NCBI GenBank assembly: GCA_028287235.1
Contig: JAQBQB010000006.1
Coordinates: 62,001-126,000, forward strand
Length of the DNA stretch: 64,000 nucleotides
Origin: Gemmatimonadota bacterium
GTDB taxonomy: Bacteria > Gemmatimonadota > Gemmatimonadetes > Gemmatimonadales > Gemmatimonadaceae
Direction: 5' to 3'
In this document: one piece after another, positions 1 to 64,000 of the stretch
Layout of the letters: the number at the start of each line of letters is the position of its first letter
Numbering within the stretch: the stretch's first letter is position 1
Program-made: the position numbers and the translations under genes
The notes under the pieces: model-generated
Databases searched by the model: none
The model's input: the letters and a program-made list of their open reading frames with translations, nothing else
What the model was told of the DNA's origin: nothing

Positions 1-2337
1 CTCCGCGCGCTCGAGCCAGAGGGCGAACGTCAACTCGTATCGGCGGTCCCAATCCCGTTCGTCGAGCAGAGCCACGCCGGCCGCGAGATACACGCATGCC
101 GAGGCATAGGCGGCCGACGCCTTGGCCCTCCGGCCGGCCCGCAGGCCGAGCGCCGCCACCTGCGCCTTCTCGTCTCCGTCGACGAGCAGCGCGGCGCCCC
201 GGGTGAACTGGTTCGCGACCTCGAAGACATGCTCGGCGAGCTTTTCCGCCGTCATGTTCGCCAACAACACGCGCCCGATGCGCACGTGAAGGCCGGCGCG
301 GCGCTCGTCGGGAATGAGAGAATACGCCGCCTGCTGTATCCGGTCGTGGAGGAACGTGTAGGCGCCGTCCAGACGGAAGACGAGCCCGGCCTGGACGGCG
401 TCCCAGAGCGCCGCGTGCATCGTCTCCGCAGGTACTCCGCCAACGAGCGCGAGCGTGGCGACGTCGGCCACGTTCCCCAGGCAGGCGAGTTGCGTCAGCG
501 CCTCCTGGGTACGTGTGGACAGCCGCTTCAGCTTCGCGGTCATGAGCTCGATCACGTTGTCGGTGTAGCTCCTGGCGCGGATGCGCGTCACGTCCCACTG
601 CCATACTGCCGCGAGTGGATCGAACGCGAGCAGTCCGTCATCCGCGAGCGCCGTGAAGAACTGGATGGCGAAGAACGGGTTGCCGCCGGTCTTCTCGTGC
701 ACCAGCTGCGCGAGCGGCGCGGCGCGCGTCGGTGTGCAATGCAGCGCATCGGCAACGAGCCGGCCCACGTCATCGAGCGCGAGCGGCGCCAACACGATCT
801 CGTGCACCCGCGCGCCGGCCGCGCGCACTTCCTCCAGTGTCCGCTTGAGCGGGTGCGAGGGACTGACCTCGTTGTCGCGGTAGGCGCCGACGAGCAGCAG
901 GTGCCGCACTTCCGCGTGCGTGACCAGGTACTCGAGGAGGTCGAGCGTCGCCGCGTCCAGCCATTGCAGATCGTCGAGGAACAACACGAGCGGGTGCTCC
1001 GGCCGCGCAAAGACGGCGACGAAGCGCCGGAACACCATCTGGAATCGATGCTTCGCCTCTTGCGGCGCCAGCTCGGCGACCGGCGGCTGCGGGCCCACCA
1101 CGAGCTCCAGCTCCGGCACGAGGTTCACGATGAGCTGTCCGTTCGGACCGAGCGCATCGCGCAGCGCGTCGCGCCACCGGCCGAGCTCCGCGTCGCTCTG
1201 CCCGAGCAGCGGACGCATGAGACTCTGGAAGGCCTGCGCCAGCGTGGCATACGGGATGTCGCGCGTGTATTGATCGAACTTGCCGGACGCGAAGAGTCCG
1301 CGCGTTGGGACGAGCACCTTGTGCAGCTCGCTGACCACCGTCGATTTGCCGATGCCCGAATACCCGGAGACCAGAACGAGCTCCGGCGCGCCAGTGGTGA
1401 CCACACGGTGGAACGACGCGACCAGCGTGTCGATGTCATGTTCGCGCCCGTACAGCCGTTCGGGAATCAGGAGCTGGTTGGAGAAGTCCTGCGTACCGAG
1501 CGCAAAGAGGTCGATCCGTCTCGACGACTCCCAATGATCGAGGCAGCGTCGCAAATCGAAGGCGAGCCCCGAGGCGGTCTGGTAGCGATCCTCCGGCATC
1601 TTGGCGAGGAGCTTGAGCACTACGCGGGAGAGCTGCACCGGCACGGTGCTCACGCGCTCTCCCGGTGGAACCGGCTGCCGCGCAATGTGGCAGTGCACCC
1701 ACTCGATCGGATCGCCGGCGGTGAACGGCAGCGTTCCGGTGAGCATCTGGTAGAAGGTGACTCCCAACGCATACAGATCGCTTCGAGAATCGATGGAGCG
1801 ATTCATCCGGCCGGTTTGCTCCGGCGCCATGTATGCGAGCGTTCCGGCGATCACTTCCGGCGGCGCCGGCGACTGATGCTCGCGGGACAGCCGAGAGGCA
1901 ATGCCGAAGCCGGTGAGCCACACGCCGCTCGTGGCTACGTCGACCAGAATGTTGGACGGCTTGATGTCCTTGTGAATGAGCCCCCGTGCGTGCGCGCGCC
2001 CGAGCGCGGCCGCGAGCGGAATCGAGATGCGGAGAAACAATCCGACGTCCATCGGCTCATCGAGCAGCCGCTCGAGCGGCTCGCCCCCGCAATCGTCCAG
2101 GACCAGCGTGAGACACGCCTCGCGCCGGAACAGCTCCGCCGGCCGCGCCGCCCACTCGGGATCGAGCTCCGCCCGCAGCGCGAACTCGTGCTCGATCCGC
2201 TCGAGCGAGGCCGGCGCGGGATGATCACCGGCGGGCGCGAGCAAGAGAATCGACGGGAGCCCGTCGCCGCGGCCGCGCAACAGTGTGAGCGGTCCGCCGC
2301 GCAACTTCGAGAAATCGTATGCCGAGAGTTCCGCCAC
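1..2337 (-). CDS. Multidomain Ser/Thr protein kinase-AAA ATPase (3' part outside window)
   Basis: The minus strand stays open from a GTG at 2337, preceded by AAGGAG, to the left edge, giving 779 residues and no stop. The N-terminal third is a protein-kinase fold: the catalytic loop reads IHKDIKPSN near residues 121-129, and MAPEQTGRMN marks the activation segment. The usual DFG is replaced by TGFG, so the metal-binding Asp is missing. A large AAA/STAND ATPase follows, with Walker A GYSGIGKST near 328 and Walker B FLDDLQWLD near 450. Known homologues of this architecture continue into GAF/PAS and histidine kinase domains, which would lie beyond the edge. The start codon is GTG and no in-frame ATG lies near it. 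Confidence 0.88.
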   Translation of the reverse strand, partial: MAELSAYDFSKLRGGPLTLLRGRGDGLPSILLLAPAGDHPAPASLERIEHEFALRAELDPEWAARPAELFRREACLTLVLDDCGGEPLERLLDEPMDVGLFLRISIPLAAALGRAHARGLIHKDIKPSNILVDVATSGVWLTGFGIASRLSREHQSPAPPEVIAGTLAYMAPEQTGRMNRSIDSRSDLYALGVTFYQMLTGTLPFTAGDPIEWVHCHIARQPVPPGERVSTVPVQLSRVVLKLLAKMPEDRYQTASGLAFDLRRCLDHWESSRRIDLFALGTQDFSNQLLIPERLYGREHDIDTLVASFHRVVTTGAPELVLVSGYSGIGKSTVVSELHKVLVPTRGLFASGKFDQYTRDIPYATLAQAFQSLMRPLLGQSDAELGRWRDALRDALGPNGQLIVNLVPELELVVGPQPPVAELAPQEAKHRFQMVFRRFVAVFARPEHPLVLFLDDLQWLDAATLDLLEYLVTHAEVRHLLLVGAYRDNEVSPSHPLKRTLEEVRAAGARVHEIVLAPLALDDVGRLVADALHCTPTRAAPLAQLVHEKTGGNPFFAIQFFTALADDGLLAFDPLAAVWQWDVTRIRARSYTDNVIELMTAKLKRLSTRTQEALTQLACLGNVADVATLALVGGVPAETMHAALWDAVQAGLVFRLDGAYTFLHDRIQQAAYSLIPDERRAGLHVRIGRVLLANMTAEKLAEHVFEVANQFTRGAALLVDGDEKAQVAALGLRAGRRAKASAAYASACVYLAAGVALLDERDWDRRYELTFALWLERAE

Positions 2338-2416
2338 GAGGGTCTCCTTGCGAGCCCGCGTCCACAGTCGTTCCCTACGGCAGTGTCGTCTGGAGACTCG
2401 CGCTTCGCAAGACCTG

Positions 2417-2434
2417 CTACCTCGGATGAGGTAG
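2417..2434. promoter_or_regulatory. Inverted repeat CTACCTC-N4-GAGGTAG
   Basis: A perfect 7-bp inverted repeat with a 4-nt centre lies about 80 nt upstream of the kinase start and 120 nt upstream of the HNH gene, in the divergent intergenic region. Read as 7-2-7 heptamers it gives TACCTCG and TACCTCA, which resembles the geometry of NarL-type sites. A related sequence lies downstream of the NarL-type regulator at 16831. Its role as an operator is an inference. Confidence 0.4.
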
Positions 2435-2554
2435 TGAAACACTGGCGGTGTCGGGGATGCGCCGCGCGACGGGCGACGCGAAACTGAGCCATGACCCGGC
2501 GGCGCGGGGAACCGCGCCCTGCTTCCCGACTTCGACACCCGTGTGGGGAGTTCC

Positions 2555-2998
2555 ATGCGACAGAAAAACCCGAGCATCATTCGCGCGCTGTCCGACGACC
2601 CGTCGGTCGTCGAGCGCTTCTGGACGAACGTCAGCCGGACCGACGCCGCCGACGACTGTTGGGAATGGTCCGGATACGTCCGCCACGGCGGCTATCCCAC
2701 CTTCTGCGTCCGCCAGTTCGCGGTTCGCGCCGCGCACGTCGCCTGGTTCACGCACACCGGCGAGCTTCCCGCGGTGGGCCGCGTCATCCAGACGTGCGCC
2801 AATCATCGCTGCGTCCGTCCGTCGCACCTGGCATGGAGTCTCGGCCGCGCGGCAGAACGTAACGCGGTCACGATGAACGACGGCTACGTGGCCCTGGTGG
2901 GAACTCCGTTCGCCGCGGCCGTCCGCGCCGTGAACGAGCCGCGTGTATTTCGGCTGATCCCGTCGAGTGACAAGGTGCCGGCACCAGAGGCGGCATAG
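2555..2998 (+). CDS. HNH-like endonuclease fold protein, catalytic residues degenerate
   Basis: This 147-residue protein starts at ATG 2555 behind GGGGAG; a GTG four codons upstream is less well placed. It has the layout of short phage-type HNH proteins: a CWEWSG motif (residues 35-40), a GGYPTF strand, AAHVAWF (59-65), and a terminal TCANHRCVRPSHL segment (80-92). In active relatives the equivalent segment is usually HxC....CxNPxHL. Here the first His is Gln79 and the Asn before Pro is Arg88, so nuclease activity is doubtful. It could be a DNA-binding remnant or a domesticated protein. The next gene starts 4 nt after its stop. Confidence 0.6.
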   Translation: MRQKNPSIIRALSDDPSVVERFWTNVSRTDAADDCWEWSGYVRHGGYPTFCVRQFAVRAAHVAWFTHTGELPAVGRVIQTCANHRCVRPSHLAWSLGRAAERNAVTMNDGYVALVGTPFAAAVRAVNEPRVFRLIPSSDKVPAPEAA

Positions 2999-3002
2999 CG
3001 CC

Positions 3003-4484
3003 ATGTCCGCGAGAACGACCGGCACCGGCGTACCCGTCGTTGCGCTCGTATGCGTCGGCCTGTTCATGACGACGCTCGACGCCTCGATCGTCAACATCGG
3101 CTTGCCGTCGATCGCGCGTGCATTCAACACGCCGCTCAACGGCGCGGTGGAATGGATCGTCATCTGCTACTTGGTCGTGATCGCCGGACTGCTGCTCACC
3201 TTCGGTCGCTTGTCCGACGTGATTGGCCGCTCACCGATCTGGATGACGGGCCTGGTGATCTTTACCGCCGGATCGGCCGCGTGCGGCGCGGCCCCGTCGC
3301 TCTCGTTGCTCATCGCCGCGCGCGCACTGCAGGGCATCGGCGGCGCGTTGATCTTCTCGACGAGCACCGCCCTGATCAGCGGCGCCGTGCCCGCGACGAA
3401 ACGCGGCCACGCGCTGGGATGGGGCGCGGTCGCCATCGCGCTGGGCTCCAGCGCCGGCCCGGCCATCGGCGGATTCCTCACGGCGTTCGCGTCGTGGCGC
3501 TGGATCTTCTACGTCAATGTGCCCATCGGACTGGCCGCCATCGTCGCGACGTGGCGGCTGCTGCCACCGAAGATCGAGCGCCGGGGAGAGCAATTCGATC
3601 CGTGGGGTGCGCTGTTGCTCGCGGTCGCCCTGGCCACGCTGAACGTGGGGCTCTCATTTGGCCAGGAATGGGGCTGGACGTCTCCGCGCGTGCTGCTCAC
3701 GCTGTCGATCGGTGTCGCATCGCTGGGTGCCGGCGTGTACACGGAGCTGCACGTCGCGCAACCGATCATCGACATACGGCTGTTCCGCAATCGCGTGTTC
3801 TTCTCGGCAACCGCGAGTCTCCTCTGCTCGATGCTGGCGCTGTTCGCGGTCGGCTTTCTCCTTCCCTTCTACTTCGAGGAGCTCCGAGGATTTTCGCCGC
3901 AACGGACCGGCGTGCTGCTCACGCCGTTTCCGGTCACCATGGCGATCGTCGCACCCGTTGCCGGTGCACTGTCCGACCGGGTGGGATCGCGCTGGCTCAC
4001 ACCACTCGCGCTCGCGATCACCGCGGCCGCGCTCCTGCTCATGACGCAGCTCGATGCGGCGAGCCCAATGTCGGCCATCGTGTGGCGTCTCGCGCTTGCC
4101 GGCGCCGGGATCGGGCTGTTCCAGGCCCCGAACACCAGCGCCTTGCTGGGCGCTGCACCTGCATCGCAGCAAGGAATGGCGTCGGGAGTGTTCGCCACCA
4201 CGCGCATCACAGGCCAGGCCCTCAGCATCGCCGTGGCGGGAGCGGTGTTCGCCACCCTGGGCGGCGCCGCAGCGGGCAGCGCGCTCGCGGCGCCGATGGG
4301 GCGCGGCGCGGCGGCCGGCAATCCGGTTCACCTTGCGCTGGAAGCGACGTTCCAACGCGGCTTCCACGCGGCGTTGGCGACGTGCGCCGCGTTCGCGGTG
4401 GTCGGCGCGCTCGCCGCGCTCGTGCGCGGCGGTGGCCAGCGACCAGCGGTTGAAGTGGCTGGGGGCCAGAACAGAGTCGCCTGA
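3003..4484 (+). CDS. DHA2-family MFS drug/metabolite exporter
   Basis: This 493-residue integral membrane protein belongs to the 14-helix DHA2 (EmrB/QacA-like) branch of the major facilitator superfamily. The first helix carries LDASIVNIGLPSIA, the family hallmark, and RLSDVIGR in the loop between helices 2 and 3 matches the MFS antiporter motif. Such proteins export hydrophobic compounds by proton antiport. The ATG at 3003 is preferred over an upstream in-frame GTG (2967) that would run into the HNH gene. It ends convergently 27 nt before the dehydrogenase gene. The substrate cannot be predicted, and no dedicated regulator is adjacent. Confidence 0.88.
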   Translation: MSARTTGTGVPVVALVCVGLFMTTLDASIVNIGLPSIARAFNTPLNGAVEWIVICYLVVIAGLLLTFGRLSDVIGRSPIWMTGLVIFTAGSAACGAAPSLSLLIAARALQGIGGALIFSTSTALISGAVPATKRGHALGWGAVAIALGSSAGPAIGGFLTAFASWRWIFYVNVPIGLAAIVATWRLLPPKIERRGEQFDPWGALLLAVALATLNVGLSFGQEWGWTSPRVLLTLSIGVASLGAGVYTELHVAQPIIDIRLFRNRVFFSATASLLCSMLALFAVGFLLPFYFEELRGFSPQRTGVLLTPFPVTMAIVAPVAGALSDRVGSRWLTPLALAITAAALLLMTQLDAASPMSAIVWRLALAGAGIGLFQAPNTSALLGAAPASQQGMASGVFATTRITGQALSIAVAGAVFATLGGAAAGSALAAPMGRGAAAGNPVHLALEATFQRGFHAALATCAAFAVVGALAALVRGGGQRPAVEVAGGQNRVA

Positions 4485-4492
4485 CCTCCGTC

Positions 4493-4524
4493 GTGCGCCT
4501 ACGCCGTGCGCCTACGCCGTGCGC
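4493..4524. repeat. 13-bp tandem repeat over gene ends
   Basis: Two perfect copies of GTGCGCCTACGCC (4493-4505 and 4506-4518) are followed by a partial third. The array sits between the convergent MFS and dehydrogenase genes and contains the dehydrogenase stop codon (4512-4514). Slippage here would change that protein's C-terminus. Confidence 0.7.
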
Positions 4525-5408
4525 TGCTTCGGCGCGTCCTCCGCTCCGGTACGGCGCATCGACACCGCACCCAGGGCGGCGACGTCACGATCGCCGTCGC
4601 CGCGTGCGACCGCCTCGAGAAGACTCTCATGCACGAGGTCGGCCAGCGGCATGGGTGCGCCGGCTGCATCGCTCGCGGCAAGCGCGAGACGCACGTCCTT
4701 GAGCAACAGTGAAATCTTGAACCCGGCAGGCTCGTACTGTTGCCGGGCGATCAACGCGCCATACGTCTTGTACGCCGGCGCCGCGAAGACCCCGTTCGTC
4801 AGGATGTCGAGCAGGTCCGCGGGCGCGATCCCGTGACGCCACGCCATCGCCGCCGCCTCGGCCATCGCTTCCACGGCGGCGCCGAGCATGACGTTGCCGG
4901 CGAGCTTGACGACGTTGGCCCGCTCGGGTTGGGTCCCGATCCACCACGTCCGCTGACCAATTACGTCGAACAGCGGCTCGACGCGGGACGTGACGTTCGA
5001 GTCGCCCGCGGCGACGATGGTGAGCTTTCCCTCTGCCGCGAGCTCGGGACGACCGAACACGGTCGCGGCGACGTACACGAGCCCCGCCGCTCGGTGCCGA
5101 GCAGCAAGGTCGCGCGCCAGCGCGACGGAGATCGTCGCCATGTTCACGTGCACCAGTCCTTTTGGCGCACCGTCGAGAAGGGGATCGATCACCGCGTGCA
5201 CGGCGTCATCGTCGGCGAGCATCGAGAACACCACGTCGCCGGCGAACGCCTCGCGAGCTGACGCGACTGGCCGGGCACCCTGGCGCGCGAGCGCATCCAC
5301 CGCGGCGCGATCCCGATTCCACACTCGCACCGTGTGGCCCGCGTTGACGAGCCTCGCCGCCACACGCGAGCCCATCATTCCGAGTCCAATGAAGCCGATG
5401 TCCATCAT
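4512..5408 (-). CDS. NAD(P)-dependent beta-hydroxyacid dehydrogenase family protein
   Basis: This 298-residue protein has the 3-hydroxyisobutyrate/6-phosphogluconate dehydrogenase fold. An N-terminal Rossmann motif, GFIGLGMMGSRVA (residues 5-17), is followed by the cofactor domain and an all-helical C-terminal domain. That domain holds VKLAGN near residue 169, the place of the catalytic Lys. Family members oxidise short beta-hydroxy acids or reduce semialdehydes (HIBADH, tartronate semialdehyde reductase, GLYR). The exact substrate is not readable here. AGGAAGGG lies before the ATGATG start. The gene stands alone between a convergent exporter and a divergent histidine kinase. Confidence 0.85.
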   Translation of the reverse strand: MMDIGFIGLGMMGSRVAARLVNAGHTVRVWNRDRAAVDALARQGARPVASAREAFAGDVVFSMLADDDAVHAVIDPLLDGAPKGLVHVNMATISVALARDLAARHRAAGLVYVAATVFGRPELAAEGKLTIVAAGDSNVTSRVEPLFDVIGQRTWWIGTQPERANVVKLAGNVMLGAAVEAMAEAAAMAWRHGIAPADLLDILTNGVFAAPAYKTYGALIARQQYEPAGFKISLLLKDVRLALAASDAAGAPMPLADLVHESLLEAVARGDGDRDVAALGAVSMRRTGAEDAPKQRTA

Positions 5409-5582
5409 ACGTCCCTTCCTCTGTGCTGTCGCTTCGCAGTGTAATCGCGCCGCGCACTTCGCACGTCACCCAAACGGGGAGGTGCGCCCTACTTCGACAG
5501 CGGGCCCCGTTCTCTACCCACATGGAGTCACGGCAAGACCCCCGCGTCTGGGAATGTGCACCGAAATTTTTCGCCGTAGACT

Positions 5583-5610
5583 GACTCACACCCAGCAATC
5601 TCCGTGAGTC
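5583..5610. promoter_or_regulatory. Inverted repeat GACTCAC-N14-GTGAGTC
   Basis: A perfect 7-bp inverted repeat ends 4 nt before the start codon of the histidine kinase gene at 5615. It would overlap the ribosome-binding region, so it could be an mRNA hairpin or an operator. Nothing further supports a function. Confidence 0.3.
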
Positions 5611-5614
5611 TCGC

Positions 5615-6454
5615 ATGCGTCAGAAACACCACGCCGGCCAACCCGTCCTCGCGGCGCCCTTCACGCCGAAATCCGAGGACCGCCGCACAGCTCGCACCAC
5701 TCGCACCGCGCGCGCCGCCAACATCACGCCGAGGCAGGCACTCGCGCGGCTCTCCGAGGCGAGCCATGACCTCCGCGACCCGCTGCAGGTCATCGCGTCG
5801 TATACGGCGCTCATCGCCGACGGACTCTGCGGCCCGGTCACGAGCGAGCAGCGCATCTACCTGAACCGCGTGCGCGGACAAGTCGACCATCTTGCCGCTG
5901 TGGTCGGCTCGATTCTCGTCCTGGCGCGCTTGACGGAGCCCGGCCACGCGCTGGAGCTGTCAAATGTGCCGGCGCGAGAACTGCTGGCCGAGGTGCACGA
6001 TCTCGTCGAGCCGTTCGCGGCCGCGGCCGGGGTATCGTTGGTCGTCGACAGCCCGCAAACGCCCATCGTGGTGCACGGTGAGCGCACCGCGCTCCTGCGG
6101 GTGTTGGCCAATCTCGCGGGCAACGCGGTGAAGTTCACGCCGAGGGGCGGCCGCGTCTCGCTGTCGGCGGTCGCGCTTGCGGACGCGGTGGAGCTTCGCG
6201 TCGCCGACACCGGACCGGGAATCTCGCCAGCGCATCTCGACGCGATCTTCGACCCATTCGTTCAGGTTGCGGACACCAGCGCCGTCGGGCGGCGAAGCGC
6301 CGGAATGGGTCTGGGGCTGGGCCTCTCGATCGCGCGCGACCTCACTCTGCTGATGGGTGGCGAGCTGTTCGTTCGCAGCACCGTCGGAGTCGGCTCTGTG
6401 TTCGTCGCTCGCTTTCCGGCGAATGGGCGTTTCCCCACCGAGAAGGCCGCATGA
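5615..6454 (+). CDS. Soluble sensor histidine kinase, minimal
   Basis: This 279-residue histidine kinase has no membrane segment and no recognisable sensory domain. After a short basic N-terminus it goes straight into the HisKA dimerisation helix with SHDLRDPLQVI (phospho-acceptor His51). The N box NLAGNAVKF (~166), G1 box DTGPGIS (~199) and G2 box GMGLGLGLSIAR (~229) complete the ATPase domain. The missing sensor suggests that it takes its input from a partner protein. No response regulator gene is adjacent, so it looks like an orphan kinase. It is followed after 100 nt by a second kinase on the same strand. Confidence 0.9.
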   Translation: MRQKHHAGQPVLAAPFTPKSEDRRTARTTRTARAANITPRQALARLSEASHDLRDPLQVIASYTALIADGLCGPVTSEQRIYLNRVRGQVDHLAAVVGSILVLARLTEPGHALELSNVPARELLAEVHDLVEPFAAAAGVSLVVDSPQTPIVVHGERTALLRVLANLAGNAVKFTPRGGRVSLSAVALADAVELRVADTGPGISPAHLDAIFDPFVQVADTSAVGRRSAGMGLGLGLSIARDLTLLMGGELFVRSTVGVGSVFVARFPANGRFPTEKAA

Positions 6455-6554
6455 GCACGACACATTCTACCAAAGTATGATGGCGGGTCCGGCCGGTATT
6501 GCATCAAGTTGCTGGCGGTGTGGCCGGCCAGGCTGAGACCCAGGAGGTGCCCCG

Positions 6555-8450
6555 ATGACTGCCGCGATGACCACCGAGATGCGGAAAACCGGAGTCGACG
6601 TCGTCGGCGACATGCCGTGGGGCACGCATTTTTGTGTCTTCTACGAGACGAAGGCGGACCTCCTCGAGACGCTGGTCTCGTACTGCAGGGCTGGACTCGA
6701 GAGCGACGAGTTCTGTCTCTGGGTCGTTGCCGCGCCGCTCACCGTGGACGACGCCAGGCAGGCGTTGCGGCGCGGGGTTCCCGACTTCGACCAATACTTG
6801 ATCGATCCCAGCATCGAGATCGTCGGCGCGCGCGACTGGTACCTTCAGGATGGGAAGTTCGATCTCCGCAGAGTGGTTGCCGGTTGGCACGAGAAGCTCG
6901 CGCACGCGTCGACGAGGGGGTACGCCGGCGTACGGGTGACCGGCGATACCGCCTGGCTCGAAAAGAACGACTGGAGGGATTTCTGCGACTATGAGGAATC
7001 GCTGAATCAATCCATTGCGAACCAGCGCTTGGCGGTGATGTGCACGTATCCGCTCGAGGCATGCGGAGCGTCTGAAATTCTGGACGTGGTGCAGACACAC
7101 CAATTCGCCCTCACGAAGCGACGCGGAAGCTGGGAGGTCATCGAAACCGCCGGGCACAAACAGGCGAAGGCTGAGATCAAGCGACTGAATGAGGATCTCG
7201 AACGGCGGGTCGTGGAGCGCACCAGCCAACTGACGGCGGCCAACCGGCAGCTCACCAAGGAGATCCGCGAACGTCAGCGCGCCGAAGAAGCGCTGCGGCG
7301 GAGTGAGGCGTATCTGACGGATGCGCAGCGGCTCACCCACACGGGCAGTTGGGCGTGCAACATCGCCACGCGAGAGGTGCTCCACTCGTCCGAGGAACAC
7401 TCTCGGCTGTACGGCTTCGATCCGGACAGCGGCTTGCCTTCGTTCGAGGAATTCCATCAGCGCATTCATCCCGACGATCAACAGCGGTTCATCGAAAGCC
7501 TGGAGACGGCGAACCGCACGCGAACGGACTTCGAGGTGGATTTCCGAGTCGTGCTTGCCGACGGCACGACGAAATTCATGCACGCGCTGGGACATCCGGT
7601 GCGCAACGCGTCTGGCGACGCCGGCGAATTCGCGGGCATCTCGATGGACGTGACCGAACAACTGCGGGCCGACCGGGAGCGCGAGACCCTCCGCCAGGCG
7701 CAGGCGGATCTCGCGCACGTCACCCGGGTGACGACGATGGGCGAGCTGACCGCGTCGCTGGCGCACGAGATCAAGCAACCGATTGCCGCGGCGGTGATCG
7801 GCGCGCAAACCTGCCTGCGGTGGCTTGGCCGCGAAGAGCCCGACGTGCCGGAGGCGCGCGAAGCCGCGTCGAGAATCCTCAACGACGTCACCCGCGCGTC
7901 CAACATCATCAACCGAATCCGCCAGCTCTTCCAGCGGGGTGCCCCGGAGCGGGAGCTGCTCGACGTCAACGATATCGTTCAGGAGATGATCGGACTGCTG
8001 CGCAGCGAGACGAGCCGGTATTCGATCTCGATCCGCAGCGAGTTTGCCAACGATCTTCCCAAGGTCATGGCCGACCGCGTGCAATTGCAGCAGGTGTTGA
8101 TGAACCTCATGCTCAACGGCATCGAAGCCATGAAGGACGTGGGCGCAGTCGGCGAGCTGACGATCGCGTCGCGGCGGGACGACGACCACCAGCTCGAGAT
8201 CTCCGTTGGCGACACGGGCGTGGGACTGCAGGCCGAACAGGCGGAGCAGGTCTTTCATGCGTTCTTTACCACCAAGCCTCAAGGCACCGGCATGGGACTG
8301 CCCATCAGCCGGTCCATCATCGAGTCTCACGGAGGCCGGTTGTGGGTGAGTCCCAATGCCGGACGGGGCGCAACGTTTCGGTTCACGTTGCCCATCGACC
8401 TGCCGGGGCCAGCTGATCCTTCATTCGAGCGAGCGCTCGAACAGCGCTAG
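6555..8450 (+). CDS. MEDS-PAS sensor histidine kinase
   Basis: This 631-residue soluble kinase is preceded by AGGAGG. Residues ~15-175 match the MEDS domain (methanogen/methylotroph, DcmR sensory): MPWGTHFCVFYETK near the start, with VTGDTAW and MCTYPLEA later. A coiled coil (~190-250) and a PAS domain (~255-370, LTHTGSWACNI and HPDDQQRF) follow. The transmitter has SLAHEIKQPIAA (His ~403), N box NLMLNGIEAM and DTGVGL. The transmitter resembles FixL/DctB-type kinases. MEDS domains are proposed to sense small C1-type or hydrophobic ligands; the ligand here is unknown. No cognate regulator is adjacent. Confidence 0.9.
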   Translation: MTAAMTTEMRKTGVDVVGDMPWGTHFCVFYETKADLLETLVSYCRAGLESDEFCLWVVAAPLTVDDARQALRRGVPDFDQYLIDPSIEIVGARDWYLQDGKFDLRRVVAGWHEKLAHASTRGYAGVRVTGDTAWLEKNDWRDFCDYEESLNQSIANQRLAVMCTYPLEACGASEILDVVQTHQFALTKRRGSWEVIETAGHKQAKAEIKRLNEDLERRVVERTSQLTAANRQLTKEIRERQRAEEALRRSEAYLTDAQRLTHTGSWACNIATREVLHSSEEHSRLYGFDPDSGLPSFEEFHQRIHPDDQQRFIESLETANRTRTDFEVDFRVVLADGTTKFMHALGHPVRNASGDAGEFAGISMDVTEQLRADRERETLRQAQADLAHVTRVTTMGELTASLAHEIKQPIAAAVIGAQTCLRWLGREEPDVPEAREAASRILNDVTRASNIINRIRQLFQRGAPERELLDVNDIVQEMIGLLRSETSRYSISIRSEFANDLPKVMADRVQLQQVLMNLMLNGIEAMKDVGAVGELTIASRRDDDHQLEISVGDTGVGLQAEQAEQVFHAFFTTKPQGTGMGLPISRSIIESHGGRLWVSPNAGRGATFRFTLPIDLPGPADPSFERALEQR

Positions 8451-8476
8451 CCAAGTCAAACCGAATGCTCTAGCGC
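8444..8476. terminator. Possible bidirectional hairpin at convergent gene ends
   Basis: GCGCTAG (8444-8450) and CTAGCGC (8470-8476) form a perfect 7-bp inverted repeat with a 19-nt loop. The stop codons of both convergent genes lie inside the arms. There is no clear T-run, so termination is only suggested. Confidence 0.3.
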
Positions 8477-9180
8477 GACCGCCCCGCCGCGGCGCGTTCC
8501 TTCATGACGACCGCCGCGGTTCCGACCGCCGCGGTCGTGAGCAAGAACGGCAACAGCGGCGCATAGAGGTGCGCGTACACCAACAGCAGCCCGCCCGCGG
8601 CGGCGCCCGAGAATAAGGAGATGAGAATGCCGGCGAGCAGCCGTCGTTCGTCGATGGTCGCCGACCAGTGCGCGAAGTCGCCGAAGAGCAGGATGAACGC
8701 TCCGGTCGCCGCCGTCGACAGCACGCCCTCCACGTGCAGCGTTTGAACCGCGACGCTTTGCATTCCCATCGCCAACGCCCAGAGCGCGAGGAGAGCGCGC
8801 GTCACGCGCATCGTCGGCTCGCCGCCGTTCGCGAACCAGACGATCAGGAATGCAGCGTGCGGAATCAGCGACGCACTGAGGACGATCGTCGCCTGGTGCG
8901 GCCAGGTGCCCGGGTGTTCGGACGGCTTGACCATGCGCGTCGCGAGATAGACCCCGGCCGCGAATGCAGCCATCGGAATTGCCACGCTCACCACACCGGG
9001 GCCGCCCGCGCCCGCCACTCCCAGCCCGAGAAACGCAACGTTCCCCGTCATGAACGCCGAAAAGATTCTTCCCAACGCGAGGTAGCTGATGGCGTCCACA
9101 GCGCCCGACGACACCGTCAACGCGTTCAGCAGCAGATCGCGAATCCTGAGCTCGACCGCCTCATCGCCCCAAGTCGCCAC
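8470..9180 (-). CDS. DUF1275 (YoaK-like) membrane protein
   Basis: This 236-residue protein has about six hydrophobic helices. Its N-terminal half carries the DUF1275 hallmarks SGAVDAISYLALGRIFSAFM and TGNVAFLGLG, with MGMQSVAVQTL in the middle. Function is not established for the family, which is sometimes annotated as a transporter. The start lies 4 nt after the oxalate decarboxylase stop, so it is almost certainly the third gene of that operon. By context it may move oxalate, formate or another small anion, but that is an inference. The C-terminus is short and basic. Confidence 0.85.
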   Translation of the reverse strand: MATWGDEAVELRIRDLLLNALTVSSGAVDAISYLALGRIFSAFMTGNVAFLGLGVAGAGGPGVVSVAIPMAAFAAGVYLATRMVKPSEHPGTWPHQATIVLSASLIPHAAFLIVWFANGGEPTMRVTRALLALWALAMGMQSVAVQTLHVEGVLSTAATGAFILLFGDFAHWSATIDERRLLAGILISLFSGAAAGGLLLVYAHLYAPLLPFLLTTAAVGTAAVVMKERAAAGRSR

Positions 9181-9184
9181 GCGC

Positions 9185-10348
9185 TCACCCGCTGACCACC
9201 GGCATCTTGGCCAGCGGAATCCCGTTCAGCACCGACTCGTCGACGTGCAGGTGCGCCCGCACCAGCTCGTGCGGCGTGAGCTTCAGCCATTGCGCCAGCG
9301 AGACGTCGGCGAAGTGGTCGCTGCGGAAGATCTCGAGAAACCGCAGCGTGGTGTCGCCGATGTTCTCGACGTAGTGCGCCATTGGAAACGGCACGGCGCC
9401 CACGTCGCCCGCCTGGAAATTGAACGTGCGCGCATTGTTGGTCGACGCGAACACCGTCATCCGCGCTCGCCCCTCGATGTAGTACTGCCACTCGTCCACG
9501 TTCGGATGCCAGTGCACCTCGCGCATACCGCCCGGTTCGACTTCCACCAGCGCGGCCGCGATCGTCTTCGACGCCTTGAAGCGCGACGAGTCGGTGATGC
9601 GGACCGCGCCGCCCCGCATGCGCATCGGCTCCTGCGCCAGCATGCGGTAGCTGAACGACTCGGGCACCGGCCCTGCCCCGGCGATGCGATCGGACTCGAG
9701 CGGTCCCGGCATCGGCGCCTGGAAAATCCAGAGATCCTTCTGCGGAATGCGATCGAACGCACTCTCCGCTACGCCGAAGTTCTTCGCCAGAATGTCCTTC
9801 GGCGTGTGCGCCATCAAGTCGCTGAGCAGGAAGGTCTCCTCCTCGGAGAAGAATCCGTCGTCGAAGACGAGCAGAAACTCGCACCCGTCGTCACCGAGTC
9901 CCTGGATCGAGTGCGGAATGCCCGCCGGGAAGTACCAGAGATCTCCCTCGCCGACGTCGTCCTGAAACGCGTGGCCATCCTGATCGATCGCCGTGATCCG
10001 CGCGAGGCCTTTGAGCATGTAGGCCCACTCGGCCGCCTTGTGCCAGTGCATCTCGCGCACACCGCCGGGCGTGAGCCGCATGTTGACGCCCGCCACCTCG
10101 GTCGCGATGGGCAGCTCGCGCGCCGTCGTCTCCCGGCCCCAACCGCCATCGGACAGATGCATGTGACTGTCGGCGAACGACCATCGCAGGTTCGCGACCG
10201 TGCCGTGGTCCACCGACGGAGGCACCATCAGATCCGGGTTCTCGGCTTCCCGCGCCGGATTCGTCGGTCCGATGATGGTCGCACCTCGGGCGCCGCTGAT
10301 CGGCTGCCGTCGAACGGGGCGCTCGGTACGTTCGCGCTCGCGATTCAT
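9185..10348 (-). CDS. oxdC: Bicupin oxalate decarboxylase
   Basis: This 387-residue bicupin matches Bacillus OxdC along its whole length. Oxalate decarboxylase converts oxalate to formate and CO2 with Mn. Cupin 1 has HWHKAAEWAYM (~100) and GIPHSIQ; cupin 2 has HWHPNVDEWQYY (~277) and MAHYVENIGD. These supply the three-His-one-Glu metal set twice. The active-site lid, SENS in Bacillus, reads SEEE here. It keeps the proton-donor Glu that distinguishes decarboxylases from oxalate oxidases. No signal peptide is visible, so the protein is probably cytoplasmic. The ATG overlaps the end of the upstream oxidoreductase gene by 4 nt, so the two are co-translated. Confidence 0.93.
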   Translation of the reverse strand: MNRERERTERPVRRQPISGARGATIIGPTNPAREAENPDLMVPPSVDHGTVANLRWSFADSHMHLSDGGWGRETTARELPIATEVAGVNMRLTPGGVREMHWHKAAEWAYMLKGLARITAIDQDGHAFQDDVGEGDLWYFPAGIPHSIQGLGDDGCEFLLVFDDGFFSEEETFLLSDLMAHTPKDILAKNFGVAESAFDRIPQKDLWIFQAPMPGPLESDRIAGAGPVPESFSYRMLAQEPMRMRGGAVRITDSSRFKASKTIAAALVEVEPGGMREVHWHPNVDEWQYYIEGRARMTVFASTNNARTFNFQAGDVGAVPFPMAHYVENIGDTTLRFLEIFRSDHFADVSLAQWLKLTPHELVRAHLHVDESVLNGIPLAKMPVVSG

Positions 10349-12963
10349 GGATGATTCTCGGTTGGAAGAAATGTCTGCGCCGCCTCGATGCGGTCATAGT
10401 CGAACCGGCGCGCACTCGCCGACGGTGCAACGGTGATGATGACGTACTTCGACGTTGGCGTATTGCTGCGGTCCGCCACGCTGTTCACCGGGACGAGCAC
10501 GTTCGCTTCCGGGAAATAGGTCGCGGCGCATCGCCGCGGAATGTCGAACGGCACGACGATGAACGTCCGCGACGTGCGCGTCTCCCCCTCGAAGTGGCTC
10601 GTGAGATCGACGACCTGCTGCGCCTTCAGGCCGAGCTCGTCGACGTCCGCCGGGTTCATGAAGATCACGCGCCGCTCGTCGTGTATGCCGCGATACCGGT
10701 CCTGAAGTCCGTACACCGTGGTGTTGAACTGATCGTGGCTTCGCACCGACATCATCACGAGCTGGCCGGGCTCCAACTTCGTGCGCGGAATTGGGTGACA
10801 GGTGAACACCGCCTTGCCCGCGTGCGTCGACCACTCGCGCTTGTCGCGCGGCAGATTGGGGAGATAGAACCCGCCCGGCTCGCGCACTCGCGCGTTGAAG
10901 TCGCTGAAGCCAGGGACTACGCGCGCGACGTGATCGCGGATGCGATCGTAGTCGGCCACGAGCCCATCCCAATCCACGGTGGAGCGCGCCCCGAGCGTCG
11001 CCTTCGCCATGCGCGCCACGATCACCGGCTCGGCGAGCAGGTTGCCGTTTGGCGGATCGAGCCGGCCCTGCGACTTGCTCACGATGCCCATCGAGTTCTC
11101 GACGGTCACGAACTGGTCGCGTCCCGATTGCACGTCGCGCTCCGAGCGGCCGATCGTGGGAAGGATCAGCGCCTCCTCGCCGGTGACGAGGTGCGATCGG
11201 TTCAGCTTGATCGCGACATGTGCAGTGAGCACGCACCGCTTCATCCCGGCCGCGCCATACGCCGTGTCGGGCGTGGCCGAGAGGAAGTTGCCGCCCATGC
11301 CGAAGAAGACCTTCACCTTTCCGGCGTGCATCGCCCGAAGCGTTTCAACCGTGTCGTAGCCATGCTTCTGCGGCGGGTTGAAGTTGAACTCCTTGCCGAG
11401 CGCGCCGAGAAACTGCGGCGTCATCCGCTCCCACACGCCCATCGTCCGGTCGCCCTGCACGTTGCTGTGCCCACGCACGGGCAGCGCGCCAGCCCCACGG
11501 CGGCCGATCGCTCCCTTCAGTAGCAGCAGGTTCACGCATTCCTGAATCGAGCTCACCGCGTTCTTGTGCTGCGTGAGCCCCATCGCCCACGCGACGACCA
11601 GCCGGTCGGTGCTCATCACCACTCGCGCCGCGTCGGCGATCTGCTCGCGCGAGATGCCGCTCTCCTCGACGATCACGTTCCAGTCGGCCGCCCGCAGCTG
11701 CTCGACGTATGCGTTGTAACAGACGGTGTGCTCGCGGATGAACGCGTGGTCGAACACCGTGCCGGGCGCCGCGTCCTCGGCGGCGAGCATCTCCTTCATG
11801 ATGCCCTGAAGCACGGCGACGTCGCCGTTGATCCGGACCGGCAGATGGAGATCGGCGATCGGTGTGCTGCGATGGGTGAGCACCTGCAACACCTGTTGCG
11901 GATGTTGAAAGCGCACCAGCCCCGTTTCGCGAAGCGGATTGATCGCGATGATCTTCGCGCCGTTCTTCTTGGCGAGCTGCAACGCCGTCAGCATGCGTGG
12001 GTGACACGTTCCCGGATTGTGTCCGATGTCGATGAGTACGCCGGCCTGATGCACGTCGTCGAGTGTCGCCGTTCCCTTGCCGATGCCGATGGAATCGGTG
12101 AGCGCGGTGCCGCTCGACTCGTGACACATGTTCGAGCAGTCGGGCAGGTTGTTGGTGCCGAGCTGCCGCGCGAAGAGTTGGTAGAGAAAGGCCGTCTCGT
12201 TCGCAGTCCGGCCCGACGTATAAAACGCCGCCTCGTTCGGATCGCCGAGCGCGTTGAGCCTGTCGGCGATTAGAGAAAACGCATCGTCCCACGAGATCGG
12301 CTCGTAGTGCGTCGCATCCTTGCGGAGCACCATCGGCTGCGTGATCCGCCCCTGCTGGCCGAGCCAGTAGTCGCTTCGCTGCGAGAGCTCGGCCACGCTG
12401 TTGTCGCGGAAGAACTCGGGCGCGATGCGCTTGCGGGTGTTCTCTTCGCTCGCCGCCTTCGCGCCGTTCTCGCAGAATTCGGTGTGCGTGCGCTCGCCGT
12501 TCGGCGGATCGGGCCACGCACACCCCGGACAGTCGAACCCGTCGGTCTGATTGAGCTGGAGGAGCACCCGGGCTCCCTTCACCGCGCCGAGGTTCTTGTA
12601 CGCGAACTTGATCGACTCGACGATCGCAGGCACTCCGGCGGCGACTGTCGATCGTTTGCCGATCACGCCGTTCGTGCCGGTCAGCACTTCCGGCGCCATG
12701 GCCAGCAGCGGCTCGCCGTGGCTCGCTTCATCGCCCGCCACCGCGGAGGCATCGCCCTGCTCGGCGGTCATCTCGCTGCGGATCCGATGCTCGCTCGAGA
12801 GATCGACTTTCGCGATCTCCCACGAGTTCATCTGGCGATCCGAATGCCTGCCGTGGATCGCGCCGTGCTCGTGGTCCGTGGGGCCGCGGGCGGTGTGGTC
12901 CGAGGCCAGCTCGCGCTCGGTCGGGCGCGGCTTGTCGGTATCGGCGTCGGAGTTGGTCGCCAT
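10345..12963 (-). CDS. FdhF/YdeP-family molybdopterin oxidoreductase, probable formate dehydrogenase alpha
   Basis: This 872-residue molybdopterin oxidoreductase is of the FdhF/YdeP type. An iron-sulfur site is suggested by DGFDCPGCAWPD (~143) and a following FCENGAK Cys. The molybdenum ligand position is Cys in DCSNMCHESSG (~277), so no selenocysteine is needed. HNPGTCHPRM and RGHSNVQGDR are further family motifs. The first ~100 residues before IKFAYKNLG are an acidic, low-complexity extension, and the true start could be internal. YdeP itself has no proven reaction. Formate oxidation is inferred from the 4-nt overlap with oxalate decarboxylase, whose product is formate. No separate electron-transfer subunit gene is adjacent. 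Confidence 0.85.
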   Translation of the reverse strand: MATNSDADTDKPRPTERELASDHTARGPTDHEHGAIHGRHSDRQMNSWEIAKVDLSSEHRIRSEMTAEQGDASAVAGDEASHGEPLLAMAPEVLTGTNGVIGKRSTVAAGVPAIVESIKFAYKNLGAVKGARVLLQLNQTDGFDCPGCAWPDPPNGERTHTEFCENGAKAASEENTRKRIAPEFFRDNSVAELSQRSDYWLGQQGRITQPMVLRKDATHYEPISWDDAFSLIADRLNALGDPNEAAFYTSGRTANETAFLYQLFARQLGTNNLPDCSNMCHESSGTALTDSIGIGKGTATLDDVHQAGVLIDIGHNPGTCHPRMLTALQLAKKNGAKIIAINPLRETGLVRFQHPQQVLQVLTHRSTPIADLHLPVRINGDVAVLQGIMKEMLAAEDAAPGTVFDHAFIREHTVCYNAYVEQLRAADWNVIVEESGISREQIADAARVVMSTDRLVVAWAMGLTQHKNAVSSIQECVNLLLLKGAIGRRGAGALPVRGHSNVQGDRTMGVWERMTPQFLGALGKEFNFNPPQKHGYDTVETLRAMHAGKVKVFFGMGGNFLSATPDTAYGAAGMKRCVLTAHVAIKLNRSHLVTGEEALILPTIGRSERDVQSGRDQFVTVENSMGIVSKSQGRLDPPNGNLLAEPVIVARMAKATLGARSTVDWDGLVADYDRIRDHVARVVPGFSDFNARVREPGGFYLPNLPRDKREWSTHAGKAVFTCHPIPRTKLEPGQLVMMSVRSHDQFNTTVYGLQDRYRGIHDERRVIFMNPADVDELGLKAQQVVDLTSHFEGETRTSRTFIVVPFDIPRRCAATYFPEANVLVPVNSVADRSNTPTSKYVIITVAPSASARRFDYDRIEAAQTFLPTENHP

Positions 12964-13023
12964 GATGGTGAATCTCGGTCGTCCCGGCGACGCCGTCTTG
13001 AATCGGATTGTTGTGCGGAACGA

Positions 13024-13056
13024 CACGTCAAGCCGTACACATGTACTCTTGACGTG
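13024..13056. promoter_or_regulatory. 33-bp dyad between oxalate operon and sensor kinase gene
   Basis: CACGTCAAG (13024-13032) and CTTGACGTG (13048-13056) form a perfect 9-bp inverted repeat. Nested inside is a second one, GTACA-CA-TGTAC (13035-13046). Each outer arm contains an outward-facing TTGACG that could serve as a -35 element, one for the oxalate operon on the minus strand and one for the sensor kinase on the plus strand. No good -10 hexamer is obvious. The position and symmetry suggest a shared operator. Confidence 0.6.
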
Positions 13057-13085
13057 ACCATATGCTCCCCTGCCATCTTCGGACC

Positions 13086-16000
13086 ATGTTGCGGGCGTGC
13101 TCATCCCGAAGGACGGGACCGTGGTGGCGTGTCATCGTCTCGCTCGCCTGGCGAGCGGGAGCGATCGTCATCGCGCCGCCTATTGCCGCGCAGCAGCTGC
13201 CCTCGTCGGTCGCCGAGTATCAGCACGACCGCTGGCTGTTGCGCGACGGGCTGCCCGGCACTCGCGTCGAAGCGATTCTCCAGAGTCCCGACGGATATCT
13301 CTGGTTCTCCACGCTGAACGGACTCGTTCGTTTCGACGGCGTGCGCTTCTCGATCTTCGATCGAACCAATACACCCGCGCTCCGCGACGCCGACGCCTTC
13401 CCCACGCGTCCGCTGCTCGTCGATCGCCACGGTGTCATGTGGATCGGCACCACCGCGGGGCTCGTCCAATACGAGCACGGCGAGTTGCGCCATGTTCGCA
13501 ATTCGGGCGATGCGCGCGGTGCCAACGTCGGCGAGATCGCCGGCATGGTGGAGGATCGCGCCGGCACGCTCTGGGCGTACGACTCGTCCACCGTCGGCGG
13601 GTTGCTCGTGATGCGCGACGGCCGCTTCCAGCTTGCCGCGGAACGATCCGCGCTGCATCACCGCATCACGGCCCTGGCCGCGGACAAGAGCGGCGCGCTC
13701 TGGATCGGAACCTCGGGAGGCGGGGTCGTTCGAATGAGCGGCGCGACCGCCACGACGTTCACGACGCACACGGGGCTGCCCGACAATTTCGTGACGTCGC
13801 TCTTCGTCGCCGCCGACAGCACCGTCTGGGTCGGTACGGAGCGTGGATTCTCGCGCCTCGAGCATGGTGTGCTCGTGCCGCACTCGCTCGCCAGCCTCGG
13901 CGGCACGCGCGGCATGGTGCGAACGATCGCCGAAGCGCGGGACGGCGGGATCTGGCTCGGCACCGACGACTATGGGCTGCTTCGCTGGCGGAACGGCCAG
14001 CTCTCGTCGTACGCGATGCACGAGCAGTTCGTCTCCGATCTCACCGACAACCTCGTGACGTCGGTCTTCGTCGATCGCGAAGGGACCTTGTGGGCCGGCA
14101 CGGGCGTGGGCCTCGACGAGTTTCGGACGGCGAGCTTCGTGACGTTCAGCGCCGGCCAGGGCCTGCCGACGATGACACCCGGAGCGCTGCACTGGAGTGG
14201 CGACCAACTCTGGTTGGCGCCAAAGACAGGTGGGCTCGTGCACGGTACTCCGGGACGATTCGTCGCCGCGAGCCTTCGCGGGCTGGACGGAGTCCGCGTG
14301 TTCGGCATGGCGCCCGGCCGGGACGGAGGACTCTGGCTCTCGTCCACCGATGGAGTATTCCACTACCGCGACGGGACGGTGCAACGGCGGACTGCGCGCG
14401 ATGGACTCTCCGGTGGCTGGGTCCTCGCCGTGCTCGAGGATCGTGACGGGCGCATCTGGGCGGGTACGCTGGCCGGCGGTGTCCATCGCCTCGACAGTGC
14501 CGGCGCCAGGTCGTTCACTACTGCGAACGGCCTCGCCGGCGATCGCGTGCGCAGTCTCCTCGAAGACCGGCAGGGTGCGGTTTGGATTGGCACGGCCGAC
14601 GGCATCTCGCGAGTTCGCCATGATTCCGTTACCTCGTTCTTCACCGAGACACGGGGGCGCGGACCGAGTGTGACGTCGATCTACGAGGATCGCCGCGGCC
14701 GGCTCTGGTTCGGCACCTTCCGCGGATTGGCGCGGATCGTCGACGGCCGGGTAACGGTCATCGACCTGCACCACGGACTTCCCGGCGACGTGGTTGCCTC
14801 GATCACCGAAGACGACGACGACGGACTGTGGCTCAGCACCAGCCGCGGCATCGTCCGCATCTCCGCCGACGAAGCCGCCGCGGTGACCGAGGGACGCGCG
14901 CCCGCGGTGCACGCGACGACCTTCGGCACGCTCGACGGCTTGGTCTCGGCCACGCCAGTGTGGAGAGCACAACCCTCGTCGCTGCGCTCGCCCGACGGAA
15001 GGCTGTGGTTCTCGACGCCGCGCGGACTCGCCGTGTTCGATCCCAAACGCCTCGCGCACAACGCGGTTCCTCCGCCCGTACGCGTGGAGGAAGCGCTCGT
15101 CGATGGACAACCGGTGTCGCTGACCGCGCTGTCGCTACCGCCGCGCGCACGGCGGCTCGATCTGCGCTACACCGGGTTGAGCCTGCGCGCTCCGCAGCGC
15201 GTGCGCTTCCGGTACAGGCTCGAAGGGTTCGACACGAGCTGGGTCAACGCGGAGACCGCGCGGTCGGTATCGTACACGAACCTCGCGCCGGGTAACTATC
15301 GCTTTCGTGTCGTCGCAAGCAACGACGACGGCGTCTGGAACGAGCGAGGTGCCGCGCTCGACTTCCGCGTGCTTCCGTCGTTCTATCAAGCCGCATGGTT
15401 TCGCGCGCTGCTCGTGCTTGCCGCGCTGCTCGCGGGTTGGGGCGTCTTGCGTCTGCGCCAGAAACAGCTGGAACGGCGCTTCGCCCTCGTGCTCGCGGAG
15501 CGCAACCGCATGGCGCGCGAGATACACGACACGCTGCTCCAGGGATTCACCGGCATCACGCTACAGCTGCAGCCGGCGTCACGGCTCGTGATGGATGCGC
15601 CGGACCGCGCCCGCGAGCACATCGATCGCATCCTCGCGCTCGCCGACAAGACGCTGCTCGACGCGCGGCGGGCCGTGTGGGACATGCGCGCTCCGGCGCT
15701 TCAGAAGGACAGCCTCGCCGTGGCGTTCGAGGACGTCGTCCGCCACGCCGCCGACGGCAGCGGTTTGGCGGTCCGCATTCGCGTGGTTGGAAAACCGAGG
15801 CGCCTGTCGCCCGCGGCGGAGATGGCCCTGTTTCGTATCGGACAGGAAGCGGTGGCCAACGCTGTGAAGCACGCCAACCCCCGCACCGTGGACGTGGAGC
15901 TCACGTACGACCGGCGAGCCGTGCGACTCGTCGTGCGCGACGACGGCAGAGGGTTCGATCCCCTCGAGAGCTTCACCGGGGCCGGAGGACACTGGGGTCT

Positions 16001-16103
16001 CGTGGGTATGCGCGAGCGCGCCGATCAAGCCGGAGCACAGTTCACCATTACGAGCGCGTCGGGACGTGGAACCGAGATCATGGTCGCGGCCCGCATCCGG
16101 TGA
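13086..16103 (+). CDS. Beta-propeller (two-component regulator propeller) sensor histidine kinase, NarX/HisKA_3 type
   Basis: This protein of about 1005 residues starts at ATG 13086; an earlier in-frame start at 13062 is possible. A signal sequence ending near IAAQQL exports the sensor. About a dozen propeller repeats follow (SPDGYLWFST, DRHGVMWIGT, DRRGRLWFGT), then a Y_Y_Y Ig-like domain (RFRYRLEGFDTSW) and one membrane helix (~772-790). The cytoplasmic part has REIHDTLLQGFTGITLQLQ (His ~813) and the HATPase motifs NAVKHANP and DDGRGFD. This is the reg_prop/HisKA_3 design used to sense periplasmic ligands. The NarL-type regulator 82 nt downstream is the likely partner. Confidence 0.93.
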   Translation: MLRACSSRRTGPWWRVIVSLAWRAGAIVIAPPIAAQQLPSSVAEYQHDRWLLRDGLPGTRVEAILQSPDGYLWFSTLNGLVRFDGVRFSIFDRTNTPALRDADAFPTRPLLVDRHGVMWIGTTAGLVQYEHGELRHVRNSGDARGANVGEIAGMVEDRAGTLWAYDSSTVGGLLVMRDGRFQLAAERSALHHRITALAADKSGALWIGTSGGGVVRMSGATATTFTTHTGLPDNFVTSLFVAADSTVWVGTERGFSRLEHGVLVPHSLASLGGTRGMVRTIAEARDGGIWLGTDDYGLLRWRNGQLSSYAMHEQFVSDLTDNLVTSVFVDREGTLWAGTGVGLDEFRTASFVTFSAGQGLPTMTPGALHWSGDQLWLAPKTGGLVHGTPGRFVAASLRGLDGVRVFGMAPGRDGGLWLSSTDGVFHYRDGTVQRRTARDGLSGGWVLAVLEDRDGRIWAGTLAGGVHRLDSAGARSFTTANGLAGDRVRSLLEDRQGAVWIGTADGISRVRHDSVTSFFTETRGRGPSVTSIYEDRRGRLWFGTFRGLARIVDGRVTVIDLHHGLPGDVVASITEDDDDGLWLSTSRGIVRISADEAAAVTEGRAPAVHATTFGTLDGLVSATPVWRAQPSSLRSPDGRLWFSTPRGLAVFDPKRLAHNAVPPPVRVEEALVDGQPVSLTALSLPPRARRLDLRYTGLSLRAPQRVRFRYRLEGFDTSWVNAETARSVSYTNLAPGNYRFRVVASNDDGVWNERGAALDFRVLPSFYQAAWFRALLVLAALLAGWGVLRLRQKQLERRFALVLAERNRMAREIHDTLLQGFTGITLQLQPASRLVMDAPDRAREHIDRILALADKTLLDARRAVWDMRAPALQKDSLAVAFEDVVRHAADGSGLAVRIRVVGKPRRLSPAAEMALFRIGQEAVANAVKHANPRTVDVELTYDRRAVRLVVRDDGRGFDPLESFTGAGGHWGLVGMRERADQAGAQFTITSASGRGTEIMVAARIR

Positions 16104-16185
16104 TGCCGTTGCTACCGGTGAAGTCGCTGAATCGACTACACGATCGGGGGATTGTCTGGACTTGTCACCTGTGAGAAGGTTCTGA

Positions 16186-16818
16186 ATGACCGCGCCCACT
16201 CCCATTCGCGTGCTTGCCGCCGACGACCACCCGATGGTACGCGCCGGTCTTGCCGCGGTCATCGGCGACGAACCGGACATGCAGTTCGTGGCCGAAGCGG
16301 CGTCCGGCCGCGAGGCGGTAGAGTTGTATCGCGCGCATCAACCGGACGTCGTGCTCATGGACCTGCGGATGCCGGGCATGGACGGGTTGGCCGCCGCGCG
16401 CGCGATCATCGCGGAGTATCCCTCTGCGCGCATCGTCATGCTCACCAGCTATGACGGAGACGAGGACATCCACCGCGCGCTCGTCGCGGGGGCCAAAGGC
16501 TACATCCTCAAGGACATGCTGCGCACCCAGGTGCTCGCCACCATCCGCGCCGTGCACCGCGGCAACAAGGTCATTCCGGCGGAGGTGGCCGCGCGGCTGG
16601 CGGAGTTCGTGCCGCGGCTGCAACTGACGGAGCGCGAGCTCGAGGTGCTCGGCCTCGTGTCGAAGGGGTTGAGCAACAAGGAGATCGCGCGCGTCATCGG
16701 CCGCACCGAGGAGACGGTCAAAGCGCATCTCAAGAACGTCTTCGAGAAGCTTGGCGTGGCCGACCGCACCGAGGCCGTCATGCTCGCGGTCCAGCGCGGA
16801 ATCCTGCACGTCGACTGA
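16186..16818 (+). CDS. NarL/FixJ-family response regulator
   Basis: This 210-residue regulator has a receiver domain (acidic pocket ADDH at 12-15, phospho-acceptor Asp59 in VVLMDLRMPGMDG, Lys in KGYILKD). Its LuxR-type helix-turn-helix reads LTEREVL-like (LTERELEVLGLVSKG), then SNKEIARVIGRTEETVKAHL. It follows the propeller kinase and should be phosphorylated by it. NarL-type proteins bind inverted 7-mer sites. Candidate 7-2-7 sites occur just downstream at 16829 and at 2417, and the dyad at 13024 is another possible target. Confidence 0.94.
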   Translation: MTAPTPIRVLAADDHPMVRAGLAAVIGDEPDMQFVAEAASGREAVELYRAHQPDVVLMDLRMPGMDGLAAARAIIAEYPSARIVMLTSYDGDEDIHRALVAGAKGYILKDMLRTQVLATIRAVHRGNKVIPAEVAARLAEFVPRLQLTERELEVLGLVSKGLSNKEIARVIGRTEETVKAHLKNVFEKLGVADRTEAVMLAVQRGILHVD

Positions 16819-16828
16819 CCGTGCACAT

Positions 16829-16893
16829 CCCTCGTACGAGGTAGTCGCCGCCGCCTCGGTCGTGGCACGTGCGCGCGCCCCGTGCGAGGCAGT
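16829..16893. promoter_or_regulatory. Cluster of TACCTCG-like half-sites upstream of araC-type gene
   Basis: A 12-bp palindrome, CCTCGTACGAGG (16830-16841), sits within a 15-mer (16831-16845) that matches 12 of 15 bases of the repeat at 2421-2435. A second related 15-mer lies at 16879-16893. Both are in the 130-nt gap between the NarL-type regulator and the AraC-type gene. This would fit control of the AraC gene by the NarL-type regulator, but that is an inference. Confidence 0.35.
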
Positions 16894-16950
16894 AGAAGAC
16901 TACTCGGGCCGGTCATGTGCGGTCCGCGCGCCGCCGCTAGACTCGGCGTC

Positions 16951-17859
16951 ATGCCACTTCAATTCGCAACTCGTCGCGCCGGACGTCCGCGCTACTGGCG
17001 TCCACTTCCGCTGGAGACCGCCGACACCGTCTGCGGCGAAGGCAACGTCGCCGCGCAGCCGGTTCACGCGCACGAGGCCGTTCAGGTGATCCTTCCCGGT
17101 TCGCGATTCGCGGTGACCGACGGAAGAGGCCGCGCGGCGGTCGTGGGTCCGGGCGATCTCTACGTCGCCGCGCCGCTCGAGCTGATCGGCGCGCAGAGTC
17201 TGGACGGCGAACCGTGCATCGCACGCGTCATCCTCGTCGGTCCATCCGCATTGTCGCGGCTCAGAGTGGAGCCCTCGGAGCTCTGGCGTGGAACGGCGCC
17301 AGGCGGCCGACAGTTCGTGCTTCACGACCCTGGCCTATACGCCGAGCTGTGGACGCTCGTGGGGGATCTGCGCGGACCGCTCGTCTCGCTCGCGTGCGGC
17401 CCGCGGTTGCTCGGCTGTCTCACGCGACTGCTTACGCAACTGGCGCCGGAACCGGTGGCCGCGGCGAAGTCACGGTCTGGCCGCCAGGTCGATGGTGTTC
17501 GCCGCGTTTGCGCGCATCTTCGCGCGCACGTCGCCGACAACGTCTCGCTCGACGACCTCGCGCACGTGGCGGGGCTGAGCAAGTTCTATTTGCTGCGCGC
17601 CTTCCGCCGCGCGCACGGCGTGACGCCGCACGCCTACCAGATGCAGTTGCGCCTCGCGCATGCCTGGCGGTTGATCGTCGACGGGCGGCCCTTGTCGCGC
17701 ACCACGTACGACGCGGGCTTCGCCGACCAGAGTCACCTCACGCGCCGATTCGCCGAGGTGTTTGGCCTCACGCCGGCTCGATACGCGCGAGAGCTCGCGT
17801 TGCTGCCCGGTGTCGAGTCGGCCAGCGCGTCCGGCATTTCGGTGCCGGCGGCCGCGTGA
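16951..17859 (+). CDS. AraC-family transcriptional regulator
   Basis: This protein has about 302 residues from ATG 16951; upstream in-frame starts at 16882 and 16915 are less likely because they run through the putative operator. The N-terminal half is cupin-like (AQPVHAHEAVQVILP, with GPGDLYVAAPLE), as in ligand-binding AraC regulators. The C-terminal ~100 residues hold the two helix-turn-helices: LDDLAHVAGLSKFYLLRAF and the second ending in AGFADQSHLTRRFAEVFG. It is the last gene of the regulatory set opposite the oxalate operon. The inducer is unknown. The tail after TPARYAREL is Ala/Ser-rich. Confidence 0.9.
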   Translation: MPLQFATRRAGRPRYWRPLPLETADTVCGEGNVAAQPVHAHEAVQVILPGSRFAVTDGRGRAAVVGPGDLYVAAPLELIGAQSLDGEPCIARVILVGPSALSRLRVEPSELWRGTAPGGRQFVLHDPGLYAELWTLVGDLRGPLVSLACGPRLLGCLTRLLTQLAPEPVAAAKSRSGRQVDGVRRVCAHLRAHVADNVSLDDLAHVAGLSKFYLLRAFRRAHGVTPHAYQMQLRLAHAWRLIVDGRPLSRTTYDAGFADQSHLTRRFAEVFGLTPARYARELALLPGVESASASGISVPAAA

Positions 17860-17928
17860 TTGCCGCGGCGCTCATCACATCACGGACCGGCTGCTCGTCG
17901 CGCGGCGAACCGACGGAGCGTAGCGCGA

Positions 17929-19125
17929 TCAGCGCGCCGTCGCGTGGCGCAGCACACTCACCACGCGATCGACGTCGTCGGTCGTGTGGTTCGCGTTCAT
18001 GATGAACCGGAGCCGGCTCTGCCCGAACCCGACCGCCGGGAACACGATCGCGTCGACGTGGATACCCTCGGCGTGCAACGCCGCCGCGAGCCGCGAGCAT
18101 TCGCCTTCGTCGCCGACATGCAGCGGCACGATCGGCGTCTGGGTCGACAACAGCGTGAACCCGGCGTCGCGCATGCGCGTCACGAAGTAGCGTTGGTTGG
18201 CCCACAACCGCGCTCGGCGCTCCGGCTCGTCCTGCACCATGTCGATCGCCTCGAGCACCGCCGCGGCCTGGTCGGGCGGCAGCGTCGAGGTGAAGCCGAA
18301 TCCGGAGCATGCGATGCGCAGGATGTCGGCGATGTAACGTTCCGTCGCAACGAAGCCGCCGATGCACCCGTACGCCTTGCTCAGCGTGCCCATGTGGATG
18401 ATGCGCGGGCTGTCGATGCCGAAAAATTCTGTCGTTCCCGCACCCGTCGGACCGAGCACGCCCGTGCCGTGCGCGTCGTCGATGTACACCACGGCGTCAT
18501 ACAGTTCGGCGAGCGCCATCAAGTCCGGCAGCGGCACCACGTCGCCGTGCTGGCTGAAGACGCCGTCGGTCACGATGATCTTGATCGCCGCCTGCGAGGC
18601 GCGGAGCTTTTGCTCGAGGTCGTTCAGGTCCAGGTGCTTGAACGCGAACGCCGGCGCGCCCGACGCCTTGATCCCCTCCCGGATGCTGAGGTGGTTGAAC
18701 TCGTCGGTGAAGAAGGCATGCTTCCAGTTTGCGCTCGGGGTGTAGCCGAACGCCCGCGCCAGTTGGGTGGACTTCACCAGTGCCGGCAGCACGCCGAGGT
18801 TCGTGAGGTACCCGGTGGCGAAGAGCACCGCCGACTCCTTGTGCTTGATCTCGGCGAGCTTCGCCTCGAGCATGTCGTAGAGCTCGAGGTTGCCGCCGAG
18901 CAATCGCGACTCGCAGTTCCCGACACCGTATGCCTCGAGCGCCACATGCGCCCGCGCCTTCAATCGCGGGCTCGTCGCCAGCGCGAGATAGTTGTTCGTG
19001 CTGAACGAAACGAACTCCCGGCCGTCGTAGAGGAACCGAGGATCCGGCAGGGTGGACGGAACGAGCATAGCGTGATCGTTCACGCGCGACGCGTACCACG
19101 CGCCGAGCTCTTGCAGATCTTTCAT
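17929..19125 (-). CDS. Alpha-oxoamine synthase (PLP; BioF/KBL/serine palmitoyltransferase family)
   Basis: This 398-residue enzyme of the PLP fold-type I alpha-oxoamine synthase family condenses an amino acid with an acyl thioester, releasing CO2 to form an amino-ketone. Visible motifs are SFSTNNYLALA, SRLLGGNLELY, the PLP Asp/His set DDAHGTGVLG, and the Schiff-base Lys in GTLSKAYGCIGGF (~248). A hydrophobic stretch before FTDEFNHLS carries an insert relative to BioF. Its start overlaps the ketosynthase stop in TAATG. The ACP and ketosynthase immediately upstream suggest an acyl-ACP donor rather than acyl-CoA. It could be a serine palmitoyltransferase-like enzyme; biotin synthesis is less likely without other bio genes. 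Confidence 0.9.
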   Translation of the reverse strand: MKDLQELGAWYASRVNDHAMLVPSTLPDPRFLYDGREFVSFSTNNYLALATSPRLKARAHVALEAYGVGNCESRLLGGNLELYDMLEAKLAEIKHKESAVLFATGYLTNLGVLPALVKSTQLARAFGYTPSANWKHAFFTDEFNHLSIREGIKASGAPAFAFKHLDLNDLEQKLRASQAAIKIIVTDGVFSQHGDVVPLPDLMALAELYDAVVYIDDAHGTGVLGPTGAGTTEFFGIDSPRIIHMGTLSKAYGCIGGFVATERYIADILRIACSGFGFTSTLPPDQAAAVLEAIDMVQDEPERRARLWANQRYFVTRMRDAGFTLLSTQTPIVPLHVGDEGECSRLAAALHAEGIHVDAIVFPAVGFGQSRLRFIMNANHTTDDVDRVVSVLRHATAR

Positions 19126-20360
19126 TAGTGTTTGCGATAGTTGCGCGCGACGAGCACGGCGTTCATTCCGCCGAAGCCGAAGGAGTTCGACATCACCGCG
19201 TCGAGCGGCACCCGGCGCGCCTCGTTCGGTACGAAGTCGAGGTCGCACGCCGGATCGGGCTTGTCGAGATGCGCGGTGGGTGGAACGACGCCGGCGTTCA
19301 ACGCCATGAGGCCCACGAGCATCTCCACGGCTCCCGTGGCGCCCATCAGATGGCCGTGCAGCGCCTTGGTCGACGAGACGCAGAGTGAGCGCGCGTGATC
19401 GCCGAACGCCCGCTTGAGGGCCTCCGTCTCGACCACGTCGCCGACCTGGGTCGCGGTGCCGTGCGCGTTGACGTAGCCGATCGCACTTGGATCGAGCTCG
19501 GCGTCGGCGAGCGCCAGTCGCATCGCGCGAACCTGTCCGTCGGCATCGGGCCTCGAGATGTGCACTGCGTCGGCCGCATTTCCATAGCCGGCGATCTCGC
19601 CGTAAATGCGCGCCCCGCGTGCTTCCGCCCGCTCGGCGCTCTCGAGGATCAGCGCCGCGGCGCCCTCGCCGAGCACGAGCCCCGTACGATCCGCGGCGAA
19701 GGGCTTGCAGCTGCGCGATGCGTCCGACGAATCCGCATGGGCCAGCGCGCGCATCGCGTCCCACGCGCACAGGTTGCCGTAGGTGATGAGCGCCTCCGAT
19801 CCGCCGGCGATCACCACGTCGGCGTATCCGGCGCGAATGGCGCGAAAGCCCTCGCCGATGCTCGCTGCCGACGACGAGCACGCGGTCGAGATGTTGACGA
19901 GCGGACCTCGGATGCCGTGCGCCAAAGAGACGTGCGCCGCGGCGGCGTTGTTCATTCCGAGCACGACGGCCGACGGACGGACGCGGCCGCTCTCGGTCGC
20001 GAAGAGGTTCCGGTACGAATCCTCGATGCTTGCTGCTCCCCCGAGTCCGGTTCCCCAATAGACGCCGGCGCGCCACGACTCCTCCTCGCTCAGAACGAGC
20101 GACGCGTCGGCGATCGCTTGGGCCGACGCGACGAGCGCAAATTGCGTCGCGCGATCGAACTGGGCGGATTGGTGTGGCGGCCAGTAGGCCGACGGATCGA
20201 ATGCGATCGTTCCCGCGACGAGTGAGTTGGCGCCGGGAAAGCGCGAGGCCGGGACCGCACCAATGCCCGAGCGGCCCGAAACCAGGCCGTCGAAGAGATC
20301 ACTCGGCGTCTGCCCGACTGGCGTGATCGCTCCCATCCCGGTAACGACCACTCGTCGCAC
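19125..20360 (-). CDS. Beta-ketoacyl-ACP synthase (FabF-like)
   Basis: This 411-residue thiolase-fold condensing enzyme has the complete Cys-His-His triad: Cys in ISTACSSSAAS (~162), His in YVNAHGTATQ (~299) and His in KALHGHLMGATG (~338). FGFGGMNA closes the protein. The usual FabF motif KSMTGHLLGAAG is altered here, as often happens in specialised synthases outside primary fatty-acid synthesis. It extends an acyl-ACP with malonyl-ACP. It sits between an ACP gene (9 nt upstream) and an oxoamine synthase (1-nt overlap), forming a dedicated three-gene pathway. Confidence 0.92.
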   Translation of the reverse strand: MRRVVVTGMGAITPVGQTPSDLFDGLVSGRSGIGAVPASRFPGANSLVAGTIAFDPSAYWPPHQSAQFDRATQFALVASAQAIADASLVLSEEESWRAGVYWGTGLGGAASIEDSYRNLFATESGRVRPSAVVLGMNNAAAAHVSLAHGIRGPLVNISTACSSSAASIGEGFRAIRAGYADVVIAGGSEALITYGNLCAWDAMRALAHADSSDASRSCKPFAADRTGLVLGEGAAALILESAERAEARGARIYGEIAGYGNAADAVHISRPDADGQVRAMRLALADAELDPSAIGYVNAHGTATQVGDVVETEALKRAFGDHARSLCVSSTKALHGHLMGATGAVEMLVGLMALNAGVVPPTAHLDKPDPACDLDFVPNEARRVPLDAVMSNSFGFGGMNAVLVARNYRKH

Positions 20361-20369
20361 GCCGCGCCT

Positions 20370-20624
20370 CTAGCTCGACGCGGGCGATTTCGCCGTTGCG
20401 GTCAACGCATCGATCGCCGCGGCAAGCTCGCGCAGCGTGCGAACGCCGGTGACGGAATCCTGTGGAATGGGGAACCCGAATCGATCCTCGAGCTCGAACA
20501 GGAACTCGAGGAAACCGAGCGAGTCGATCCCAAGCTGGTCCACCGGTGCGTCCGCGTCGATCCCGTCCGGCTCACCGCCGAACTGCTTCGCCGCCAGCTC
20601 CTTGATCACGAACAGAGTATCCAC
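20370..20624 (-). CDS. Acyl carrier protein
   Basis: This 84-residue carrier protein starts with GTG at 20624 behind GAGGT. The phosphopantetheine attachment Ser35 lies in LGIDSLGFLEFLFELE, followed by the acidic helix II typical of ACPs. The first residues are more basic and Gly-rich than in primary AcpP, and the C-terminal tail TATAKSPASS is an extension. It is the first gene of the ACP-ketosynthase-oxoamine synthase operon and is presumably the carrier of the acyl chain used by both enzymes. It is unlikely to be the housekeeping ACP because fabD and fabG are absent around it. Confidence 0.92.
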   Translation of the reverse strand: MDTLFVIKELAAKQFGGEPDGIDADAPVDQLGIDSLGFLEFLFELEDRFGFPIPQDSVTGVRTLRELAAAIDALTATAKSPASS

Positions 20625-20716
20625 GACACCTCAGATGTGCTGACGACAGACGACCGTATCAATTCAATGGTAAGCGCATGGCGAAGCGCCTGTGGCGCAA
20701 ACGGTACAAATTTCTC

Positions 20717-21184
20717 TTACTGTCCTTCCTTCGCGCGGAGCCAGACCTGCGATCGGCCCAACAGGGCGAACCCAATGTAGCCTCGAACGACGAGCTTCCG
20801 GCCGTCGTCCTCGAGATGGGCCTTGGCCTTGTAGATCTTCCCCGTGTCCGGATCGAGGATCTCTCCGCCACTCCAACTGTCGCCGTCGGGGCGGAGTCCG
20901 CGCAAGATCTCCATGCCGAATACCGGTTTACCCTTCCGGTCGCCGGAGCACCGGTCGCAGATGGGCGAGAGCGAGTCGGCCGGATCGAACGAACCTGTCA
21001 GGACGCCTACAAACCGTCCACCCACCTCGTGAATGACGACGATCCCTCTGGGCTTCCCGCTGACGTCGTCGATCGTGTGCCAGGTGCCGGCCGGCGTGGG
21101 CTTGGGATTCGCGACATCCTGCGTCCCGTGAACGGACGAGCTCCCGAGCGCCACGAGGAGGCCGAGGACTGCGGCGTGCCTCAT
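20717..21184 (-). CDS. Exported DUF2147 protein
   Basis: This 155-residue protein begins with a signal peptide (MRHAAVLGLLVALGSSSVHG) and is exported. The mature part matches DUF2147: GTWHTIDDVSGKPRGIV, GGRFVGVLTG, GMEILRGLRPDG, GGEILDPDTGKIYKAKAHL and GYIGFALLGRSQVW. The family forms a small lipocalin-like beta barrel with no fixed function. A CDRC pair is in the middle. The ATG overlaps the stop of the 115-residue gene upstream (ATGA), so the two are co-translated. GGGGGA precedes the start. Confidence 0.85.
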   Translation of the reverse strand: MRHAAVLGLLVALGSSSVHGTQDVANPKPTPAGTWHTIDDVSGKPRGIVVIHEVGGRFVGVLTGSFDPADSLSPICDRCSGDRKGKPVFGMEILRGLRPDGDSWSGGEILDPDTGKIYKAKAHLEDDGRKLVVRGYIGFALLGRSQVWLRAKEGQ

Positions 21185-21528
21185 TCGTTCCCCCGCTGCG
21201 CCGGCACCACGCATGACCAGCGCGTTCGGATCGTGCATCCATCGGCAACATGCTCGTCCTCGTACGTCACGACAATGGCGCGGTCGGCGCGCCGGCGCAT
21301 GTACGTGCGCGTATCCGCGCGGAGCGCCGCGCGTGTGACCGCCACCACTTCCCGCGCGCGCTGAAGCCGGAGCTCCGTCGACCAGGCATGCGCACCCACG
21401 CCTCGAAACTCGATGGCGAATCGTCCGTTCCTGACGCGGCACCGCGGCGGGCGATCGAGCTCAAGCCCGCGCGCGATTGCCGTGGCCGTGCGTCCGACGA
21501 TGAGGCTGCGGATGTCGAATTGCGCCAC
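21181..21528 (-). CDS. Hypothetical protein, 115 aa
   Basis: I do not recognise this protein. It starts at ATG 21528, and its stop overlaps the DUF2147 start by 4 nt, which supports it as a real gene. The sequence is basic and mixed alpha/beta (MAQFDIRSLIVGRTATAIA, then an Arg-rich RALRADTRTYMRRR stretch). Three Cys residues are present and there is no signal peptide or membrane helix. Third-position GC is high, as in its neighbours. It may be a cytoplasmic partner of the following exported protein or simply be coupled to it. Confidence 0.6.
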   Translation of the reverse strand: MAQFDIRSLIVGRTATAIARGLELDRPPRCRVRNGRFAIEFRGVGAHAWSTELRLQRAREVVAVTRAALRADTRTYMRRRADRAIVVTYEDEHVADGCTIRTRWSCVVPAQRGNE

Positions 21529-21555
21529 TGGTTCTCCATGGTCGGCTATCGCCGG

Positions 21556-22323
21556 CTACCGCCGGCGAGCGAGCTCGCGGTCGATCGCGGCGGACAGGAC
21601 ACGCACATCCTTCGCGACGGTGTTCTCGAAGTGAATCGCTGTGGACATCCGGTCCGATGCTTCATCCACCAGCGCGCGGAAGCCCGGATCGCCCGCAACG
21701 AGCGCGTAGTCGATCGGATGCGCGGGACCATAGTAGTCGGGCTGGCGCAAGTATTGGTGAACCCGCGACTGTGTCCGATCGAACGCGGCCGTCATCACGC
21801 GATCGTGCTGCTCCTCTTCCCCGTACGTCGTCTCGTAGAACCGTGCGATCGCCTGCCGCAGCGAGTCGTTCGTGACGAGACGAAGCCCGCGCGACTTGAG
21901 CGTTGCGTATCCCGCCGCATTTCGCTGATGGTCGATCCACCATCCCAAGACCGCGGCCATGGAATCGAGCGACGGGTCGTACGGCCGGTGGTGATCCAGG
22001 CGCGACGAGAGCGAGTCCAGGCGGGCCTTCGCGTACAGAAGGCCGCCGAGGTTGCCGGTGACGTCCGTCGAGTCGGTGCGCAGGTCGGCCCGGATCTCCA
22101 CGAGCGTCTCGACCTCGGCGCGCCGATCCTGCCGTTCTTGCCACCACGAGTTCACGGCCAGCGCCAACAGCACGCCGACGAACGTGACGACGAACTCGCG
22201 GCCGAGCGACGCCCAACGAATGCCTCGCGCCGCCGGTTCACGTTTCGAGCTCGGCGGATCGACGAACGGATCGACAAGGGGATCGACGAGCGGATCGATT
22301 TGCGGGCGCGAGAGACGTGACAT
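21556..22323 (-). CDS. DUF6090-type single-pass membrane protein
   Basis: This 255-residue protein starts at ATG 22323 (a GTG at 22347 is the alternative). After a Pro/Asp-rich repeat, a single helix FVVTFVGVLLALAVNSWW spans the membrane. It is followed by a soluble helical domain containing RADLRTDSTDV, a coiled helix pair, and LKSRGLRLVTNDSLRQAI. This layout is that of the DUF6090 family, whose function is unknown. Near the N-terminus DPLVDPLVDPFVDP is encoded by a 12-bp tandem repeat. It is the first of a minus-strand run leading into the 115-aa and DUF2147 genes. Confidence 0.75.
   Translation of the reverse strand: MSRLSRPQIDPLVDPLVDPFVDPPSSKREPAARGIRWASLGREFVVTFVGVLLALAVNSWWQERQDRRAEVETLVEIRADLRTDSTDVTGNLGGLLYAKARLDSLSSRLDHHRPYDPSLDSMAAVLGWWIDHQRNAAGYATLKSRGLRLVTNDSLRQAIARFYETTYGEEEQHDRVMTAAFDRTQSRVHQYLRQPDYYGPAHPIDYALVAGDPGFRALVDEASDRMSTAIHFENTVAKDVRVLSAAIDRELARRR
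22261..22296. repeat. 12-bp tandem repeat inside DUF6090 gene
   Basis: Three 12-bp units of the form GACGAxCGGATC encode the VDPL/VDPF repeats near the protein N-terminus. They lie before the membrane helix, so copy-number change would alter only the cytoplasmic tail. Confidence 0.75.
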
Positions 22324-22386
22324 GGAACGAGAATGCCGGTTTCCCACTGGACTGGCAAGGCGTGTGTCCGCCTTCGCACTCCGCGC

Positions 22387-23586
22387 CTATCGCATATTGC
22401 CGGTGTGGCCGAGCGAGTAGCGTCCAGGCTGCGGCCACACACAGAGGCCATGGGGCTCGCGCCCCACCGGAATGCGATGCGTCAGCGCGCCGGTGCTCGT
22501 ATCGAAGACATACACCTCGGAATCGTACCGTCCAGACACCCAAAGCTCGCGTCCGTCGGCCGTCACGCCTCCCATGTCCGGGCTGCCGCCGCCGGGCACC
22601 GGCCACGTCGCCACGACGCTGTCGGCCACCGGGTCGAGCACGCTGATCGAGCCTGGGCCGTGACGGCCGCCCGCGGTGGTGTTCCATCCGCGATTCGTGA
22701 CATATAGGTGTCGGCCGTCCCGGCTCGGATAGATGCCATGGGCGCCCTTTCCGGTCTTGATGAATCCCGTGCGAGTGAACGACACCGGATCGATCACGTG
22801 CACTCCGTCCTGCATCATGTCGGCCACGAAGAAGGTGCGGCCATCGGGCGACGAGCGAATGTCCTGTGGCATCGACTTGCCTCGGCGCCACCACGGGATG
22901 AGCGTCAAATACTGAATCGTGTCCTGGGTGCCCAGATCGATCTTCACGAGCCGGCCGGCAAACTCGCACGTCGCGATCAGATATTTGTCATCTGCCGTGA
23001 ACTCGACGTGATCGAGTCCGCGACAATTCACGTGCACGGAGCGCACGAGCTTCATCGTCGCCGGATCCCGAAAGTCCAGCCGCCCCCGGCGCTCCGCGAT
23101 CACGATCGCCTGCTTTCCGCTTGGCGAGTAGTACATGTTGTACGGATCGTCGACGTGAATCGCCTGGCTGTCAGCGCCCGTGACCGGATCGATCGGCGTG
23201 AGCGTGCTGGCTTCGTTGTTCAGCACCCACAACCGGCTCAGGTCGAACGACGGCACGACGTGCTGTGGAACGGCGCCGGTCGCGAACGTTCGCTCCACGG
23301 TGTACGTCGCCGGGTCGATCACGCTCACGGTTCCCGAGCGCGAGTTGGGCACGTATACGCGCGGCTTGGCCCGAGCGGCGGCGGGCGCCAGCGCGTTCGG
23401 TCCCGCTGCCGCGTAGATGTTCACGCGATCGGAGGCGGTGGCGCCATTCGCCGAGTCAGCCGGCGCGGCCGACGCGGCGACACTACCGCTCGCCGTTCGC
23501 CTGCCCGGCGGGGCGTCGGACGTTCCACACGCGATCAGTGCGACGGCAGCGGGCAGGCACCACGCCCGGCGAACGAACCCTCCCAT
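22387..23586 (-). CDS. YVTN-type beta-propeller lipoprotein
   Basis: This protein of about 399 residues starts at ATG 23586; 23610 is an alternative. The N-terminus is a lipoprotein signal ending in ALIACG. After a Ala/Ser/Thr-rich linker come seven-bladed propeller repeats of the YVTN/NHL kind: PRVYVPNSRSGTVSVIDP, DLSRLWVLNNEASTLTPIDP, DGRTFFVADMMQDGVHVIDP and DGRHLYVTNRGWN. Such propellers bind ligands or act in surface processes; no catalytic residues are obvious. Two NCRG and TCEFAG Cys residues sit inside the blades. It diverges from the epimerase gene across about 160 nt. Confidence 0.85.
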   Translation of the reverse strand: MGGFVRRAWCLPAAVALIACGTSDAPPGRRTASGSVAASAAPADSANGATASDRVNIYAAAGPNALAPAAARAKPRVYVPNSRSGTVSVIDPATYTVERTFATGAVPQHVVPSFDLSRLWVLNNEASTLTPIDPVTGADSQAIHVDDPYNMYYSPSGKQAIVIAERRGRLDFRDPATMKLVRSVHVNCRGLDHVEFTADDKYLIATCEFAGRLVKIDLGTQDTIQYLTLIPWWRRGKSMPQDIRSSPDGRTFFVADMMQDGVHVIDPVSFTRTGFIKTGKGAHGIYPSRDGRHLYVTNRGWNTTAGGRHGPGSISVLDPVADSVVATWPVPGGGSPDMGGVTADGRELWVSGRYDSEVYVFDTSTGALTHRIPVGREPHGLCVWPQPGRYSLGHTGNMR

Positions 23587-23748
23587 GCGACCCCAGGAGT
23601 TGATGGACATGGTATCGAACCGCAAAATGCGGGCAACGTCTCGTCGAAAACGCGGGTGTCTCACGATTCGTGCCCCAACCAGACTGTACAAAGAATTCTG
23701 AAGCTGGCCCGCCAGGCGGGATTGTTGCGCTCTACCTTACTGCCACGC

Positions 23749-24723
23749 ATGAAGGTCTTCGTCACCGGCGGTAACGGGTTCATTGGCTGCCACGTCGTGC
23801 GGATCCTCGTCGCGTCGGGGCACCAGGTCGTGTGCCTCCTCCGGTCGACGAGCCGCACCGAGCGAATCGACGGTCTCGCGTTCGAGCGCGCAGCCGGCGA
23901 CGTCCGCGATCTCGCGTCCATCCGCGCCGGAATGTCACGGTGTGATTGCACGATTCATCTTGCGGCACCGTCCTCCTGGGACAATGACGAGTCGCTCGCA
24001 CTCAAGCAGGTGATCGAGGGCGGCATCCGAAACGTCCTCCACGTCGCGAGCGCGCTCCGCGGCCATCGCGTGGTATTCGTGTCGAGCACGGCGGCCATCA
24101 ATGCGTCCGACACGCCGCAGCTGTTCGACGAGCGCACCGCGTTCGCGGTGCGCGATCCGTCGCTCCGCTACGCCCACGCCAAGCATCACGCTGAGATGCA
24201 AGCCAGCGAGGCGTTTCGGCGCGGCGTGCCCGTGATCATCGTCAACCCGGCCGAAGTATACGGGCCGCTCGACACGTCGCTCGTGACCGCGGGAAACCTC
24301 ATCGATTTCGCCAAGTCCAATCCCGTGCTCGTCTGCCGCGGCGGCACGGGGGTCGTACACGTCGAAGACGTCGCGGCCGGGATCGTTGCCGCGCTCGAGC
24401 GCGGCCGGCCGGGTGAGCGGTACATCCTCAGTGGCCAGAACATCAGCATTCGGCAGCTCGCCGCGTTGTGCCTCGAGCAGCTCGGGCGCCAGGCCCGGAT
24501 CGTAACCGTTCCGAATGGCCTGGTGCGCGTTTTGTCGCGGATCGGTGTTCGCCTGCACCTTCCCCTTCCATATAACCCGCACGTCGTGCCCTACGCGACG
24601 CGCTACTGGTTCGTCGACAGCTCCAAGGCCGAGCGCGAGTTGGCCGTGACTTTCCGCGGCGCGCGCGAGACGATCGGCTCGACGCTCGCGTGGCTGCGCG
24701 AAACGGGACATCTCGACGCATGA
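23749..24723 (+). CDS. NAD(P)-dependent epimerase/dehydratase (extended SDR)
   Basis: This 324-residue extended short-chain dehydrogenase/reductase has the nucleotide motif VTGGNGFIGCHVV (residues 5-17). The catalytic pair is in RYAHAKHHAE (YxxxK), with Ser upstream in VFVSSTAAI, and NPAEVYGP follows. It resembles dihydroflavonol-4-reductase/3-beta-HSD-like epimerases that act on sugars, hopanoid precursors or small ketones. Its stop overlaps the start of the next MFS gene (ATGA), so the substrate is probably linked to that transporter. Confidence 0.88.
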   Translation: MKVFVTGGNGFIGCHVVRILVASGHQVVCLLRSTSRTERIDGLAFERAAGDVRDLASIRAGMSRCDCTIHLAAPSSWDNDESLALKQVIEGGIRNVLHVASALRGHRVVFVSSTAAINASDTPQLFDERTAFAVRDPSLRYAHAKHHAEMQASEAFRRGVPVIIVNPAEVYGPLDTSLVTAGNLIDFAKSNPVLVCRGGTGVVHVEDVAAGIVAALERGRPGERYILSGQNISIRQLAALCLEQLGRQARIVTVPNGLVRVLSRIGVRLHLPLPYNPHVVPYATRYWFVDSSKAERELAVTFRGARETIGSTLAWLRETGHLDA

Positions 24724-25919
24724 GCGATGCGCCGCCGCCACGTCCCTGGCTCTTCGCGCTCGCGTCCCTTCCCTACGGCATCTTCAACGGGATCGTCGCG
24801 CTGTCGTTGCCTTACCTGCTGCGAAGTCACGGGGTGTCCGTTCAACGCATCGCGTCCATCGGCGCGCTCGTGCAGGCGCCCGCCATCTGGTATTTCCTCT
24901 GGGCGCCCGTGGTCGACCTCAGGCTTCGGCGCCGCACCTGGGTCATTCTGTTGGCCGTCGCGAGCGGTGCATGTGCGGCGGCCGCGCTCGGATTGAACAT
25001 GGTCACGGCGCTCGGAGCCGTCACCGTGCTCCTCGTCGCAGGCTCGATCATCAATCAACCCATCTCGAGTGCACTCGGCGGGCTCGTGGCCGAGGTCGTT
25101 CCGAACGCGTTGCGCGGCCGCACCGCCGGCTGGGGTCAGGCGGGTATCCTCGCCGGGGGAGTTGCGGCCGGGGCACTCATCGTGTGGCTCGGTCCGCACG
25201 CGCCGCCCGCCGTCACGGCGATCACCGCCGGCCTGCTCGTCGCCGTGCCGTCCGCCGTGGTTCTCGCGATCCACGAGCCGCGGCGTCCCAACCCCGGTGT
25301 TCGCGAGCGCGCCACGCGAATGCTGCACGAGCTGCGCGAGACGTTTCGGCAACGCGACGTGTGGATCGCGTTCGCCTTCTTTCTCAGTCCGGTCGGCTCC
25401 GCGGCGCTGATGAGCCTCTTCGCGGCCGTCGCCGCAGACTATGGCGCATCGGCCAACGTCGTGATCGGCGTCGGGATCGGCGGCGGTCTACTCACGGCCG
25501 CGGGCGCGCTGGCGGGTGGCTTCCTTGCCGACCGTTACGATCGCTGGCGCATCTATCCGATCGTGGGCCTTCTCTCGGCGGTGAGTGCGGGAGCGATGAT
25601 GCTCGGACCGCTCACGCCGGTCACGTTCGCCGTGGGCGCCGCGGCCTACTCGTTGGTCGCCGGGCTGGGATATGCGGCGTTCATGGCGCTCGCGCTCGAG
25701 CTCCTGGCCGAGGGCACGGCGGCGAGCAGCACGCGCTTCACACTCTTCATCGCGGCCACGAACGTGCCGCTGGTGTACATGATGTGGCTGGAGGGTCTGG
25801 CCCACGCACACTTCGGCGTCCGCGGCATGCTCGCGATCGACGCGGCCGCCAACGCGGCGTTCGGATTGATTTTTCTCCTGTGGCTCGCTCGCGCGAAGCC
25901 CGCCTCACCTGCGCCGTGA
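24720..25919 (+). CDS. MFS transporter, AmpG-like
   Basis: This 399-residue protein has 12 hydrophobic helices. The opening helix SLPYGIFNGIVALSLPYLL, with the loop RSHGVSVQRIA, is typical of the AmpG/PAT group of major facilitators, which import muropeptides or acyl/siderophore compounds. WAPVVDLRLRRRTW matches the motif-A loop. Its start codon overlaps the epimerase stop in ATGA, and its own stop overlaps the next gene in GTGA. The substrate may be the epimerase product, but sequence alone does not tell. Confidence 0.85.
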   Translation: MSDAPPPRPWLFALASLPYGIFNGIVALSLPYLLRSHGVSVQRIASIGALVQAPAIWYFLWAPVVDLRLRRRTWVILLAVASGACAAAALGLNMVTALGAVTVLLVAGSIINQPISSALGGLVAEVVPNALRGRTAGWGQAGILAGGVAAGALIVWLGPHAPPAVTAITAGLLVAVPSAVVLAIHEPRRPNPGVRERATRMLHELRETFRQRDVWIAFAFFLSPVGSAALMSLFAAVAADYGASANVVIGVGIGGGLLTAAGALAGGFLADRYDRWRIYPIVGLLSAVSAGAMMLGPLTPVTFAVGAAAYSLVAGLGYAAFMALALELLAEGTAASSTRFTLFIAATNVPLVYMMWLEGLAHAHFGVRGMLAIDAAANAAFGLIFLLWLARAKPASPAP

Positions 25920-27496
25920 GCGAGCCGACAATCCGGCTCAGGGCCGGACGCCGCGCATGGATAGGACTCGGCGTCCTGGGCTTGCCGACCATCCTGCTCG
26001 CGCTCGACTTGAGCATCCTCTATCTCGCGCTGCCGCGCCTGAGCGCCGATCTCGGCGCAACGAATACCGAGCAACTCTGGATCACCGACATCTACGGATT
26101 CGTCACGGCCGGCTTTCTGGTGACGATGGGCACCCTCGGCGACCGCATCGGCCGGCGCAGGCTGCTGCTCATCGGGGCGGCCGCGTTCGGCGCGGCGTCG
26201 ATCCTCGCCGCCTACTCGACGAGCGTCGCCATGCTCATCGGCGCGCGCGCCCTCATGGGCCTCGCCGGCGCGACGTTGATGCCCTCCACGCTCGCGCTCA
26301 TCACCAACATGTTCCGCGATCCGGTCGAGCGCGCGACGGCGATCGCCGCATGGACGAGTTGCTTCATGGTCGGCGCCGCGGTGGGCCCCGTCGTCGGCGG
26401 TACGCTCCTCGAGCACTTCTGGTGGGGCGCGCTCTTCCTGCTCGGCGTTCCGGTGATGGTGCTGCTCCTCGTCACCGCTCCCTTTCTGCTTCCGGAATAC
26501 AAGGACGTCGCCGCCGCGCGGCTCGACCTCGCGAGCGTGGTGCTCTCGCTCGCGGCGATCCTGCCGCTCATCTACGCCGGCAAGGTGCTGGCGGTGAGCG
26601 GTGTGACGATCGTGCCCGTTGTCGCCGCAACGGTGGGCATCGCGGCGAGCATCGCGTTCGTGGCGCGCCAGCGGAGGATCGCCAGTCCCCTGCTCGACCT
26701 GCGGCTCTTTCGCAACCGGCCATTCACCGCCTCGCTGTTCATCCTGATGGTCGGACTGGCGACGCAGAGCGGGATCGTGCTGCTGATCAGCGAGCACCTC
26801 CAGGTCGTGGACAATCTCTCGCCGGTGCGCGCGGGCTGGGCGTTGATGCCCGCGTCCCTCGCGATGATCGTTGGTTGCATCGCCGCGCCCATCGGCGCGC
26901 GCCGGATTCGACCCGGCTGGCTCATCGCCGCCGGGCTGACGATCACGGCCGCCGGTTACGTGATGCTCGCGCAGATCGACGGCGCGAGGGATTTGAGATT
27001 ACTCATCGTCGGCGCGATTTTCGTGTTTTTCGGCATCGGCCCCATGGCCGTATTCAGCCAGGATCTCATCGTCGGCTCGGTCCCGCCGGAACGAGCCGGC
27101 ACGGCGGCCGCCCTCTCGGAGACGAGCGGAGACCTCGGCATCGCACTCGGCGTCGCGGTCGTTGGGAGCATCAGCACGGCTGTCTATGTCGAGCGCCTGG
27201 ATTTCCTCCCGTGGACACTTCCAACCGGTGTGGCTCAGTTGGCTCGAGAAAGCATCGGCGGCGCCGCGGAAGCGGCGCGGCGCCTCCCTTCACCGCTCGG
27301 AGACGAACTGCTGCGCCGCGCGCAAAGCGCGTTCACGGCCGGGTTGCACACCGCCGCCGTTGCGAGCGCCGTCGTCAACGTTGGTTTGGCGATCATCGCG
27401 GTGATGGTGCTGTCGCAAAGGCCGTCATCAACGCCAGCACGATCCCCGCAATCCCCGCCACCGCCGACAACGCGAGCGCGGCGCGCTGCCTCGTGA
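25916..27496 (+). CDS. DHA2-family MFS transporter
   Basis: This 526-residue protein starts at GTG 25916, overlapping the previous stop by 4 nt. Fourteen helices and motifs ALDLSILYLALPRLSADL and LGDRIGRRRLL place it in the DHA2 branch, close to QacA/SmvA-type multidrug exporters. The end is Pro/Arg-rich. Its last 104 nt overlap the convergent DUF4337 gene, and that C-terminal tail (after VMVLSQRP) is compositionally unlike a membrane protein end. It is the third gene of an epimerase-importer-exporter operon. Confidence 0.88.
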   Translation: MSEPTIRLRAGRRAWIGLGVLGLPTILLALDLSILYLALPRLSADLGATNTEQLWITDIYGFVTAGFLVTMGTLGDRIGRRRLLLIGAAAFGAASILAAYSTSVAMLIGARALMGLAGATLMPSTLALITNMFRDPVERATAIAAWTSCFMVGAAVGPVVGGTLLEHFWWGALFLLGVPVMVLLLVTAPFLLPEYKDVAAARLDLASVVLSLAAILPLIYAGKVLAVSGVTIVPVVAATVGIAASIAFVARQRRIASPLLDLRLFRNRPFTASLFILMVGLATQSGIVLLISEHLQVVDNLSPVRAGWALMPASLAMIVGCIAAPIGARRIRPGWLIAAGLTITAAGYVMLAQIDGARDLRLLIVGAIFVFFGIGPMAVFSQDLIVGSVPPERAGTAAALSETSGDLGIALGVAVVGSISTAVYVERLDFLPWTLPTGVAQLARESIGGAAEAARRLPSPLGDELLRRAQSAFTAGLHTAAVASAVVNVGLAIIAVMVLSQRPSSTPARSPQSPPPPTTRARRAAS

Positions 27497-28022
27497 GTGC
27501 GGCCACCGCGCCGAGCGCGATCGCCACCTGCAACAACGCCACGGCGAAAGCGAAGTGATGATGCTCGGCGAGCAGGCGATCCGCCTCCGCCGATTTCTCG
27601 TCGCGCTCCGCCTCGAGCTTGCGTGCGTCGATCTGGATCGCCGCTTGTTCACCCGTATACCGCGCCGCCTGCGCACGCAGCGAATCGGGTGCGGCGCGGC
27701 CGGCTGCAGCGTACGCGCTTGCCGCGCTCGTCGCGATGGCGCTCTTGATCCCCTTTGCCTGGTAGAACGCCCACTGATCGGAGGCCCGCGCTTGCAGCGA
27801 CGTCGCCTCGCTCTTGAGCACCAACGCTTCATTGATCGTCGAACCCGCGTGCAACGACACCACGGCGGTCACGGCCGCGAGGATCGCCGTGGTCAGGGCG
27901 ACCAGTCGGAGCAGCGGCGCGCCGGATCGCTCGATCTCGTCGTCGATCGTCTCGCGGAGCTTGTCCGAATCAAATTCGATCTCTTCCGGCATGGGCAGGC
28001 TCGCACTCGAGTGAGTGGCCAA
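27393..28022 (-). CDS. DUF4337 membrane protein
   Basis: This 209-residue protein is of the DUF4337 family. An acidic N-terminus (PEEIEFDSDKLRETIDDEIE) is followed by a helix LVALTTAILAAVTAVVSLHA, a coiled helical domain ending in DEKSAEADRLLAEHHHFAFA, and two C-terminal helices. The DQWAFYQAKGIK motif is a family signature. Function is unknown. The 3' part overlaps the convergent MFS gene by 104 nt in antisense. Start 28022 is chosen; ATG 27992 is also possible. Confidence 0.82.
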   Translation of the reverse strand: MATHSSASLPMPEEIEFDSDKLRETIDDEIERSGAPLLRLVALTTAILAAVTAVVSLHAGSTINEALVLKSEATSLQARASDQWAFYQAKGIKSAIATSAASAYAAAGRAAPDSLRAQAARYTGEQAAIQIDARKLEAERDEKSAEADRLLAEHHHFAFAVALLQVAIALGAVAALTRQRAALALSAVAGIAGIVLALMTAFATAPSPR

Positions 28023-28054
28023 ACATACATGTGCCCGGCTGTCGCGAGCCCAGG

Positions 28055-28070
28055 GCTAAGAAGCCTTAGC
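28055..28070. repeat. Short inverted repeat GCTAAG-AAGC-CTTAGC
   Basis: A 6-bp inverted repeat with a 4-nt centre lies in the divergent region between the DUF4337 gene and the small lipoprotein gene. It may be an operator or chance; no independent support. Confidence 0.25.
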
Positions 28071-28159
28071 GCGTCATGCGGTTCGGCGCGCACGGGGTGG
28101 CATGGTCGCTGCCTTTCACTTTGCAGCGCACATGCAGCGCATACATGAGGAGCCCTTCC

Positions 28160-28438
28160 ATGCGAAACGCAATTCGGACGTTTGGTGCGATCGCTGCCGC
28201 GTCGGCCAGCCTGACATTGGGCGCCTGCGGTCATAAAGAAAAAACGAACAGTGCCGCGGGCGACGTGGCCTATCCGTCATCCGCTTCGACACCGGCGGCG
28301 GACACCGCGCCGGCGCACCACAGCAAGCTCAAAGGCGCGTTGGTCGGCGCTGCCGCCGGACATGTCCTCGGCGGCCATGCCGTTGCTGGTGCGGCCGCGG
28401 GAGCGCTGGTGCAACACGAGCGCAACAAGCGGCGCTAA
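28160..28438 (+). CDS. Small glycine-zipper lipoprotein
   Basis: This 92-residue protein starts at ATG 28160 behind TGAGGAG. The lipoprotein signal ends at SLTLGAC, and a Ser/Ala/Pro linker follows. The C-terminus is a glycine zipper, KGALVGAAAGHVLGGHA then AGAAAGALVQHERNKRR. Proteins of this size with this tail resemble the YMGG/SmpA-like and 17-kDa surface-antigen zippers that insert in or brace the outer membrane. The His-rich zipper (two His in the second helix) is unusual. Confidence 0.8.
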   Translation: MRNAIRTFGAIAAASASLTLGACGHKEKTNSAAGDVAYPSSASTPAADTAPAHHSKLKGALVGAAAGHVLGGHAVAGAAAGALVQHERNKRR

Positions 28439-28442
28439 GGCT

Positions 28443-28478
28443 GTCATCCCGGGGGAGCGCAGCGAGCGTCGGGACGAC
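28443..28478. repeat. Hairpin of GTCATCCCG type
   Basis: GTCATCCCG and CGGGACGAC form an imperfect inverted repeat directly after the small lipoprotein stop. Its core, GGGGAGCGCAGCGAGCG, resembles the palindrome repeated at 33939-34106. It is either a terminator or a dispersed repeat copy, and may serve as both. Confidence 0.45.
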
Positions 28479-28531
28479 AAGAACGCAACGTACCGCGCGT
28501 GTCCGTATTTGTTCGCGTTTGCTGCAGCTGA

Positions 28532-30253
28532 TCAATTCGGCAGCCGATACACGCTCACCTGCGGATTCAACGTCGCGGCCAGCGCCGCGCCACCCGGCGC
28601 CGAGAAGCGAATGGCGACGTTCGCGTTCGCGCCCGTGAGATCGAGGACGTAGAACGCCGGCGTCCCCGGCACCATGCTGGCCGAGATTGGCGCGGTCGTC
28701 GTCAGCGTCGCCGGCACGAGCGGATACGCGCGCGGGAAATTTGCGTTCGACGGGTTGTTGTCGAACAGCCGTTGGTAGAGCTGCCGGAGATTGCGTGTTT
28801 GAAAACGGTCGCGCGGCGGAATCGCGGAGCGCGGTTGTCCTGGGATACTGTCCGTCCAGAGCGCCAAGCTGAAATCCCCGAGCAGGGACCCGAACGGTTC
28901 GCCGGCCGCCGCCGTCACGTTGGCGATTCCCGTCAGGCCCGTTTGCTCGAGCGCGGCGTAGATCGGCTTACCCTTCAGGTCGCCGAGCCAGTGCAAGAGG
29001 AGCCAGTCGCCGCCGCGCCAGGAGAAGCCGTTCTCCGAATCCTGATGCAGCGTGACGCTCGCCGTGTCCGGCCGCAGCAGATAGAAGTAGGAATCGAAGA
29101 GAAAGCCAGAGACGAAGCCCTGCGCCGAATCGGGAAAGAGCTGCGCCGGACTCGTTCGTCCGCTCGGCGGCGGATATTTGGCCTCGAAGTATTCGGAGCC
29201 CAGCTCTTCGGCGCGAATGCTCATGCCCTCGTCGAGCCATCCCTCTTCCTGTTGCCCGCCGTGCACCGCGACGTGCTGCGAGAAGTTGATGAGGTGTTGC
29301 AGCTCGTGGAGAAACGTCGCCGGAATCGTGTTCGCCAGATCGCCGACCGTGTGGGCGCAGCTCACCGTGCCATTCGGATCGGGAATGGCGGAGTAGAAAA
29401 TCTCGCCTTGATTCGAGTTCGCGCTCGTCGTGAAATCGATGCCGTCGAAGTACCCGGCGACGAATCCCTCGGCCTGGCATTGCGCGGAGGTCGTGAGCGC
29501 GTTCACCGACGGTGAGACGAACATGATCACCCGCGCGTTCGCGTCGAGATCGGACGGCGGCCCGAAGGTAGTGATGTCCAGCGGATAGAGCACCTGATCG
29601 AAGTACTGCCCGAACGCCTGGAGCTGCGCCGCCGTAAAGCCGTTCGCGGGCGCCAGGGTGTCGACGTAGAGCAGGATGTGCGCGCCGACGAAGGCGAGCC
29701 GGCCCGTCGCGATTTCGAAGGTCTCGCTCTGTAATGTCGCGCCCTGGAGCACGTGAAAGTTGCGCAGCGAGCCGACGTCGGGAACCGCCGCGGCGGCCGG
29801 CGCGACGTCGGCACGTGTCGCTTGTTGCGCGCCGATCATTTTCCACGTCGCTGTCGCAAGCGCACGGCGGCTCCTGTCGCGAAGCAGCGCGTCGAATTGC
29901 TGTTGCCGGCTCAGTGGACGCGTTACGGCGAGCGTCGCGCTGTTGGCGAGCGACGACGTCGCCGTGCCGACTACGCCGATCTGGTACGGCACCGGCGTGT
30001 CGGCGACCCCCGACCGCACGCCGCCGGTCGCGAACTGCGGAACGATCAGATACTTCGCGCCGGGCGCGAGATTGAGAAACGTGCCCGACGAGCACGCGAG
30101 CGTGACGGCCTGATTGGGCGAGAGTGCAACGAGCGCCGTGGCGCCGCACGTCGGCGTCACGAGTGCGATCGGTGCGGTCACGTCGCTCGAGTGGCATGCG
30201 GCGAGCAGCGCCGCGCACGTGGCGGCGGCGATGACAGTCTTGCTGTTGAGCAC
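28532..30253 (-). CDS. Exported zinc metallopeptidase lipoprotein, M30-like
   Basis: This protein of about 573 residues starts with GTG 30253 behind AGGAC. It has a lipoprotein signal (AALLAACHSS). The catalytic HExxH is in TFLHELQHLINF (~313), and the third ligand Glu is in GWLDEGMSIRAEE (~337). That spacing and the downstream domain recall the M30 hyicolysin group. Cys-rich segments flank it (TPTCGA, LACSSG). It would act on the cell surface or in the periplasm. A minus-strand neighbour encodes a zinc-finger protein 155 nt upstream. Confidence 0.8.
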   Translation of the reverse strand: MLNSKTVIAAATCAALLAACHSSDVTAPIALVTPTCGATALVALSPNQAVTLACSSGTFLNLAPGAKYLIVPQFATGGVRSGVADTPVPYQIGVVGTATSSLANSATLAVTRPLSRQQQFDALLRDRSRRALATATWKMIGAQQATRADVAPAAAAVPDVGSLRNFHVLQGATLQSETFEIATGRLAFVGAHILLYVDTLAPANGFTAAQLQAFGQYFDQVLYPLDITTFGPPSDLDANARVIMFVSPSVNALTTSAQCQAEGFVAGYFDGIDFTTSANSNQGEIFYSAIPDPNGTVSCAHTVGDLANTIPATFLHELQHLINFSQHVAVHGGQQEEGWLDEGMSIRAEELGSEYFEAKYPPPSGRTSPAQLFPDSAQGFVSGFLFDSYFYLLRPDTASVTLHQDSENGFSWRGGDWLLLHWLGDLKGKPIYAALEQTGLTGIANVTAAAGEPFGSLLGDFSLALWTDSIPGQPRSAIPPRDRFQTRNLRQLYQRLFDNNPSNANFPRAYPLVPATLTTTAPISASMVPGTPAFYVLDLTGANANVAIRFSAPGGAALAATLNPQVSVYRLPN

Positions 30254-30359
30254 TGGCACGTCCTGAGAATTTCTGCCGTCGTGTCGGCAGAGGGTGTGCC
30301 CCGCACTCGCTTCGAACCAACTCCGAACGCTAAGAATTGACAGCGGGCGCCTCGACGGC

Positions 30360-30395
30360 AGCGCGGGCCGTTCGCATCGGCGAACGGCCCGCGCT
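30360..30395. terminator. Perfect 16-bp hairpin after zinc-finger gene
   Basis: AGCGCGGGCCGTTCGC, loop ATCG, and its exact complement form a perfect 16-bp stem. It lies 13 nt downstream of the zinc-finger stop on the minus strand and 107 nt upstream of the peptidase start. No clear U-run follows, so it may terminate, stabilise the mRNA 3' end, or be an operator. Confidence 0.6.
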
Positions 30396-30407
30396 CTCAA
30401 TCAGAAC

Positions 30408-30578
30408 CTACGCTTGCCCGCCATTCGATTGCGGCCGATTGCCCTGCCCCGACTCGCCGCCGCCGGGCGCAGCATTCATTTGCTGCGCGTGTTGCTGGCG
30501 CTTGTGCTGATCCAGCTCTTGTTGTGAATCGAGATGCGCGCCGCAAATCCGACAGTCGAACTCGTGCGTGTGTGCCAT
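30408..30578 (-). CDS. Small single C2H2 zinc-finger protein, 56 aa
   Basis: This 56-residue protein starts at ATG 30578, behind GAGGTGG. Residues 6-30 are a C2H2-type finger: FDCRICGAHLDSQQELDQHKRQQH gives CxxC and HxxxxH spacing. The rest is a Gly/Asn/Gln-rich tail. Longer in-frame starts exist upstream but carry a low-complexity N-terminus. Single C2H2 fingers are known in bacteria (MucR/Ros are longer), and this one may bind DNA, RNA or protein. Function unknown. The finger residues of this short gene could easily be missed by annotation. Confidence 0.7.
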   Translation of the reverse strand: MAHTHEFDCRICGAHLDSQQELDQHKRQQHAQQMNAAPGGGESGQGNRPQSNGGQA

Positions 30579-30867
30579 GGACCACCTCGCCTCTTGGGCC
30601 GGATGAGCGCTCCGCGCTGGAACGCTCGCATCGTCGGCCGGAGTATGCGTCGTCCGCACGGGACGTGCCCTCCGCTCCGGCCGCGGCAGGACGGCGCGCG
30701 CGGCTGATTCCATTCATCGATCCTCAGCGACCACTCGTTGGCTCTCAGCCGCCATGTGAGAAGTTTTGCCGCAGTGGCTCACCGGCCGCCCGTAGCATAT
30801 GCGACAGCAGATATCCCGGCGGCCAATTCGGGATGTTCGCCTCCTTCTCGCATCTTTCGGAGCCGCG

Positions 30868-33261
30868 ATGAACCACCGTACGCTCGTCCGTCACGTCGCT
30901 ACCCTTGCGCTACTCCTCGTCGCACCGCGGATCGCGGCCGCGATGCCCGAGCCGGCGCCCGCCCGTGGACCCACGGCCAACGCCGATCTCACCGGGGTCG
31001 TGAGCGACAGCTCGAACGGACAACCGCTTCCCTCCGCCGAGATCAGCGTGACGCTGCCGGGCGGTGGCATCGTGAGCAATACCATCAGCGACGCGTTCGG
31101 CCGCTACACCGTGCACAACCTGGCGAGCGGAACGTACAACATCGCGGTGCACCTGCTCGGGTTTCGACCCATCGCCCGCCCGCTGATCATCGGCGCAGCG
31201 GTCGCGACGCAGCGGATGAACTTCGCGATGTCGCCAATCGGACTGAACCTCGAAGCCGTCCAGGTGACGGCCACGGTTCCAATCTCGCTCGACACACGCA
31301 CCGGCGAGCAGGTCTTCAAGCAGAACGACTATCACGGCGCGCCAACCAATACGACGTCGCAGATTCTCCAAACCGCCATCGTGGGCGCGGCGCGCGCGCC
31401 CACCGGTGAAGTGCACATTCGCGGACAGCACGCCGAGTACACCTACTATGTGGATGGTGTCCCCGTTCCGGCGGGCATCTCGGGCTCGCTCAACGAGCTC
31501 TTCGACCCGGAAGTCGTGAACCAGATCACCTTCCAGACGGGCGGGTGGGACGCCGAATACGGAAACAAGAACGCCGCCGTCGTGAACGTGACGACGAAAA
31601 TTCCGGCCGGCGGCTTTCACGCCTCGGTGAGCAGCTACGTGGGCGGCTACGATCATTCCACGACCGTGGGCCCGTCGTCGTTCAATGGCCAGACGCTGAG
31701 CATGAGCGGCAACAACGGCCCATGGGGTCTGTACGTGGCCGGTGCGCGGCAGTTCTCCGACATGCGCCGCGAACCGGTGGTGTTCGACACGTCGGGCAGC
31801 CGCATCATCAACTTTCATAACTCCGGCACCGATACCTACGGATTCGCGAAGCTGCAGTACACGCCGAGCTCCGCCGACGTCGTCGCACTCGAAGTGAACA
31901 TGGCGCAGACGAAGTTCGCCGTGCCGTTCGACTCGACCGGCGGCGTGTTCTCCGACGACCACCAGAAGGACATCAATTCGTTCGTGAACCTCGGTTGGCG
32001 CCACCAGTTCGGCGCGGCGAGCACGGGCTCCGTGTCCGGCAGCGACCTGTTCACCGGCCTGTTCTACCGGCACGGCAGTCTCAATTACAATCCCAACCCG
32101 AACGACGATCCGCAGTTCGTCTTCTTCCCCGACACCACGCCGCGCAACCTCGCGGAGAACCGTTCGTTCGACGCGTTCGGCATCAAGCTCGACTACCTCT
32201 TGCGTCCCGCGGAAGGTCTCGAATTCAAGGTCGGCACGCTGTCGTCGCTCACGCGCGGCCATGAGGATTTCAGCACCTTCGACACCAACGGCAACCCGGG
32301 GCCCGCGTCGAACTCGAACCTCACGGGCAGCGACGTCGGCGTCTACGCGCAGACGGCGTACACACCGTTCGAGAAGTTCGAGATTCGCACCGGCGTGCGG
32401 TACGACGCGCACACGGCGCCCTTCGCCGGCACGCAGTCGCAGGTCAGCCCGCGCATCCGCCTCAACTTCTTTCCGACGTCGGCCACGACCCTCTACGCGT
32501 ACTATGGCCGGCTCTTTCTCCCCACGAACGTGGAAGATCTCCGCGCCATCACGACCGTGGCGCAGGGCGGCACGGTCGCCGATCCGACGCTTCCGGAGCG
32601 CGACAACTTCTACGAGGCGGGGCTGATCCAGCGCATCCCGCAAGCATCGCTCGTCGCCAAGCTCTCGGCGTATCGCAAAGAGAGCTCGCCGGGCATCGAC
32701 GATAACACCGTGCCGGGATCGGCGATCGTCACATCAGTCAACATCGCATCGGTGAAGATCACCGGCCTCGAGGGCGTACTCGAGTTCCGGCCGAGTGGGC
32801 CGTTCAGCGCATACCTCAATGCGGCGCTCAACCATGCCTACGGCAACGGTCCAATCACCGGCGGGTTCTTCCCGGCTGACACGCCGGTGGGCTTCTTCGA
32901 CCTCGACCACGATCAGCGTCTCTCGATGGTCGCGAGCGGTACCTACTCCGCGAACCGACTCTTTCTCGCCGGATCGGCGATCTACGGATCGGGCCTCACC
33001 AACGGCGTTGCTCCGGCCGACTGCGGCTGCTCGTTCGGCACCAGCCTGTTCGATTTCAACTCCGGCACGCACGTCGACCCGAGCACGATCTTCAACGCGA
33101 GCGCCGGCTACACGATCATCGCGGGTACCACGGTGTTCCAGCCGCAGATCTACGTCGAGAACGTCTTCGACAAGAAGTATCCGCTCAAAGGCGCGTTTTT
33201 CAGCGGCGCCTCCGTCGGTCGTCCGCGCAGCATTCAGGTGCGGCTGAAGGTCGCGTTCTAG
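30868..33261 (+). CDS. TonB-dependent outer-membrane receptor
   Basis: This 797-residue protein has a signal peptide and a CarboxypepD_reg-like domain (TGVVSDSSNGQPLPSAEIS, DAFGRYTVHNLASGTY). A plug domain follows (GEVHIRGQHAEYTYYVDGVP), then a long beta-barrel ending in LKVAF with the terminal Phe expected for outer-membrane insertion. It starts at ATG 30868 behind GGAG. No siderophore hint is visible. The following MerC-like gene suggests a metal substrate, perhaps zinc. Confidence 0.93.
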   Translation: MNHRTLVRHVATLALLLVAPRIAAAMPEPAPARGPTANADLTGVVSDSSNGQPLPSAEISVTLPGGGIVSNTISDAFGRYTVHNLASGTYNIAVHLLGFRPIARPLIIGAAVATQRMNFAMSPIGLNLEAVQVTATVPISLDTRTGEQVFKQNDYHGAPTNTTSQILQTAIVGAARAPTGEVHIRGQHAEYTYYVDGVPVPAGISGSLNELFDPEVVNQITFQTGGWDAEYGNKNAAVVNVTTKIPAGGFHASVSSYVGGYDHSTTVGPSSFNGQTLSMSGNNGPWGLYVAGARQFSDMRREPVVFDTSGSRIINFHNSGTDTYGFAKLQYTPSSADVVALEVNMAQTKFAVPFDSTGGVFSDDHQKDINSFVNLGWRHQFGAASTGSVSGSDLFTGLFYRHGSLNYNPNPNDDPQFVFFPDTTPRNLAENRSFDAFGIKLDYLLRPAEGLEFKVGTLSSLTRGHEDFSTFDTNGNPGPASNSNLTGSDVGVYAQTAYTPFEKFEIRTGVRYDAHTAPFAGTQSQVSPRIRLNFFPTSATTLYAYYGRLFLPTNVEDLRAITTVAQGGTVADPTLPERDNFYEAGLIQRIPQASLVAKLSAYRKESSPGIDDNTVPGSAIVTSVNIASVKITGLEGVLEFRPSGPFSAYLNAALNHAYGNGPITGGFFPADTPVGFFDLDHDQRLSMVASGTYSANRLFLAGSAIYGSGLTNGVAPADCGCSFGTSLFDFNSGTHVDPSTIFNASAGYTIIAGTTVFQPQIYVENVFDKKYPLKGAFFSGASVGRPRSIQVRLKVAF

Positions 33262-33294
33262 GCCCCCGACACGGAATCGCGACACATAGATCCG

Positions 33295-33726
33295 ATGGCG
33301 ACATTGACGAACACGGCGGCGCGGGGAGCCAGGATGGACCGCGTCGCCACGGGTTGTTCAGCGGCGTGCGCGGTGCACTGCGCGATCATGCCCATCTTGA
33401 TTCCCTTACTCCCGGTTGCATTCGGGCGCCTTCTCGGACCCGCCCTCGAATGGGGATTTACACTCACGTCGGTGGCCCTCGGCGTGACCAGTCTAGGCCA
33501 TTCGTATCGGACGGTGCACCGTGACGGCCGTCCGCTGGCCGGCTTTGCCGTCGGCATTTCGATCCTGTTGGCGTCCAAGCAATTTGCCGAGGGATTACCC
33601 GCGATCGAGCTCTCGGCGGTCGCGGCCGGCGCGTCGCTCATCATGGCGTCTCACGTTCTGAATCTTCGCCTCCGACGGTTGGCCCATGCGGCAACGGAGT
33701 GCGAGTGCCCGTGTCACGACGCCTGA
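33295..33726 (+). CDS. MerC-domain membrane protein with Cys-rich tail
   Basis: This 143-residue protein matches the MerC domain: ATGCSAACAVHCAIMPILIP in the first helix, with paired Cys, then three more helices. The tail ends CECPCHDA. It begins 33 nt after the TonB receptor stop, on the same strand. MerC proteins bring Hg into the cytoplasm, but MerC-domain proteins without other mer genes have been linked to zinc receptor loci. Mercury resistance is unlikely because merA/merT/merP are absent. Confidence 0.82.
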   Translation: MATLTNTAARGARMDRVATGCSAACAVHCAIMPILIPLLPVAFGRLLGPALEWGFTLTSVALGVTSLGHSYRTVHRDGRPLAGFAVGISILLASKQFAEGLPAIELSAVAAGASLIMASHVLNLRLRRLAHAATECECPCHDA

Positions 33727-33878
33727 CTCATTGTGCGCGGAAGTCGCCGTTACGGGCCAGCCATCGGCCAGAACCAGCAGGTCGCGCGAACGATCCGTCC
33801 ACTCGTTGAATTACTCTGATGACGGACTGGGTCTCCGTCTAACGTTCCAGAGCCTCCTAGAGAGGCACGGTTAAACAG

Positions 33879-33929
33879 AAGCTGGCTGTCGTGATTGGGC
33901 CGTGGGGGTCCGATTGCGGCAGCCAGCTT
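33879..33929. terminator. Hairpin AAGCTGGCTG / CAGCCAGCTT
   Basis: A 10-bp perfect inverted repeat with a 31-nt loop is followed by TTTG on the plus strand. It lies in the gene-free region between the MerC gene and the repeat array, and could end the receptor/MerC transcript. Confidence 0.4.
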
Positions 33930-33938
33930 TTGTGCTGC

Positions 33939-34106
33939 CATCCTGAGGGAGCGTAGCGACCGAAGGATCGGCGTCCTTGGACGGCGATCCTTCGCTTCGC
34001 TCAGGATGACACGCGGGCGCATGTCATCCTGAGGGAGCGTCGCGACCGAAGGATCGGCGTCCTTGGACAGCGATCCTTCGCTTCGCTCAGGATGACACGC
34101 GGGCGC
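33939..34106. repeat. Two tandem palindromic repeats, 86-bp period
   Basis: Two copies start with CATCCTGAGGGAGCG at 33939 and 34025 and differ at only two positions over 82 bp. Each is an imperfect palindrome: the 5' arm CATCCTGAG...AAGGATCG faces CGATCCTTCG...CTCAGGATG. They look like REP/BIME-type dispersed repeats placed 3' of the MerC gene and just after the LytTR gene. Copies elsewhere would be expected. Confidence 0.8.
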
Positions 34107-34114
34107 GACGGAGC

Positions 34115-34894
34115 CTACAACCGCAGCAGCTGATCGCGAATCACGCGGCCGCGGATGCGGCTCACCTGATGCTGCGCCCCGCCGTGCATCACCGCCACGT
34201 ACGTGCCGCCGGGCACCGGCGTGATCTTCTGGATCATCGCCACGTTGAGCAGCGTGCCGCGCGAGATGCGCACGAACTGCGCGGGATCGAGCCGAAGCTC
34301 GAGATCCTTGAGCCGGTAGGTGATGGTGTACCGCTCCGCCGTTCGCGTGAGCAGATGCAACAGCTCCCCGTCCGCCACCACCGACATGACCTGGTCTACC
34401 GGTACCAGGAAGATGTCGTCGCGCTTCCGAACGGGAATGCGCCGCAACAGCGTGGGCGGCAGGGACCCGGCATAGTCGCTCGCCGCCGCGCGAAGCCGCT
34501 CGGCGTCGTCCGGGCGCAGCTCGGCGCGCTCCAGCCGCTCCATTGCGCGATTGATCGTGTTGCGCAGCCGCGCGGGATCGACGGGCTTGAGCAGATAGTC
34601 CACGGCATTCATCTCGAAGGCGCGCACGGCGTACTCGTCGTACGCGGTGACGAAGGCGATGAGCGGAAGCTTCTCCTTGCGAAGCAGCCGCACCACCCCG
34701 AGCCCGTCGACCTCGGGCATCTGCAAGTCGAGGAAGGCGAGATCGGGCGCGAGCTGCTCGATGAGCTCCACGCACTCCGCGCCGTTCGCCGCTTCTCCAA
34801 CGAGCTCCACGCCCTCGAAATTGCGAAGCATCGCGGCGAGAAAGGAGCGCGCCGGCCGTTCATCGTCGGCGATCACCACGCGCAGGACCGTCAT
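34115..34894 (-). CDS. LytTR-family response regulator
   Basis: This 259-residue regulator has an N-terminal receiver domain (ADDERPARSFL, phospho-acceptor Asp ~54 in LAFLDLQMPE, and the Lys in DYLLKPVDP). The C-terminal LytTR DNA-binding domain carries RIPVRKRDDIFLVPVDQV and PAQFVRISRGTLLN. Start ATG 34894 overlaps the stop of the partner kinase (ATGA), confirming an operon. Targets are unknown. Confidence 0.93.
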   Translation of the reverse strand: MTVLRVVIADDERPARSFLAAMLRNFEGVELVGEAANGAECVELIEQLAPDLAFLDLQMPEVDGLGVVRLLRKEKLPLIAFVTAYDEYAVRAFEMNAVDYLLKPVDPARLRNTINRAMERLERAELRPDDAERLRAAASDYAGSLPPTLLRRIPVRKRDDIFLVPVDQVMSVVADGELLHLLTRTAERYTITYRLKDLELRLDPAQFVRISRGTLLNVAMIQKITPVPGGTYVAVMHGGAQHQVSRIRGRVIRDQLLRL

Positions 34895-36891
34895 ACGTGC
34901 GCTCCGGCAATGCTTGCACTGGTAACGTTCGCACTGGCAACGTCCGCGCCGGCGTGGTCGTCGAGCGCGCGAGTCATGTCGGGCGGCACCTCGATGCGCG
35001 GCGACACCGGCACCCACAGTTCGACGTGCGTCCCCACGCCGGGCGTGCTCTCGATCGCGAGTCTACCGGTCGTCCCGAAATAGCGCTGCAAGCGGCGCTC
35101 GATGTTCGACAGCCCCAGCCCCATCGCCCGCTGGCGCGCCAGCTCGTCGGGCCCTACTCCGGGACCCGTGTCGCTCACGCGCAAACGCAACCGTGCCTGG
35201 TGCGTCCCACCCGCCGTCGGCTCGAGAAACGCCTCGATGCGCACCACGCCCCCCAAGCGGCGCGCCGCGATCCCATGCTTGATCGCGTTCTCGACGATCG
35301 GCTGGAGCAGCAGCGGCGGGATCAGCAGCTCGTTCAGCGCCGCGGGGATCACCCGCTCCACGCGCAGCCGGTCCTCGTAGCGCGCCTGCTCGATCGCGAG
35401 GTACGCGTCGACGATCTGCAGCTCGTCGTTGAGCGTTACGAACTCGCCGGTCGAGCGGCGCAGCACGGCGCGAAGGAGTGCGGTGAGCTGATAGAGCGTA
35501 TCGATCGCCCGAGGCGGAGACGTGCGAATGAGATATCCGATCGTCGTCAGCGCGTTGAAGAGAAAGTGCGGATTCAGTTGGGCCCGAAGCGCGCGAAGCT
35601 CCGCCTCGGCCGCGAGCCGCTGCATCTCCGACTCCCGTACGTCGCGCTCGAGCCGCTCGCGCGCCACCCGAAGCTCGTCGACCCGCCGAGCGATGAGGAG
35701 CGCCACGTTCTCCAACAGCGCCACGTCGTCGGAGAGGAGACGCCGACCGTTGGCCAGCCCTTGTACCGTCACGGTGAACCCGGGCGTATCCGCGGTGGGA
35801 ATGGCCACTGTGGCCGCCGCGGCGCCGTCGAGCACCACGAGCGCACCGGCGTTTCGCGGCGCGCCGTCGGATTCATACTCGGTCCATTCGACGCGGTTGG
35901 CCGTCAGAGCGACGCGCAACCGCTCGCACGCCAGGTCGAGCGCGCCGTCGGGCGACTCGGCGCGAGCCAGCGTCGTCGCGATCTCCGAGCGTAACGCGCG
36001 GTAGTCTCCCCGCCGCAGCACCACCCGGTCCACGAATCGATCGACGCCGCGCCGCAGCGACGGATACAACAACGCCGTGCCGATCCAGGCGGTGAGCCAC
36101 ACGACCGGCACACCCACGGGAAGTGACGACGCGGTGACGCTGATCGGATCGAGCAATGCGTAGCACGCGACGACGATGGCCACGAGCGACAGCCCGGCCA
36201 ACGCGCGCTTGAGGAAGAGATCGGCGAGCGCGAACCGGTAGTCCTGATAGAGGATCACGAGCACGAGCGGCAGCGACGCGTGGTGCCCGATGAGCTCCAC
36301 GATCCACGACGAGTCGTTGGCGCTCGAGTGGTGGCTCTGGTGAAGTGCTGAGACAGCGAACGCGGCCAGCGCGACCGCGGTGAGCGCGCGCTGCGAGCCG
36401 GTGCGCCGGTGCGAGGTCACGGCAAGCGCCAGCAGGATGGCCGCGTACCCCAGCGTGAGCGTCAGCAGCGCGGTTGACGAGACCGCGCCGCGGACGGCCG
36501 TGGCGTCGGCCTGGATCAGCGCCGCCGCGGCGCTCAGGATGTAGGCGCCGATTGCGATTGGAGCAGGCCGTGCTCCCGACTGCGGCGCGCGCGTCGCCGA
36601 GTCGACGACGACCGCGGGGAGGAAGCCGAGCGCCGCGTAGGAGATCGCCGTCAGCCAGGGACTCAGCTCGCCGAGCCCAAAATCCCTCCAGCCGAATACG
36701 AGCAGCGCACCGGCGTTCCAGATGAGCCCGAGCACCGCGGCGAGCACCGGAATGTGTCCAGGATGGGTGCCCGCATCCCCACGCGACCGCGACCAGGTCA
36801 TCGCGGCCAACATTCCGTACAGCGCGACGCCCGTCAGGAATCCGACGAGGTGAATCAGCGCGACGAAATCACTCGTGGCCATCGTTCCCAT
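34891..36891 (-). CDS. LytS/YehU-type membrane sensor histidine kinase
   Basis: This 666-residue kinase has about eight N-terminal membrane helices and a GAF-like linker. A coiled coil leads to the HisKA-less transmitter LRAQLNPHFLFNALTT (His ~440), the motif that marks the LytS/YehU family. Then come VENAIKHGIA and DTGPGVGPDE. It should phosphorylate the LytTR regulator downstream. The C-terminus ends in a degenerate Ala/Ser/Asn repeat. A 238-nt divergent gap precedes the exported-protein gene on the other strand. Confidence 0.92.
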   Translation of the reverse strand: MGTMATSDFVALIHLVGFLTGVALYGMLAAMTWSRSRGDAGTHPGHIPVLAAVLGLIWNAGALLVFGWRDFGLGELSPWLTAISYAALGFLPAVVVDSATRAPQSGARPAPIAIGAYILSAAAALIQADATAVRGAVSSTALLTLTLGYAAILLALAVTSHRRTGSQRALTAVALAAFAVSALHQSHHSSANDSSWIVELIGHHASLPLVLVILYQDYRFALADLFLKRALAGLSLVAIVVACYALLDPISVTASSLPVGVPVVWLTAWIGTALLYPSLRRGVDRFVDRVVLRRGDYRALRSEIATTLARAESPDGALDLACERLRVALTANRVEWTEYESDGAPRNAGALVVLDGAAAATVAIPTADTPGFTVTVQGLANGRRLLSDDVALLENVALLIARRVDELRVARERLERDVRESEMQRLAAEAELRALRAQLNPHFLFNALTTIGYLIRTSPPRAIDTLYQLTALLRAVLRRSTGEFVTLNDELQIVDAYLAIEQARYEDRLRVERVIPAALNELLIPPLLLQPIVENAIKHGIAARRLGGVVRIEAFLEPTAGGTHQARLRLRVSDTGPGVGPDELARQRAMGLGLSNIERRLQRYFGTTGRLAIESTPGVGTHVELWVPVSPRIEVPPDMTRALDDHAGADVASANVTSASIAGAHV

Positions 36892-37129
36892 GCGCGAGGC
36901 GCTCCTGTACCGGGTGGGTCACCGCACGTTACTCGACCTGGGATTTGGCGCCAAGCGAGACCTACGACCCGCCCGCGGCGGCCGATGAACAGTTCGTGGA
37001 AACCGGTGAATGGACGGCGCCCTCCGCGCCCGGTCGGGTCCCGCTCACCACCGCTCGTCCGCGAATTCCAGCCGCTCATTGGAATTTATCGCCGGAACCA
37101 CGGCGCCGCGGTATGGTTCGTCCGCATCC

Positions 37130-38128
37130 ATGCCAACCAACGCTTGCTGGACCCGCGCATTGGCGGTCGCACTCGTGATCGCCCGCGGAGCTTCGGCGCA
37201 GACGCAGTACTACAATCTCGACGGAGGACGCCCCGGCCGCGTCGAGGATGCCGAGGCCACGGCACGTTACGCGCTGGCCGTCGACTTGGGGCCGTTCCAG
37301 TACGAGCGCCTCGCGGGAGGAACCAACCGATTCCGCGCCGAACCCAAGATCTCGTACGGGGTGCTCCCCTTCACTGAGATCGAGCTTCGTTTGCCTATCG
37401 TGCGCGTCGACCCCCCACGCGCGGCCGGCGCGCGAAGCGCGGCCGGCGTGGCCGCGCTGGCCATTGGCGCCTTGCATGCGTTCAACCTCGAGAGCTCGAC
37501 GCTTCCGGCGCTCGCGCTCGGCGGTGAGGTCACGCTTCCCGTGGGCTCGCTCGCGGGCCCGCGGACCGCGTATATCGCGAAGTTGCTTGCCACGAAGACG
37601 TCGGCGCTTGGACGCATCCATCTCAATCTCGGTGCGGGAACGTACTCCGTGCGCACGAGCGCGCAGCCCGCGGACACGGCGTGTACCGCGCCGCCGGCGT
37701 ACACATTTCAGCTGCCGGGCCAGTCGACGTGCGCCGGCGGCGGGCCGCCGGTCATCTTCGACTCCCCCTGCAACGTCGTCGGACCGAAGCCGGCCGCTGG
37801 CCTTCAACGCAGCATGATGTGCATGGGAGCGTCGGCGCCATCGTCCGCGCCGGCGCCGAACGCACCCCGCGCCCGGGGCTCGCGCTGGCTCGCCGGACTT
37901 GGGCTCGATCACGCCTTCGCACTGCAATCGACGCTCGTCACCGCCGACCTCGTGGCCGAACACTTCGTGGGGTTGTACGCGCCCGTCGACTGGACGGTGG
38001 AGACCGGTGTGCGCCGGCAACTCACGCCGAAGATGATGATCGACGCCGGCATCGGCTGGCACTTCGCCGGCATAGTCCGATCGACCTCGCTCATCCTCGG
38101 CGCCACGTACGAGATCGCCGCGAGATGA
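37130..38128 (+). CDS. Exported outer-membrane-like protein, 332 aa
   Basis: This protein starts at ATG 37130 with a signal peptide (TRALAVALVIARGASA). The mature part has alternating beta strands (QTQYYNLDGG, YGVLPFTEIELRLPIV, GLGLDHAFALQ, GWHFAGIV) ending in LILGATYEIAAR. It resembles a small beta barrel of the meta-pathway/transporter type. A Cys-containing loop (TACTAPPAYTF, STCAGGG, DSPCNVV, MCMGAS) is odd. Its stop overlaps the next gene in ATGA. Confidence 0.65.
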   Translation: MPTNACWTRALAVALVIARGASAQTQYYNLDGGRPGRVEDAEATARYALAVDLGPFQYERLAGGTNRFRAEPKISYGVLPFTEIELRLPIVRVDPPRAAGARSAAGVAALAIGALHAFNLESSTLPALALGGEVTLPVGSLAGPRTAYIAKLLATKTSALGRIHLNLGAGTYSVRTSAQPADTACTAPPAYTFQLPGQSTCAGGGPPVIFDSPCNVVGPKPAAGLQRSMMCMGASAPSSAPAPNAPRARGSRWLAGLGLDHAFALQSTLVTADLVAEHFVGLYAPVDWTVETGVRRQLTPKMMIDAGIGWHFAGIVRSTSLILGATYEIAAR

Positions 38129-39060
38129 CCGCGTACCATCGTATCGTCGGTCTCGCGGCCTGCGCGCTCGCGCTCGACGGCTGCGCGCGTTCGTTCGTGA
38201 CCACGGCCTCCGAGCAGACGTACCTGCGCGCCGAACACAATTGGGCCTTTCGCGAGCGCTTCCCACGCGCCGACCGGCTGCTCAACGCCTTTGATTACGG
38301 GCACGCGATACTCTATGAAACGCTGATCTCCGCACACGACGCACCGGCGGCGATCGACGGACCGGTGTTCACGCGCGTCACGCAACAGGTGCTCCGCCAC
38401 CCGCCGCCGGTCCCGCTCGAGGAGGCCGCGATCGGTCCGGACTACGTCACGCTCATCCCCGAGGTGGTCGCCACCTTCGAGTGGGCGCACATGCTCCATC
38501 GCCAACTCTACGACGTGTGGGCCGAACAGGGACTCACACGCTACCAGCGCGATGTGGAGGTACACAAGCTCATCGCGTACTATCGCTCGCGCCCCGACCT
38601 CGCGCTCAGCACAGAGCCGCGAAGCATGGAGCTCATGGAGGGCCAGCCCTACTCGCTCGCCTTCCGCCGCCAGGATCCGAAGTACAACGGGTTGCTCTGG
38701 TCGTACCACTGGTTTCAGATGGCGCTGTACGACGCGCTGATGGCCGACCGCAATGACGCAAAGCTCCACGCGGCCGTCGACTCCGTCGTCGGTCACTTCT
38801 TCGCGATGGTGGAGAACGCGCCGGCGAACATGCCGGCCGATATGCCCATGTCGGGCGACGCCGCACCGCGTTTCGCCGAGGCGTATCCGGACGCGGCGAA
38901 CATCTTCGACAATCTCCACTCGCTGCACGACGTGGTGTCGGACATTCTGGCATCGCCTGTCGTTCCGCGCGCGCAGAAACGCGCGGCGATCCTGCGGGCC
39001 GCGGCTGCCTACCGCAACTCGCTTTCGACCGACGAACGGACGAAAACTGGGCACCGATAG
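38125..39060 (+). CDS. Hypothetical His-rich lipoprotein, 311 aa
   Basis: I do not recognise this family. The start overlaps the previous stop (ATGA). The lipoprotein signal ends at LALDGC. The mature protein is helical with many His and aromatic residues (FEWAHMLHRQLYDVWA, WSYHWFQMALYDALM, DNLHSLHDVVSD), which could form a metal or cofactor site. It is co-translated with the barrel-like protein and may sit with it in the outer membrane. Predicted function would be a guess. Confidence 0.6.
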   Translation: MTAYHRIVGLAACALALDGCARSFVTTASEQTYLRAEHNWAFRERFPRADRLLNAFDYGHAILYETLISAHDAPAAIDGPVFTRVTQQVLRHPPPVPLEEAAIGPDYVTLIPEVVATFEWAHMLHRQLYDVWAEQGLTRYQRDVEVHKLIAYYRSRPDLALSTEPRSMELMEGQPYSLAFRRQDPKYNGLLWSYHWFQMALYDALMADRNDAKLHAAVDSVVGHFFAMVENAPANMPADMPMSGDAAPRFAEAYPDAANIFDNLHSLHDVVSDILASPVVPRAQKRAAILRAAAAYRNSLSTDERTKTGHR

Positions 39061-39087
39061 TCTGCTCCGGCCAATGACCGGCTAGCG

Positions 39088-39116
39088 TTCTGACGGCGCT
39101 GCGCGTAGCCTACAAT
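39088..39116 (+). promoter_or_regulatory. Possible promoter TTCTGA-17-TACAAT
   Basis: A TACAAT (39111-39116) sits 17 nt after TTCTGA. The ATG of the 118-aa gene starts only 4 nt downstream, so transcription from here would begin at or inside the start codon. Either a near-leaderless transcript or chance. Confidence 0.25.
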
Positions 39117-39119
39117 GAG

Positions 39120-39476
39120 ATGTCCTGGCCCACGCAGTTCAGCCGCCGCAGTCGTAACCGACTGTTTACCGCGTTCGCGATCTTCGCGACCGCGGCGCAG
39201 CTCGTCGTGGCGCTGTTGCCGCTCACGGAAGGACGGGTCGCCCGCACGCTCTCGGCCCACGTCGAGGCCGACGGAGCGAAGGGACACGTCGCGCACAACG
39301 AAGCGACGTGCGCCTCGTGTCAGGCGCGCTCCATCCAAGGTGCCACGTCCCGGGCGGTGTTTCCCATCCCCGAGTCGACGGTCGGCGCGCTTACCGCCGT
39401 CGCCAGCGTCGAGCGCTTCGTCTCGGCCGCGTACCACCCCCAAGCCCATCCGCGCGCACCCCCCACGGTGATCTGA
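39120..39476 (+). CDS. Small exported protein with CxxC motif, 118 aa
   Basis: This 118-residue protein has an N-terminal hydrophobic anchor (FTAFAIFATAAQLVVALLPL). In the mature part HVAHNEATCASCQARSIQ gives a His-Asn and CxxC cluster that could bind a metal ion. It precedes the efflux operon by 47 nt and lies on the same strand, so it may be its first gene or a periplasmic accessory. The family is not recognised. The start is not supported by a clear Shine-Dalgarno. Confidence 0.5.
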   Translation: MSWPTQFSRRSRNRLFTAFAIFATAAQLVVALLPLTEGRVARTLSAHVEADGAKGHVAHNEATCASCQARSIQGATSRAVFPIPESTVGALTAVASVERFVSAAYHPQAHPRAPPTVI

Positions 39477-39523
39477 GCTCGTTGTCGTAGTCGTTCGCCT
39501 CAGACTCACCATTTAGGGACAAA

Positions 39524-40789
39524 ATGCGCCTAATTTTAGGGTTGTGCGCGCTTGCCGCATGCGGCAGCGTCGTGTCCGCGCAAACCCAAGCACCAGATTC
39601 TCTCCGGCTCTCGCGCCGTCAAGCGATTGCCGAAGCACTCAACCGAAATGCCCAACTCGAGATCGCGCGCGAGCAGACCGCTCAAGCGCGCGCGCGCCGA
39701 GTCACGGCGATCTCGATTCCCGACCCCACACTCAGCGCCGCATTCGACCAGGCCGCCGGACCGTTCGCCTTTGGCGGAGCCGCTGCCCGTCCGGTCGCGG
39801 TCGGGCTGAACATTCCCTTCCCCGACAAGTTCCGGCTGAACAACCGGATTGGCCTGGCCGACATTCACGCCTCCGAGTCGAACTACCGGCTGCAGCAGCA
39901 AACCGTCGCGCTGCGGACGTCGGCCACCTACGACTCGCTGCTCGTGGCGCTGATGCACCGCGAGAATCTGCGGGAAGCGCTCACGCTGGCGAACGACTTT
40001 CTCAAGCGCACGCAGGCGCGCTACGACGCGGGCACCGCGGCCAAGCTCGACGTGATTCAGGCACAGGTCGGCGTGGCACAGGCGCGGAACGACCTGATCG
40101 CCAACGAACGCGACCTCGCCAACGCCCAGGCGTCGCTCAATCGTACGCTCGGCCGAGTGATCGGCGCGCCGATCGCACCGACCGACTCGCTCGACGTGCC
40201 GCCGCCGCTCCCCGATTCCTCGTCGCTCGAGCGCATCGCGTTGGCCAATCGGCCCGAGCTCGCGATCCTGCAACAGCAGCAGTTGGGCGCGCACGCGACC
40301 ACGTCGCTGACGAAGGAGTTCTGGCTTCCCGACCTCACCTTCGCGGTGGGACGCGACTACGCGGTGCCCAGCTCTCCGCTCTTCACGACCGGCATCTCCA
40401 TGCCGCTGCCGACTTTCTTCTGGCAGCACGCCAAGGGCGACATCGCGCAGGCGCAGCACTTCGAGCGCGAGCTCGACGCCGCCTATCGCGACACGCGAGC
40501 CCAGGTCGCCCAGGACGTCCGCTCCGCCTACGCCAACGCCAGTACGGCGATGCGGCAGGTGGTCTTCCTGCGCGACGAGCTCGTGCCCGCGGCCCGCGAG
40601 GCGTACCGCGTCGCCTCCACGAGCTACACGCTCGGCGGCTCGTCGGCGCTCGAGGTCCTCACCGCCCGCACCGCGCTTCTTCAAGCGCAAAGCCAGTTGG
40701 CCGACGCGCTCGCCGCAGCCAATACCGCCCGCGCCGATCTCGATCGTGCGCTCGGCGCCACCGTTCCGCTCGGAGCCAGCAACAGATGA
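39524..40789 (+). CDS. TolC-family outer-membrane efflux protein (CzcC-like)
   Basis: This 421-residue protein has a signal peptide and the internal repeat of TolC-type outer-membrane channels: LRLSRRQAIAEALNRNAQLEIAR and, later, LERIALANRPELAILQQQ. Long amphipathic helices containing RYDAGTAAKLDVIQAQVGV complete the fold. RBS GGGAC precedes the ATG. It forms the outer channel of a tripartite RND pump with the next two genes and overlaps the adaptor start (ATGA). Confidence 0.93.
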   Translation: MRLILGLCALAACGSVVSAQTQAPDSLRLSRRQAIAEALNRNAQLEIAREQTAQARARRVTAISIPDPTLSAAFDQAAGPFAFGGAAARPVAVGLNIPFPDKFRLNNRIGLADIHASESNYRLQQQTVALRTSATYDSLLVALMHRENLREALTLANDFLKRTQARYDAGTAAKLDVIQAQVGVAQARNDLIANERDLANAQASLNRTLGRVIGAPIAPTDSLDVPPPLPDSSSLERIALANRPELAILQQQQLGAHATTSLTKEFWLPDLTFAVGRDYAVPSSPLFTTGISMPLPTFFWQHAKGDIAQAQHFERELDAAYRDTRAQVAQDVRSAYANASTAMRQVVFLRDELVPAAREAYRVASTSYTLGGSSALEVLTARTALLQAQSQLADALAAANTARADLDRALGATVPLGASNR

Positions 40790-41952
40790 TCACGCGATTT
40801 CGCCGCCCGATCCCGAGCTGCGCGCTGCTGCTCCTCGGATCCCTCGCGGCCTGCACGTCCACCAAGAGCGAGACGTCGGCCGACACCGCCAAGCCGGCCG
40901 CCGCATCGTCGACCACACCGCAGAACGTCACGCTGACCGCGGACCAGCGGAAGCGCATTCAGATCGTCACCGTGCAGCCGACCGCGTACAGCCCGGTGGT
41001 CGAAGCGACCGGCAACGTGGCGTTCAACGGCGACAAGTCCACCCAGGTGCTCTCGCCCGTCTCCGGTCCGGTGACGCGCGTCATCGGGAACCCGGGCATG
41101 GTCGTCAACCGCGGCCAGCCGCTGGCCTACGTGTCGTCGCCCGACTTCGCCACGGCCGTCGCCGACTATCGGAAGGCACAGACGGCGTTCCGCAACGCCA
41201 AGCGAATCGCCGACCGCGACTCGGCGCTGTTCAAGAACGACGCGCTCGCGCGCGGCGAGCTGGAACAGGCGCAGTCCGACGTCGCCAGCGCCGAGGCCGA
41301 CCTCGAGGCCGCCGTGCAGAACATGCGCGCGCTCGGCGTTGAGGAATCGCAAATTCAAAATGTGAAAGAGGGCAAGCCCGCGCCCATCGAGGCGATCATC
41401 CGCTCGCCGATCGACGGCACGATCGTCGAGAAGCTCGTCGCGCAGGGGCAGCTGCTCCAGGCGGGCACCACGCCGGTCTTCACCGTGGCCGACCTGAGCA
41501 CCATGTGGGTCATGACGAGCGTCTTCGCGAATGACCTCAAGGACGTCGCCGTCGGGCAGCCGGCCGACGTCATCACCGACGTGACGCAGGTGCCCATCCC
41601 CGGCCGCGTCGACTACATCGCGTCGCTCGCCGACCCTGCATCGAAGGCGGTGTCGGTGCGTGTCGTGGCGCCGAACAACAACCACGTGCTGCGCCGCGAC
41701 ATGTTCGTGCGCGTGCAGATCAGGTCGCGGCAGGAGCACCGCGGCATTCTCGTTCCCGTGTCGTCGGTCCTCCGCGACGATCAGAATCTTCCGTACGTGT
41801 TCGTCGCGGCCGGTCCGAATGCCTTCGCGCGCCGGAGCATCAACCTCGGCTCACGCGTGGGCGACAAGTACGAGATCCTCACGGGCCTCGCCGGCGGCGA
41901 TCAGGTGGTGGCGGATGGCGCACTGTTCCTCCAATTCGCGGAGAGCCAGTGA
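40786..41952 (+). CDS. RND efflux periplasmic adaptor (CusB/CzcB-like) lipoprotein
   Basis: This 388-residue membrane-fusion protein has a lipoprotein signal (LLLLGSLAACTS). Lipoyl halves at VLSPVSGPVTRVIG and IRSPIDGTIVEKLVAQGQ flank a coiled-coil hairpin. A beta-barrel and membrane-proximal domain end in ILTGLAGGDQVVADGA. It bridges the TolC-like channel and the RND pump. Both its start (ATGA) and stop (GTGA) overlap the neighbouring genes. No obvious metal-binding Met/His cluster is visible. Confidence 0.93.
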   Translation: MITRFRRPIPSCALLLLGSLAACTSTKSETSADTAKPAAASSTTPQNVTLTADQRKRIQIVTVQPTAYSPVVEATGNVAFNGDKSTQVLSPVSGPVTRVIGNPGMVVNRGQPLAYVSSPDFATAVADYRKAQTAFRNAKRIADRDSALFKNDALARGELEQAQSDVASAEADLEAAVQNMRALGVEESQIQNVKEGKPAPIEAIIRSPIDGTIVEKLVAQGQLLQAGTTPVFTVADLSTMWVMTSVFANDLKDVAVGQPADVITDVTQVPIPGRVDYIASLADPASKAVSVRVVAPNNNHVLRRDMFVRVQIRSRQEHRGILVPVSSVLRDDQNLPYVFVAAGPNAFARRSINLGSRVGDKYEILTGLAGGDQVVADGALFLQFAESQ

Positions 41953-44900
41953 GCGACCCCACTCGTCCTCCGCGCGAGCCCGTCCCAACGATCAGCACGC
42001 AGGGCCGGCGCGGTCCCATTCAGCGTCTGGTCGAAGCGTCCGTCAAAGAGCCGCTGCTGATCGCGTTCCTCACGATCGCCATCGGGTTCGTCGGCATCTA
42101 CTCGCTGCAACGCTTGCCGGTCGACGCGTATCCGGATGTGTCGCCGCCGCGCGTCGCGCTGACGACGCAATGGCCGGGACACGCGGCCGAAGAAGTCGAG
42201 CGGTTGATCACGATTCCGCTCGAGACGGCGATGAACGGGTTGCCGAGCGTCGCGGTGACGCGGTCGGTGTCGTTGTACGGCCTGTCCAGCGTGCGCGTCA
42301 CGTTCACCGACAACACGGACCTCTACTTCGCGCGCCAGCAGGTGTTCGAGCGCCTGGCCGACGCGAGCTTGCCCACCGGCGTCGCTCCCGGCGTCGAAGC
42401 GCCGTTCTCGCCGTCGGGCCTCGTCTACCGGTACGTGATCCAAAGCTCCGACCGGTCGGCGATGGATCTGCATGTCATGCAGGATTGGGTGCTCGACAAG
42501 GCGTTTCGCGCCGTGCCGGGCGTGGCCGACGTCGCGTCGCTCGGCGGCGAGACGATGCAATATCAGGTGCTCGTCGATCCCACGCGGCTCGCCGGCGCCG
42601 GGTTGTCGATCGACGACTTGTCGACGGCGCTCAACTCGAACAACAGCAACGGCGGCGGCGGCTTCATCTCCGAGGGCGGGCAGTTCTTCTATGTCCGCGG
42701 CCTCGGCCGCGTCGTGACGCTCGAGGACATCGGCAACGTCGTCGTCGCCGTGAAGAACGGCGTGCCCGTGCTGGTGAAGGACGTCGCCACCGTCGAGATC
42801 GGACACGCGCCTCGCCTGGGCCAGTTCGGCTTCAATAAGACGGACGACGCCGTGGAGGGCATCATCCTGATGCGCACGGGCGAGCAGGCGCAAACTGTTC
42901 TCAAGCGCGTGGAAGCGAAGACGCGCGAGCTGAACGACCACGTGCTGCCGAAGGACGTGAAGGTCGTGCCGTACTACGACCGGAGCGATCTCGTCGCCCT
43001 GACGACGCACACGGTGATGCACAACCTCGTAGTGGGCATCGTGCTCGTCGTGATCGTGCTGGTGTTCTTCCTCTACGATCTTCGCTCGGGGTTGATCGTC
43101 GCCGTCACGGTGCCGCTGGCGCTCTTGATCGCCTTCATCTGTCTCGACCTCCGCCACATTCCGGCGAACCTGCTTTCGATCGGCGCGATCGACTTCGGCA
43201 TTCTCGTCGACGGCGCGGTGGTGATGGTGGAGAACATCTATCGCCAGCTCGCCCGCCGGGAGGGCGCGGACTACCGCATTCGCGACGTGATCCTCGACGC
43301 GGCGTCGGAGGTCAACCGCCCCATCGTGTACGCCACGGCGGTGATCGTCGCCGGATTCCTCCCGATCTACGCGCTCACCGGTCCATCGGAAAAGTTGTTC
43401 CGGCCCATGGCCGACACGACCATCTATGCGCTCGTCGGGTCGCTGTTGATCACGCTGACGGTCATTCCGGCGCTCTGCTCGTGGGCGCTGCGCGGCGGCG
43501 TGAAGGAGCGAAAGAACCAGATCTTCGAATGGATCAGAGACCGCTACGCCAGTGGGCTCGATTGGTGTCTCGCCCACAGAAACGCCACGGTCGGCGCGTC
43601 GGTCGTGCTGTTCGCCGTCTCGGTCGGGATCGCGTACACGCGCGGCGGCGAGTTCATGCCGAAGCTCGACGAAGGCGCGCTCTGGGTGCGTGCCACGATG
43701 CCGTACACGATCTCCTTCGAGGAATCGTCGAAGATCGTGCCGCAGGTGCGCGCGATCCTGCAGAGCTTTCCCGAAGTTACCGTCGTCGCGTCGGAGCACG
43801 GGCGCGATGACGCCGGCACCGATCCGACGGGCTTCTTCAATGCCGAGTTCTACGTCGGCCTCAAGCCGTACGGCGACTGGAACGGCGCGTACCACTCGAA
43901 GAACGAGCTGATCGACGCGGTCCAGAAGAAGCTGTCCGTCTTCCCCGGCATCACCTTCAACTACACCCAGCCGGCCGAAGATGCGGTCGACGAAGCCCTC
44001 ACGGGCCTCAAAGCTTCTCTCGACGTCAAGATATTTGGCACGGATCTCAACATCCTCGAGCAGAAGGGCCGCGCGATCAAGGCGATCATCGAGAAAGTGC
44101 CGGGCATCAACCACGTGACGCTCGTGCAGGAGCTCGGTCAGCCAAGCGTGACGATCACCGTGGACCGTGCGAAGCTGGCACGGTACGGGTTGACGACCGA
44201 TGCCGTGAACGGCCTCATCGACGCCGCCGTCGGCGGCGCGGCGACGACCCAGGTCGTGCAGGGCGAGCGGACATTCGATCTCGTCGTTCGTCTCCAGCCG
44301 CAATACCGCGGATCGCCGGAGCAGATCGGCAACATCCTCCTCGCGACGCCGGCCGGCCCTCAGGTTCCTCTGCGGGAGGTGGCCGACGTGCAGGTGGCGA
44401 ACGGCGCGGCGTTCATTTATCGCCAGGACAACTCGCGCTACATCGGCGTGCAGTACTCGGTCGAGGGGCGCGACCTCGCGAGTGCGGTTTCCGAAGCCAG
44501 CGCGGCGGTGAACAAGCAGGTCAAGTTCCCCAACGGCTACTCCGTGCGGTGGGGCGGCGAGTTCGAGCAGTACACCGCGTCGCGCGCGCAGATGAACGTC
44601 GTGCTGCCGATCACCGTGCTGCTCATCTTCGCGATCCTGTTCGTGCTGTACCACAACTTCAAGTTCCCCTTCATCACCGTGGTCGGCGTCATCCTCTCGG
44701 CGCCACTCGGCGGGTTGCTGGCGATGCTCGTGACCGACACTCCGTTCTCGGTGTCGTCGATGATCGGTTTCCTCGCGCTCTTCGGCGTGTCGGTGCAAAC
44801 GGCCGTTGTCTACATATCGTACGCGAACGAGCTGCGCCTGGGTGGGTTCGCCATCGCCGAGGCGACGCGGACGGCCGCGCTGTTGCGGCTGCGTCCGATC

Positions 44901-45092
44901 ATGATGACCGCATTGGTGGCGGCGTTCGGGCTGTTGCCCGCGGCGCTGTCGACGGGCGTGGGCTCCGACACGCAGAAACCGTTCGCGCTGGTGATCGTGG
45001 GCGGCCTCTTCTCGCGGCTACTGATCAGCGTGTTCCTGATGCCGGTGCTGTACGCCATGTCGGCGCGCGAGGGGGATCATCTGGAGGTGTGA
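41949..45092 (+). CDS. Heavy-metal RND efflux pump (CzcA/CusA family)
   Basis: This 1047-residue pump starts at GTG 41949. Twelve helices and two large periplasmic loops match the HME-RND family. Helix 4 carries GAIDFGILVDGAVVMVENI, whose two Asp and Glu are the proton-relay residues of CzcA. GEFMPKLDEGALWVRATMP follows helix 7. The exact metal cannot be told from motifs alone: the NiCoT gene downstream points to Ni/Co, Cu or Zn are alternatives. It is translationally coupled to the adaptor. Confidence 0.94.
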   Translation: MSDPTRPPREPVPTISTQGRRGPIQRLVEASVKEPLLIAFLTIAIGFVGIYSLQRLPVDAYPDVSPPRVALTTQWPGHAAEEVERLITIPLETAMNGLPSVAVTRSVSLYGLSSVRVTFTDNTDLYFARQQVFERLADASLPTGVAPGVEAPFSPSGLVYRYVIQSSDRSAMDLHVMQDWVLDKAFRAVPGVADVASLGGETMQYQVLVDPTRLAGAGLSIDDLSTALNSNNSNGGGGFISEGGQFFYVRGLGRVVTLEDIGNVVVAVKNGVPVLVKDVATVEIGHAPRLGQFGFNKTDDAVEGIILMRTGEQAQTVLKRVEAKTRELNDHVLPKDVKVVPYYDRSDLVALTTHTVMHNLVVGIVLVVIVLVFFLYDLRSGLIVAVTVPLALLIAFICLDLRHIPANLLSIGAIDFGILVDGAVVMVENIYRQLARREGADYRIRDVILDAASEVNRPIVYATAVIVAGFLPIYALTGPSEKLFRPMADTTIYALVGSLLITLTVIPALCSWALRGGVKERKNQIFEWIRDRYASGLDWCLAHRNATVGASVVLFAVSVGIAYTRGGEFMPKLDEGALWVRATMPYTISFEESSKIVPQVRAILQSFPEVTVVASEHGRDDAGTDPTGFFNAEFYVGLKPYGDWNGAYHSKNELIDAVQKKLSVFPGITFNYTQPAEDAVDEALTGLKASLDVKIFGTDLNILEQKGRAIKAIIEKVPGINHVTLVQELGQPSVTITVDRAKLARYGLTTDAVNGLIDAAVGGAATTQVVQGERTFDLVVRLQPQYRGSPEQIGNILLATPAGPQVPLREVADVQVANGAAFIYRQDNSRYIGVQYSVEGRDLASAVSEASAAVNKQVKFPNGYSVRWGGEFEQYTASRAQMNVVLPITVLLIFAILFVLYHNFKFPFITVVGVILSAPLGGLLAMLVTDTPFSVSSMIGFLALFGVSVQTAVVYISYANELRLGGFAIAEATRTAALLRLRPIMMTALVAAFGLLPAALSTGVGSDTQKPFALVIVGGLFSRLLISVFLMPVLYAMSAREGDHLEV

Positions 45093-45122
45093 GCTCGGTC
45101 CCGCCGATGATAAGTTTCCTCC

Positions 45123-46169
45123 GTGCGCCGATTCTTTCGATTGTTCAGTGACGACGGGGCCGATGATCGCGGGCGGATCATCGGCCTCTTCACGCTCGTC
45201 GGCGCCGCGAACATCCTTGCTTGGACGTGGGCGCTCATCGCCTTCCGGCACTACCCGCTTCTGCTCGGCACCTCGCTGCTTGCGTACGGGCTTGGCCTGC
45301 GCCACGCCATCGACGCCGATCACATCGCGGCCATCGACAACGTCACGCGAAAGCTGATGCACGAGGGCCGGCGACCGATTGCCACCGGCTTCTTCTTCTC
45401 GCTGGGGCATTCGACGGTCGTGGTGCTCGCGTCGATCGCCATCGCGGCGACTGCCGCCGCGCTCGACACGAGCCTCGCGTCGTTCCACGACGTGGGCGGA
45501 ATGATCGGCACGCTGGTCTCGGCGGTCTTCCTGCTCGCCATCGCGGTGATGAACCTCTTCATCCTCGCGTCGGTCTACCGCGCCTTTCACCGCGTGAAGG
45601 ATGGCGGCGCCTACGTCGAGGAAGATCTCGACATGCTGATGAGCGGCGGCGGGCTGCTGGCGCGGATCTTCCGCCCACTGTTCGGAATGGTGCGGAAGAG
45701 CTGGCACATGTATCCGCTCGGCCTGCTGTTCGGCCTCGGCTTCGACACCGCGACGGAGATCGGCCTCCTCGGCATTTCCGCGGCCGAAGCGGCGAAGGGC
45801 ATGCCCATCTGGTCGATTCTCGTCTTTCCCGCGCTGTTCACGGCCGGCATGTCGCTCGTCGACACCACCGACAGCGTCATCATGCTGGGGGCGTACGGGT
45901 GGGCCTACACCAAGCCGATTAGAAAACTCTACTACAACATGACGATCACGCTCGTCTCGGTGCTCGTCGCGCTGCTGGTCGGCGGCATCGAAGCGTTCGG
46001 CCTCATCGGGCGCCGCTTCGCCTTCACCGGCGGCTTTTGGGACGCCATCGCCGCGCTCAACGGCAACTTCGGCATCATCGGCTACCTGATCGTCGGTGTC
46101 TTCGCCGTGAGCTGGGGCGTGTCGACGATCGTGTATCGGCTCAAGCGGTACGACGCGCTAGAAGCGTAG
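45123..46169 (+). CDS. NiCoT nickel/cobalt permease
   Basis: This 348-residue membrane protein has the NiCoT signature RHAIDADHIAAIDNVTRK in helix 2, the HAxDADH motif that binds Ni or Co. Further motifs are FFFSLGHSTVVVL, LGFDTATEIGLLGIS and GMSLVDTTDSVIM. It has about eight helices. It starts with GTG 31 nt after the RND pump, without a clear Shine-Dalgarno, and may be co-transcribed with it. Having an importer next to an exporter suggests homeostasis of the same metal. Confidence 0.92.
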   Translation: MRRFFRLFSDDGADDRGRIIGLFTLVGAANILAWTWALIAFRHYPLLLGTSLLAYGLGLRHAIDADHIAAIDNVTRKLMHEGRRPIATGFFFSLGHSTVVVLASIAIAATAAALDTSLASFHDVGGMIGTLVSAVFLLAIAVMNLFILASVYRAFHRVKDGGAYVEEDLDMLMSGGGLLARIFRPLFGMVRKSWHMYPLGLLFGLGFDTATEIGLLGISAAEAAKGMPIWSILVFPALFTAGMSLVDTTDSVIMLGAYGWAYTKPIRKLYYNMTITLVSVLVALLVGGIEAFGLIGRRFAFTGGFWDAIAALNGNFGIIGYLIVGVFAVSWGVSTIVYRLKRYDALEA

Positions 46170-46238
46170 GTCCAACCAGGCAAAGCCGTCGTCCGCTGTT
46201 GTCCGCGTTGGTCTTGCGGGTGCCCGCGTCAACGCTGC

Positions 46239-47651
46239 TTAGTCATGCCCCGCCTTCGGCCTCAACCGCCGACTCGGTACCGTGTACAAAAACCCCGTGT
46301 ACTGCATCTCCTCCCACGTCTGATCCCCCCACTTTACTTCCTTGGTCGGATCGGGATTGTGCGTGTTCGTCACCGAGTTGTCGTACCAGGCCATCGACGC
46401 GATCTTGCCGCCCGCCGGCACGTCGAGCGGCGTGGCGAACATGTAGTACGTCTGCCAGTTGAAGTCGTAGTGCGGCACGTCGAGGATCACCTCGCTCGTC
46501 CCGTCCGGCTTCTCCAGCTTGTACTGCCACCGCACGCCCCGCAGATGCGTGTGCGGCATGATTCCCCAGATCTTCACGGGCTCGCTCACGCCGATCTCGG
46601 CGGGCACCGCTACATCTTTCGCGCCGGCCGGAAGCGTCAGGGCGCCATTCAAGAACTGCGACGCGAAAAGCTCTTCCTCGGGCATTTCCTTCGCGAAACG
46701 AAATCCGATGTGTGTGCGGTCTTTCATCTCGTGCCCGTGCGCCGTGTAGTGCATCTGGAACGTCAGTACCGTTCCGGCGCGCAGTCTCAGCGCGGTCCCC
46801 TTCGGGAACTCCAGCACGCTGTTGCCCGGCACTTCGGTGCCGATCAGTGTGCCGATCTGCCGCGGTGGCGGATGCAGCGTGTCCAACCGCGGTGGGTCAG
46901 GAGGAATGGCGTGCGCCGGATTGCGAATCAGCAGCGGACGAGGCGCCGGCGATCCCGCCGGGCGCGGTGCCGCAGCCGGTGCGCTCGCGCCCGCAATGGG
47001 CTGAGCGGGCGGCACCTTGGCGTAGACCAGCACATGGTGCACGACTTCGCGGGCACCCGGCATGATCTCCAGCGCCTGCACCCAGCGGTCTTCCGTGAAG
47101 TTCGTCGGCACCTCGAAGTACTGGTACTCCACGGTGCCCGACGCCGGCACGGTGAACTCGTCGGACATCCCGACCACCGCGTCCGGAGTGCCGATCGACC
47201 ACTTGGTCGGAAACTCCGGTTTGGGCGGAAGGTTGTTCAGATCGCCCGGCTTCGCGCCCGCGTCGATCCACCGGAGAATCGTCTGCTTGTCGGCGTCGGA
47301 CAGCCGGCGGTCATTGCGGAAAACGCCGTGCGGTCCCTCGGCGTGCCAGGGCGGCATGATGCCCTTCTCCACCGCCGTCCGCATCTCGTCGGCGTTCGCT
47401 TTGGCCGAATCGTAGTCGAGGAGGGTGAAGGGAGCCATGCCGCCGGAGCGGTGGCAGCTCACGCAGTTCTTATACAGGATCGGCGCCACGTCCTCGGCGA
47501 ACGTCGGCTCGGCACTCCGCGCCGCGAGCGATCTCGGATGACGGGCGAGCACCACCACGACGACCGCTGCGCCGATGCCGGCAACTTGCGCGAGACGAAT
47601 TCCCAACGGGGATCGGCGGGCGCGACGTCCCAGCCTCGGTCGTGGCGTCAT
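46239..47651 (-). CDS. Cytochrome c fused to PHM/DBH-like copper monooxygenase domains
   Basis: This 470-residue exported or anchored protein begins with a signal/anchor helix. A heme site CVSCH (~62) is followed by a 100-residue cytochrome-like segment. Two copper type II ascorbate-dependent monooxygenase-like domains come next, with VVHHVLVYAKV, FQMHYTAHGHE, MPHTHLRGVRWQ and the terminal WEEMQYTGFLY. His and Met ligands of both copper centres have visible candidates. Function is unknown; oxidation of an organic substrate is inferred. Confidence 0.85.
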   Translation of the reverse strand: MTPRPRLGRRARRSPLGIRLAQVAGIGAAVVVVVLARHPRSLAARSAEPTFAEDVAPILYKNCVSCHRSGGMAPFTLLDYDSAKANADEMRTAVEKGIMPPWHAEGPHGVFRNDRRLSDADKQTILRWIDAGAKPGDLNNLPPKPEFPTKWSIGTPDAVVGMSDEFTVPASGTVEYQYFEVPTNFTEDRWVQALEIMPGAREVVHHVLVYAKVPPAQPIAGASAPAAAPRPAGSPAPRPLLIRNPAHAIPPDPPRLDTLHPPPRQIGTLIGTEVPGNSVLEFPKGTALRLRAGTVLTFQMHYTAHGHEMKDRTHIGFRFAKEMPEEELFASQFLNGALTLPAGAKDVAVPAEIGVSEPVKIWGIMPHTHLRGVRWQYKLEKPDGTSEVILDVPHYDFNWQTYYMFATPLDVPAGGKIASMAWYDNSVTNTHNPDPTKEVKWGDQTWEEMQYTGFLYTVPSRRLRPKAGHD

Positions 47652-47765
47652 GTGATCGTGGATTTGGGTAGGCGAGCCTGTCGCCTAGTATGCGGCTCGG
47701 GAATCAACCGGGCAAGCACGCCTGTACGGCAACGGCGAACACCGAGAAAATGCGATTTTGGGGAT

Positions 47766-47787
47766 TTGTCACGGAGCGACGTGACAA
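47766..47787. promoter_or_regulatory. Inverted repeat TTGTCACG-N6-CGTGACAA
   Basis: A perfect 8-bp inverted repeat with a 6-nt centre lies 115 nt upstream of the cytochrome/PHM gene and 16 nt after the small membrane gene ends. It may be an operator. A second one, TAGGCGA-N5-TCGCCTA, lies at 47669-47687, just before the cytochrome start. Confidence 0.4.
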
Positions 47788-47802
47788 TTTGTTGGACCGT
47801 CC

Positions 47803-48063
47803 CTAGTCCCTACGATCCACGTGCCGACGATCCCCAGGCGCATTGTGCCGGCGATCGTGGCCCGGCCGGCGCCGCGCGGCATGCCAGAGCGCGAACAGGA
47901 AGAGCACGGCCACCAGGATGTAGATCGGACGCAGCAACGTCGTCATCGCCGGCGCGATGTAGCCGGTCGCGAACACGGCCATCTCGGCCACGAGCCCCAA
48001 CACCGCTAGCCGGATCATCCGGAGGAAGTATGCCTGTTGATGCGAATCCACGGCGATGATCAC
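47803..48063 (-). CDS. Small membrane protein, 86 aa
   Basis: This hypothetical protein has two hydrophobic helices (LAVLGLVAEMAVFATGYI and LLRPIYILVAVLFLFALW) and a basic Arg/His-rich C-terminus. It starts with GTG 48063; ATG 48018 is an alternative. No family is recognised. It is divergent from the malic enzyme gene across 155 nt. Confidence 0.5.
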   Translation of the reverse strand: MIIAVDSHQQAYFLRMIRLAVLGLVAEMAVFATGYIAPAMTTLLRPIYILVAVLFLFALWHAARRRPGHDRRHNAPGDRRHVDRRD

Positions 48064-48218
48064 GGCTCGGAGAGGATCGAAAACGGCGTGCGCTTCGGAC
48101 GTTCGAGTAACGTAACGAGGTCAACCGCCGCCTGGGCTCGGACTTTGTTCGGTGAGGAGCCAAACTCCGTCCACGGACTGACTTATCATCGTCTGACCGG
48201 CTATCCTTCATCTCGGTC

Positions 48219-50531
48219 ATGACTAAACGCCAAGACGCACTCGACTATCACGCAAACGGCCGCCCCGGAAAGATCGCGGTCGTGCCGACGAAGCCGCTGA
48301 CGAACCAGCGCGACCTCTCGCTGGCCTACTCGCCCGGCGTCGCCGAGCCCTGCCTCGAGATCAAGCGCGACCCGGATCTCGCCTACACCTACACGGCCAA
48401 GGGCAACCTCATCGCCGTCGTGTCCAACGGCACCGCGGTGCTCGGCCTGGGCAACATCGGCGCGATCGCCGGCAAGCCGGTGATGGAAGGCAAGGCGAAC
48501 CTCTTCAAGCAATTCGCCGACATCGACGTCTTCGATCTCGAGGTTGGCTCCGAGAATCCGGACGACGTCATCAAGTTCTGCCAGCTCCTCGAGCCGACGG
48601 TTGGCGGCATCAACCTCGAGGACATCCGGGCGCCGGACTGCTTCTACATCGAAGAGACGCTTCGGAAAACGCTCAAGATTCCCGTCTTCCACGACGATCA
48701 GCACGGCACCGCGATCATCTCCGGTGCCGCGTTGCTCAACGCGCTCGAATGCGTGCGGAAGAACATCGCCGAGATCACGGTCGTGTTCTCCGGCGCGGGC
48801 GCGGCGGCGATCTCCACGGCCGAGCACTACGTGCGCCTTGGCGTGAAGCGCGAGCACATTCTCATGTGCGACCGCGACGGCGTGATCTACAAAGGCCGCA
48901 CGGGCGACATGGATCCGTACAAGGCGCGCTTCCAGGTGGAGACCAAGGCGCGCACGATCGCCGAAGCACTCGTCGGCGCCGACGTGTTCGTCGGCCTCTC
49001 GGTCGCCGGCGCGGTCACGGGCGAGATGGTCGCGAAGATGGCCGACCACCCGATCATCTTCGCGCTCGCCAACCCGGTGCCGGAAATCCTGCCCGAGGAA
49101 GTGCGCGCGGTGCGCGACGACGCGATCATCGCGACCGGCCGCAGCGACTACCCGAACCAGGTCAACAACGTCCTCGGCTTCCCCTTCATCTTCCGCGGTG
49201 CGCTCGACGTGCGCGCCACCGAGATCAATGAAGAGATGAAGATGGCCGCGACGCGCGCCCTCGCGCTCCTCGCGAAGGAAGATGTTCCGGACAACATTTC
49301 GGGACTCTACGGCCTGCGCGACGTGCAGTTCGGTCCCGAGTATCTGATTCCCTTCCCCTTCGACCCGCGCGTGCTGCTCTGGGTCGCACCGGCGGTGGCG
49401 TGGGCGGCGGTGGCTTCGGGCGCGGCGAACGACTTCATCGACCTCGACGACTATCGCGAGCGTCTCGAGTCGCGCCTCGGCCGCGCGCGCGGTGTGATGC
49501 GCGGGCTGATCAACCGCGCGGTCGCCAATCCGAAGCGCGTCGTGTTCCCCGAGGGCGAAGAGCCGAAGATCATTCGCGCCGCGCGCATCTGCGTCGAGGA
49601 AGGCATCGCCGATCCCATTCTCCTCGGGAATCGCGAGATCATCGAACGGAAGGCGCGCGCCGCGAACATTCCGCTCGACGGCATCGAGATCGACGATCCC
49701 GCGACGTCGTCGCGTCGCGAGGAGTACGCGCAGCACATGTGGATGCTGCGCCAGCGCAAAGGCATGAGTCTCGACGAAGCCGGACGCCGGCTGTACAACA
49801 GCAACTACTTCGGCTCGTGCATGGTGGGCCGCGGCCACGCCGACGCGCTGGTGTCCGGCGTCAATTTGCACTATCCCGAAACGATCCGGCCGGCGCTCGA
49901 AGTGATTGGCGCGCACCCCAAGGCGGGGCTCGTGAGCAGCATGTACATGCTGGTGTTCGAGAAGCACGTCATCTTCTGCGCCGACACCACCGTGAACATC
50001 GATCCCACCGCCGAGCAGTTGGCGCAGATCGGGTACGCGGCGAGCCGCATCACGCGGACGATGGGCGTGGAGCCGCGCATCGCCATGCTCTCGTTCTCGA
50101 ACTTCGGATCGGTGCGCCATCCGGAGGCCGAGAAGATGGCGCGCGCGGTGACGTTGTTGCGGCAGCGCGACCCGAGTCTCGTCGTGGATGGCGAGATGCA
50201 GGCGGATACGGCGCTCGACCCGGAGATCATCGGCCGGGATTATCCGTTCAGCACGCTCAAGGAACAGGCGAACGTGCTGATCTTCCCGAACTTGAGTGCC
50301 GGGAACATCGCATACAAGTTGTTGAACCATCTGGGCGGAGCCACGGCCATCGGGCCGATCCTCATGGGAATGGCTCGCCCGGTGCACGTGCTGGAACGCG
50401 GGGCCGACGTACAAGACATCGTCAACATGGCCGCGGTGGCCGTGGTCGACGCACAAGAGCGGTCTTACCCTGTGGAATCCGCGACTCGGTCGATGAACGG
50501 ACCCACGCCGACGATTTTTTCGAGGCTATGA
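48219..50531 (+). CDS. maeB: NADP-dependent malic enzyme with phosphotransacetylase-like domain
   Basis: This 770-residue MaeB-type enzyme decarboxylates malate to pyruvate. The N-terminal ~430 residues hold [31 protein letters not shown] and the NADP site [12 protein letters not shown]. The C-terminal ~330 residues match a phosphate acetyltransferase domain ([16 protein letters not shown] and [12 protein letters not shown]) that is regulatory rather than catalytic in this family. The stop overlaps the PEP carboxykinase start (ATGA). Together they can connect C4 acids with PEP and pyruvate. Confidence 0.95.
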
Positions 50532-52150
50532 TGGCGACACAAACGACGCCGCAGGACGACGCCGGTTTGCAAGGCAAGGTAGGGTTGGAAGCCCAGGGGC
50601 TCGCGCCCAAGGGCGAGGTGCACTGGAATCTCGTCGCGCCCATCCTGATCGAGGACGCGATTCGCCGCGGCGAAGGCAAGCTCGCCGACATGGGCCCGTT
50701 CTGCTCGATCACGGCGCCCCACACCGGCCGCTCGCCCAACGACAAATTCCTAGTTAAAGAACCCTCATCCGAGAAGGACGTCGACTGGGGCAAGGTCAAC
50801 CAGCCGTTCAGCGAGGAGCAGTTCGAGACGCTCCTCGCCGACGTGCGCGGCTACCTGAACGAGCAGAGCGAGCTGTTCGTCGAGGACCTCTACTGCGGCG
50901 CCGACTCGAAGTACCGCCTGTCGGTGCGCTACGTGTCGCCCAACGCCTGGCAGATGGCGTTCGTGCGGAACATGTTCATCCGCCCCGACGCCAGCGCGCT
51001 GCCCACCTTCGAGCCGAACTTCACGGTGCTCCACGCGCCGGAGTTCGAGGCCGACCCCAAGAAGCACGGCACGCGCACGAGCACCTTCATCGTGCTCAAC
51101 CTCGCCAAGCGCATGATCCTCATCGGCGGCACGCGCTACGCCGGTGAGCTCAAGAAGTCGATGTTCACCGTCATGAACTACTACATGCCCAAGCAGGGCG
51201 TGCTCTCCATGCACTGCTCGGCGAACATCGGCGACCAGGGAGACACGGCGCTCTTCTTCGGCCTGTCCGGCACCGGCAAGACGACGCTCTCCGCCGACCC
51301 GCACCGTTCGCTCATCGGCGATGACGAGCACGGCTGGGCCCCCGAGGGCGTGTTCAACTACGAGGGCGGCTGCTACGCCAAGGTGATCAACCTGTCTCCC
51401 GAAGGGGAACCGGACATCTACAAAACAACGCAGATGTTCGGCACCATCCTCGAGAACGTCGTGCTCGATCCGCTCACGCGCAAAGTGAAGTTCGACGATC
51501 AGTCGATCACCGAGAACACGCGTGCGTCGTATCCGCTGCACTACATCCCGAACTTCGTTCCGTCGGGGCGCGGCGGCCATCCGAAGAACGTCGTCTTCCT
51601 CACCGCCGACGCGTTCGGCGTGCTGCCGCCCGTCGCTAAGCTGACGCGCGAGCAGGCGATGTACTATTTCCTGTCCGGCTACACGGCGAAAGTCGCCGGC
51701 ACGGAGCGCGGCGTGAAGGAGCCGCAGGCAACCTTCTCGTCCTGCTTCGGCGCGGTCTTCCTCGTCTGGCATCCGACCAAGTACGCCGAGATGTTGGGCA
51801 AGCTGATCGACGAGCACGGCTCGGACGTGTGGTTGGTCAATACGGGATGGACGGGCGGCGCGTTCGGCGTGGGCAAGCGCATGAAGCTCTCGCACACGCG
51901 CGCCATGGTGAACTCGCTGCTGCGCGGTGAGCTCCACGACGCCAAGCTCGAGACCGACCCGATCTTCGGCCTGTCCGTGCCGGTGCAGATCAAGGACGTG
52001 CCGGCCGACGTCCTCAAGCCGCGCGAGACTTGGCCCGACAAACAGGCCTATGACGAGCAGGCCAAGAAGCTCGCGTCGATGTTCCGCGAGAACTTCGCGA
52101 AGTTCGAGAAGTTCGTTCCGGAAAGTGTGAAGAACGCGGGACCGAAGTAA
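50528..52150 (+). CDS. pckA: Phosphoenolpyruvate carboxykinase (ATP)
   Basis: This enzyme of about 540 residues converts oxaloacetate and ATP to PEP and CO2. Walker A GLSGTGKTTLSADP (~247), the metal/kinase-2 region GDDEHGW, and RASYPLHYIPN and WLVNTGWTGG match the ATP-type family. The ATG at 50528 overlaps the malic enzyme stop; a second in-frame ATG follows at once. An operon of malic enzyme and PEP carboxykinase is uncommon and suggests control of PEP-pyruvate-C4 flux. A hairpin follows the stop at 52158. Confidence 0.96.
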   Translation: MMATQTTPQDDAGLQGKVGLEAQGLAPKGEVHWNLVAPILIEDAIRRGEGKLADMGPFCSITAPHTGRSPNDKFLVKEPSSEKDVDWGKVNQPFSEEQFETLLADVRGYLNEQSELFVEDLYCGADSKYRLSVRYVSPNAWQMAFVRNMFIRPDASALPTFEPNFTVLHAPEFEADPKKHGTRTSTFIVLNLAKRMILIGGTRYAGELKKSMFTVMNYYMPKQGVLSMHCSANIGDQGDTALFFGLSGTGKTTLSADPHRSLIGDDEHGWAPEGVFNYEGGCYAKVINLSPEGEPDIYKTTQMFGTILENVVLDPLTRKVKFDDQSITENTRASYPLHYIPNFVPSGRGGHPKNVVFLTADAFGVLPPVAKLTREQAMYYFLSGYTAKVAGTERGVKEPQATFSSCFGAVFLVWHPTKYAEMLGKLIDEHGSDVWLVNTGWTGGAFGVGKRMKLSHTRAMVNSLLRGELHDAKLETDPIFGLSVPVQIKDVPADVLKPRETWPDKQAYDEQAKKLASMFRENFAKFEKFVPESVKNAGPK

Positions 52151-52157
52151 GGGAACG

Positions 52158-52196
52158 GGGGAAGAGGGACGGCCCGAACGGCGCTCCCCCTTCCCC
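52158..52196. terminator. Bidirectional hairpin between convergent genes
   Basis: GGGGAAGAGGGA and TCCCCCTTCCCC form a 12-bp stem with one mismatch and a 15-nt loop. It lies between pckA and the convergent blue-copper lipoprotein and can end both transcripts. On the plus strand T-rich sequence follows. Confidence 0.5.
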
Positions 52197-52209
52197 TTCT
52201 CGCTCTTCC

Positions 52210-53679
52210 CTAGTGCACCACCACACTCCCCGTCATGAACGGGTGCACCGTGCAGAAGTAGTCGAACCGCCCGGCCGTGTTGAACTTGGCGGAGTACGTG
52301 CCCGTCGCCTGACCCGGGCTGCTGAGCGCATTTCCGCTCGACGACGTGACCGTGTGGAGTGCCTGACCGGTCCACGTCCACGTCACCGTGCCACCCACCG
52401 CGATGTCGACGGCGGTCGGCGCGAAATCGAAGTCTTCCACGTCCACCGACGCGGTGAGCCCGAACGCCGACACGTTGGCGGCGACCGACGCGCGCAGCGT
52501 GCCGTCGGGCGTCGCTTCCGCCACTGAGATCGTCGCGCTGCCGCCGCTCACCGCGGTCACAAGGCCGGTGGCCGAGACGGTGAGCTTCGTGGGGTCGCTG
52601 GACGTGAACGTCGGCGCGGCCAGCCCGAGCACCGCATTGTTGCGCGCGTCGGTCACCGACACGGTGAGCTGCTGCGTCGCACCCGCCGCGAGCGTGAACG
52701 CGGACGGCGTCGCGACGATCTGCGCCGCGCGCTGGCGGACGTTGAGCAACGCGGTGCCGGTCGCGGTTCCGGAGCGCGCCGTCACGGTGGCCGACCCGGT
52801 GCCGGTCGCCGTGAGCGTCGTCGTCGAGCCCGAAGCGGGCGCGATACCCGCCACCGCGCTCTTGTCCACGCTCCACTGCACCGCGGCGTCGGCGATGACG
52901 GCTCCCGCGCCGTCGCGCACGATCGCCGCGAGCAGACGCGTATCGCCGAGCGAGTAGAGCGTGTCGCCGGCCGGCGGCGTGACTGCCACGACCGCCGCTT
53001 GCTGCCCGGCCACCGTCACGGCCACACTCCCGGTCTTCGTCACACCCGACGCGGTCATGCTGGCGGTGATGGTTGCCGTTCCGATTCCCGTCGCCTGCAC
53101 CAGGCCGGCGGCGCTCGCCGTCGCCTTGCCGGCGTCGCTCGAGCTCCACGACGCAGTGATGCCCGTCAGCGCGTTGCCGCGCGCGTCGGCGCCCACGGCG
53201 CTGAGCTGCTGCGTGGCGCCAATGGGGAGACTCACGGCTGTTGGCGTAACGGTGACGGCGGCGAGCCGCTGGCTCACGACGATGAGCTTCGTCGCCGACA
53301 CCGCACCGCTTCGCGCCGTGATCGTCGCCGCACCGTTGGCAACGGCCATCGCCGTCGTCGTACCGCCCGCCGCCGCGCCGATGGCGACGACCGACGGATC
53401 GCTCGACGTCCACGCGATCGACGCGCCGCTGACGACGGCGTTGCGCGAATCGCGCGCGGTGGCCGTCAGGTCCATCGCGTCCTGCTTGGAGAAGAGCGTG
53501 TCGCCCGCCGCCGTGGCGATCGTCAACGTCGCGACGTCGGCGCCGCCGGTGCCGCCGGTCGGCGTGCCCTGCGAGCCGCCGTCGCTGCTGGCGGCCCCGC
53601 CGCACGCGACGCCGAACAGCAGCGCGGCGCGCACGATCGAGGATTCAATCCGACCTAGTCGCCCCCCACGATTTCGCAC
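52210..53679 (-). CDS. Ig-like (Big2) repeat lipoprotein with C-terminal blue-copper domain
   Basis: This protein of about 489 residues starts with GTG 53679; a TTG at 53727 is the longer alternative. The lipoprotein signal ends at FGVACGG. Four Ig-like Big2 repeats follow (VQWSVDKSAVAGIAP, WSSSDAGKATASAAG, FTSSDPTKLTVSATG). The last ~100 residues are a plastocyanin-like cupredoxin with copper ligands His in QALHTVTSS and Cys-His-Met in FDYFCTVHPFMTGSVVV. It would carry electrons or bind copper at the cell surface. Confidence 0.85.
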   Translation of the reverse strand: MRNRGGRLGRIESSIVRAALLFGVACGGAASSDGGSQGTPTGGTGGADVATLTIATAAGDTLFSKQDAMDLTATARDSRNAVVSGASIAWTSSDPSVVAIGAAAGGTTTAMAVANGAATITARSGAVSATKLIVVSQRLAAVTVTPTAVSLPIGATQQLSAVGADARGNALTGITASWSSSDAGKATASAAGLVQATGIGTATITASMTASGVTKTGSVAVTVAGQQAAVVAVTPPAGDTLYSLGDTRLLAAIVRDGAGAVIADAAVQWSVDKSAVAGIAPASGSTTTLTATGTGSATVTARSGTATGTALLNVRQRAAQIVATPSAFTLAAGATQQLTVSVTDARNNAVLGLAAPTFTSSDPTKLTVSATGLVTAVSGGSATISVAEATPDGTLRASVAANVSAFGLTASVDVEDFDFAPTAVDIAVGGTVTWTWTGQALHTVTSSSGNALSSPGQATGTYSAKFNTAGRFDYFCTVHPFMTGSVVVH

Positions 53680-53772
53680 ACGTCCCTCGGGATTCCAAGC
53701 GGCAATAGAATCCCCATCGAGAACCAAGAGTTCCGCGCGTCAGACGGAGAAGGGCAGCCTGCTAGCTGTCGT

Positions 53773-54531
53773 TCAATGCGGCGTGATCGACGGCCGAACC
53801 GCCTGCCGCTCCGGCATGCGAATCGGCTCGATCGGCCCCGCACCCAGCGCGCGGAACGGCTCGGCGCTCGCGTCGGCTGGTGCGGGCTGCCGGATACTGC
53901 CCGGCCGCTCGACCAACACCTTGGTGACGAAGCGCTGCCCTTCAGAGATCCGCTCGATCTCGATGGCGATCGCATCCACCGCCTGCTCGAGCCGCTCGAG
54001 ACGCGGCGACACCAGGTCGGAGAGCGGTGCGCCGTTGTCCTTCGGCGTCCGCCGCCACAGCCGGCGCGTGATGCCGATGGAGATCGGCATCAGCACGGCG
54101 AGCATGAAGACGATGATGACCGCCGTCACGTTGTCCTGGTCGATTCCCCCGCGCCGTCCCGCCGGGGCCGGAAATGTCGGCGGCTCCATCGTCTGTGGAA
54201 CCGGTCGCCCCTGCCGCATCGCGATCTGCGCCTTCACGTTCGCCAGGTCGCCCGACGTCTTGGCGATCTGCGCGTTGACGTCTCTGATCTGATCCATCAC
54301 GCCGGCGCGATCGCCGCCTCGGATCAGCCGCAGCTGCGTGCCGAGCCCGACCCGTTGCGCGAGCAGCACGTTGAGCTGTTCCTGAAGGACGCGCTCCTGG
54401 CCCATGAGCGCGTCGAGCGACGGGGCGGGCCCAACTTGCCCGGCGATCACCGGTCCGCCTTGCACCGGCGGAACGGGTGGAACGGCCGGCGGAGTTGGAG
54501 CCTGGGCGGGAGACGTGGTGGGCGTCGGCAT
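53773..54531 (-). CDS. Single-pass membrane protein with coiled coil, 252 aa
   Basis: This hypothetical protein starts at ATG 54531 behind AGGAGC. It has a Pro-rich N-terminus, a coiled coil (LDALMGQERVLQEQLNVLLA and VMDQIRDVNAQIAKT), a membrane helix (VTAVIIVFMLAVLMPISIGI), then a second coiled coil (RLERLEQAVDAIAIEIERI) and a Pro-rich tail. A structural or signalling role is possible. The family is not recognised. Confidence 0.7.
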   Translation of the reverse strand: MPTPTTSPAQAPTPPAVPPVPPVQGGPVIAGQVGPAPSLDALMGQERVLQEQLNVLLAQRVGLGTQLRLIRGGDRAGVMDQIRDVNAQIAKTSGDLANVKAQIAMRQGRPVPQTMEPPTFPAPAGRRGGIDQDNVTAVIIVFMLAVLMPISIGITRRLWRRTPKDNGAPLSDLVSPRLERLEQAVDAIAIEIERISEGQRFVTKVLVERPGSIRQPAPADASAEPFRALGAGPIEPIRMPERQAVRPSITPH

Positions 54532-54653
54532 GTGTGCTCCTAAACGGATCCAAAGAACATGGTCCTCCCTACGCGCTTTCGGTCCGGGCGTTTCAGCCGC
54601 GGCCCGGCTATCATATGCCAGGCAGCAGTGAGCAGCCAGCCAGTCGCCAGGAC

Positions 54654-55934
54654 ATGTCCGTCGAAATTATTCGCGATCCCCTGTGGAACAACATCCGCCT
54701 CGATTCGCTCACTTTCGAGCTGATCGACACGCCCGCCTTCCAGCGGCTGCGGTACGTCCGCCAGTTGGGGCTGGCATTCCTCGTCTATCCCGGCGCGACG
54801 CACTCTCGCTTCGAGCACGCGCTCGGCACCTATCACCTGGCGCGGCGCACCCTCACGCTGTTCGAGGAGCATCCCGACTTCGCCGACATCGCGCGCGACG
54901 AATGTCAGCTCGTTCGGGTGGCGGCACTGCTGCACGACATCGGCCATTATCCGTTCTCTCATGCCCTCGAGGAGATCGGCGCCCTGCATCACGAGGAGGT
55001 CGCACGTCCGCTCATTTGTACGGGCGAGGTCGCAACCCTGTTGCGCCGCGAGCTCGGGGCCGACGCGCCGGAGCGCATCGTCGCGCTCATCCGCGGTGAG
55101 AGCGCGAGCCCGCTGCAGGGGCTGATCTCCGGCTCGATCGATCTCGACAAGCTCGACTATCTTCGCCGCGACGCCTTCATGTGCGGCGTGAGCTACGGTG
55201 AGATCGACGTCGACCGGCTGATCAACGCGCTCACCATCGTGCGCGACCCGGAGACGGATGGCCTCGCCGTGGGCATGGTCGAGAAGGGACTGTCGGCGCT
55301 CGAGTCGCTTCTGTTCGCGAAGTACCAGATGTATCGCAACGTCTACTGGCATCACGCCGTGCGCAGCGCGACGGCGATGTACAAGCGCCTCGTCGCCGAC
55401 GCCCTCGACGCCGGCACGCTCGACGCCGAAGCGCTCGCGGCATTTACCGACGAGGGTCTCCTCCACGACCTCGGCCAGCGCGCTCCGAGCCCGATGCTCC
55501 GCGCCCTGCGCGAGCGCCGGCTCTACAAGCGCGCCTTCGAGTGCCCCGCCGCCGATCTTCCGCCCGACGCCGGCGAGTGGATCGCCGACGACCGCGACCT
55601 CACCACCGCCGTTGAGAACGCACTCGCCGCGGAGCTCGGACTTCAGCCGGGCGAGCTGCTGCTCGACTATCCGGTCAAGACGCAGATGCTCGGCCTCGAT
55701 CTCCTGGTGCAACGGCCGTACGGCGAAGTCCGCCGCGTCACCGCCGCGGGCTGGGAGGGCGCGATCAACCTCCCGAAGATCTCGGAGGAGTTCTACCGGT
55801 CGGCGCGGTGGCTGCGCGTCTACACTGCGCTACGGGTGGCCGTGGCGCCGTCGAAAGTAGTGCGCTTGGCGAGTCTGTCCGCGGAGGAAGTGCGGATGCG
55901 CCTGCGGAGTGGCGAGGCGCTGTTGGCGTCGTGA
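54654..55934 (+). CDS. HD-domain phosphohydrolase (dNTPase/SAMHD1-like)
   Basis: This 426-residue protein starts at ATG 54654 behind AGGA. The HD metal ligands are visible as TRFEH-type His (HSRFEHALG), LLHDIGHYPFSHALE and the later Asp in SIDLDKLDYLRRDAF. These match the YdhJ/SAMHD1-like dNTP triphosphohydrolases. DTPAFQRLRYVRQLGL is a substrate-binding signature. The C-terminal region carries LLLDYPVKTQMLGLDLLVQ. It stands alone on the plus strand. Confidence 0.9.
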   Translation: MSVEIIRDPLWNNIRLDSLTFELIDTPAFQRLRYVRQLGLAFLVYPGATHSRFEHALGTYHLARRTLTLFEEHPDFADIARDECQLVRVAALLHDIGHYPFSHALEEIGALHHEEVARPLICTGEVATLLRRELGADAPERIVALIRGESASPLQGLISGSIDLDKLDYLRRDAFMCGVSYGEIDVDRLINALTIVRDPETDGLAVGMVEKGLSALESLLFAKYQMYRNVYWHHAVRSATAMYKRLVADALDAGTLDAEALAAFTDEGLLHDLGQRAPSPMLRALRERRLYKRAFECPAADLPPDAGEWIADDRDLTTAVENALAAELGLQPGELLLDYPVKTQMLGLDLLVQRPYGEVRRVTAAGWEGAINLPKISEEFYRSARWLRVYTALRVAVAPSKVVRLASLSAEEVRMRLRSGEALLAS

Positions 55935-55949
55935 GACCGGCCGCTGCAG

Positions 55950-58526
55950 CTACTTGATGGTCGCGCTCCCCCGATAGTAGTCCCCCAACAGATGCTCCGC
56001 GAAGTACTCGAACATCAGGTGGTTCGTGTACGGCACCATGTCGCCATACCCGTGCGGCTTTCCGGGCAGCACCATGTAGTCGAACCGCTTGTTCGCCTTG
56101 ATCAGCGCGTTCACCAGCCGAATGGTGTTCGCCGGATGGACGTTGTTGTCCATGTCGCCCGTCTCGAGCAGCAGGTTGCCCTTGAGGTTCTGCGCCAGAT
56201 CCACCGTGGTCGGAACGTGGATCGCGAAGGTTGAATCGGCCATCTCATCGGGCTCCGCGGCGCCACCGTCGTTGGCGTTCGCGTTCACCTTTTTCTTGTC
56301 GTCCTTCTTGGCGACCACTTTCAACCCGTGATACTGCTCGCTCCAGTTCTGGTTGTAGATGTTGTTGTCGTGATTGCCCGACTCGCTCACGCCGACTTTG
56401 AAGAACTCGTTGTACGGCGGCAGCAGCATCGCCGCGGCGGTGAGGAAGCCGCCGCCCGAGTGGCCGTAGATGCCGACGCGATCGAGATCGATGTACTTGT
56501 GGCGCGCCGCGAGTTGCTCGATGCCGGCCTTCTTGTCGGCCAGCGCGTAGTCGCGCAAGTTGAAGTATCCATACGACTGATACTCCTGCGAGCGCTGCGG
56601 GCTGCCGCCGCGGTTGCCGAGCTGGATGACGATGAATCCGAGCTGCGCGAGCTGCTGCGGTGTCGCGCTCGGCACGAAGTTGTACGTCACGCCTTCCGTC
56701 TGCGGCCCCGGATAGACGTGGGCGATGATCGGATACTTCTTCGTCGAATCGAAGTCGAACGGCTTCCACATGTTGCCGTAGATGTCCGTCACGCCGTCGG
56801 CCGCCTTCACCTGAAACGTCTCAGCCGGCTTCCAGCCAAGCTCCTTGAGGCGTGAGACGTCCATCGTCTCGAGATCCATCACGAGCTTGCCGGTCGCGTC
56901 GCGCAGCACGGCCTTGGGAACGAGATCCGTGCGCGAGTAGTTGTCGACGATCCACTTCTTGTTCGACGACACCTTCGACGCATGCAGCGCATCGCCGGCA
57001 TCGAGCAGCGTCACGCCGCCGGTGCCGTCGAGATTGGTGCGATAGAGATGCGAGTAATACGGATTCTCCCCCGGCTCGCGGCCCACGGCGGTGAAGTACA
57101 ATACGCCCTTCACCGAATCGACGTCGGCGATCGCCTCGGCGCGCCAGGCGCCGCTCGTCGCCGCGCGCTTGAGGTGGCCGGTGTTGTCGTAGAGGTAGTA
57201 GTGTCCCCAGCCCGTGCGCTCCGACCACCAGAGCATGTCGCCGCCCTTCTTCACGTAGCGCACGTTCTGCCGCTCGCTCGAGCTGTTCTCGAGATCCTCG
57301 TGCAGCAGCGACGAGATCGCCTTGCTGCCGAGGTCCACCTCGATCAGCTCGAGATGCCGCTGCGTGCGATCACGTCGGACCATGCGCAGCTTGGTGGGGC
57401 CCGCGTTGAAGTGGAGGTCGCTGACCTGTTGATCCTTCCAGCGCTTCACGTTCACCGGCGTGAGCTTCGTATCGCCGACGTTGAAGACGAACAATTCCGA
57501 CTGGCCGACGTTCTCCTCGCCCGGCATGGCGTAGGTGTACGCCATCATCGTGGGACGCGGGTTGGCCAGATTGTTCACGAGGAACAGCTGGCCGACGTTT
57601 CGCGTGTCGCTGCGCGTCACCGCGAACGCCTTCGAGTCCGGCGACCAGACGACGTTCGGCCGCACACGCGGGTCGCGGTTGATCGGCGGCACCGCTTGGC
57701 CGCCCTGATCGTCGCCCTGGTTCTGCTGTTGAAGCAGCAGCTCGCGCTGTTGGAACTCGAGGATCGTGTCGCGCGCGCCGAACCCGTAGTTCTTCGCGCC
57801 GTCGCGCGTGAGCTGCACGGTATCCTTCGACGCGACCTTCACGAGGTACAGGTTGTTGTCGCGCGCGAAGGCGAACATGCTGCTGTCGGGCGACAGGTTG
57901 CGGAAGTCGTTGCCTCCACGTCCGCCCCCTCCCCCGCCACCACCGCCGGCGCGGCCGCCGCCCGCCGTCGCGCCGCACGTGTTCACCGTATCCGGCGGCG
58001 CCGCAGGCGGACCGCTATCTACGCCACCGCCGCCACGTGCTCCGCGCCCACCGCGTCCCGCCGGCGTCGCCGGTCCGAGCCGCTTGAGCGCCTCCGCCGT
58101 GACGTCCCACTCCCACTTCGAGCTGTCGGCGTCGAACGTGAAGCTCTTCCGATCCTTCGAGAACGTCAGCGAGTTGAACGGAAGATTCTGCGCGTCGTGC
58201 GCGTGATGGCTCAGGTCCGACAACTGCGCGGCCATCTTCACCTGGTCGAACAGCGGCCGCTTCGACTTCAGCGTGGGGTTCACGATGAAGAAGGTCGACC
58301 CGCCGTGATCCTTCCAGTTGTAGCAGAGCGAGTCGCTCTGGCCCAGCCAGTTGGGATTTACAGAATTCGAATAGAGCCGCGAGCGCAGGTTCGCCGTGGA
58401 AAACTTGTCGGCGAGATCCCAGTTCGCCTTGTTCGCGTGCTGCTGCGCGAACGCGGGCAGCGAGGCGAGCGTGAGCAAATAGGCCGCGACGCGACACGTG
58501 CGTCCGACGAACGGTGTAGTGGACAT
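55950..58526 (-). CDS. S9 (prolyl oligopeptidase/DPP IV-like) exported peptidase
   Basis: This 858-residue protein has a signal peptide (LLTLASLPAFAQQ). An N-terminal beta-propeller precedes the alpha/beta hydrolase domain, whose triad is Ser in IYGHSGGGFLTAA (~689), Asp in ETGDMDNNVHPAN and His in PGKPHGYGD. Two unusual inserts are present: a Gly-rich loop (~160-210) and a Lys/Asn-rich loop with KKDDKKKVNANAN. It would cleave periplasmic or imported peptides. GGGAG precedes the start. Confidence 0.93.
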   Translation of the reverse strand: MSTTPFVGRTCRVAAYLLTLASLPAFAQQHANKANWDLADKFSTANLRSRLYSNSVNPNWLGQSDSLCYNWKDHGGSTFFIVNPTLKSKRPLFDQVKMAAQLSDLSHHAHDAQNLPFNSLTFSKDRKSFTFDADSSKWEWDVTAEALKRLGPATPAGRGGRGARGGGGVDSGPPAAPPDTVNTCGATAGGGRAGGGGGGGGGRGGNDFRNLSPDSSMFAFARDNNLYLVKVASKDTVQLTRDGAKNYGFGARDTILEFQQRELLLQQQNQGDDQGGQAVPPINRDPRVRPNVVWSPDSKAFAVTRSDTRNVGQLFLVNNLANPRPTMMAYTYAMPGEENVGQSELFVFNVGDTKLTPVNVKRWKDQQVSDLHFNAGPTKLRMVRRDRTQRHLELIEVDLGSKAISSLLHEDLENSSSERQNVRYVKKGGDMLWWSERTGWGHYYLYDNTGHLKRAATSGAWRAEAIADVDSVKGVLYFTAVGREPGENPYYSHLYRTNLDGTGGVTLLDAGDALHASKVSSNKKWIVDNYSRTDLVPKAVLRDATGKLVMDLETMDVSRLKELGWKPAETFQVKAADGVTDIYGNMWKPFDFDSTKKYPIIAHVYPGPQTEGVTYNFVPSATPQQLAQLGFIVIQLGNRGGSPQRSQEYQSYGYFNLRDYALADKKAGIEQLAARHKYIDLDRVGIYGHSGGGFLTAAAMLLPPYNEFFKVGVSESGNHDNNIYNQNWSEQYHGLKVVAKKDDKKKVNANANDGGAAEPDEMADSTFAIHVPTTVDLAQNLKGNLLLETGDMDNNVHPANTIRLVNALIKANKRFDYMVLPGKPHGYGDMVPYTNHLMFEYFAEHLLGDYYRGSATIK

Positions 58527-58630
58527 GCGGAGAGCTCCCGGCGGGGACGAAGGGGAAGCTTGAAGTTGCCGCTGGGAATGAAAGCGCGTAAGAGGGACGA
58601 CACAATCATTGCCGTCCCGGTGCTCGCTCC

Positions 58631-59380
58631 CTACTTCTCTTCATCGTTCGCCACCTGCACCACGATCGCCGTGATGTTGTCCAGCCCACCCCGCCCGTTC
58701 GCCTCGGCGATGAGCGAGTGCACCTTTCGTTCAGGCTCGGCGCGCGACATCAGGAGCATCTGGAGACGACGGTCGTCGACCATGCCGGTGAGGCCGTCGC
58801 TGGCCACGAGGAACAGGTCGCCGACGCGCACCTCGCCCTGATAGACGTCGGGCTCGACGTCCGGGCTCGCACCCACGCAGCGAGTGATCACGTTGCTGTA
58901 CGGGTGATACCGCGCCTGCTCCGGCGTCAGAAACCCCGCGTCGACCTGCTCCTGCACGTAGGAGTGATCCTTCGTCAGCTGCTGCAGCGCGCCGTCGCGC
59001 AGCAGATACACGCGCGAGTCGCCGACCTGCCCGATCAGATATTTCTGCGCCGACAGGAGCAACACCGATGCGGTGGTGCCCATGCCCTGCTTGTCGACTT
59101 CGGTGATCGTGCGGTCGTGGATGTTCCGGTTCGCTTTTCGAAGCGCGTCCTTCACCTTGTCCACCGAGGTGCGGTCGTCGAGATCGCGCACGCCGGCGAG
59201 CTCGCGCTCCACCGTTTGCACCGCCATCTCGCTCGCCACCTCGCCGGCGGCGTGCCCACCCATGCCGTCGGCGACGATGAATAGCCCGCGGTCTCCGCTG
59301 GCATTGACGGCAAAGTTGTCCTCGTTCCCGGATCTGATCATTCCAACGTCAGTCCGGGCGGCGTGTAGCAGACGCACCAT
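58631..59380 (-). CDS. PP2C-family Ser/Thr protein phosphatase
   Basis: This 249-residue protein has the PPM motifs: RSGNEDNFAVN, GLFIVADGMGGHAAGE, IGQVGDSRVYLL and GGLDNITAIVVQ, whose Asp residues bind Mn. Start ATG 59380 overlaps the FHA protein stop in TAATG. It would reverse Ser/Thr phosphorylation that the FHA protein reads. A Ser/Thr kinase is not adjacent in this window. Confidence 0.94.
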   Translation of the reverse strand: MVRLLHAARTDVGMIRSGNEDNFAVNASGDRGLFIVADGMGGHAAGEVASEMAVQTVERELAGVRDLDDRTSVDKVKDALRKANRNIHDRTITEVDKQGMGTTASVLLLSAQKYLIGQVGDSRVYLLRDGALQQLTKDHSYVQEQVDAGFLTPEQARYHPYSNVITRCVGASPDVEPDVYQGEVRVGDLFLVASDGLTGMVDDRRLQMLLMSRAEPERKVHSLIAEANGRGGLDNITAIVVQVANDEEK

Positions 59381-60648
59381 TAGCGATTCAGCAAGAAGAA
59401 GGCGGCCGCGCCGGCGACAGCGAGTGCCACGACGCCCCAAATCCAGGCAGGAATTCCTTGACCCTCCGGCTTGGAAGCCGGAGTGGTTGCGGCAGCCTGC
59501 AGGGTCGCGGGCGCCACGGTCTCGCGCAACTTCGATCGGTCCACGCTCGCGATCGCGCGTGTTCCTTTATTAGTGTCGGCACCGCCGTCCCGCGGCCTGA
59601 AGATCATCTTCACACCGCCAAACCGCAGGTCGGGCGACCCCTCGAGTTTTCGCTCGGCGGTCAACCGCTGTCCGCCCACATACGTTCCGTTCGTCGAGCC
59701 GACGTCCACCACGTACCAGCCGTCGTCCCGCCGTTGAATCTTAGCATGGGTGTCGGACACGCTGTCATCCGGCACGACGATATCGTTGTGCGCCCCTCGC
59801 CCAACGTGGACCAGCGGCACCCGAATGTCGTACTCCTGCCCCTTGGACGGCCCCTCGTTCGTGATCTGGAGGAGCGCAAGTACCGGCCGACCGTCCACGG
59901 GCACCGTCGGAGGTGCCGGCACTGCTGGCACTGGTGACACCGCCGCCGCCGGCGCCGCGGGCGCCACCGACCGCGGAATCGCGGCAGCCACGTCGGCGTA
60001 GAAGCGGAACTCTTCGGTGCCCACGCGGATCACGTCGGCGCGCGACAGGATCTGCGTCGTCTCGATCCGCTCCCCGTTGACGAACACGCCGTTCGCGCTG
60101 AAATCGCGAACCTCGTAGCCACGCTCCACGGGAGCTACTTCCGCGTGCTTGCGCGACACTTCGTTCTGCGCCACCACCACGCCGCAGCTCGCGTCACGGC
60201 CGATGCTGATCCCGCCTTCGACGATCGTGTACTCCTTGCCGTCGACCAGTGACACGAGCCGTCCGCCGGTGGCCGCCGTCGCGCGGGGCGGACCGGAGCG
60301 CTTCTGCGCGAGCGCGGCCACGTCGCTCTGCGACACGTATTGCGTCGCGCCGGCCTTGCTGTCGTCGGAATAGAGCAGCTCCTTGCCGCCAATCTCGACT
60401 TTGTCGCCGTGCATCAACGGCGTCGGATCGACCAACGGAACGCCGTTCACGCGGACCGCCGAGCCCTCGGCGGCGCGCCGGATGACCGCCTGCTCGTTCC
60501 CGCCCGTCCCCCCGGCCACGTCAACGATCGCCTGGACGCCGAGCGCGGCATCCCCGTCGACGCGGACATCGGCGTCGACGCCGTCGCCCAGGCGATTTTG
60601 GCCGGGGCGAAGGGCATACTGCAGATCGTTGACCTTGATGACCGGCAT
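59380..60648 (-). CDS. FHA-domain protein with C-terminal membrane anchor
   Basis: This protein of about 422 residues starts at ATG 60648; a GTG at 60777 overlapping the ABC transporter stop is the alternative. Two clear FHA domains, SIGRDASCGVVVAQNEVSRK and HVGRGAHNDIVVP with SVSDTHAKI and GSTNGTYVGG, bind phospho-Thr peptides. A third, divergent one lies at the N-terminus. A Pro/Ala linker joins them, and a C-terminal helix AWIWGVVALAVAGAAAFFLL anchors it. It is coupled to the PP2C phosphatase. Confidence 0.92.
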   Translation of the reverse strand: MPVIKVNDLQYALRPGQNRLGDGVDADVRVDGDAALGVQAIVDVAGGTGGNEQAVIRRAAEGSAVRVNGVPLVDPTPLMHGDKVEIGGKELLYSDDSKAGATQYVSQSDVAALAQKRSGPPRATAATGGRLVSLVDGKEYTIVEGGISIGRDASCGVVVAQNEVSRKHAEVAPVERGYEVRDFSANGVFVNGERIETTQILSRADVIRVGTEEFRFYADVAAAIPRSVAPAAPAAAVSPVPAVPAPPTVPVDGRPVLALLQITNEGPSKGQEYDIRVPLVHVGRGAHNDIVVPDDSVSDTHAKIQRRDDGWYVVDVGSTNGTYVGGQRLTAERKLEGSPDLRFGGVKMIFRPRDGGADTNKGTRAIASVDRSKLRETVAPATLQAAATTPASKPEGQGIPAWIWGVVALAVAGAAAFFLLNR

Positions 60649-60773
60649 GTCGATGCGCTCGGCGCAACGGTCCGAAATCAGGGAACGCGGCGCTGGCGCT
60701 GCTCGCGGCGTCGGCGTCGGGAACGGAGCTACTCCGGCAGAAACTACCCCACCGCCTATGCGGCTGGCAAGCG

Positions 60774-62612
60774 TCACGCGCCCGCCTGGAGGGCGTCGCG
60801 CACCGCACCTGCCTGCAGACGATACAACCGGTCGTAGAGGCCGCGTTTCGCGAGCAGTTGGCGATGCGTGCCTCGCTCGCGCACCTGCCCGTGATGCAGC
60901 ACGAGAATCTCGTCTGCATCCACAATCGTGCTCAATCGGTGCGCCACGGCGATCGTCGTGCGCCCCTGCATGAGCACCGCGAGCGCGCTTTGAATCTCGG
61001 CTTCGATCTCGCTGTCCACGGCGCTCGTGGCTTCGTCGAGGATGAGCAGCGCCGGATCCGACGCGATGGCGCGCGCGAACGACAGGAGCTGCCGCTCCCC
61101 GACGCTGATCGAGGCGCCGCGCTCTCCGAGTTGCTGCGCGTAGCCGTGCGGCAACCGGCGAACGACGCGGTCCGCGCCTACCCGCGCCGCGGCGATCGCG
61201 ACGTCTTCGTCAGCGATCGGATTGGAGAGCCGAATGTTCGTCAGGACGTCGCCCGCGAAGAGGAAGATGTCTTGCTGGACGTACCCAATGAGACCACGGA
61301 GCTCCGCGAGCGGAATGTCGCGCACATCCACGCCATTGACGGAGATGCGGCCGCGCTGTGGATCGTAGAACCGGAGCAGCAAGTTGATGATCGTCGTCTT
61401 GCCCGCCCCGGTGTGGCCGACGAGCGCAAGCGTTCGACCCGGCTCGACTTTAAAGCTTACACCTTTCAACACCCACTCCGGCGACGCAGGCGGGCCTCCA
61501 TCGCGTGCGACGTGGCCGAGATCGTACGCAAACCAAACGTCCTCGAACTCGATGGTGACGCCTTTGGAGAGCCGAGACGACAGCGGGGAGACGGGAGAAA
61601 CGGCGGTGCCGGTGTCGGCGGCCGGGGTGTCGAGGAGGCGGAACACGCGCTCGCTGGCGGCCATTGCCTGTTGGAGCGTGTTGAACTTGTCCGACAGGTC
61701 CTGCAGCGGCTGGAAGAAGCGCCGGACGAGCTGCAGGAACGCCGCGAGCGTCCCCACGGTGAGCGAGCCGATCTCCGCGCGATGCGCGCCGGCGATGATG
61801 AGGCTCGCGAGGGCGATCGACGTCAGCACCTCGATCACCGGGAAGTACAACGCGTAGTAGGTGATCGACTCCAGGTTGGCGTCGAGGTGCCCGCGGTTCA
61901 GCGCGTCGAACCGCTGCGCCTCGCTCTGCTCGCGGCCGAACAACTGCACGATGCGCATACCGGTGATGCGCTCCTGCAAATAGCCGTTGATCTGCGCGAT
62001 GCGCGTGCGGATGTCGCGATAGGAATCGCGCACCTTCATACGAAACACGTGCGACGCCCAGTACACGAACGGAATGACGGCGAACGACGCGAGCGCGAGC
62101 CGCCAATCGGTGACGAGCATCAACCCGCTGATCGCCAGCAGCGTGAACAGATCGCCAAGGCCCGCGACGACACCGGCGGTGAACAGCTCGTTCAGCGCTT
62201 CGACGTCCGACGTCACGCGCGTTACCAGCCGGCCCACGGGATTCCGGTCGAAGAAGACGACCGGCAGCCGCTGGACGTGCGCGAAGATGTCGCGCCGCAA
62301 ATCGCGCATCACGCGCTGGCCGAGAAGGCTGGTGAGTACCGTCTCGCCGTACTGGCAGGCGAAGGCGACGAGCAGCGACGAGCCGAAGAGCACAGCCGAG
62401 CGGCGCACGAGCGCCAGGTCGTGCGCCGGGAGGGCGACATCGATCACGCGCTGGGTCATGAGCGGTCCGACGAGCTGCAGCAGCCCGTCGAGCATCAGGC
62501 AGCTCAGCGCGGCGACCACGAGCCACCCGTACGGCCGGACATAGACGGCGAGCCGGCGCATGAGCCTGGCGTCGTACGCTTTGCCGAGAACCTCGTCGTC
62601 GTGGACGGACAT
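60774..62612 (-). CDS. ABC exporter (fused membrane and ATPase domains)
   Basis: This 612-residue protein of the MsbA/LmrA type starts at ATG 62612. Six helices (LVVAALSCLMLDGLLQLVG onward) and NPVGRLVTRVTSDVEAL form the membrane domain. The ATPase has Walker A VGHTGAGKTT, signature GASISVGERQ, Walker B LLILDEATSAVDSE and the H loop AVAHRLSTI. The signature reads SVGER rather than LSGGQ. It is the first gene of an ABC-FHA-PP2C operon and probably exports a lipid, peptide or drug. Confidence 0.93.
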   Translation of the reverse strand: MSVHDDEVLGKAYDARLMRRLAVYVRPYGWLVVAALSCLMLDGLLQLVGPLMTQRVIDVALPAHDLALVRRSAVLFGSSLLVAFACQYGETVLTSLLGQRVMRDLRRDIFAHVQRLPVVFFDRNPVGRLVTRVTSDVEALNELFTAGVVAGLGDLFTLLAISGLMLVTDWRLALASFAVIPFVYWASHVFRMKVRDSYRDIRTRIAQINGYLQERITGMRIVQLFGREQSEAQRFDALNRGHLDANLESITYYALYFPVIEVLTSIALASLIIAGAHRAEIGSLTVGTLAAFLQLVRRFFQPLQDLSDKFNTLQQAMAASERVFRLLDTPAADTGTAVSPVSPLSSRLSKGVTIEFEDVWFAYDLGHVARDGGPPASPEWVLKGVSFKVEPGRTLALVGHTGAGKTTIINLLLRFYDPQRGRISVNGVDVRDIPLAELRGLIGYVQQDIFLFAGDVLTNIRLSNPIADEDVAIAAARVGADRVVRRLPHGYAQQLGERGASISVGERQLLSFARAIASDPALLILDEATSAVDSEIEAEIQSALAVLMQGRTTIAVAHRLSTIVDADEILVLHHGQVRERGTHRQLLAKRGLYDRLYRLQAGAVRDALQAGA

Positions 62613-62726
62613 TTGGGGAAAAATAGTGGGCAAGTGAGCCCGGAGACTCGGCCTCTTTTGCCGGGCCTGGTATGTCGGTTGCGTTACACCAGCTCGTCGT
62701 CTGACCCCAATTTCGGAGGCAGGATT

Positions 62727-62996
62727 ATGAATTTCATCGCGTGGATCGTGCTTGGCCTCATCGCGGGCGCGATCGCAAAAGCGATCATGCCGGGGAAAGA
62801 TCCGGGTGGCATCATCGTCACGATCCTGATCGGGATCGTGGGCGCGTTCCTTGGCGGATTTCTCGGCAACCTGATCACCGGAACCGGGCTGAGCGGGTTC
62901 TCGCTCTGGAGCATTCTGCTCGCGATCGTCGGGTCGCTCGTGCTGTTGTGGATCTATCGCGCGACGACGAGGTCGCGCTCAACGACGACCGTGTAA
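62727..62996 (+). CDS. GlsB/YeaQ/YmgE family membrane protein (first copy)
   Basis: This 89-residue protein starts at ATG 62727 behind GGAGGC. Three helices with GLIAGAIAKAIMPGKDPGG and the Gly-rich IGIVGAFLGGFLGNLITG are the GlsB family signature, associated with general stress or membrane stability. It is divergent from the ABC gene. A strong terminator follows at 63017. Confidence 0.9.
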   Translation: MNFIAWIVLGLIAGAIAKAIMPGKDPGGIIVTILIGIVGAFLGGFLGNLITGTGLSGFSLWSILLAIVGSLVLLWIYRATTRSRSTTTV

Positions 62997-63016
62997 GGCG
63001 GTAGCGGCAGCGAACG

Positions 63017-63053
63017 GCGGGAAGCGCGGCGTCACGCCCCGCTTCCCGCTTTT
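63017..63053 (+). terminator. Rho-independent terminator
   Basis: GCGGGAAGCG and CGCTTCCCGC form a 10-bp perfect outer stem, extended inside by GGCG-TCA-CGCC, and TTTT follows directly. It is 20 nt after the first GlsB stop. Confidence 0.8.
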
Positions 63054-63067
63054 CGTTATGATCCCCT

Positions 63068-63337
63068 ATGCCCCTCTGGCTCTCCTGGCTCCTGCTCGGC
63101 TTGATCGCCGGCTCGCTCGCCAAGTTCATCATGCCCGGCCGCGACCCCACGGGTTGCATCTTCACGATCTTCCTGGGGATCGTCGGTGCGATGGTCGGCG
63201 GCCTGATCGGAACCTGGCTGGGCTGGGGTGCCGTCACGCAGGGCACGCTCGACCTGCGCTCGATCGGCATCGCCACGGGCGGGGCAATGATTCTGCTGAT
63301 CGTCGGGCGGATTGCGCGGCGTGGGCGTGGGGCGTGA
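63068..63337 (+). CDS. GlsB/YeaQ/YmgE family membrane protein (second copy)
   Basis: This 89-residue paralogue of the preceding gene has the same length and pattern (GLIAGSLAKFIMPGRDPTG, LGIVGAMVGGLIGTWLG). A terminator separates the two, so they are probably transcribed independently. Its last codons already belong to the GGGGCGT repeat that follows. Confidence 0.88.
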   Translation: MPLWLSWLLLGLIAGSLAKFIMPGRDPTGCIFTIFLGIVGAMVGGLIGTWLGWGAVTQGTLDLRSIGIATGGAMILLIVGRIARRGRGA

Positions 63338-63389
63338 GGCGTGGGGCGTGGGGCGTTGGCCGAAGCAGTTGCGCCCCACGCCCCACGCC
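63338..63389. terminator. 18-bp perfect hairpin of GGGGCGT repeats
   Basis: GGCGTGGGGCGTGGGGCG (63338-63355) has an exact inverted copy at 63372-63389, with a 16-nt loop. It begins right after the second GlsB stop codon. The arms are built of 7-bp GGGGCGT tandem units that continue on both sides. It probably terminates transcription before uvrA, and may be a dispersed element. Confidence 0.6.
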
Positions 63390-63445
63390 CAACGCCCCAC
63401 GCTTCGCTATTTCTTCGGGCCCCCCATCTCGCTAAATTTCGCTGA

Positions 63446-64000
<555 letters not shown>

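Follow-up and report, generated by a model that had tools for sequence, protein, structure and literature searches.

A gene trio encoding an FdhF/YdeP-type oxidoreductase, an oxalate decarboxylase and a DUF1275 protein as a probable two-step oxalate oxidation unit in a Gemmatimonadota bacterium

We analysed a 64,000-nt stretch of genomic DNA from a Gemmatimonadota soil bacterium (hereafter the window), in which an oxidoreductase gene, oxdC and a DUF1275 gene follow one another on the same strand (Table 1). A sequence-only reading of the locus had described a 4-nt overlap between the first two genes and a DUF1275 gene 4 nt further on, and the coordinates bear this layout out, with the oxdC-DUF1275 gap at positions 9181-9184. 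Together, the 4-nt overlap and the 4-nt gap imply that the trio would be carried on a single mRNA with coupled translation. A sensor kinase gene starts at position 13062 on the forward strand, divergent from the oxidoreductase gene; a search of positions 8350-13300 returned no match to a sigma-70-type promoter. The oxidoreductase reading frame (13104..10345, reverse strand) contains 47 further open codons 5' of position 12963; the start at 12963 is backed by the nearest relative (L109), to which similarity runs from residue 4 of the window protein, beside the L109 methionine.

Table 1. Features of the oxidoreductase-oxdC-DUF1275 locus
Feature	Position	Strand	Remarks
FdhF/YdeP-family molybdopterin oxidoreductase gene	10345..12963	-	872 aa; proposed formate dehydrogenase (FDH)
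oxdC, bicupin oxalate decarboxylase	9185..10348	-	387 aa
ATGA overlap of oxidoreductase stop and oxdC start	10345..10348	-	4 nt common to both, by coordinates
DUF1275 (YoaK-type) membrane protein	8470..9180	-	236 aa, initiated by GTG; proposed carrier for oxalate/formate
Divergent intergenic region, likely operon promoter region	12964..13061		98 nt, towards the sensor kinase gene, by coordinates

The oxidoreductase scored 906.2 bits against the FdhF/YdeP model TIGR01701 (cut-off 582.15) over model positions 2-743 of 744, placing it in that family; residues 1 to ~107 form an extension preceding this domain. It fell below the cut-off of the YdeP acid-resistance equivalog NF007406 (689.3 bits vs 1473) and far below that of canonical FDH alpha, TIGR01591 (243.1 bits vs 666.25), and is assigned to neither. 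Its best sequence matches among solved structures were formate dehydrogenases and YjgC. Cys280-His281 and Arg497 align with FDH active-site residues, and C280, H281 and R497, like C145, C148 and C164 of the N-terminal three-cysteine motif, were kept in all 57 YdeP proteins compared (57/57). The YdeP structure model (6 sequences) had a mean pLDDT of 39.5, too poor for fold comparison. The window genome contains an FdhD gene, which is not adjacent to the YdeP gene (locus L119), and a second FDH-like gene with an in-frame TGA; no partner subunit gene adjoins the window YdeP gene.

OxdC of the window scored 562.6 bits against TIGR03404 (cut-off 254.2), which places it among the bicupin oxalate decarboxylases, and its residues 15-385 can be aligned (E 1.9e-153) to solved structures of the B. 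subtilis enzyme. Both cupins keep the metal-binding His/His/Glu/His in this alignment, as well as the Arg preceding each motif. There was no RRxxx within the first 60 residues, and no Tat-like signal was seen.

We propose, at a probability of roughly three in four, that the operon acts as a two-step oxalate oxidation unit, converting oxalate to formate and formate to CO2. OxdC would carry out the reaction established for its family, in which oxalate yields formate and CO2 with one proton consumed. Judging from its sequence and from characterised relatives, the FdhF/YdeP protein would oxidise formate to CO2 at a Mo or W bis-MGD centre with Cys280, His281 and Arg497, and would be sulfurated by FdhD, whose gene lies at another place in the genome. 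Electrons from formate would probably pass either to the quinone pool or to some soluble carrier, and the DUF1275 protein, by virtue of its recurrent gene neighbourhood, is probably an oxalate importer or an oxalate/formate exchanger.

The pairing of OxdC with FDH genes recurs well away from the window. In a draw of 248 genomes from the family of Bradyrhizobium sp. S69, OxdC was present in 74, and 46 of these also carried YdeP. At distances of up to 1, 5, 10 and 15 kb from OxdC, YdeP was present in 7, 8, 16 and 17 of the 74 genomes, respectively, compared with 0.075, 0.185, 0.323 and 0.462 genomes expected under uniform placement with rounded genome sizes and genomes taken as independent though related. 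The counts are based on 91 OxdC places (from 93 rows, with coordinates used to join each of the split OxdC pairs of G799 and G850 into one place) and on 65 places for YdeP. On the tree, the seven genomes with YdeP within 1 kb represent two lineages, and two of the seven have OxdC split across two frames.

The layouts in which these partners meet are diverse. The order OxdC-FNT channel-YdeP was seen on Phyllobacterium plasmids (16 of 86 plasmid records with an OxdC match were inspected, three without annotation) and in five Inquilinus-group loci (FNT, PF01226, 221.9 bits). Bradyrhizobium relatives carry YdeP divergent from OxdC, along with fdhD, DUF1275 and cytochrome bd (cydAB); locus L139 contains fdhD, DUF1275, cydA, cydB, OxdC and YdeP, and at L175 selB is followed by OxdC and then YdeP. 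Genes for canonical FDH alpha, beta and gamma lie immediately 5' of OxdC at L142 (FDH3-type beta, 323.3 bits, cut-off 240; gamma, 156.5 bits, cut-off 115.85), and L143, L166, L067 and L063/L138 likewise have canonical FDH near OxdC. Within the window's phylum, FdhD adjoins YdeP in 13 of 18 YdeP loci. Most OxdC loci lack such a neighbour, which counts against the two-step reading: neither YdeP nor canonical FDH lay within 7.5 kb of OxdC in 72/80, 73/83, 10/10 and 13/16 loci of four sets that share some members (e.g. L063 and L138); this survey covered 83 of the family draw's 91 OxdC places. Methylobacterium OxdC loci had neither gene within 7.5 kb in the whole run, and by the thresholds used the Acidobacteriota loci had either in 0 of 10. 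A Granulicella plasmid (L221) nevertheless carries, next to OxdC, an FdhD gene and an FDH-like match of lower score (96 bits). OxdC was found in 5 of 337 genomes of the Inquilinus class and 9 of 297 Acidobacteriota genomes, and no second locus with the window's exact order, YdeP-OxdC-DUF1275, turned up among those examined. Also weighing against the two-step reading are the missing trio in the closest relatives, the descent of the seven 1-kb cases from two lineages with OxdC split in two of them, the non-adjacent FdhD gene, the second FDH-like gene of the window genome and the low score against canonical FDH alpha. Recurrence in unrelated layouts supports a functional link between OxdC and FDH genes; the formate reading has good support, which comes from this recurrence rather than from the closest relatives.

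Neighbouring genes also bear on whether the trio could instead be an acid or general stress module, with OxdC serving only to consume protons and the FdhF/YdeP protein acting on a substrate other than formate. Stress genes occur near several OxdC loci, among them one for a starvation-protection protein in Phyllobacterium zundukense and, in Granulicella, genes for general as well as universal stress proteins; B. subtilis oxdC is induced by acid (PMC2788229), and the accessible part of another report gives E. coli YdeP a role in acid resistance with no known reaction (PMC4283999). The FdhD genes, FNT channels and canonical FDH operons that adjoin OxdC nevertheless indicate formate, the FDH active-site residues are invariant in the YdeP proteins, and the acid-resistance step could itself be formate oxidation. 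We consider a stress module without formate oxidation unlikely.

The trio looks to have been assembled, with YdeP nearest to a gene from its own family and OxdC-DUF1275 nearest to pairs from other phyla. The nearest YdeP relative (L095; 78% identity, tree support 100) comes from the same family as the window and is unlinked, its genome being without OxdC. The nearest OxdC relatives, at 75-85% identity, belong to other phyla, and OxdC plus DUF1275 are nearest to Acidobacteriota and Verrucomicrobiota pairs; OxdC occurs in just 5 of 395 genomes of the window's phylum, the other four copies sharing 39-43% identity with that of the window. Among the eight nearest OxdC loci, YdeP is found in the flanking DNA of L018 only, 6.7 kb off, and the full trio is missing from the closest relatives of each gene. 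Conservation of the trio by descent was rejected because the nearest YdeP and OxdC-DUF1275 relatives are unlinked and belong to different phyla.

These relationships would also suit a recent juxtaposition confined to this one genome, in which a mobile OxdC-DUF1275 pair inserted downstream of a YdeP gene already in place and has no more than the transcript in common with it. The same partners, however, meet repeatedly elsewhere, far over chance expectation, and the tree requires at least 10 changes of the YdeP-OxdC linkage label ("linked" meaning a distance within ~10 kb, so that L245 at 12.6 kb and L130 at 11.7 kb count as unlinked; L117 is labelled linked on an OxdC-like fragment). We consider such a recent juxtaposition distinctly improbable. 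The sequence-only reading had named absence of the adjacency in relatives as grounds against its proposal; adjacency is indeed absent from the closest relatives, but not more widely, because the OxdC-YdeP pair recurs. Its formate-to-CO2 claim gains from the recurrent linkage and the invariant active-site residues, but not from the closest relatives, which lack the full trio.

The two-step reading further depends on what OxdC makes. Its lid reads SEEET vs SENST in B. subtilis, so the exact SENST motif is not present, while the lid glutamate, E162 in B. subtilis OxdC numbering, is retained. SEEET is common to seven relatives of the window protein, and lid sequence varies across the family, position 2 being Glu in all 25 of the commonest lid patterns listed, 15 gapped rows aside. 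Lid changes are known to move oxalate decarboxylase towards oxidase activity. An oxalate oxidase, or an enzyme for another acid, that yields no formate and leaves its neighbour a different role might be read from this lid, but is scarcely credible in view of the retained lid Glu, both intact metal sites, the 562.6-bit score and the variability of the lid within the family.

DUF1275 of the window belongs to PF06912 (96.5 bits, gathering cut-off 25.4), and genes of this family adjoin OxdC in several phyla. Across the 74 OxdC genomes of the family draw, DUF1275 was no more than 1 kb from OxdC in 13 (0.081 expected), a number that includes one fragment, and no more than 10 kb away in 18 (0.478 expected); YdeP and DUF1275 were both within 10 kb in 12, by list intersection. 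This count used 100 of 101 DUF1275 rows, one split piece of G913 being dropped, and the G928 match is a fragment with a stop. Of 200 genomes, 15 gave Oxc matches, 22 in all, with 8 of these genomes above the cut-off, and a DUF1275 start directly 3' of Oxc was seen at one locus (L255), a weak count because the flanks spanned only ~1.5 kb. The DUF1275 structure model (7 sequences; mean pLDDT 56.9) was too poor to compare. Because of its recurrent OxdC neighbourhood, DUF1275 is a good candidate for an oxalate or formate membrane carrier, which to this extent strengthens the earlier suggestion of a possible transporter.

What emerges as new is the recurrent OxdC-FDH-DUF1275 module, in which DUF1275 is the likely carrier. 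Accounts of oxalate use by bacteria usually have it proceed via CoA-activated oxalate. A recurrent CoA-independent OxdC plus FDH module would add a second oxalate route in soil bacteria, would set FdhF/YdeP enzymes, of which the E. coli member to our knowledge still lacks a demonstrated reaction, in the context of a natural substrate, and would make the role of DUF1275 directly testable; a carrier role, if true, would be the first function for the DUF1275 family. More tentatively, and with more doubt than confidence, OxdC-linked DUF1275 proteins as a class might be oxalate/formate carriers and OxdC, FDH (YdeP-type or canonical), FdhD, DUF1275 and cytochrome bd might together form an aerobic module that uses oxalate as electron donor without CoA activation.

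Comparison with known systems places the window enzyme in one family with reported FDHs, and the earlier statement that no reaction is settled for the YdeP subfamily no longer holds. In the accessible portions of the papers, formate induction, deletion and complementation are the reported grounds for regarding P. putida PP_0256 and PP_4596, of the same family as the window YdeP, as FDHs (PMC10308882), and Methylobacterium extorquens Fdh4A, also of this family, is a reported FDH to which a part in formate oxidation during growth on methanol is ascribed (cited in PMC3720670 and PMC10308882). PP_0256 is cotranscribed with fdhD, whereas the window gene has no adjacent fdhD; those same portions describe no oxdC partner for the P. 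putida proteins (PMC10308882) and no oxalate link for Fdh4A (PMC3720670, PMC10308882). A link between YdeP and oxalate was proposed in 2013-2014, YdeP being thought to oxidise oxalate-derived formate (PMC3720670, PMC4283999, as far as the accessible text goes). The setting there was the E. coli oxalate-induced acid tolerance response, in which formate likewise comes from oxalate with YdeP as proposed oxidiser, but oxalate is split via a CoA route (YfdW/YfdU) and ydeP lies outside the operon, where the window would use OxdC (PMC3720670, PMC4283999). In Acetobacter aceti, the accessible text describes a uctB-oxc-uctC-duf1275 region in which a DUF1275 gene likewise adjoins oxalate-degrading genes, although of a CoA-dependent pathway rather than OxdC (PMC3720670). 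Unlike the window, the Methylobacterium loci examined had no YdeP closer than 7.5 kb to OxdC. Fungal FDH is an NAD enzyme that contains no metal. Although the fungal system, unlike the window, involves no operon, its oxalate decarboxylase and NAD-dependent FDH are described in the accessible text as performing the same chemistry, from oxalate through formate to CO2 (PMC11045627).

Gene coordinates and family profile matches bear out the three-gene layout proposed by the sequence-only reading, in which an FdhF/YdeP-family oxidoreductase (YdeP), a bicupin oxalate decarboxylase (OxdC) and a DUF1275 protein are encoded in succession. The operon is real, not a chance arrangement, and is mostly explained. 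It belongs to a 5.73-Mb genome of 31 contigs, and its features are summarized in the table together with those of other loci that we fetched.

Features of the operon, its flanks and other OxdC, YdeP and formate dehydrogenase (FDH) loci (L, fetched locus; G, genome; C, contig)
Feature	Location	Strand	Remarks
YdeP	12963-10345	-	overlaps oxdC by 4 nt
YdeP N-terminal extension	12640-12963	-	~107 residues ahead of family domain; L109 and L110 conserve it; nothing in Pfam or NCBIfam above the applied cut-offs
oxdC	10348-9185	-	4-nt gap to DUF1275 gene
DUF1275	9180-8470	-	
Sensor kinase	13062	+	divergent from the three genes
Response regulator	16186	+	divergent from the three genes
MEDS-domain sensor kinase	6555-8450		convergent to DUF1275 gene, 19 nt between ends
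MEDS kinase relative	L011:9231-10163		51% identity; ~7 kb from OxdC
3-hydroxyisobutyrate-dehydrogenase-like gene	4512-5408		near operon
Its relatives, two Verrucomicrobiota contigs	L116:8553-9443; L117:8608-9498		44-45% identical; close to YdeP
FDH-like gene, own genome	G000:C23:191555-193426 (L002, L118)		in-frame TGA exactly at formate dehydrogenase H selenocysteine position
Sulfite-oxidase-type molybdopterin protein, Verrucomicrobiota	L018:4204-5271		near OxdC; family tested
Sulfite-oxidase-type molybdopterin protein, Verrucomicrobiota	L014:9203-9490		near OxdC; judged from sequence start only
OxdC-like genes, truncated or in two frames	G799:C1:2690354-2691459; G850:C32:48481-49586; L117:36-1124		adjoin YdeP; may reflect decay or sequencing error
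fdhD, DUF1275, cydA, cydB, OxdC, YdeP	L139		together; 18-nt gap at DUF1275
DUF1275, OxdC	L140		tandem; YdeP and cydA nearby
selB, OxdC, YdeP	L175		one direction
Canonical FDH	L142, L143, L166, L067, L063/L138		just upstream of OxdC
FdhD	L170		right after OxdC

In profile searches, the window oxidoreductase scored above the FdhF/YdeP cut-off and below those of canonical FDH-alpha and of the YdeP equivalog. Of proteins with solved structures, FDHs and YjgC matched its sequence best, ahead of nitrate reductases. Cys280-His281 and Arg497 coincide in the alignments with FDH active-site residues; these positions, and N-terminal motif cysteines 145, 148 and 164, were invariant in all 57 YdeP relatives compared. 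The genome's one FdhD gene lies ~3 kb from the FDH-like gene with the in-frame TGA.

Residues 15-385 of the window OxdC align with Bacillus subtilis OxdC (E 1.9e-153); the lid glutamate is preserved, as are the conserved arginines and the metal-binding residues in each cupin domain. The lid reads SEEET, compared to SENST in B. subtilis. The simple pattern used found no Tat-like motif, which suggests that the enzyme is probably cytosolic and would require oxalate import.

The expected conservation of OxdC-FdhF/YdeP adjacency held in part: the pairing recurs in other lineages, whereas among the eight nearest OxdC loci (75-85% identity; from the best 80 of 172 relatives) only L018 carried YdeP in its DNA, 6.7 kb away. 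YdeP above threshold was absent from five of these eight genomes. DUF1275 lay downstream of OxdC on the same strand in six of the eight loci, within about 130 nt in five of those six. Only 5/395 genomes of the window's phylum carried OxdC, the other four being distant, and 18/200 carried YdeP; FdhD adjoined YdeP in 13 of these 18 loci and does not adjoin the window YdeP. YdeP also occurred near the start of one contig in G080, a genome from the same family, and, as a match, near the start of Gemmatirosa kalamazoonensis plasmid NZ_CP007130.1. L095, the YdeP closest to the window protein and its sister in the tree (support 100), has no linkage to OxdC. Given this unlinked sister, the rarity of OxdC in the phylum and the DUF1275 genes of the nearest OxdC loci, we favour an origin in which an OxdC-DUF1275 pair from elsewhere joined a YdeP gene that was already resident.

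To measure recurrence, we drew 248 genomes without bias from the family that includes Bradyrhizobium sp. S69; OxdC was present in 74, and YdeP in 46 of these. YdeP lay within 1, 10 and 15 kb of OxdC in 7, 16 and 17 of the 74 genomes, compared to 0.075, 0.323 and 0.462 expected under uniform placement with genomes treated as independent; the seven closest cases represent two lineages in the YdeP tree. Likewise, DUF1275 lay within 1 kb of OxdC in 13/74 (one a fragment; 0.081 expected), and both YdeP and DUF1275 within 10 kb in 12/74. Annotated Phyllobacterium plasmids encode OxdC, a formate/nitrite transporter and FdhF/YdeP consecutively, an order also found in five Inquilinus-group loci. The contig L085, titled Mycobacterium sp. 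KBS0706, is probably misnamed, since it groups inside Inquilinus limosus in the YdeP tree and has the same gene order. On a Bradyrhizobium plasmid, YdeP is divergent from OxdC, followed by cytochrome bd genes and fdhD. Where canonical FDH is involved, the L142 beta and gamma subunits exceed their curated cut-offs, while for alpha (L142, L143 and L067) the best-matching family is TIGR01591, with scores below its cut-off.

Against this recurrence, FDH genes are lacking within 7.5 kb of most OxdC loci, with YdeP or canonical FDH-alpha encoded at that distance in 8/80, 10/83, 0/10 and 3/16 loci of four sets. Linkage (OxdC within about 10 kb) required at least 10 changes on the 57-protein YdeP tree (shuffled mean about 18.5), indicating a pairing that arose or was lost many times over, not one that was inherited a single time.

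Beside the observed gene order, families, conserved residues and recurrence stands a proposed pathway in which OxdC would convert oxalate to formate and CO2, YdeP would oxidize the formate to CO2, and DUF1275 is the candidate carrier. Because cytochrome bd genes neighbour OxdC loci elsewhere, we suggest that the formate electrons may enter the quinone pool.

Among the open-licence literature matches listed, a scope that leaves many journals outside, we found no description of bacterial OxdC-FDH gene clusters. Pseudomonas putida PP_0256 and PP_4596, of the FdhF/YdeP family, are reported as FDHs from deletion and complementation (PMC10308882), YdeP is proposed to oxidize oxalate-derived formate (PMC3720670), with a similar role proposed elsewhere (PMC4283999), and FDH accompanies oxalate metabolism in white-rot fungi (PMC11045627). 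TCDB carries DUF1275 among its uncharacterised families and relates it to the six-helix unit of the major facilitator superfamily (PMC7778945), its function is termed unidentified in a recent paper (PMC12316277), and a duf1275 gene adjoins oxc in Acetobacter aceti (PMC3720670). Taken together, the underlying chemistry is already known and the operon arrangement is new, its freshest part being a testable role for DUF1275.

Follow-up and report, generated by a model that had tools for sequence, protein, structure and literature searches.

In E. coli, the frc/yfdX oxalate operon adjoins evgAS, and sites of the form TACA-N2-TGTA, taken directly from the E. coli K-12 genome sequence, are found upstream of frc (TTCTTACAACTGTAAGAA), yfdX (twice) and ydeP (CCTACACCTGTAAGAA). 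Boxes of this kind are bound by EvgA. NarL, a regulator of the same family, has the heptamer consensus TACYYMT. At E. coli ogt, the NarL II 7-2-7 site lies directly against the -35 box, with its centre at -44.5 (PMC7419079). Activated EvgA strongly raises the expression of ydeP, and the oxalate operon next to evgAS is highly induced in evgS-constitutive mutants (PMC4283999).

The stretch of Gemmatimonadota DNA analysed here (64,000 nucleotides, hereafter the window) contains a locus of related content. Three leftward genes that almost abut or overlap encode an FdhF/YdeP-family molybdopterin oxidoreductase (TIGR01701; 10345-12963, minus strand), which shares 43% identity with E. coli YdeP, a bicupin oxalate decarboxylase (TIGR03404; 9185-10348, minus strand) and a DUF1275 protein (8470-9180, minus strand), the latter being the last gene of the likely operon. 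Facing them on the plus strand are genes for a sensor histidine kinase with Reg_prop propeller, Y_Y_Y, HisKA_3 and HATPase domains (13086-16103), a NarL/VraR-type response regulator consisting of a receiver and a GerE/LuxR helix-turn-helix (16186-16818) and an AraC-type regulator (16951-17859). The sole intergenic room lies between the oxidoreductase start and the kinase start, a divergent region of 122 bp (12964-13085) that was delimited by gene calls based on codon usage, with a GC content of 56.6% versus 66.3% for the contig.

Within this gap, positions 13024-13056 read CACGTCAAG CC GTACA CA TGTAC T CTTGACGTG, giving an element of 33 bp. The outer inverted repeat, CACGTCAAG-N15-CTTGACGTG, has its left arm at 13024-13032 and its right arm at 13048-13056, complementary at 9/9 positions across a 15-nt spacer. 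Nested inside is a 5-2-5 dyad, GTACA-CA-TGTAC (13035-13046, core TACANNTGTA), whose arms at 13035-13039 and 13042-13046 are complementary at 5/5 positions across a 2-nt spacer, and which is the putative dimer site of a regulator. Each outer arm carries one TTGACG facing outward, on the minus strand at 13031-13026 in the left arm and on the plus strand at 13049-13054 in the right arm. The first-pass annotation had reported a perfect 9-bp repeat around a 5-bp one, an outward TTGACG in each outer arm, and a position between an oxalate operon and its putative sensor/regulator. All three descriptions hold, the repeats being exact and the oxidoreductase and bicupin oxalate decarboxylase genes facing those for the kinase, the NarL-type regulator and the AraC-type protein; the outer axis (13040.0) and the inner axis (13040.5) are offset by half a base, so the dyads are nested but not strictly concentric.

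Most likely, the element is an operator of an ordinary kind that two divergent promoters share. More specifically, we tentatively propose, with a confidence a little short of even, that it forms the common cis-regulatory core of both promoters, with a NarL-type dimer on the inner dyad. A symmetric dimeric activator would bind GTACA-CA-TGTAC, the likeliest ligand being the phosphorylated form of the NarL-type regulator (16186-16818), and the bound dimer would contact RNA polymerase at both outward TTGACG -35 boxes. In this way, a single dimer could turn on two operons, that of the oxidoreductase and oxalate decarboxylase to the left and its own, with the kinase and regulator genes, to the right, and the outer 9-bp symmetry would arise because two near-identical -35 boxes stand equidistant from one dimer. 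The 2-bp spacing of the inner dyad suits a NarL-type dimer. As at the NarL 7-2-7 sites of ogt (NarL II) and yeaR, the half-sites, here with arms of 5 bp where about 5-7 bp would be expected of such an operator, are 2 bp apart, the centre falls near -44 and the site adjoins a -35-like hexamer. Unlike those sites, the half-site in the window does not match the NarL heptamer, and it would serve two divergent promoters. If bound as proposed, the element would be a compact operator for a Reg_prop kinase/NarL-type pair, systems with little-known signals and targets, and would link the decarboxylation of oxalate with an oxidoreductase of the YdeP family, reminiscent of the acid response of E. coli. 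If the proposal is wrong, the element is merely another divergent promoter region.

The geometry of the proposal depends on reading TTGACG as a -35 box, with candidates at 13049-13054 (plus strand) for the sensor/regulator operon and at 13026-13031 (minus strand) for the oxidoreductase/oxalate operon. The inner dyad centre lies 8.5 and 9.5 bp from the two hexamers, corresponding to -43.5 and -44.5 if they are -35 boxes, and transcription would then be expected to start near 13084 on the kinase side, two bases ahead of its ATG, and near 12996 on the other side. A search of the locus for sigma-70-like promoters returned none on either strand. At the 16-18 bp distance used for -35 and -10 hexamers, the best -10 candidates, TGCCAT on the plus strand (spacer 16) and TCCGAT on the minus strand (spacer 18), are unconvincing, matching at 3/6 positions. 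The expectation that the element sits at the divergent promoters is thus upheld in part: the divergent gap and the outward -35-like hexamers are there, but neither side offers a matching -10 box. Further inspection showed that TTGAC occurs 31 times in the sense and 16 times in the antisense orientation in the upstream regions of this genome (16 versus 9 for TTGACG). In addition, three BlaI-type genes (PF03965) in this genome show, as read by eye, an A+T-rich hexamer about 17 nt downstream of a TTGACA or TTGACT, which makes a sigma-70-like -35 box believable in this organism.

We then considered the chance level. Among 3000 dinucleotide shuffles of the 122-bp gap, 36 (1.2%) produced a perfect 9-bp inverted repeat with a spacer of up to 20; of the 51 divergent gaps in 439 kb of the window's genome, 7 have such a repeat, where 2.45 would be expected. 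Nesting of a 9-bp and a 5-bp dyad with axes no more than 1 bp apart, a statistic picked only once the element had been seen, came up in a single one of 20,000 dinucleotide shuffles; the same 439 kb holds roughly eleven nested cases, all intergenic and many of them hairpin- or terminator-like. Given these shuffle rates and the intergenic position of every nested case in the 439 kb, the 33-bp element is unlikely to have arisen by chance, with the reservation that the statistic was picked after the fact and that the window holds repeats of greater symmetry. The core TACANNTGTA is likewise rare, with 5 sites in the 5.73-Mb genome, where the reversed control has 19, and all five fall outside the called genes. 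A reading in which two -35 boxes happen to flank a chance palindrome, so that the symmetry has no joint meaning, would draw on the fact that two outward -35 boxes already supply 6 of the 9 outer pairs, that the 1.2% frequency of the outer repeat has to be set beside the many gaps examined, and that conservation was seen neither in the genomes of the class nor in L070 and L066, the two genomes with the closest oxidoreductase relatives. Against it stand the rarity of the nested form in shuffles and of the inner core in the genome, and we regard this reading as unlikely, though still worth keeping in mind.

The conservation search provided little to set beside the element. Among the 394 genomes of the class that were searched, only the window matched the combined pattern, with none of the 393 others doing so at up to three mismatches. 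The oxidoreductase has its closest relative (82% identity) in a Gemmatimonadetes MAG, L070, followed by that of L066 (67%); upstream of both, we found no dyad and no kinase neighbour, and other genes are located there. None of the 76 upstream regions of oxidoreductase relatives contained TACANNTGTA. On the regulatory side, no such site precedes the kinase operon that accompanies a 67%-identical regulator (L176), nor was one found upstream of four more distantly related kinase operons, which makes five related operons in all; the related kinase operons in G021, G070, G136 and G096 gave no matching site. Within the family, oxalate decarboxylases comparable to that of the window were found in only three genomes, which belong to another genus, with identities of 39-42%; in one of them, G021, the decarboxylase and the related kinase lie on separate contigs. 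No relative keeping the divergent arrangement was found among the genomes compared. The hydroxyisobutyrate-dehydrogenase-like gene at 4512-5408, about 3 kb beyond the operon, encodes a product 74% identical to that of L070:5077-5967, which is directly upstream of the L070 oxidoreductase gene. Since this dehydrogenase gene adjoins the oxidoreductase gene in L070 but not in the window, the cluster has been rearranged. As far as such sequence comparisons can tell, they lean against a conserved operator. Between the oxalate operon and the dehydrogenase gene, we also noted a gene for a MEDS/PAS histidine kinase with a DcmR sensory domain (PF14417; 6567-8450).

The outer dyad might itself be the operator of a repressor, of the AraC-type protein or of another regulator that would cover both -35 boxes and shut both promoters together. 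This reading fits the divergent layout and the outer arms, which are perfect, exceed the inner ones in length and overlap the two TTGACG hexamers. AraC-type proteins, however, usually read asymmetric or direct sites. Moreover, the outer dyad occurs just once in the genome, and half-sites and single arms occur elsewhere in the window at chance level. When the outer dyad was tried as a recurrent operator across 179 genomes of the family, it yielded chance-like matches only, with the reversed control at least as common, and a recurrent operator of this form was rejected. Overall, an outer-dyad operator at this locus seems unlikely, to about the same degree as the chance palindrome.

The inner core raises another candidate, as TACANNTGTA is identical to the classical cop box and is shared with the operators of CopY, BlaI and MecI, and the genome carries seven PF03965 genes. 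A repressor of the BlaI/MecI/CopY family (PF03965) might therefore bind it. The refined cop operator has the consensus RNYKACANNTGTMRNY (PMC7253601), and the flanks in the window, CCGTACACATGTACTC, differ from it, failing at the R and Y positions. The core was found within about 400 bp upstream of none of the seven PF03965 genes (0/7), the three of them with an apparent promoter of their own carry different palindromes, and no PF03965 gene is present at the locus. Taken together, these observations make such a repressor a very improbable binder.

A role of the element as RNA, either a leader hairpin or a terminator, was also evaluated. Folded in isolation, the 41 nt reach -16.9 kcal/mol on the plus strand and -19.1 kcal/mol on the minus strand, with z-scores of -4.6 and -3.8, respectively. 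But any perfect dyad folds, and for the whole gap the z-scores are just -1.5 and -1.1. The element has no T run, drew no terminator call and gave no match in Rfam. A hairpin or terminator role is therefore unsupported, and we consider it very unlikely indeed.

Returning to the proposed NarL-type dimer on the inner dyad, the closest likeness is to the EvgSA system. The element contains the TACA-N2-TGTA core at a putative target promoter, the locus encodes a two-component system with a NarL-family regulator, and the putative targets are, as in the EvgSA regulon, oxalate genes (beside evgAS in E. coli) and an oxidoreductase of the YdeP/FdhF family. The differences are considerable. The extended arms of the frc site, TTCTTACA-N2-TGTAAGAA, are not matched by the window, which reads CCGTACA-CA-TGTACTC, and its flanks CCG/CTC contrast with the TTCT/AGAA-like flanks of the E. 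coli EvgA boxes. EvgS is a kinase of another kind than the Reg_prop kinase of the window, and the oxalate enzyme is a bicupin decarboxylase, where E. coli has Frc/Oxc. The regulator itself does not appear to be an EvgA orthologue, being 24% identical to EvgA with a different recognition helix, and its closest solved relatives are VraR, ChrA and NarL. Because of this low identity, the greater proximity to VraR and NarL and the different helix, the element is judged from its sequence to resemble the EvgA system in core and logic, and not to be a member of it. A bolder idea is that a Gemmatimonadota two-component system has independently reached an EvgA-like box and regulon logic, combining oxalate breakdown, a YdeP-family oxidoreductase, a NarL-type regulator and acid resistance, with one dimer site driving two divergent promoters; we consider this quite improbable. 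The rare TACANNTGTA sites of this genome (contigs C7, C9, C15 and C27; L208-L212) possibly make up a small regulon.

Other symmetric elements were encountered during the analysis. The first-pass annotation had called the 33-bp element the most symmetric intergenic sequence noticed, a rank it loses within the window to the inverted repeats at 30360-30395 and near 34000 (12-bp arms). The former, AGCGCGGGCCGTTCGC-ATCG-GCGAACGGCCCGCGCT, has perfect 16-bp arms and lies in another divergent gap. The region 33961-34080 holds two copies of a dispersed palindromic repeat, CGAAGGATCG...CGATCCTTCG, flanking CTCAGGATGACA...TGTCATCCTGAG, with relatives of this repeat on contig C1 at 109164 and 165783. In another genome of the family, a nested dyad, TCTACGATC-CA-CATAGTACTATG-CA-GATCGTAGA (L181:10231-10264), occupies a short divergent gap with TTGACA upstream of the dyad. 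Finally, several distant FdhF-like homologues (L007, L008, L009, L011 and others, and C23:192551-193438 in the window's own genome) contain exactly one in-frame TGA, which may encode selenocysteine.
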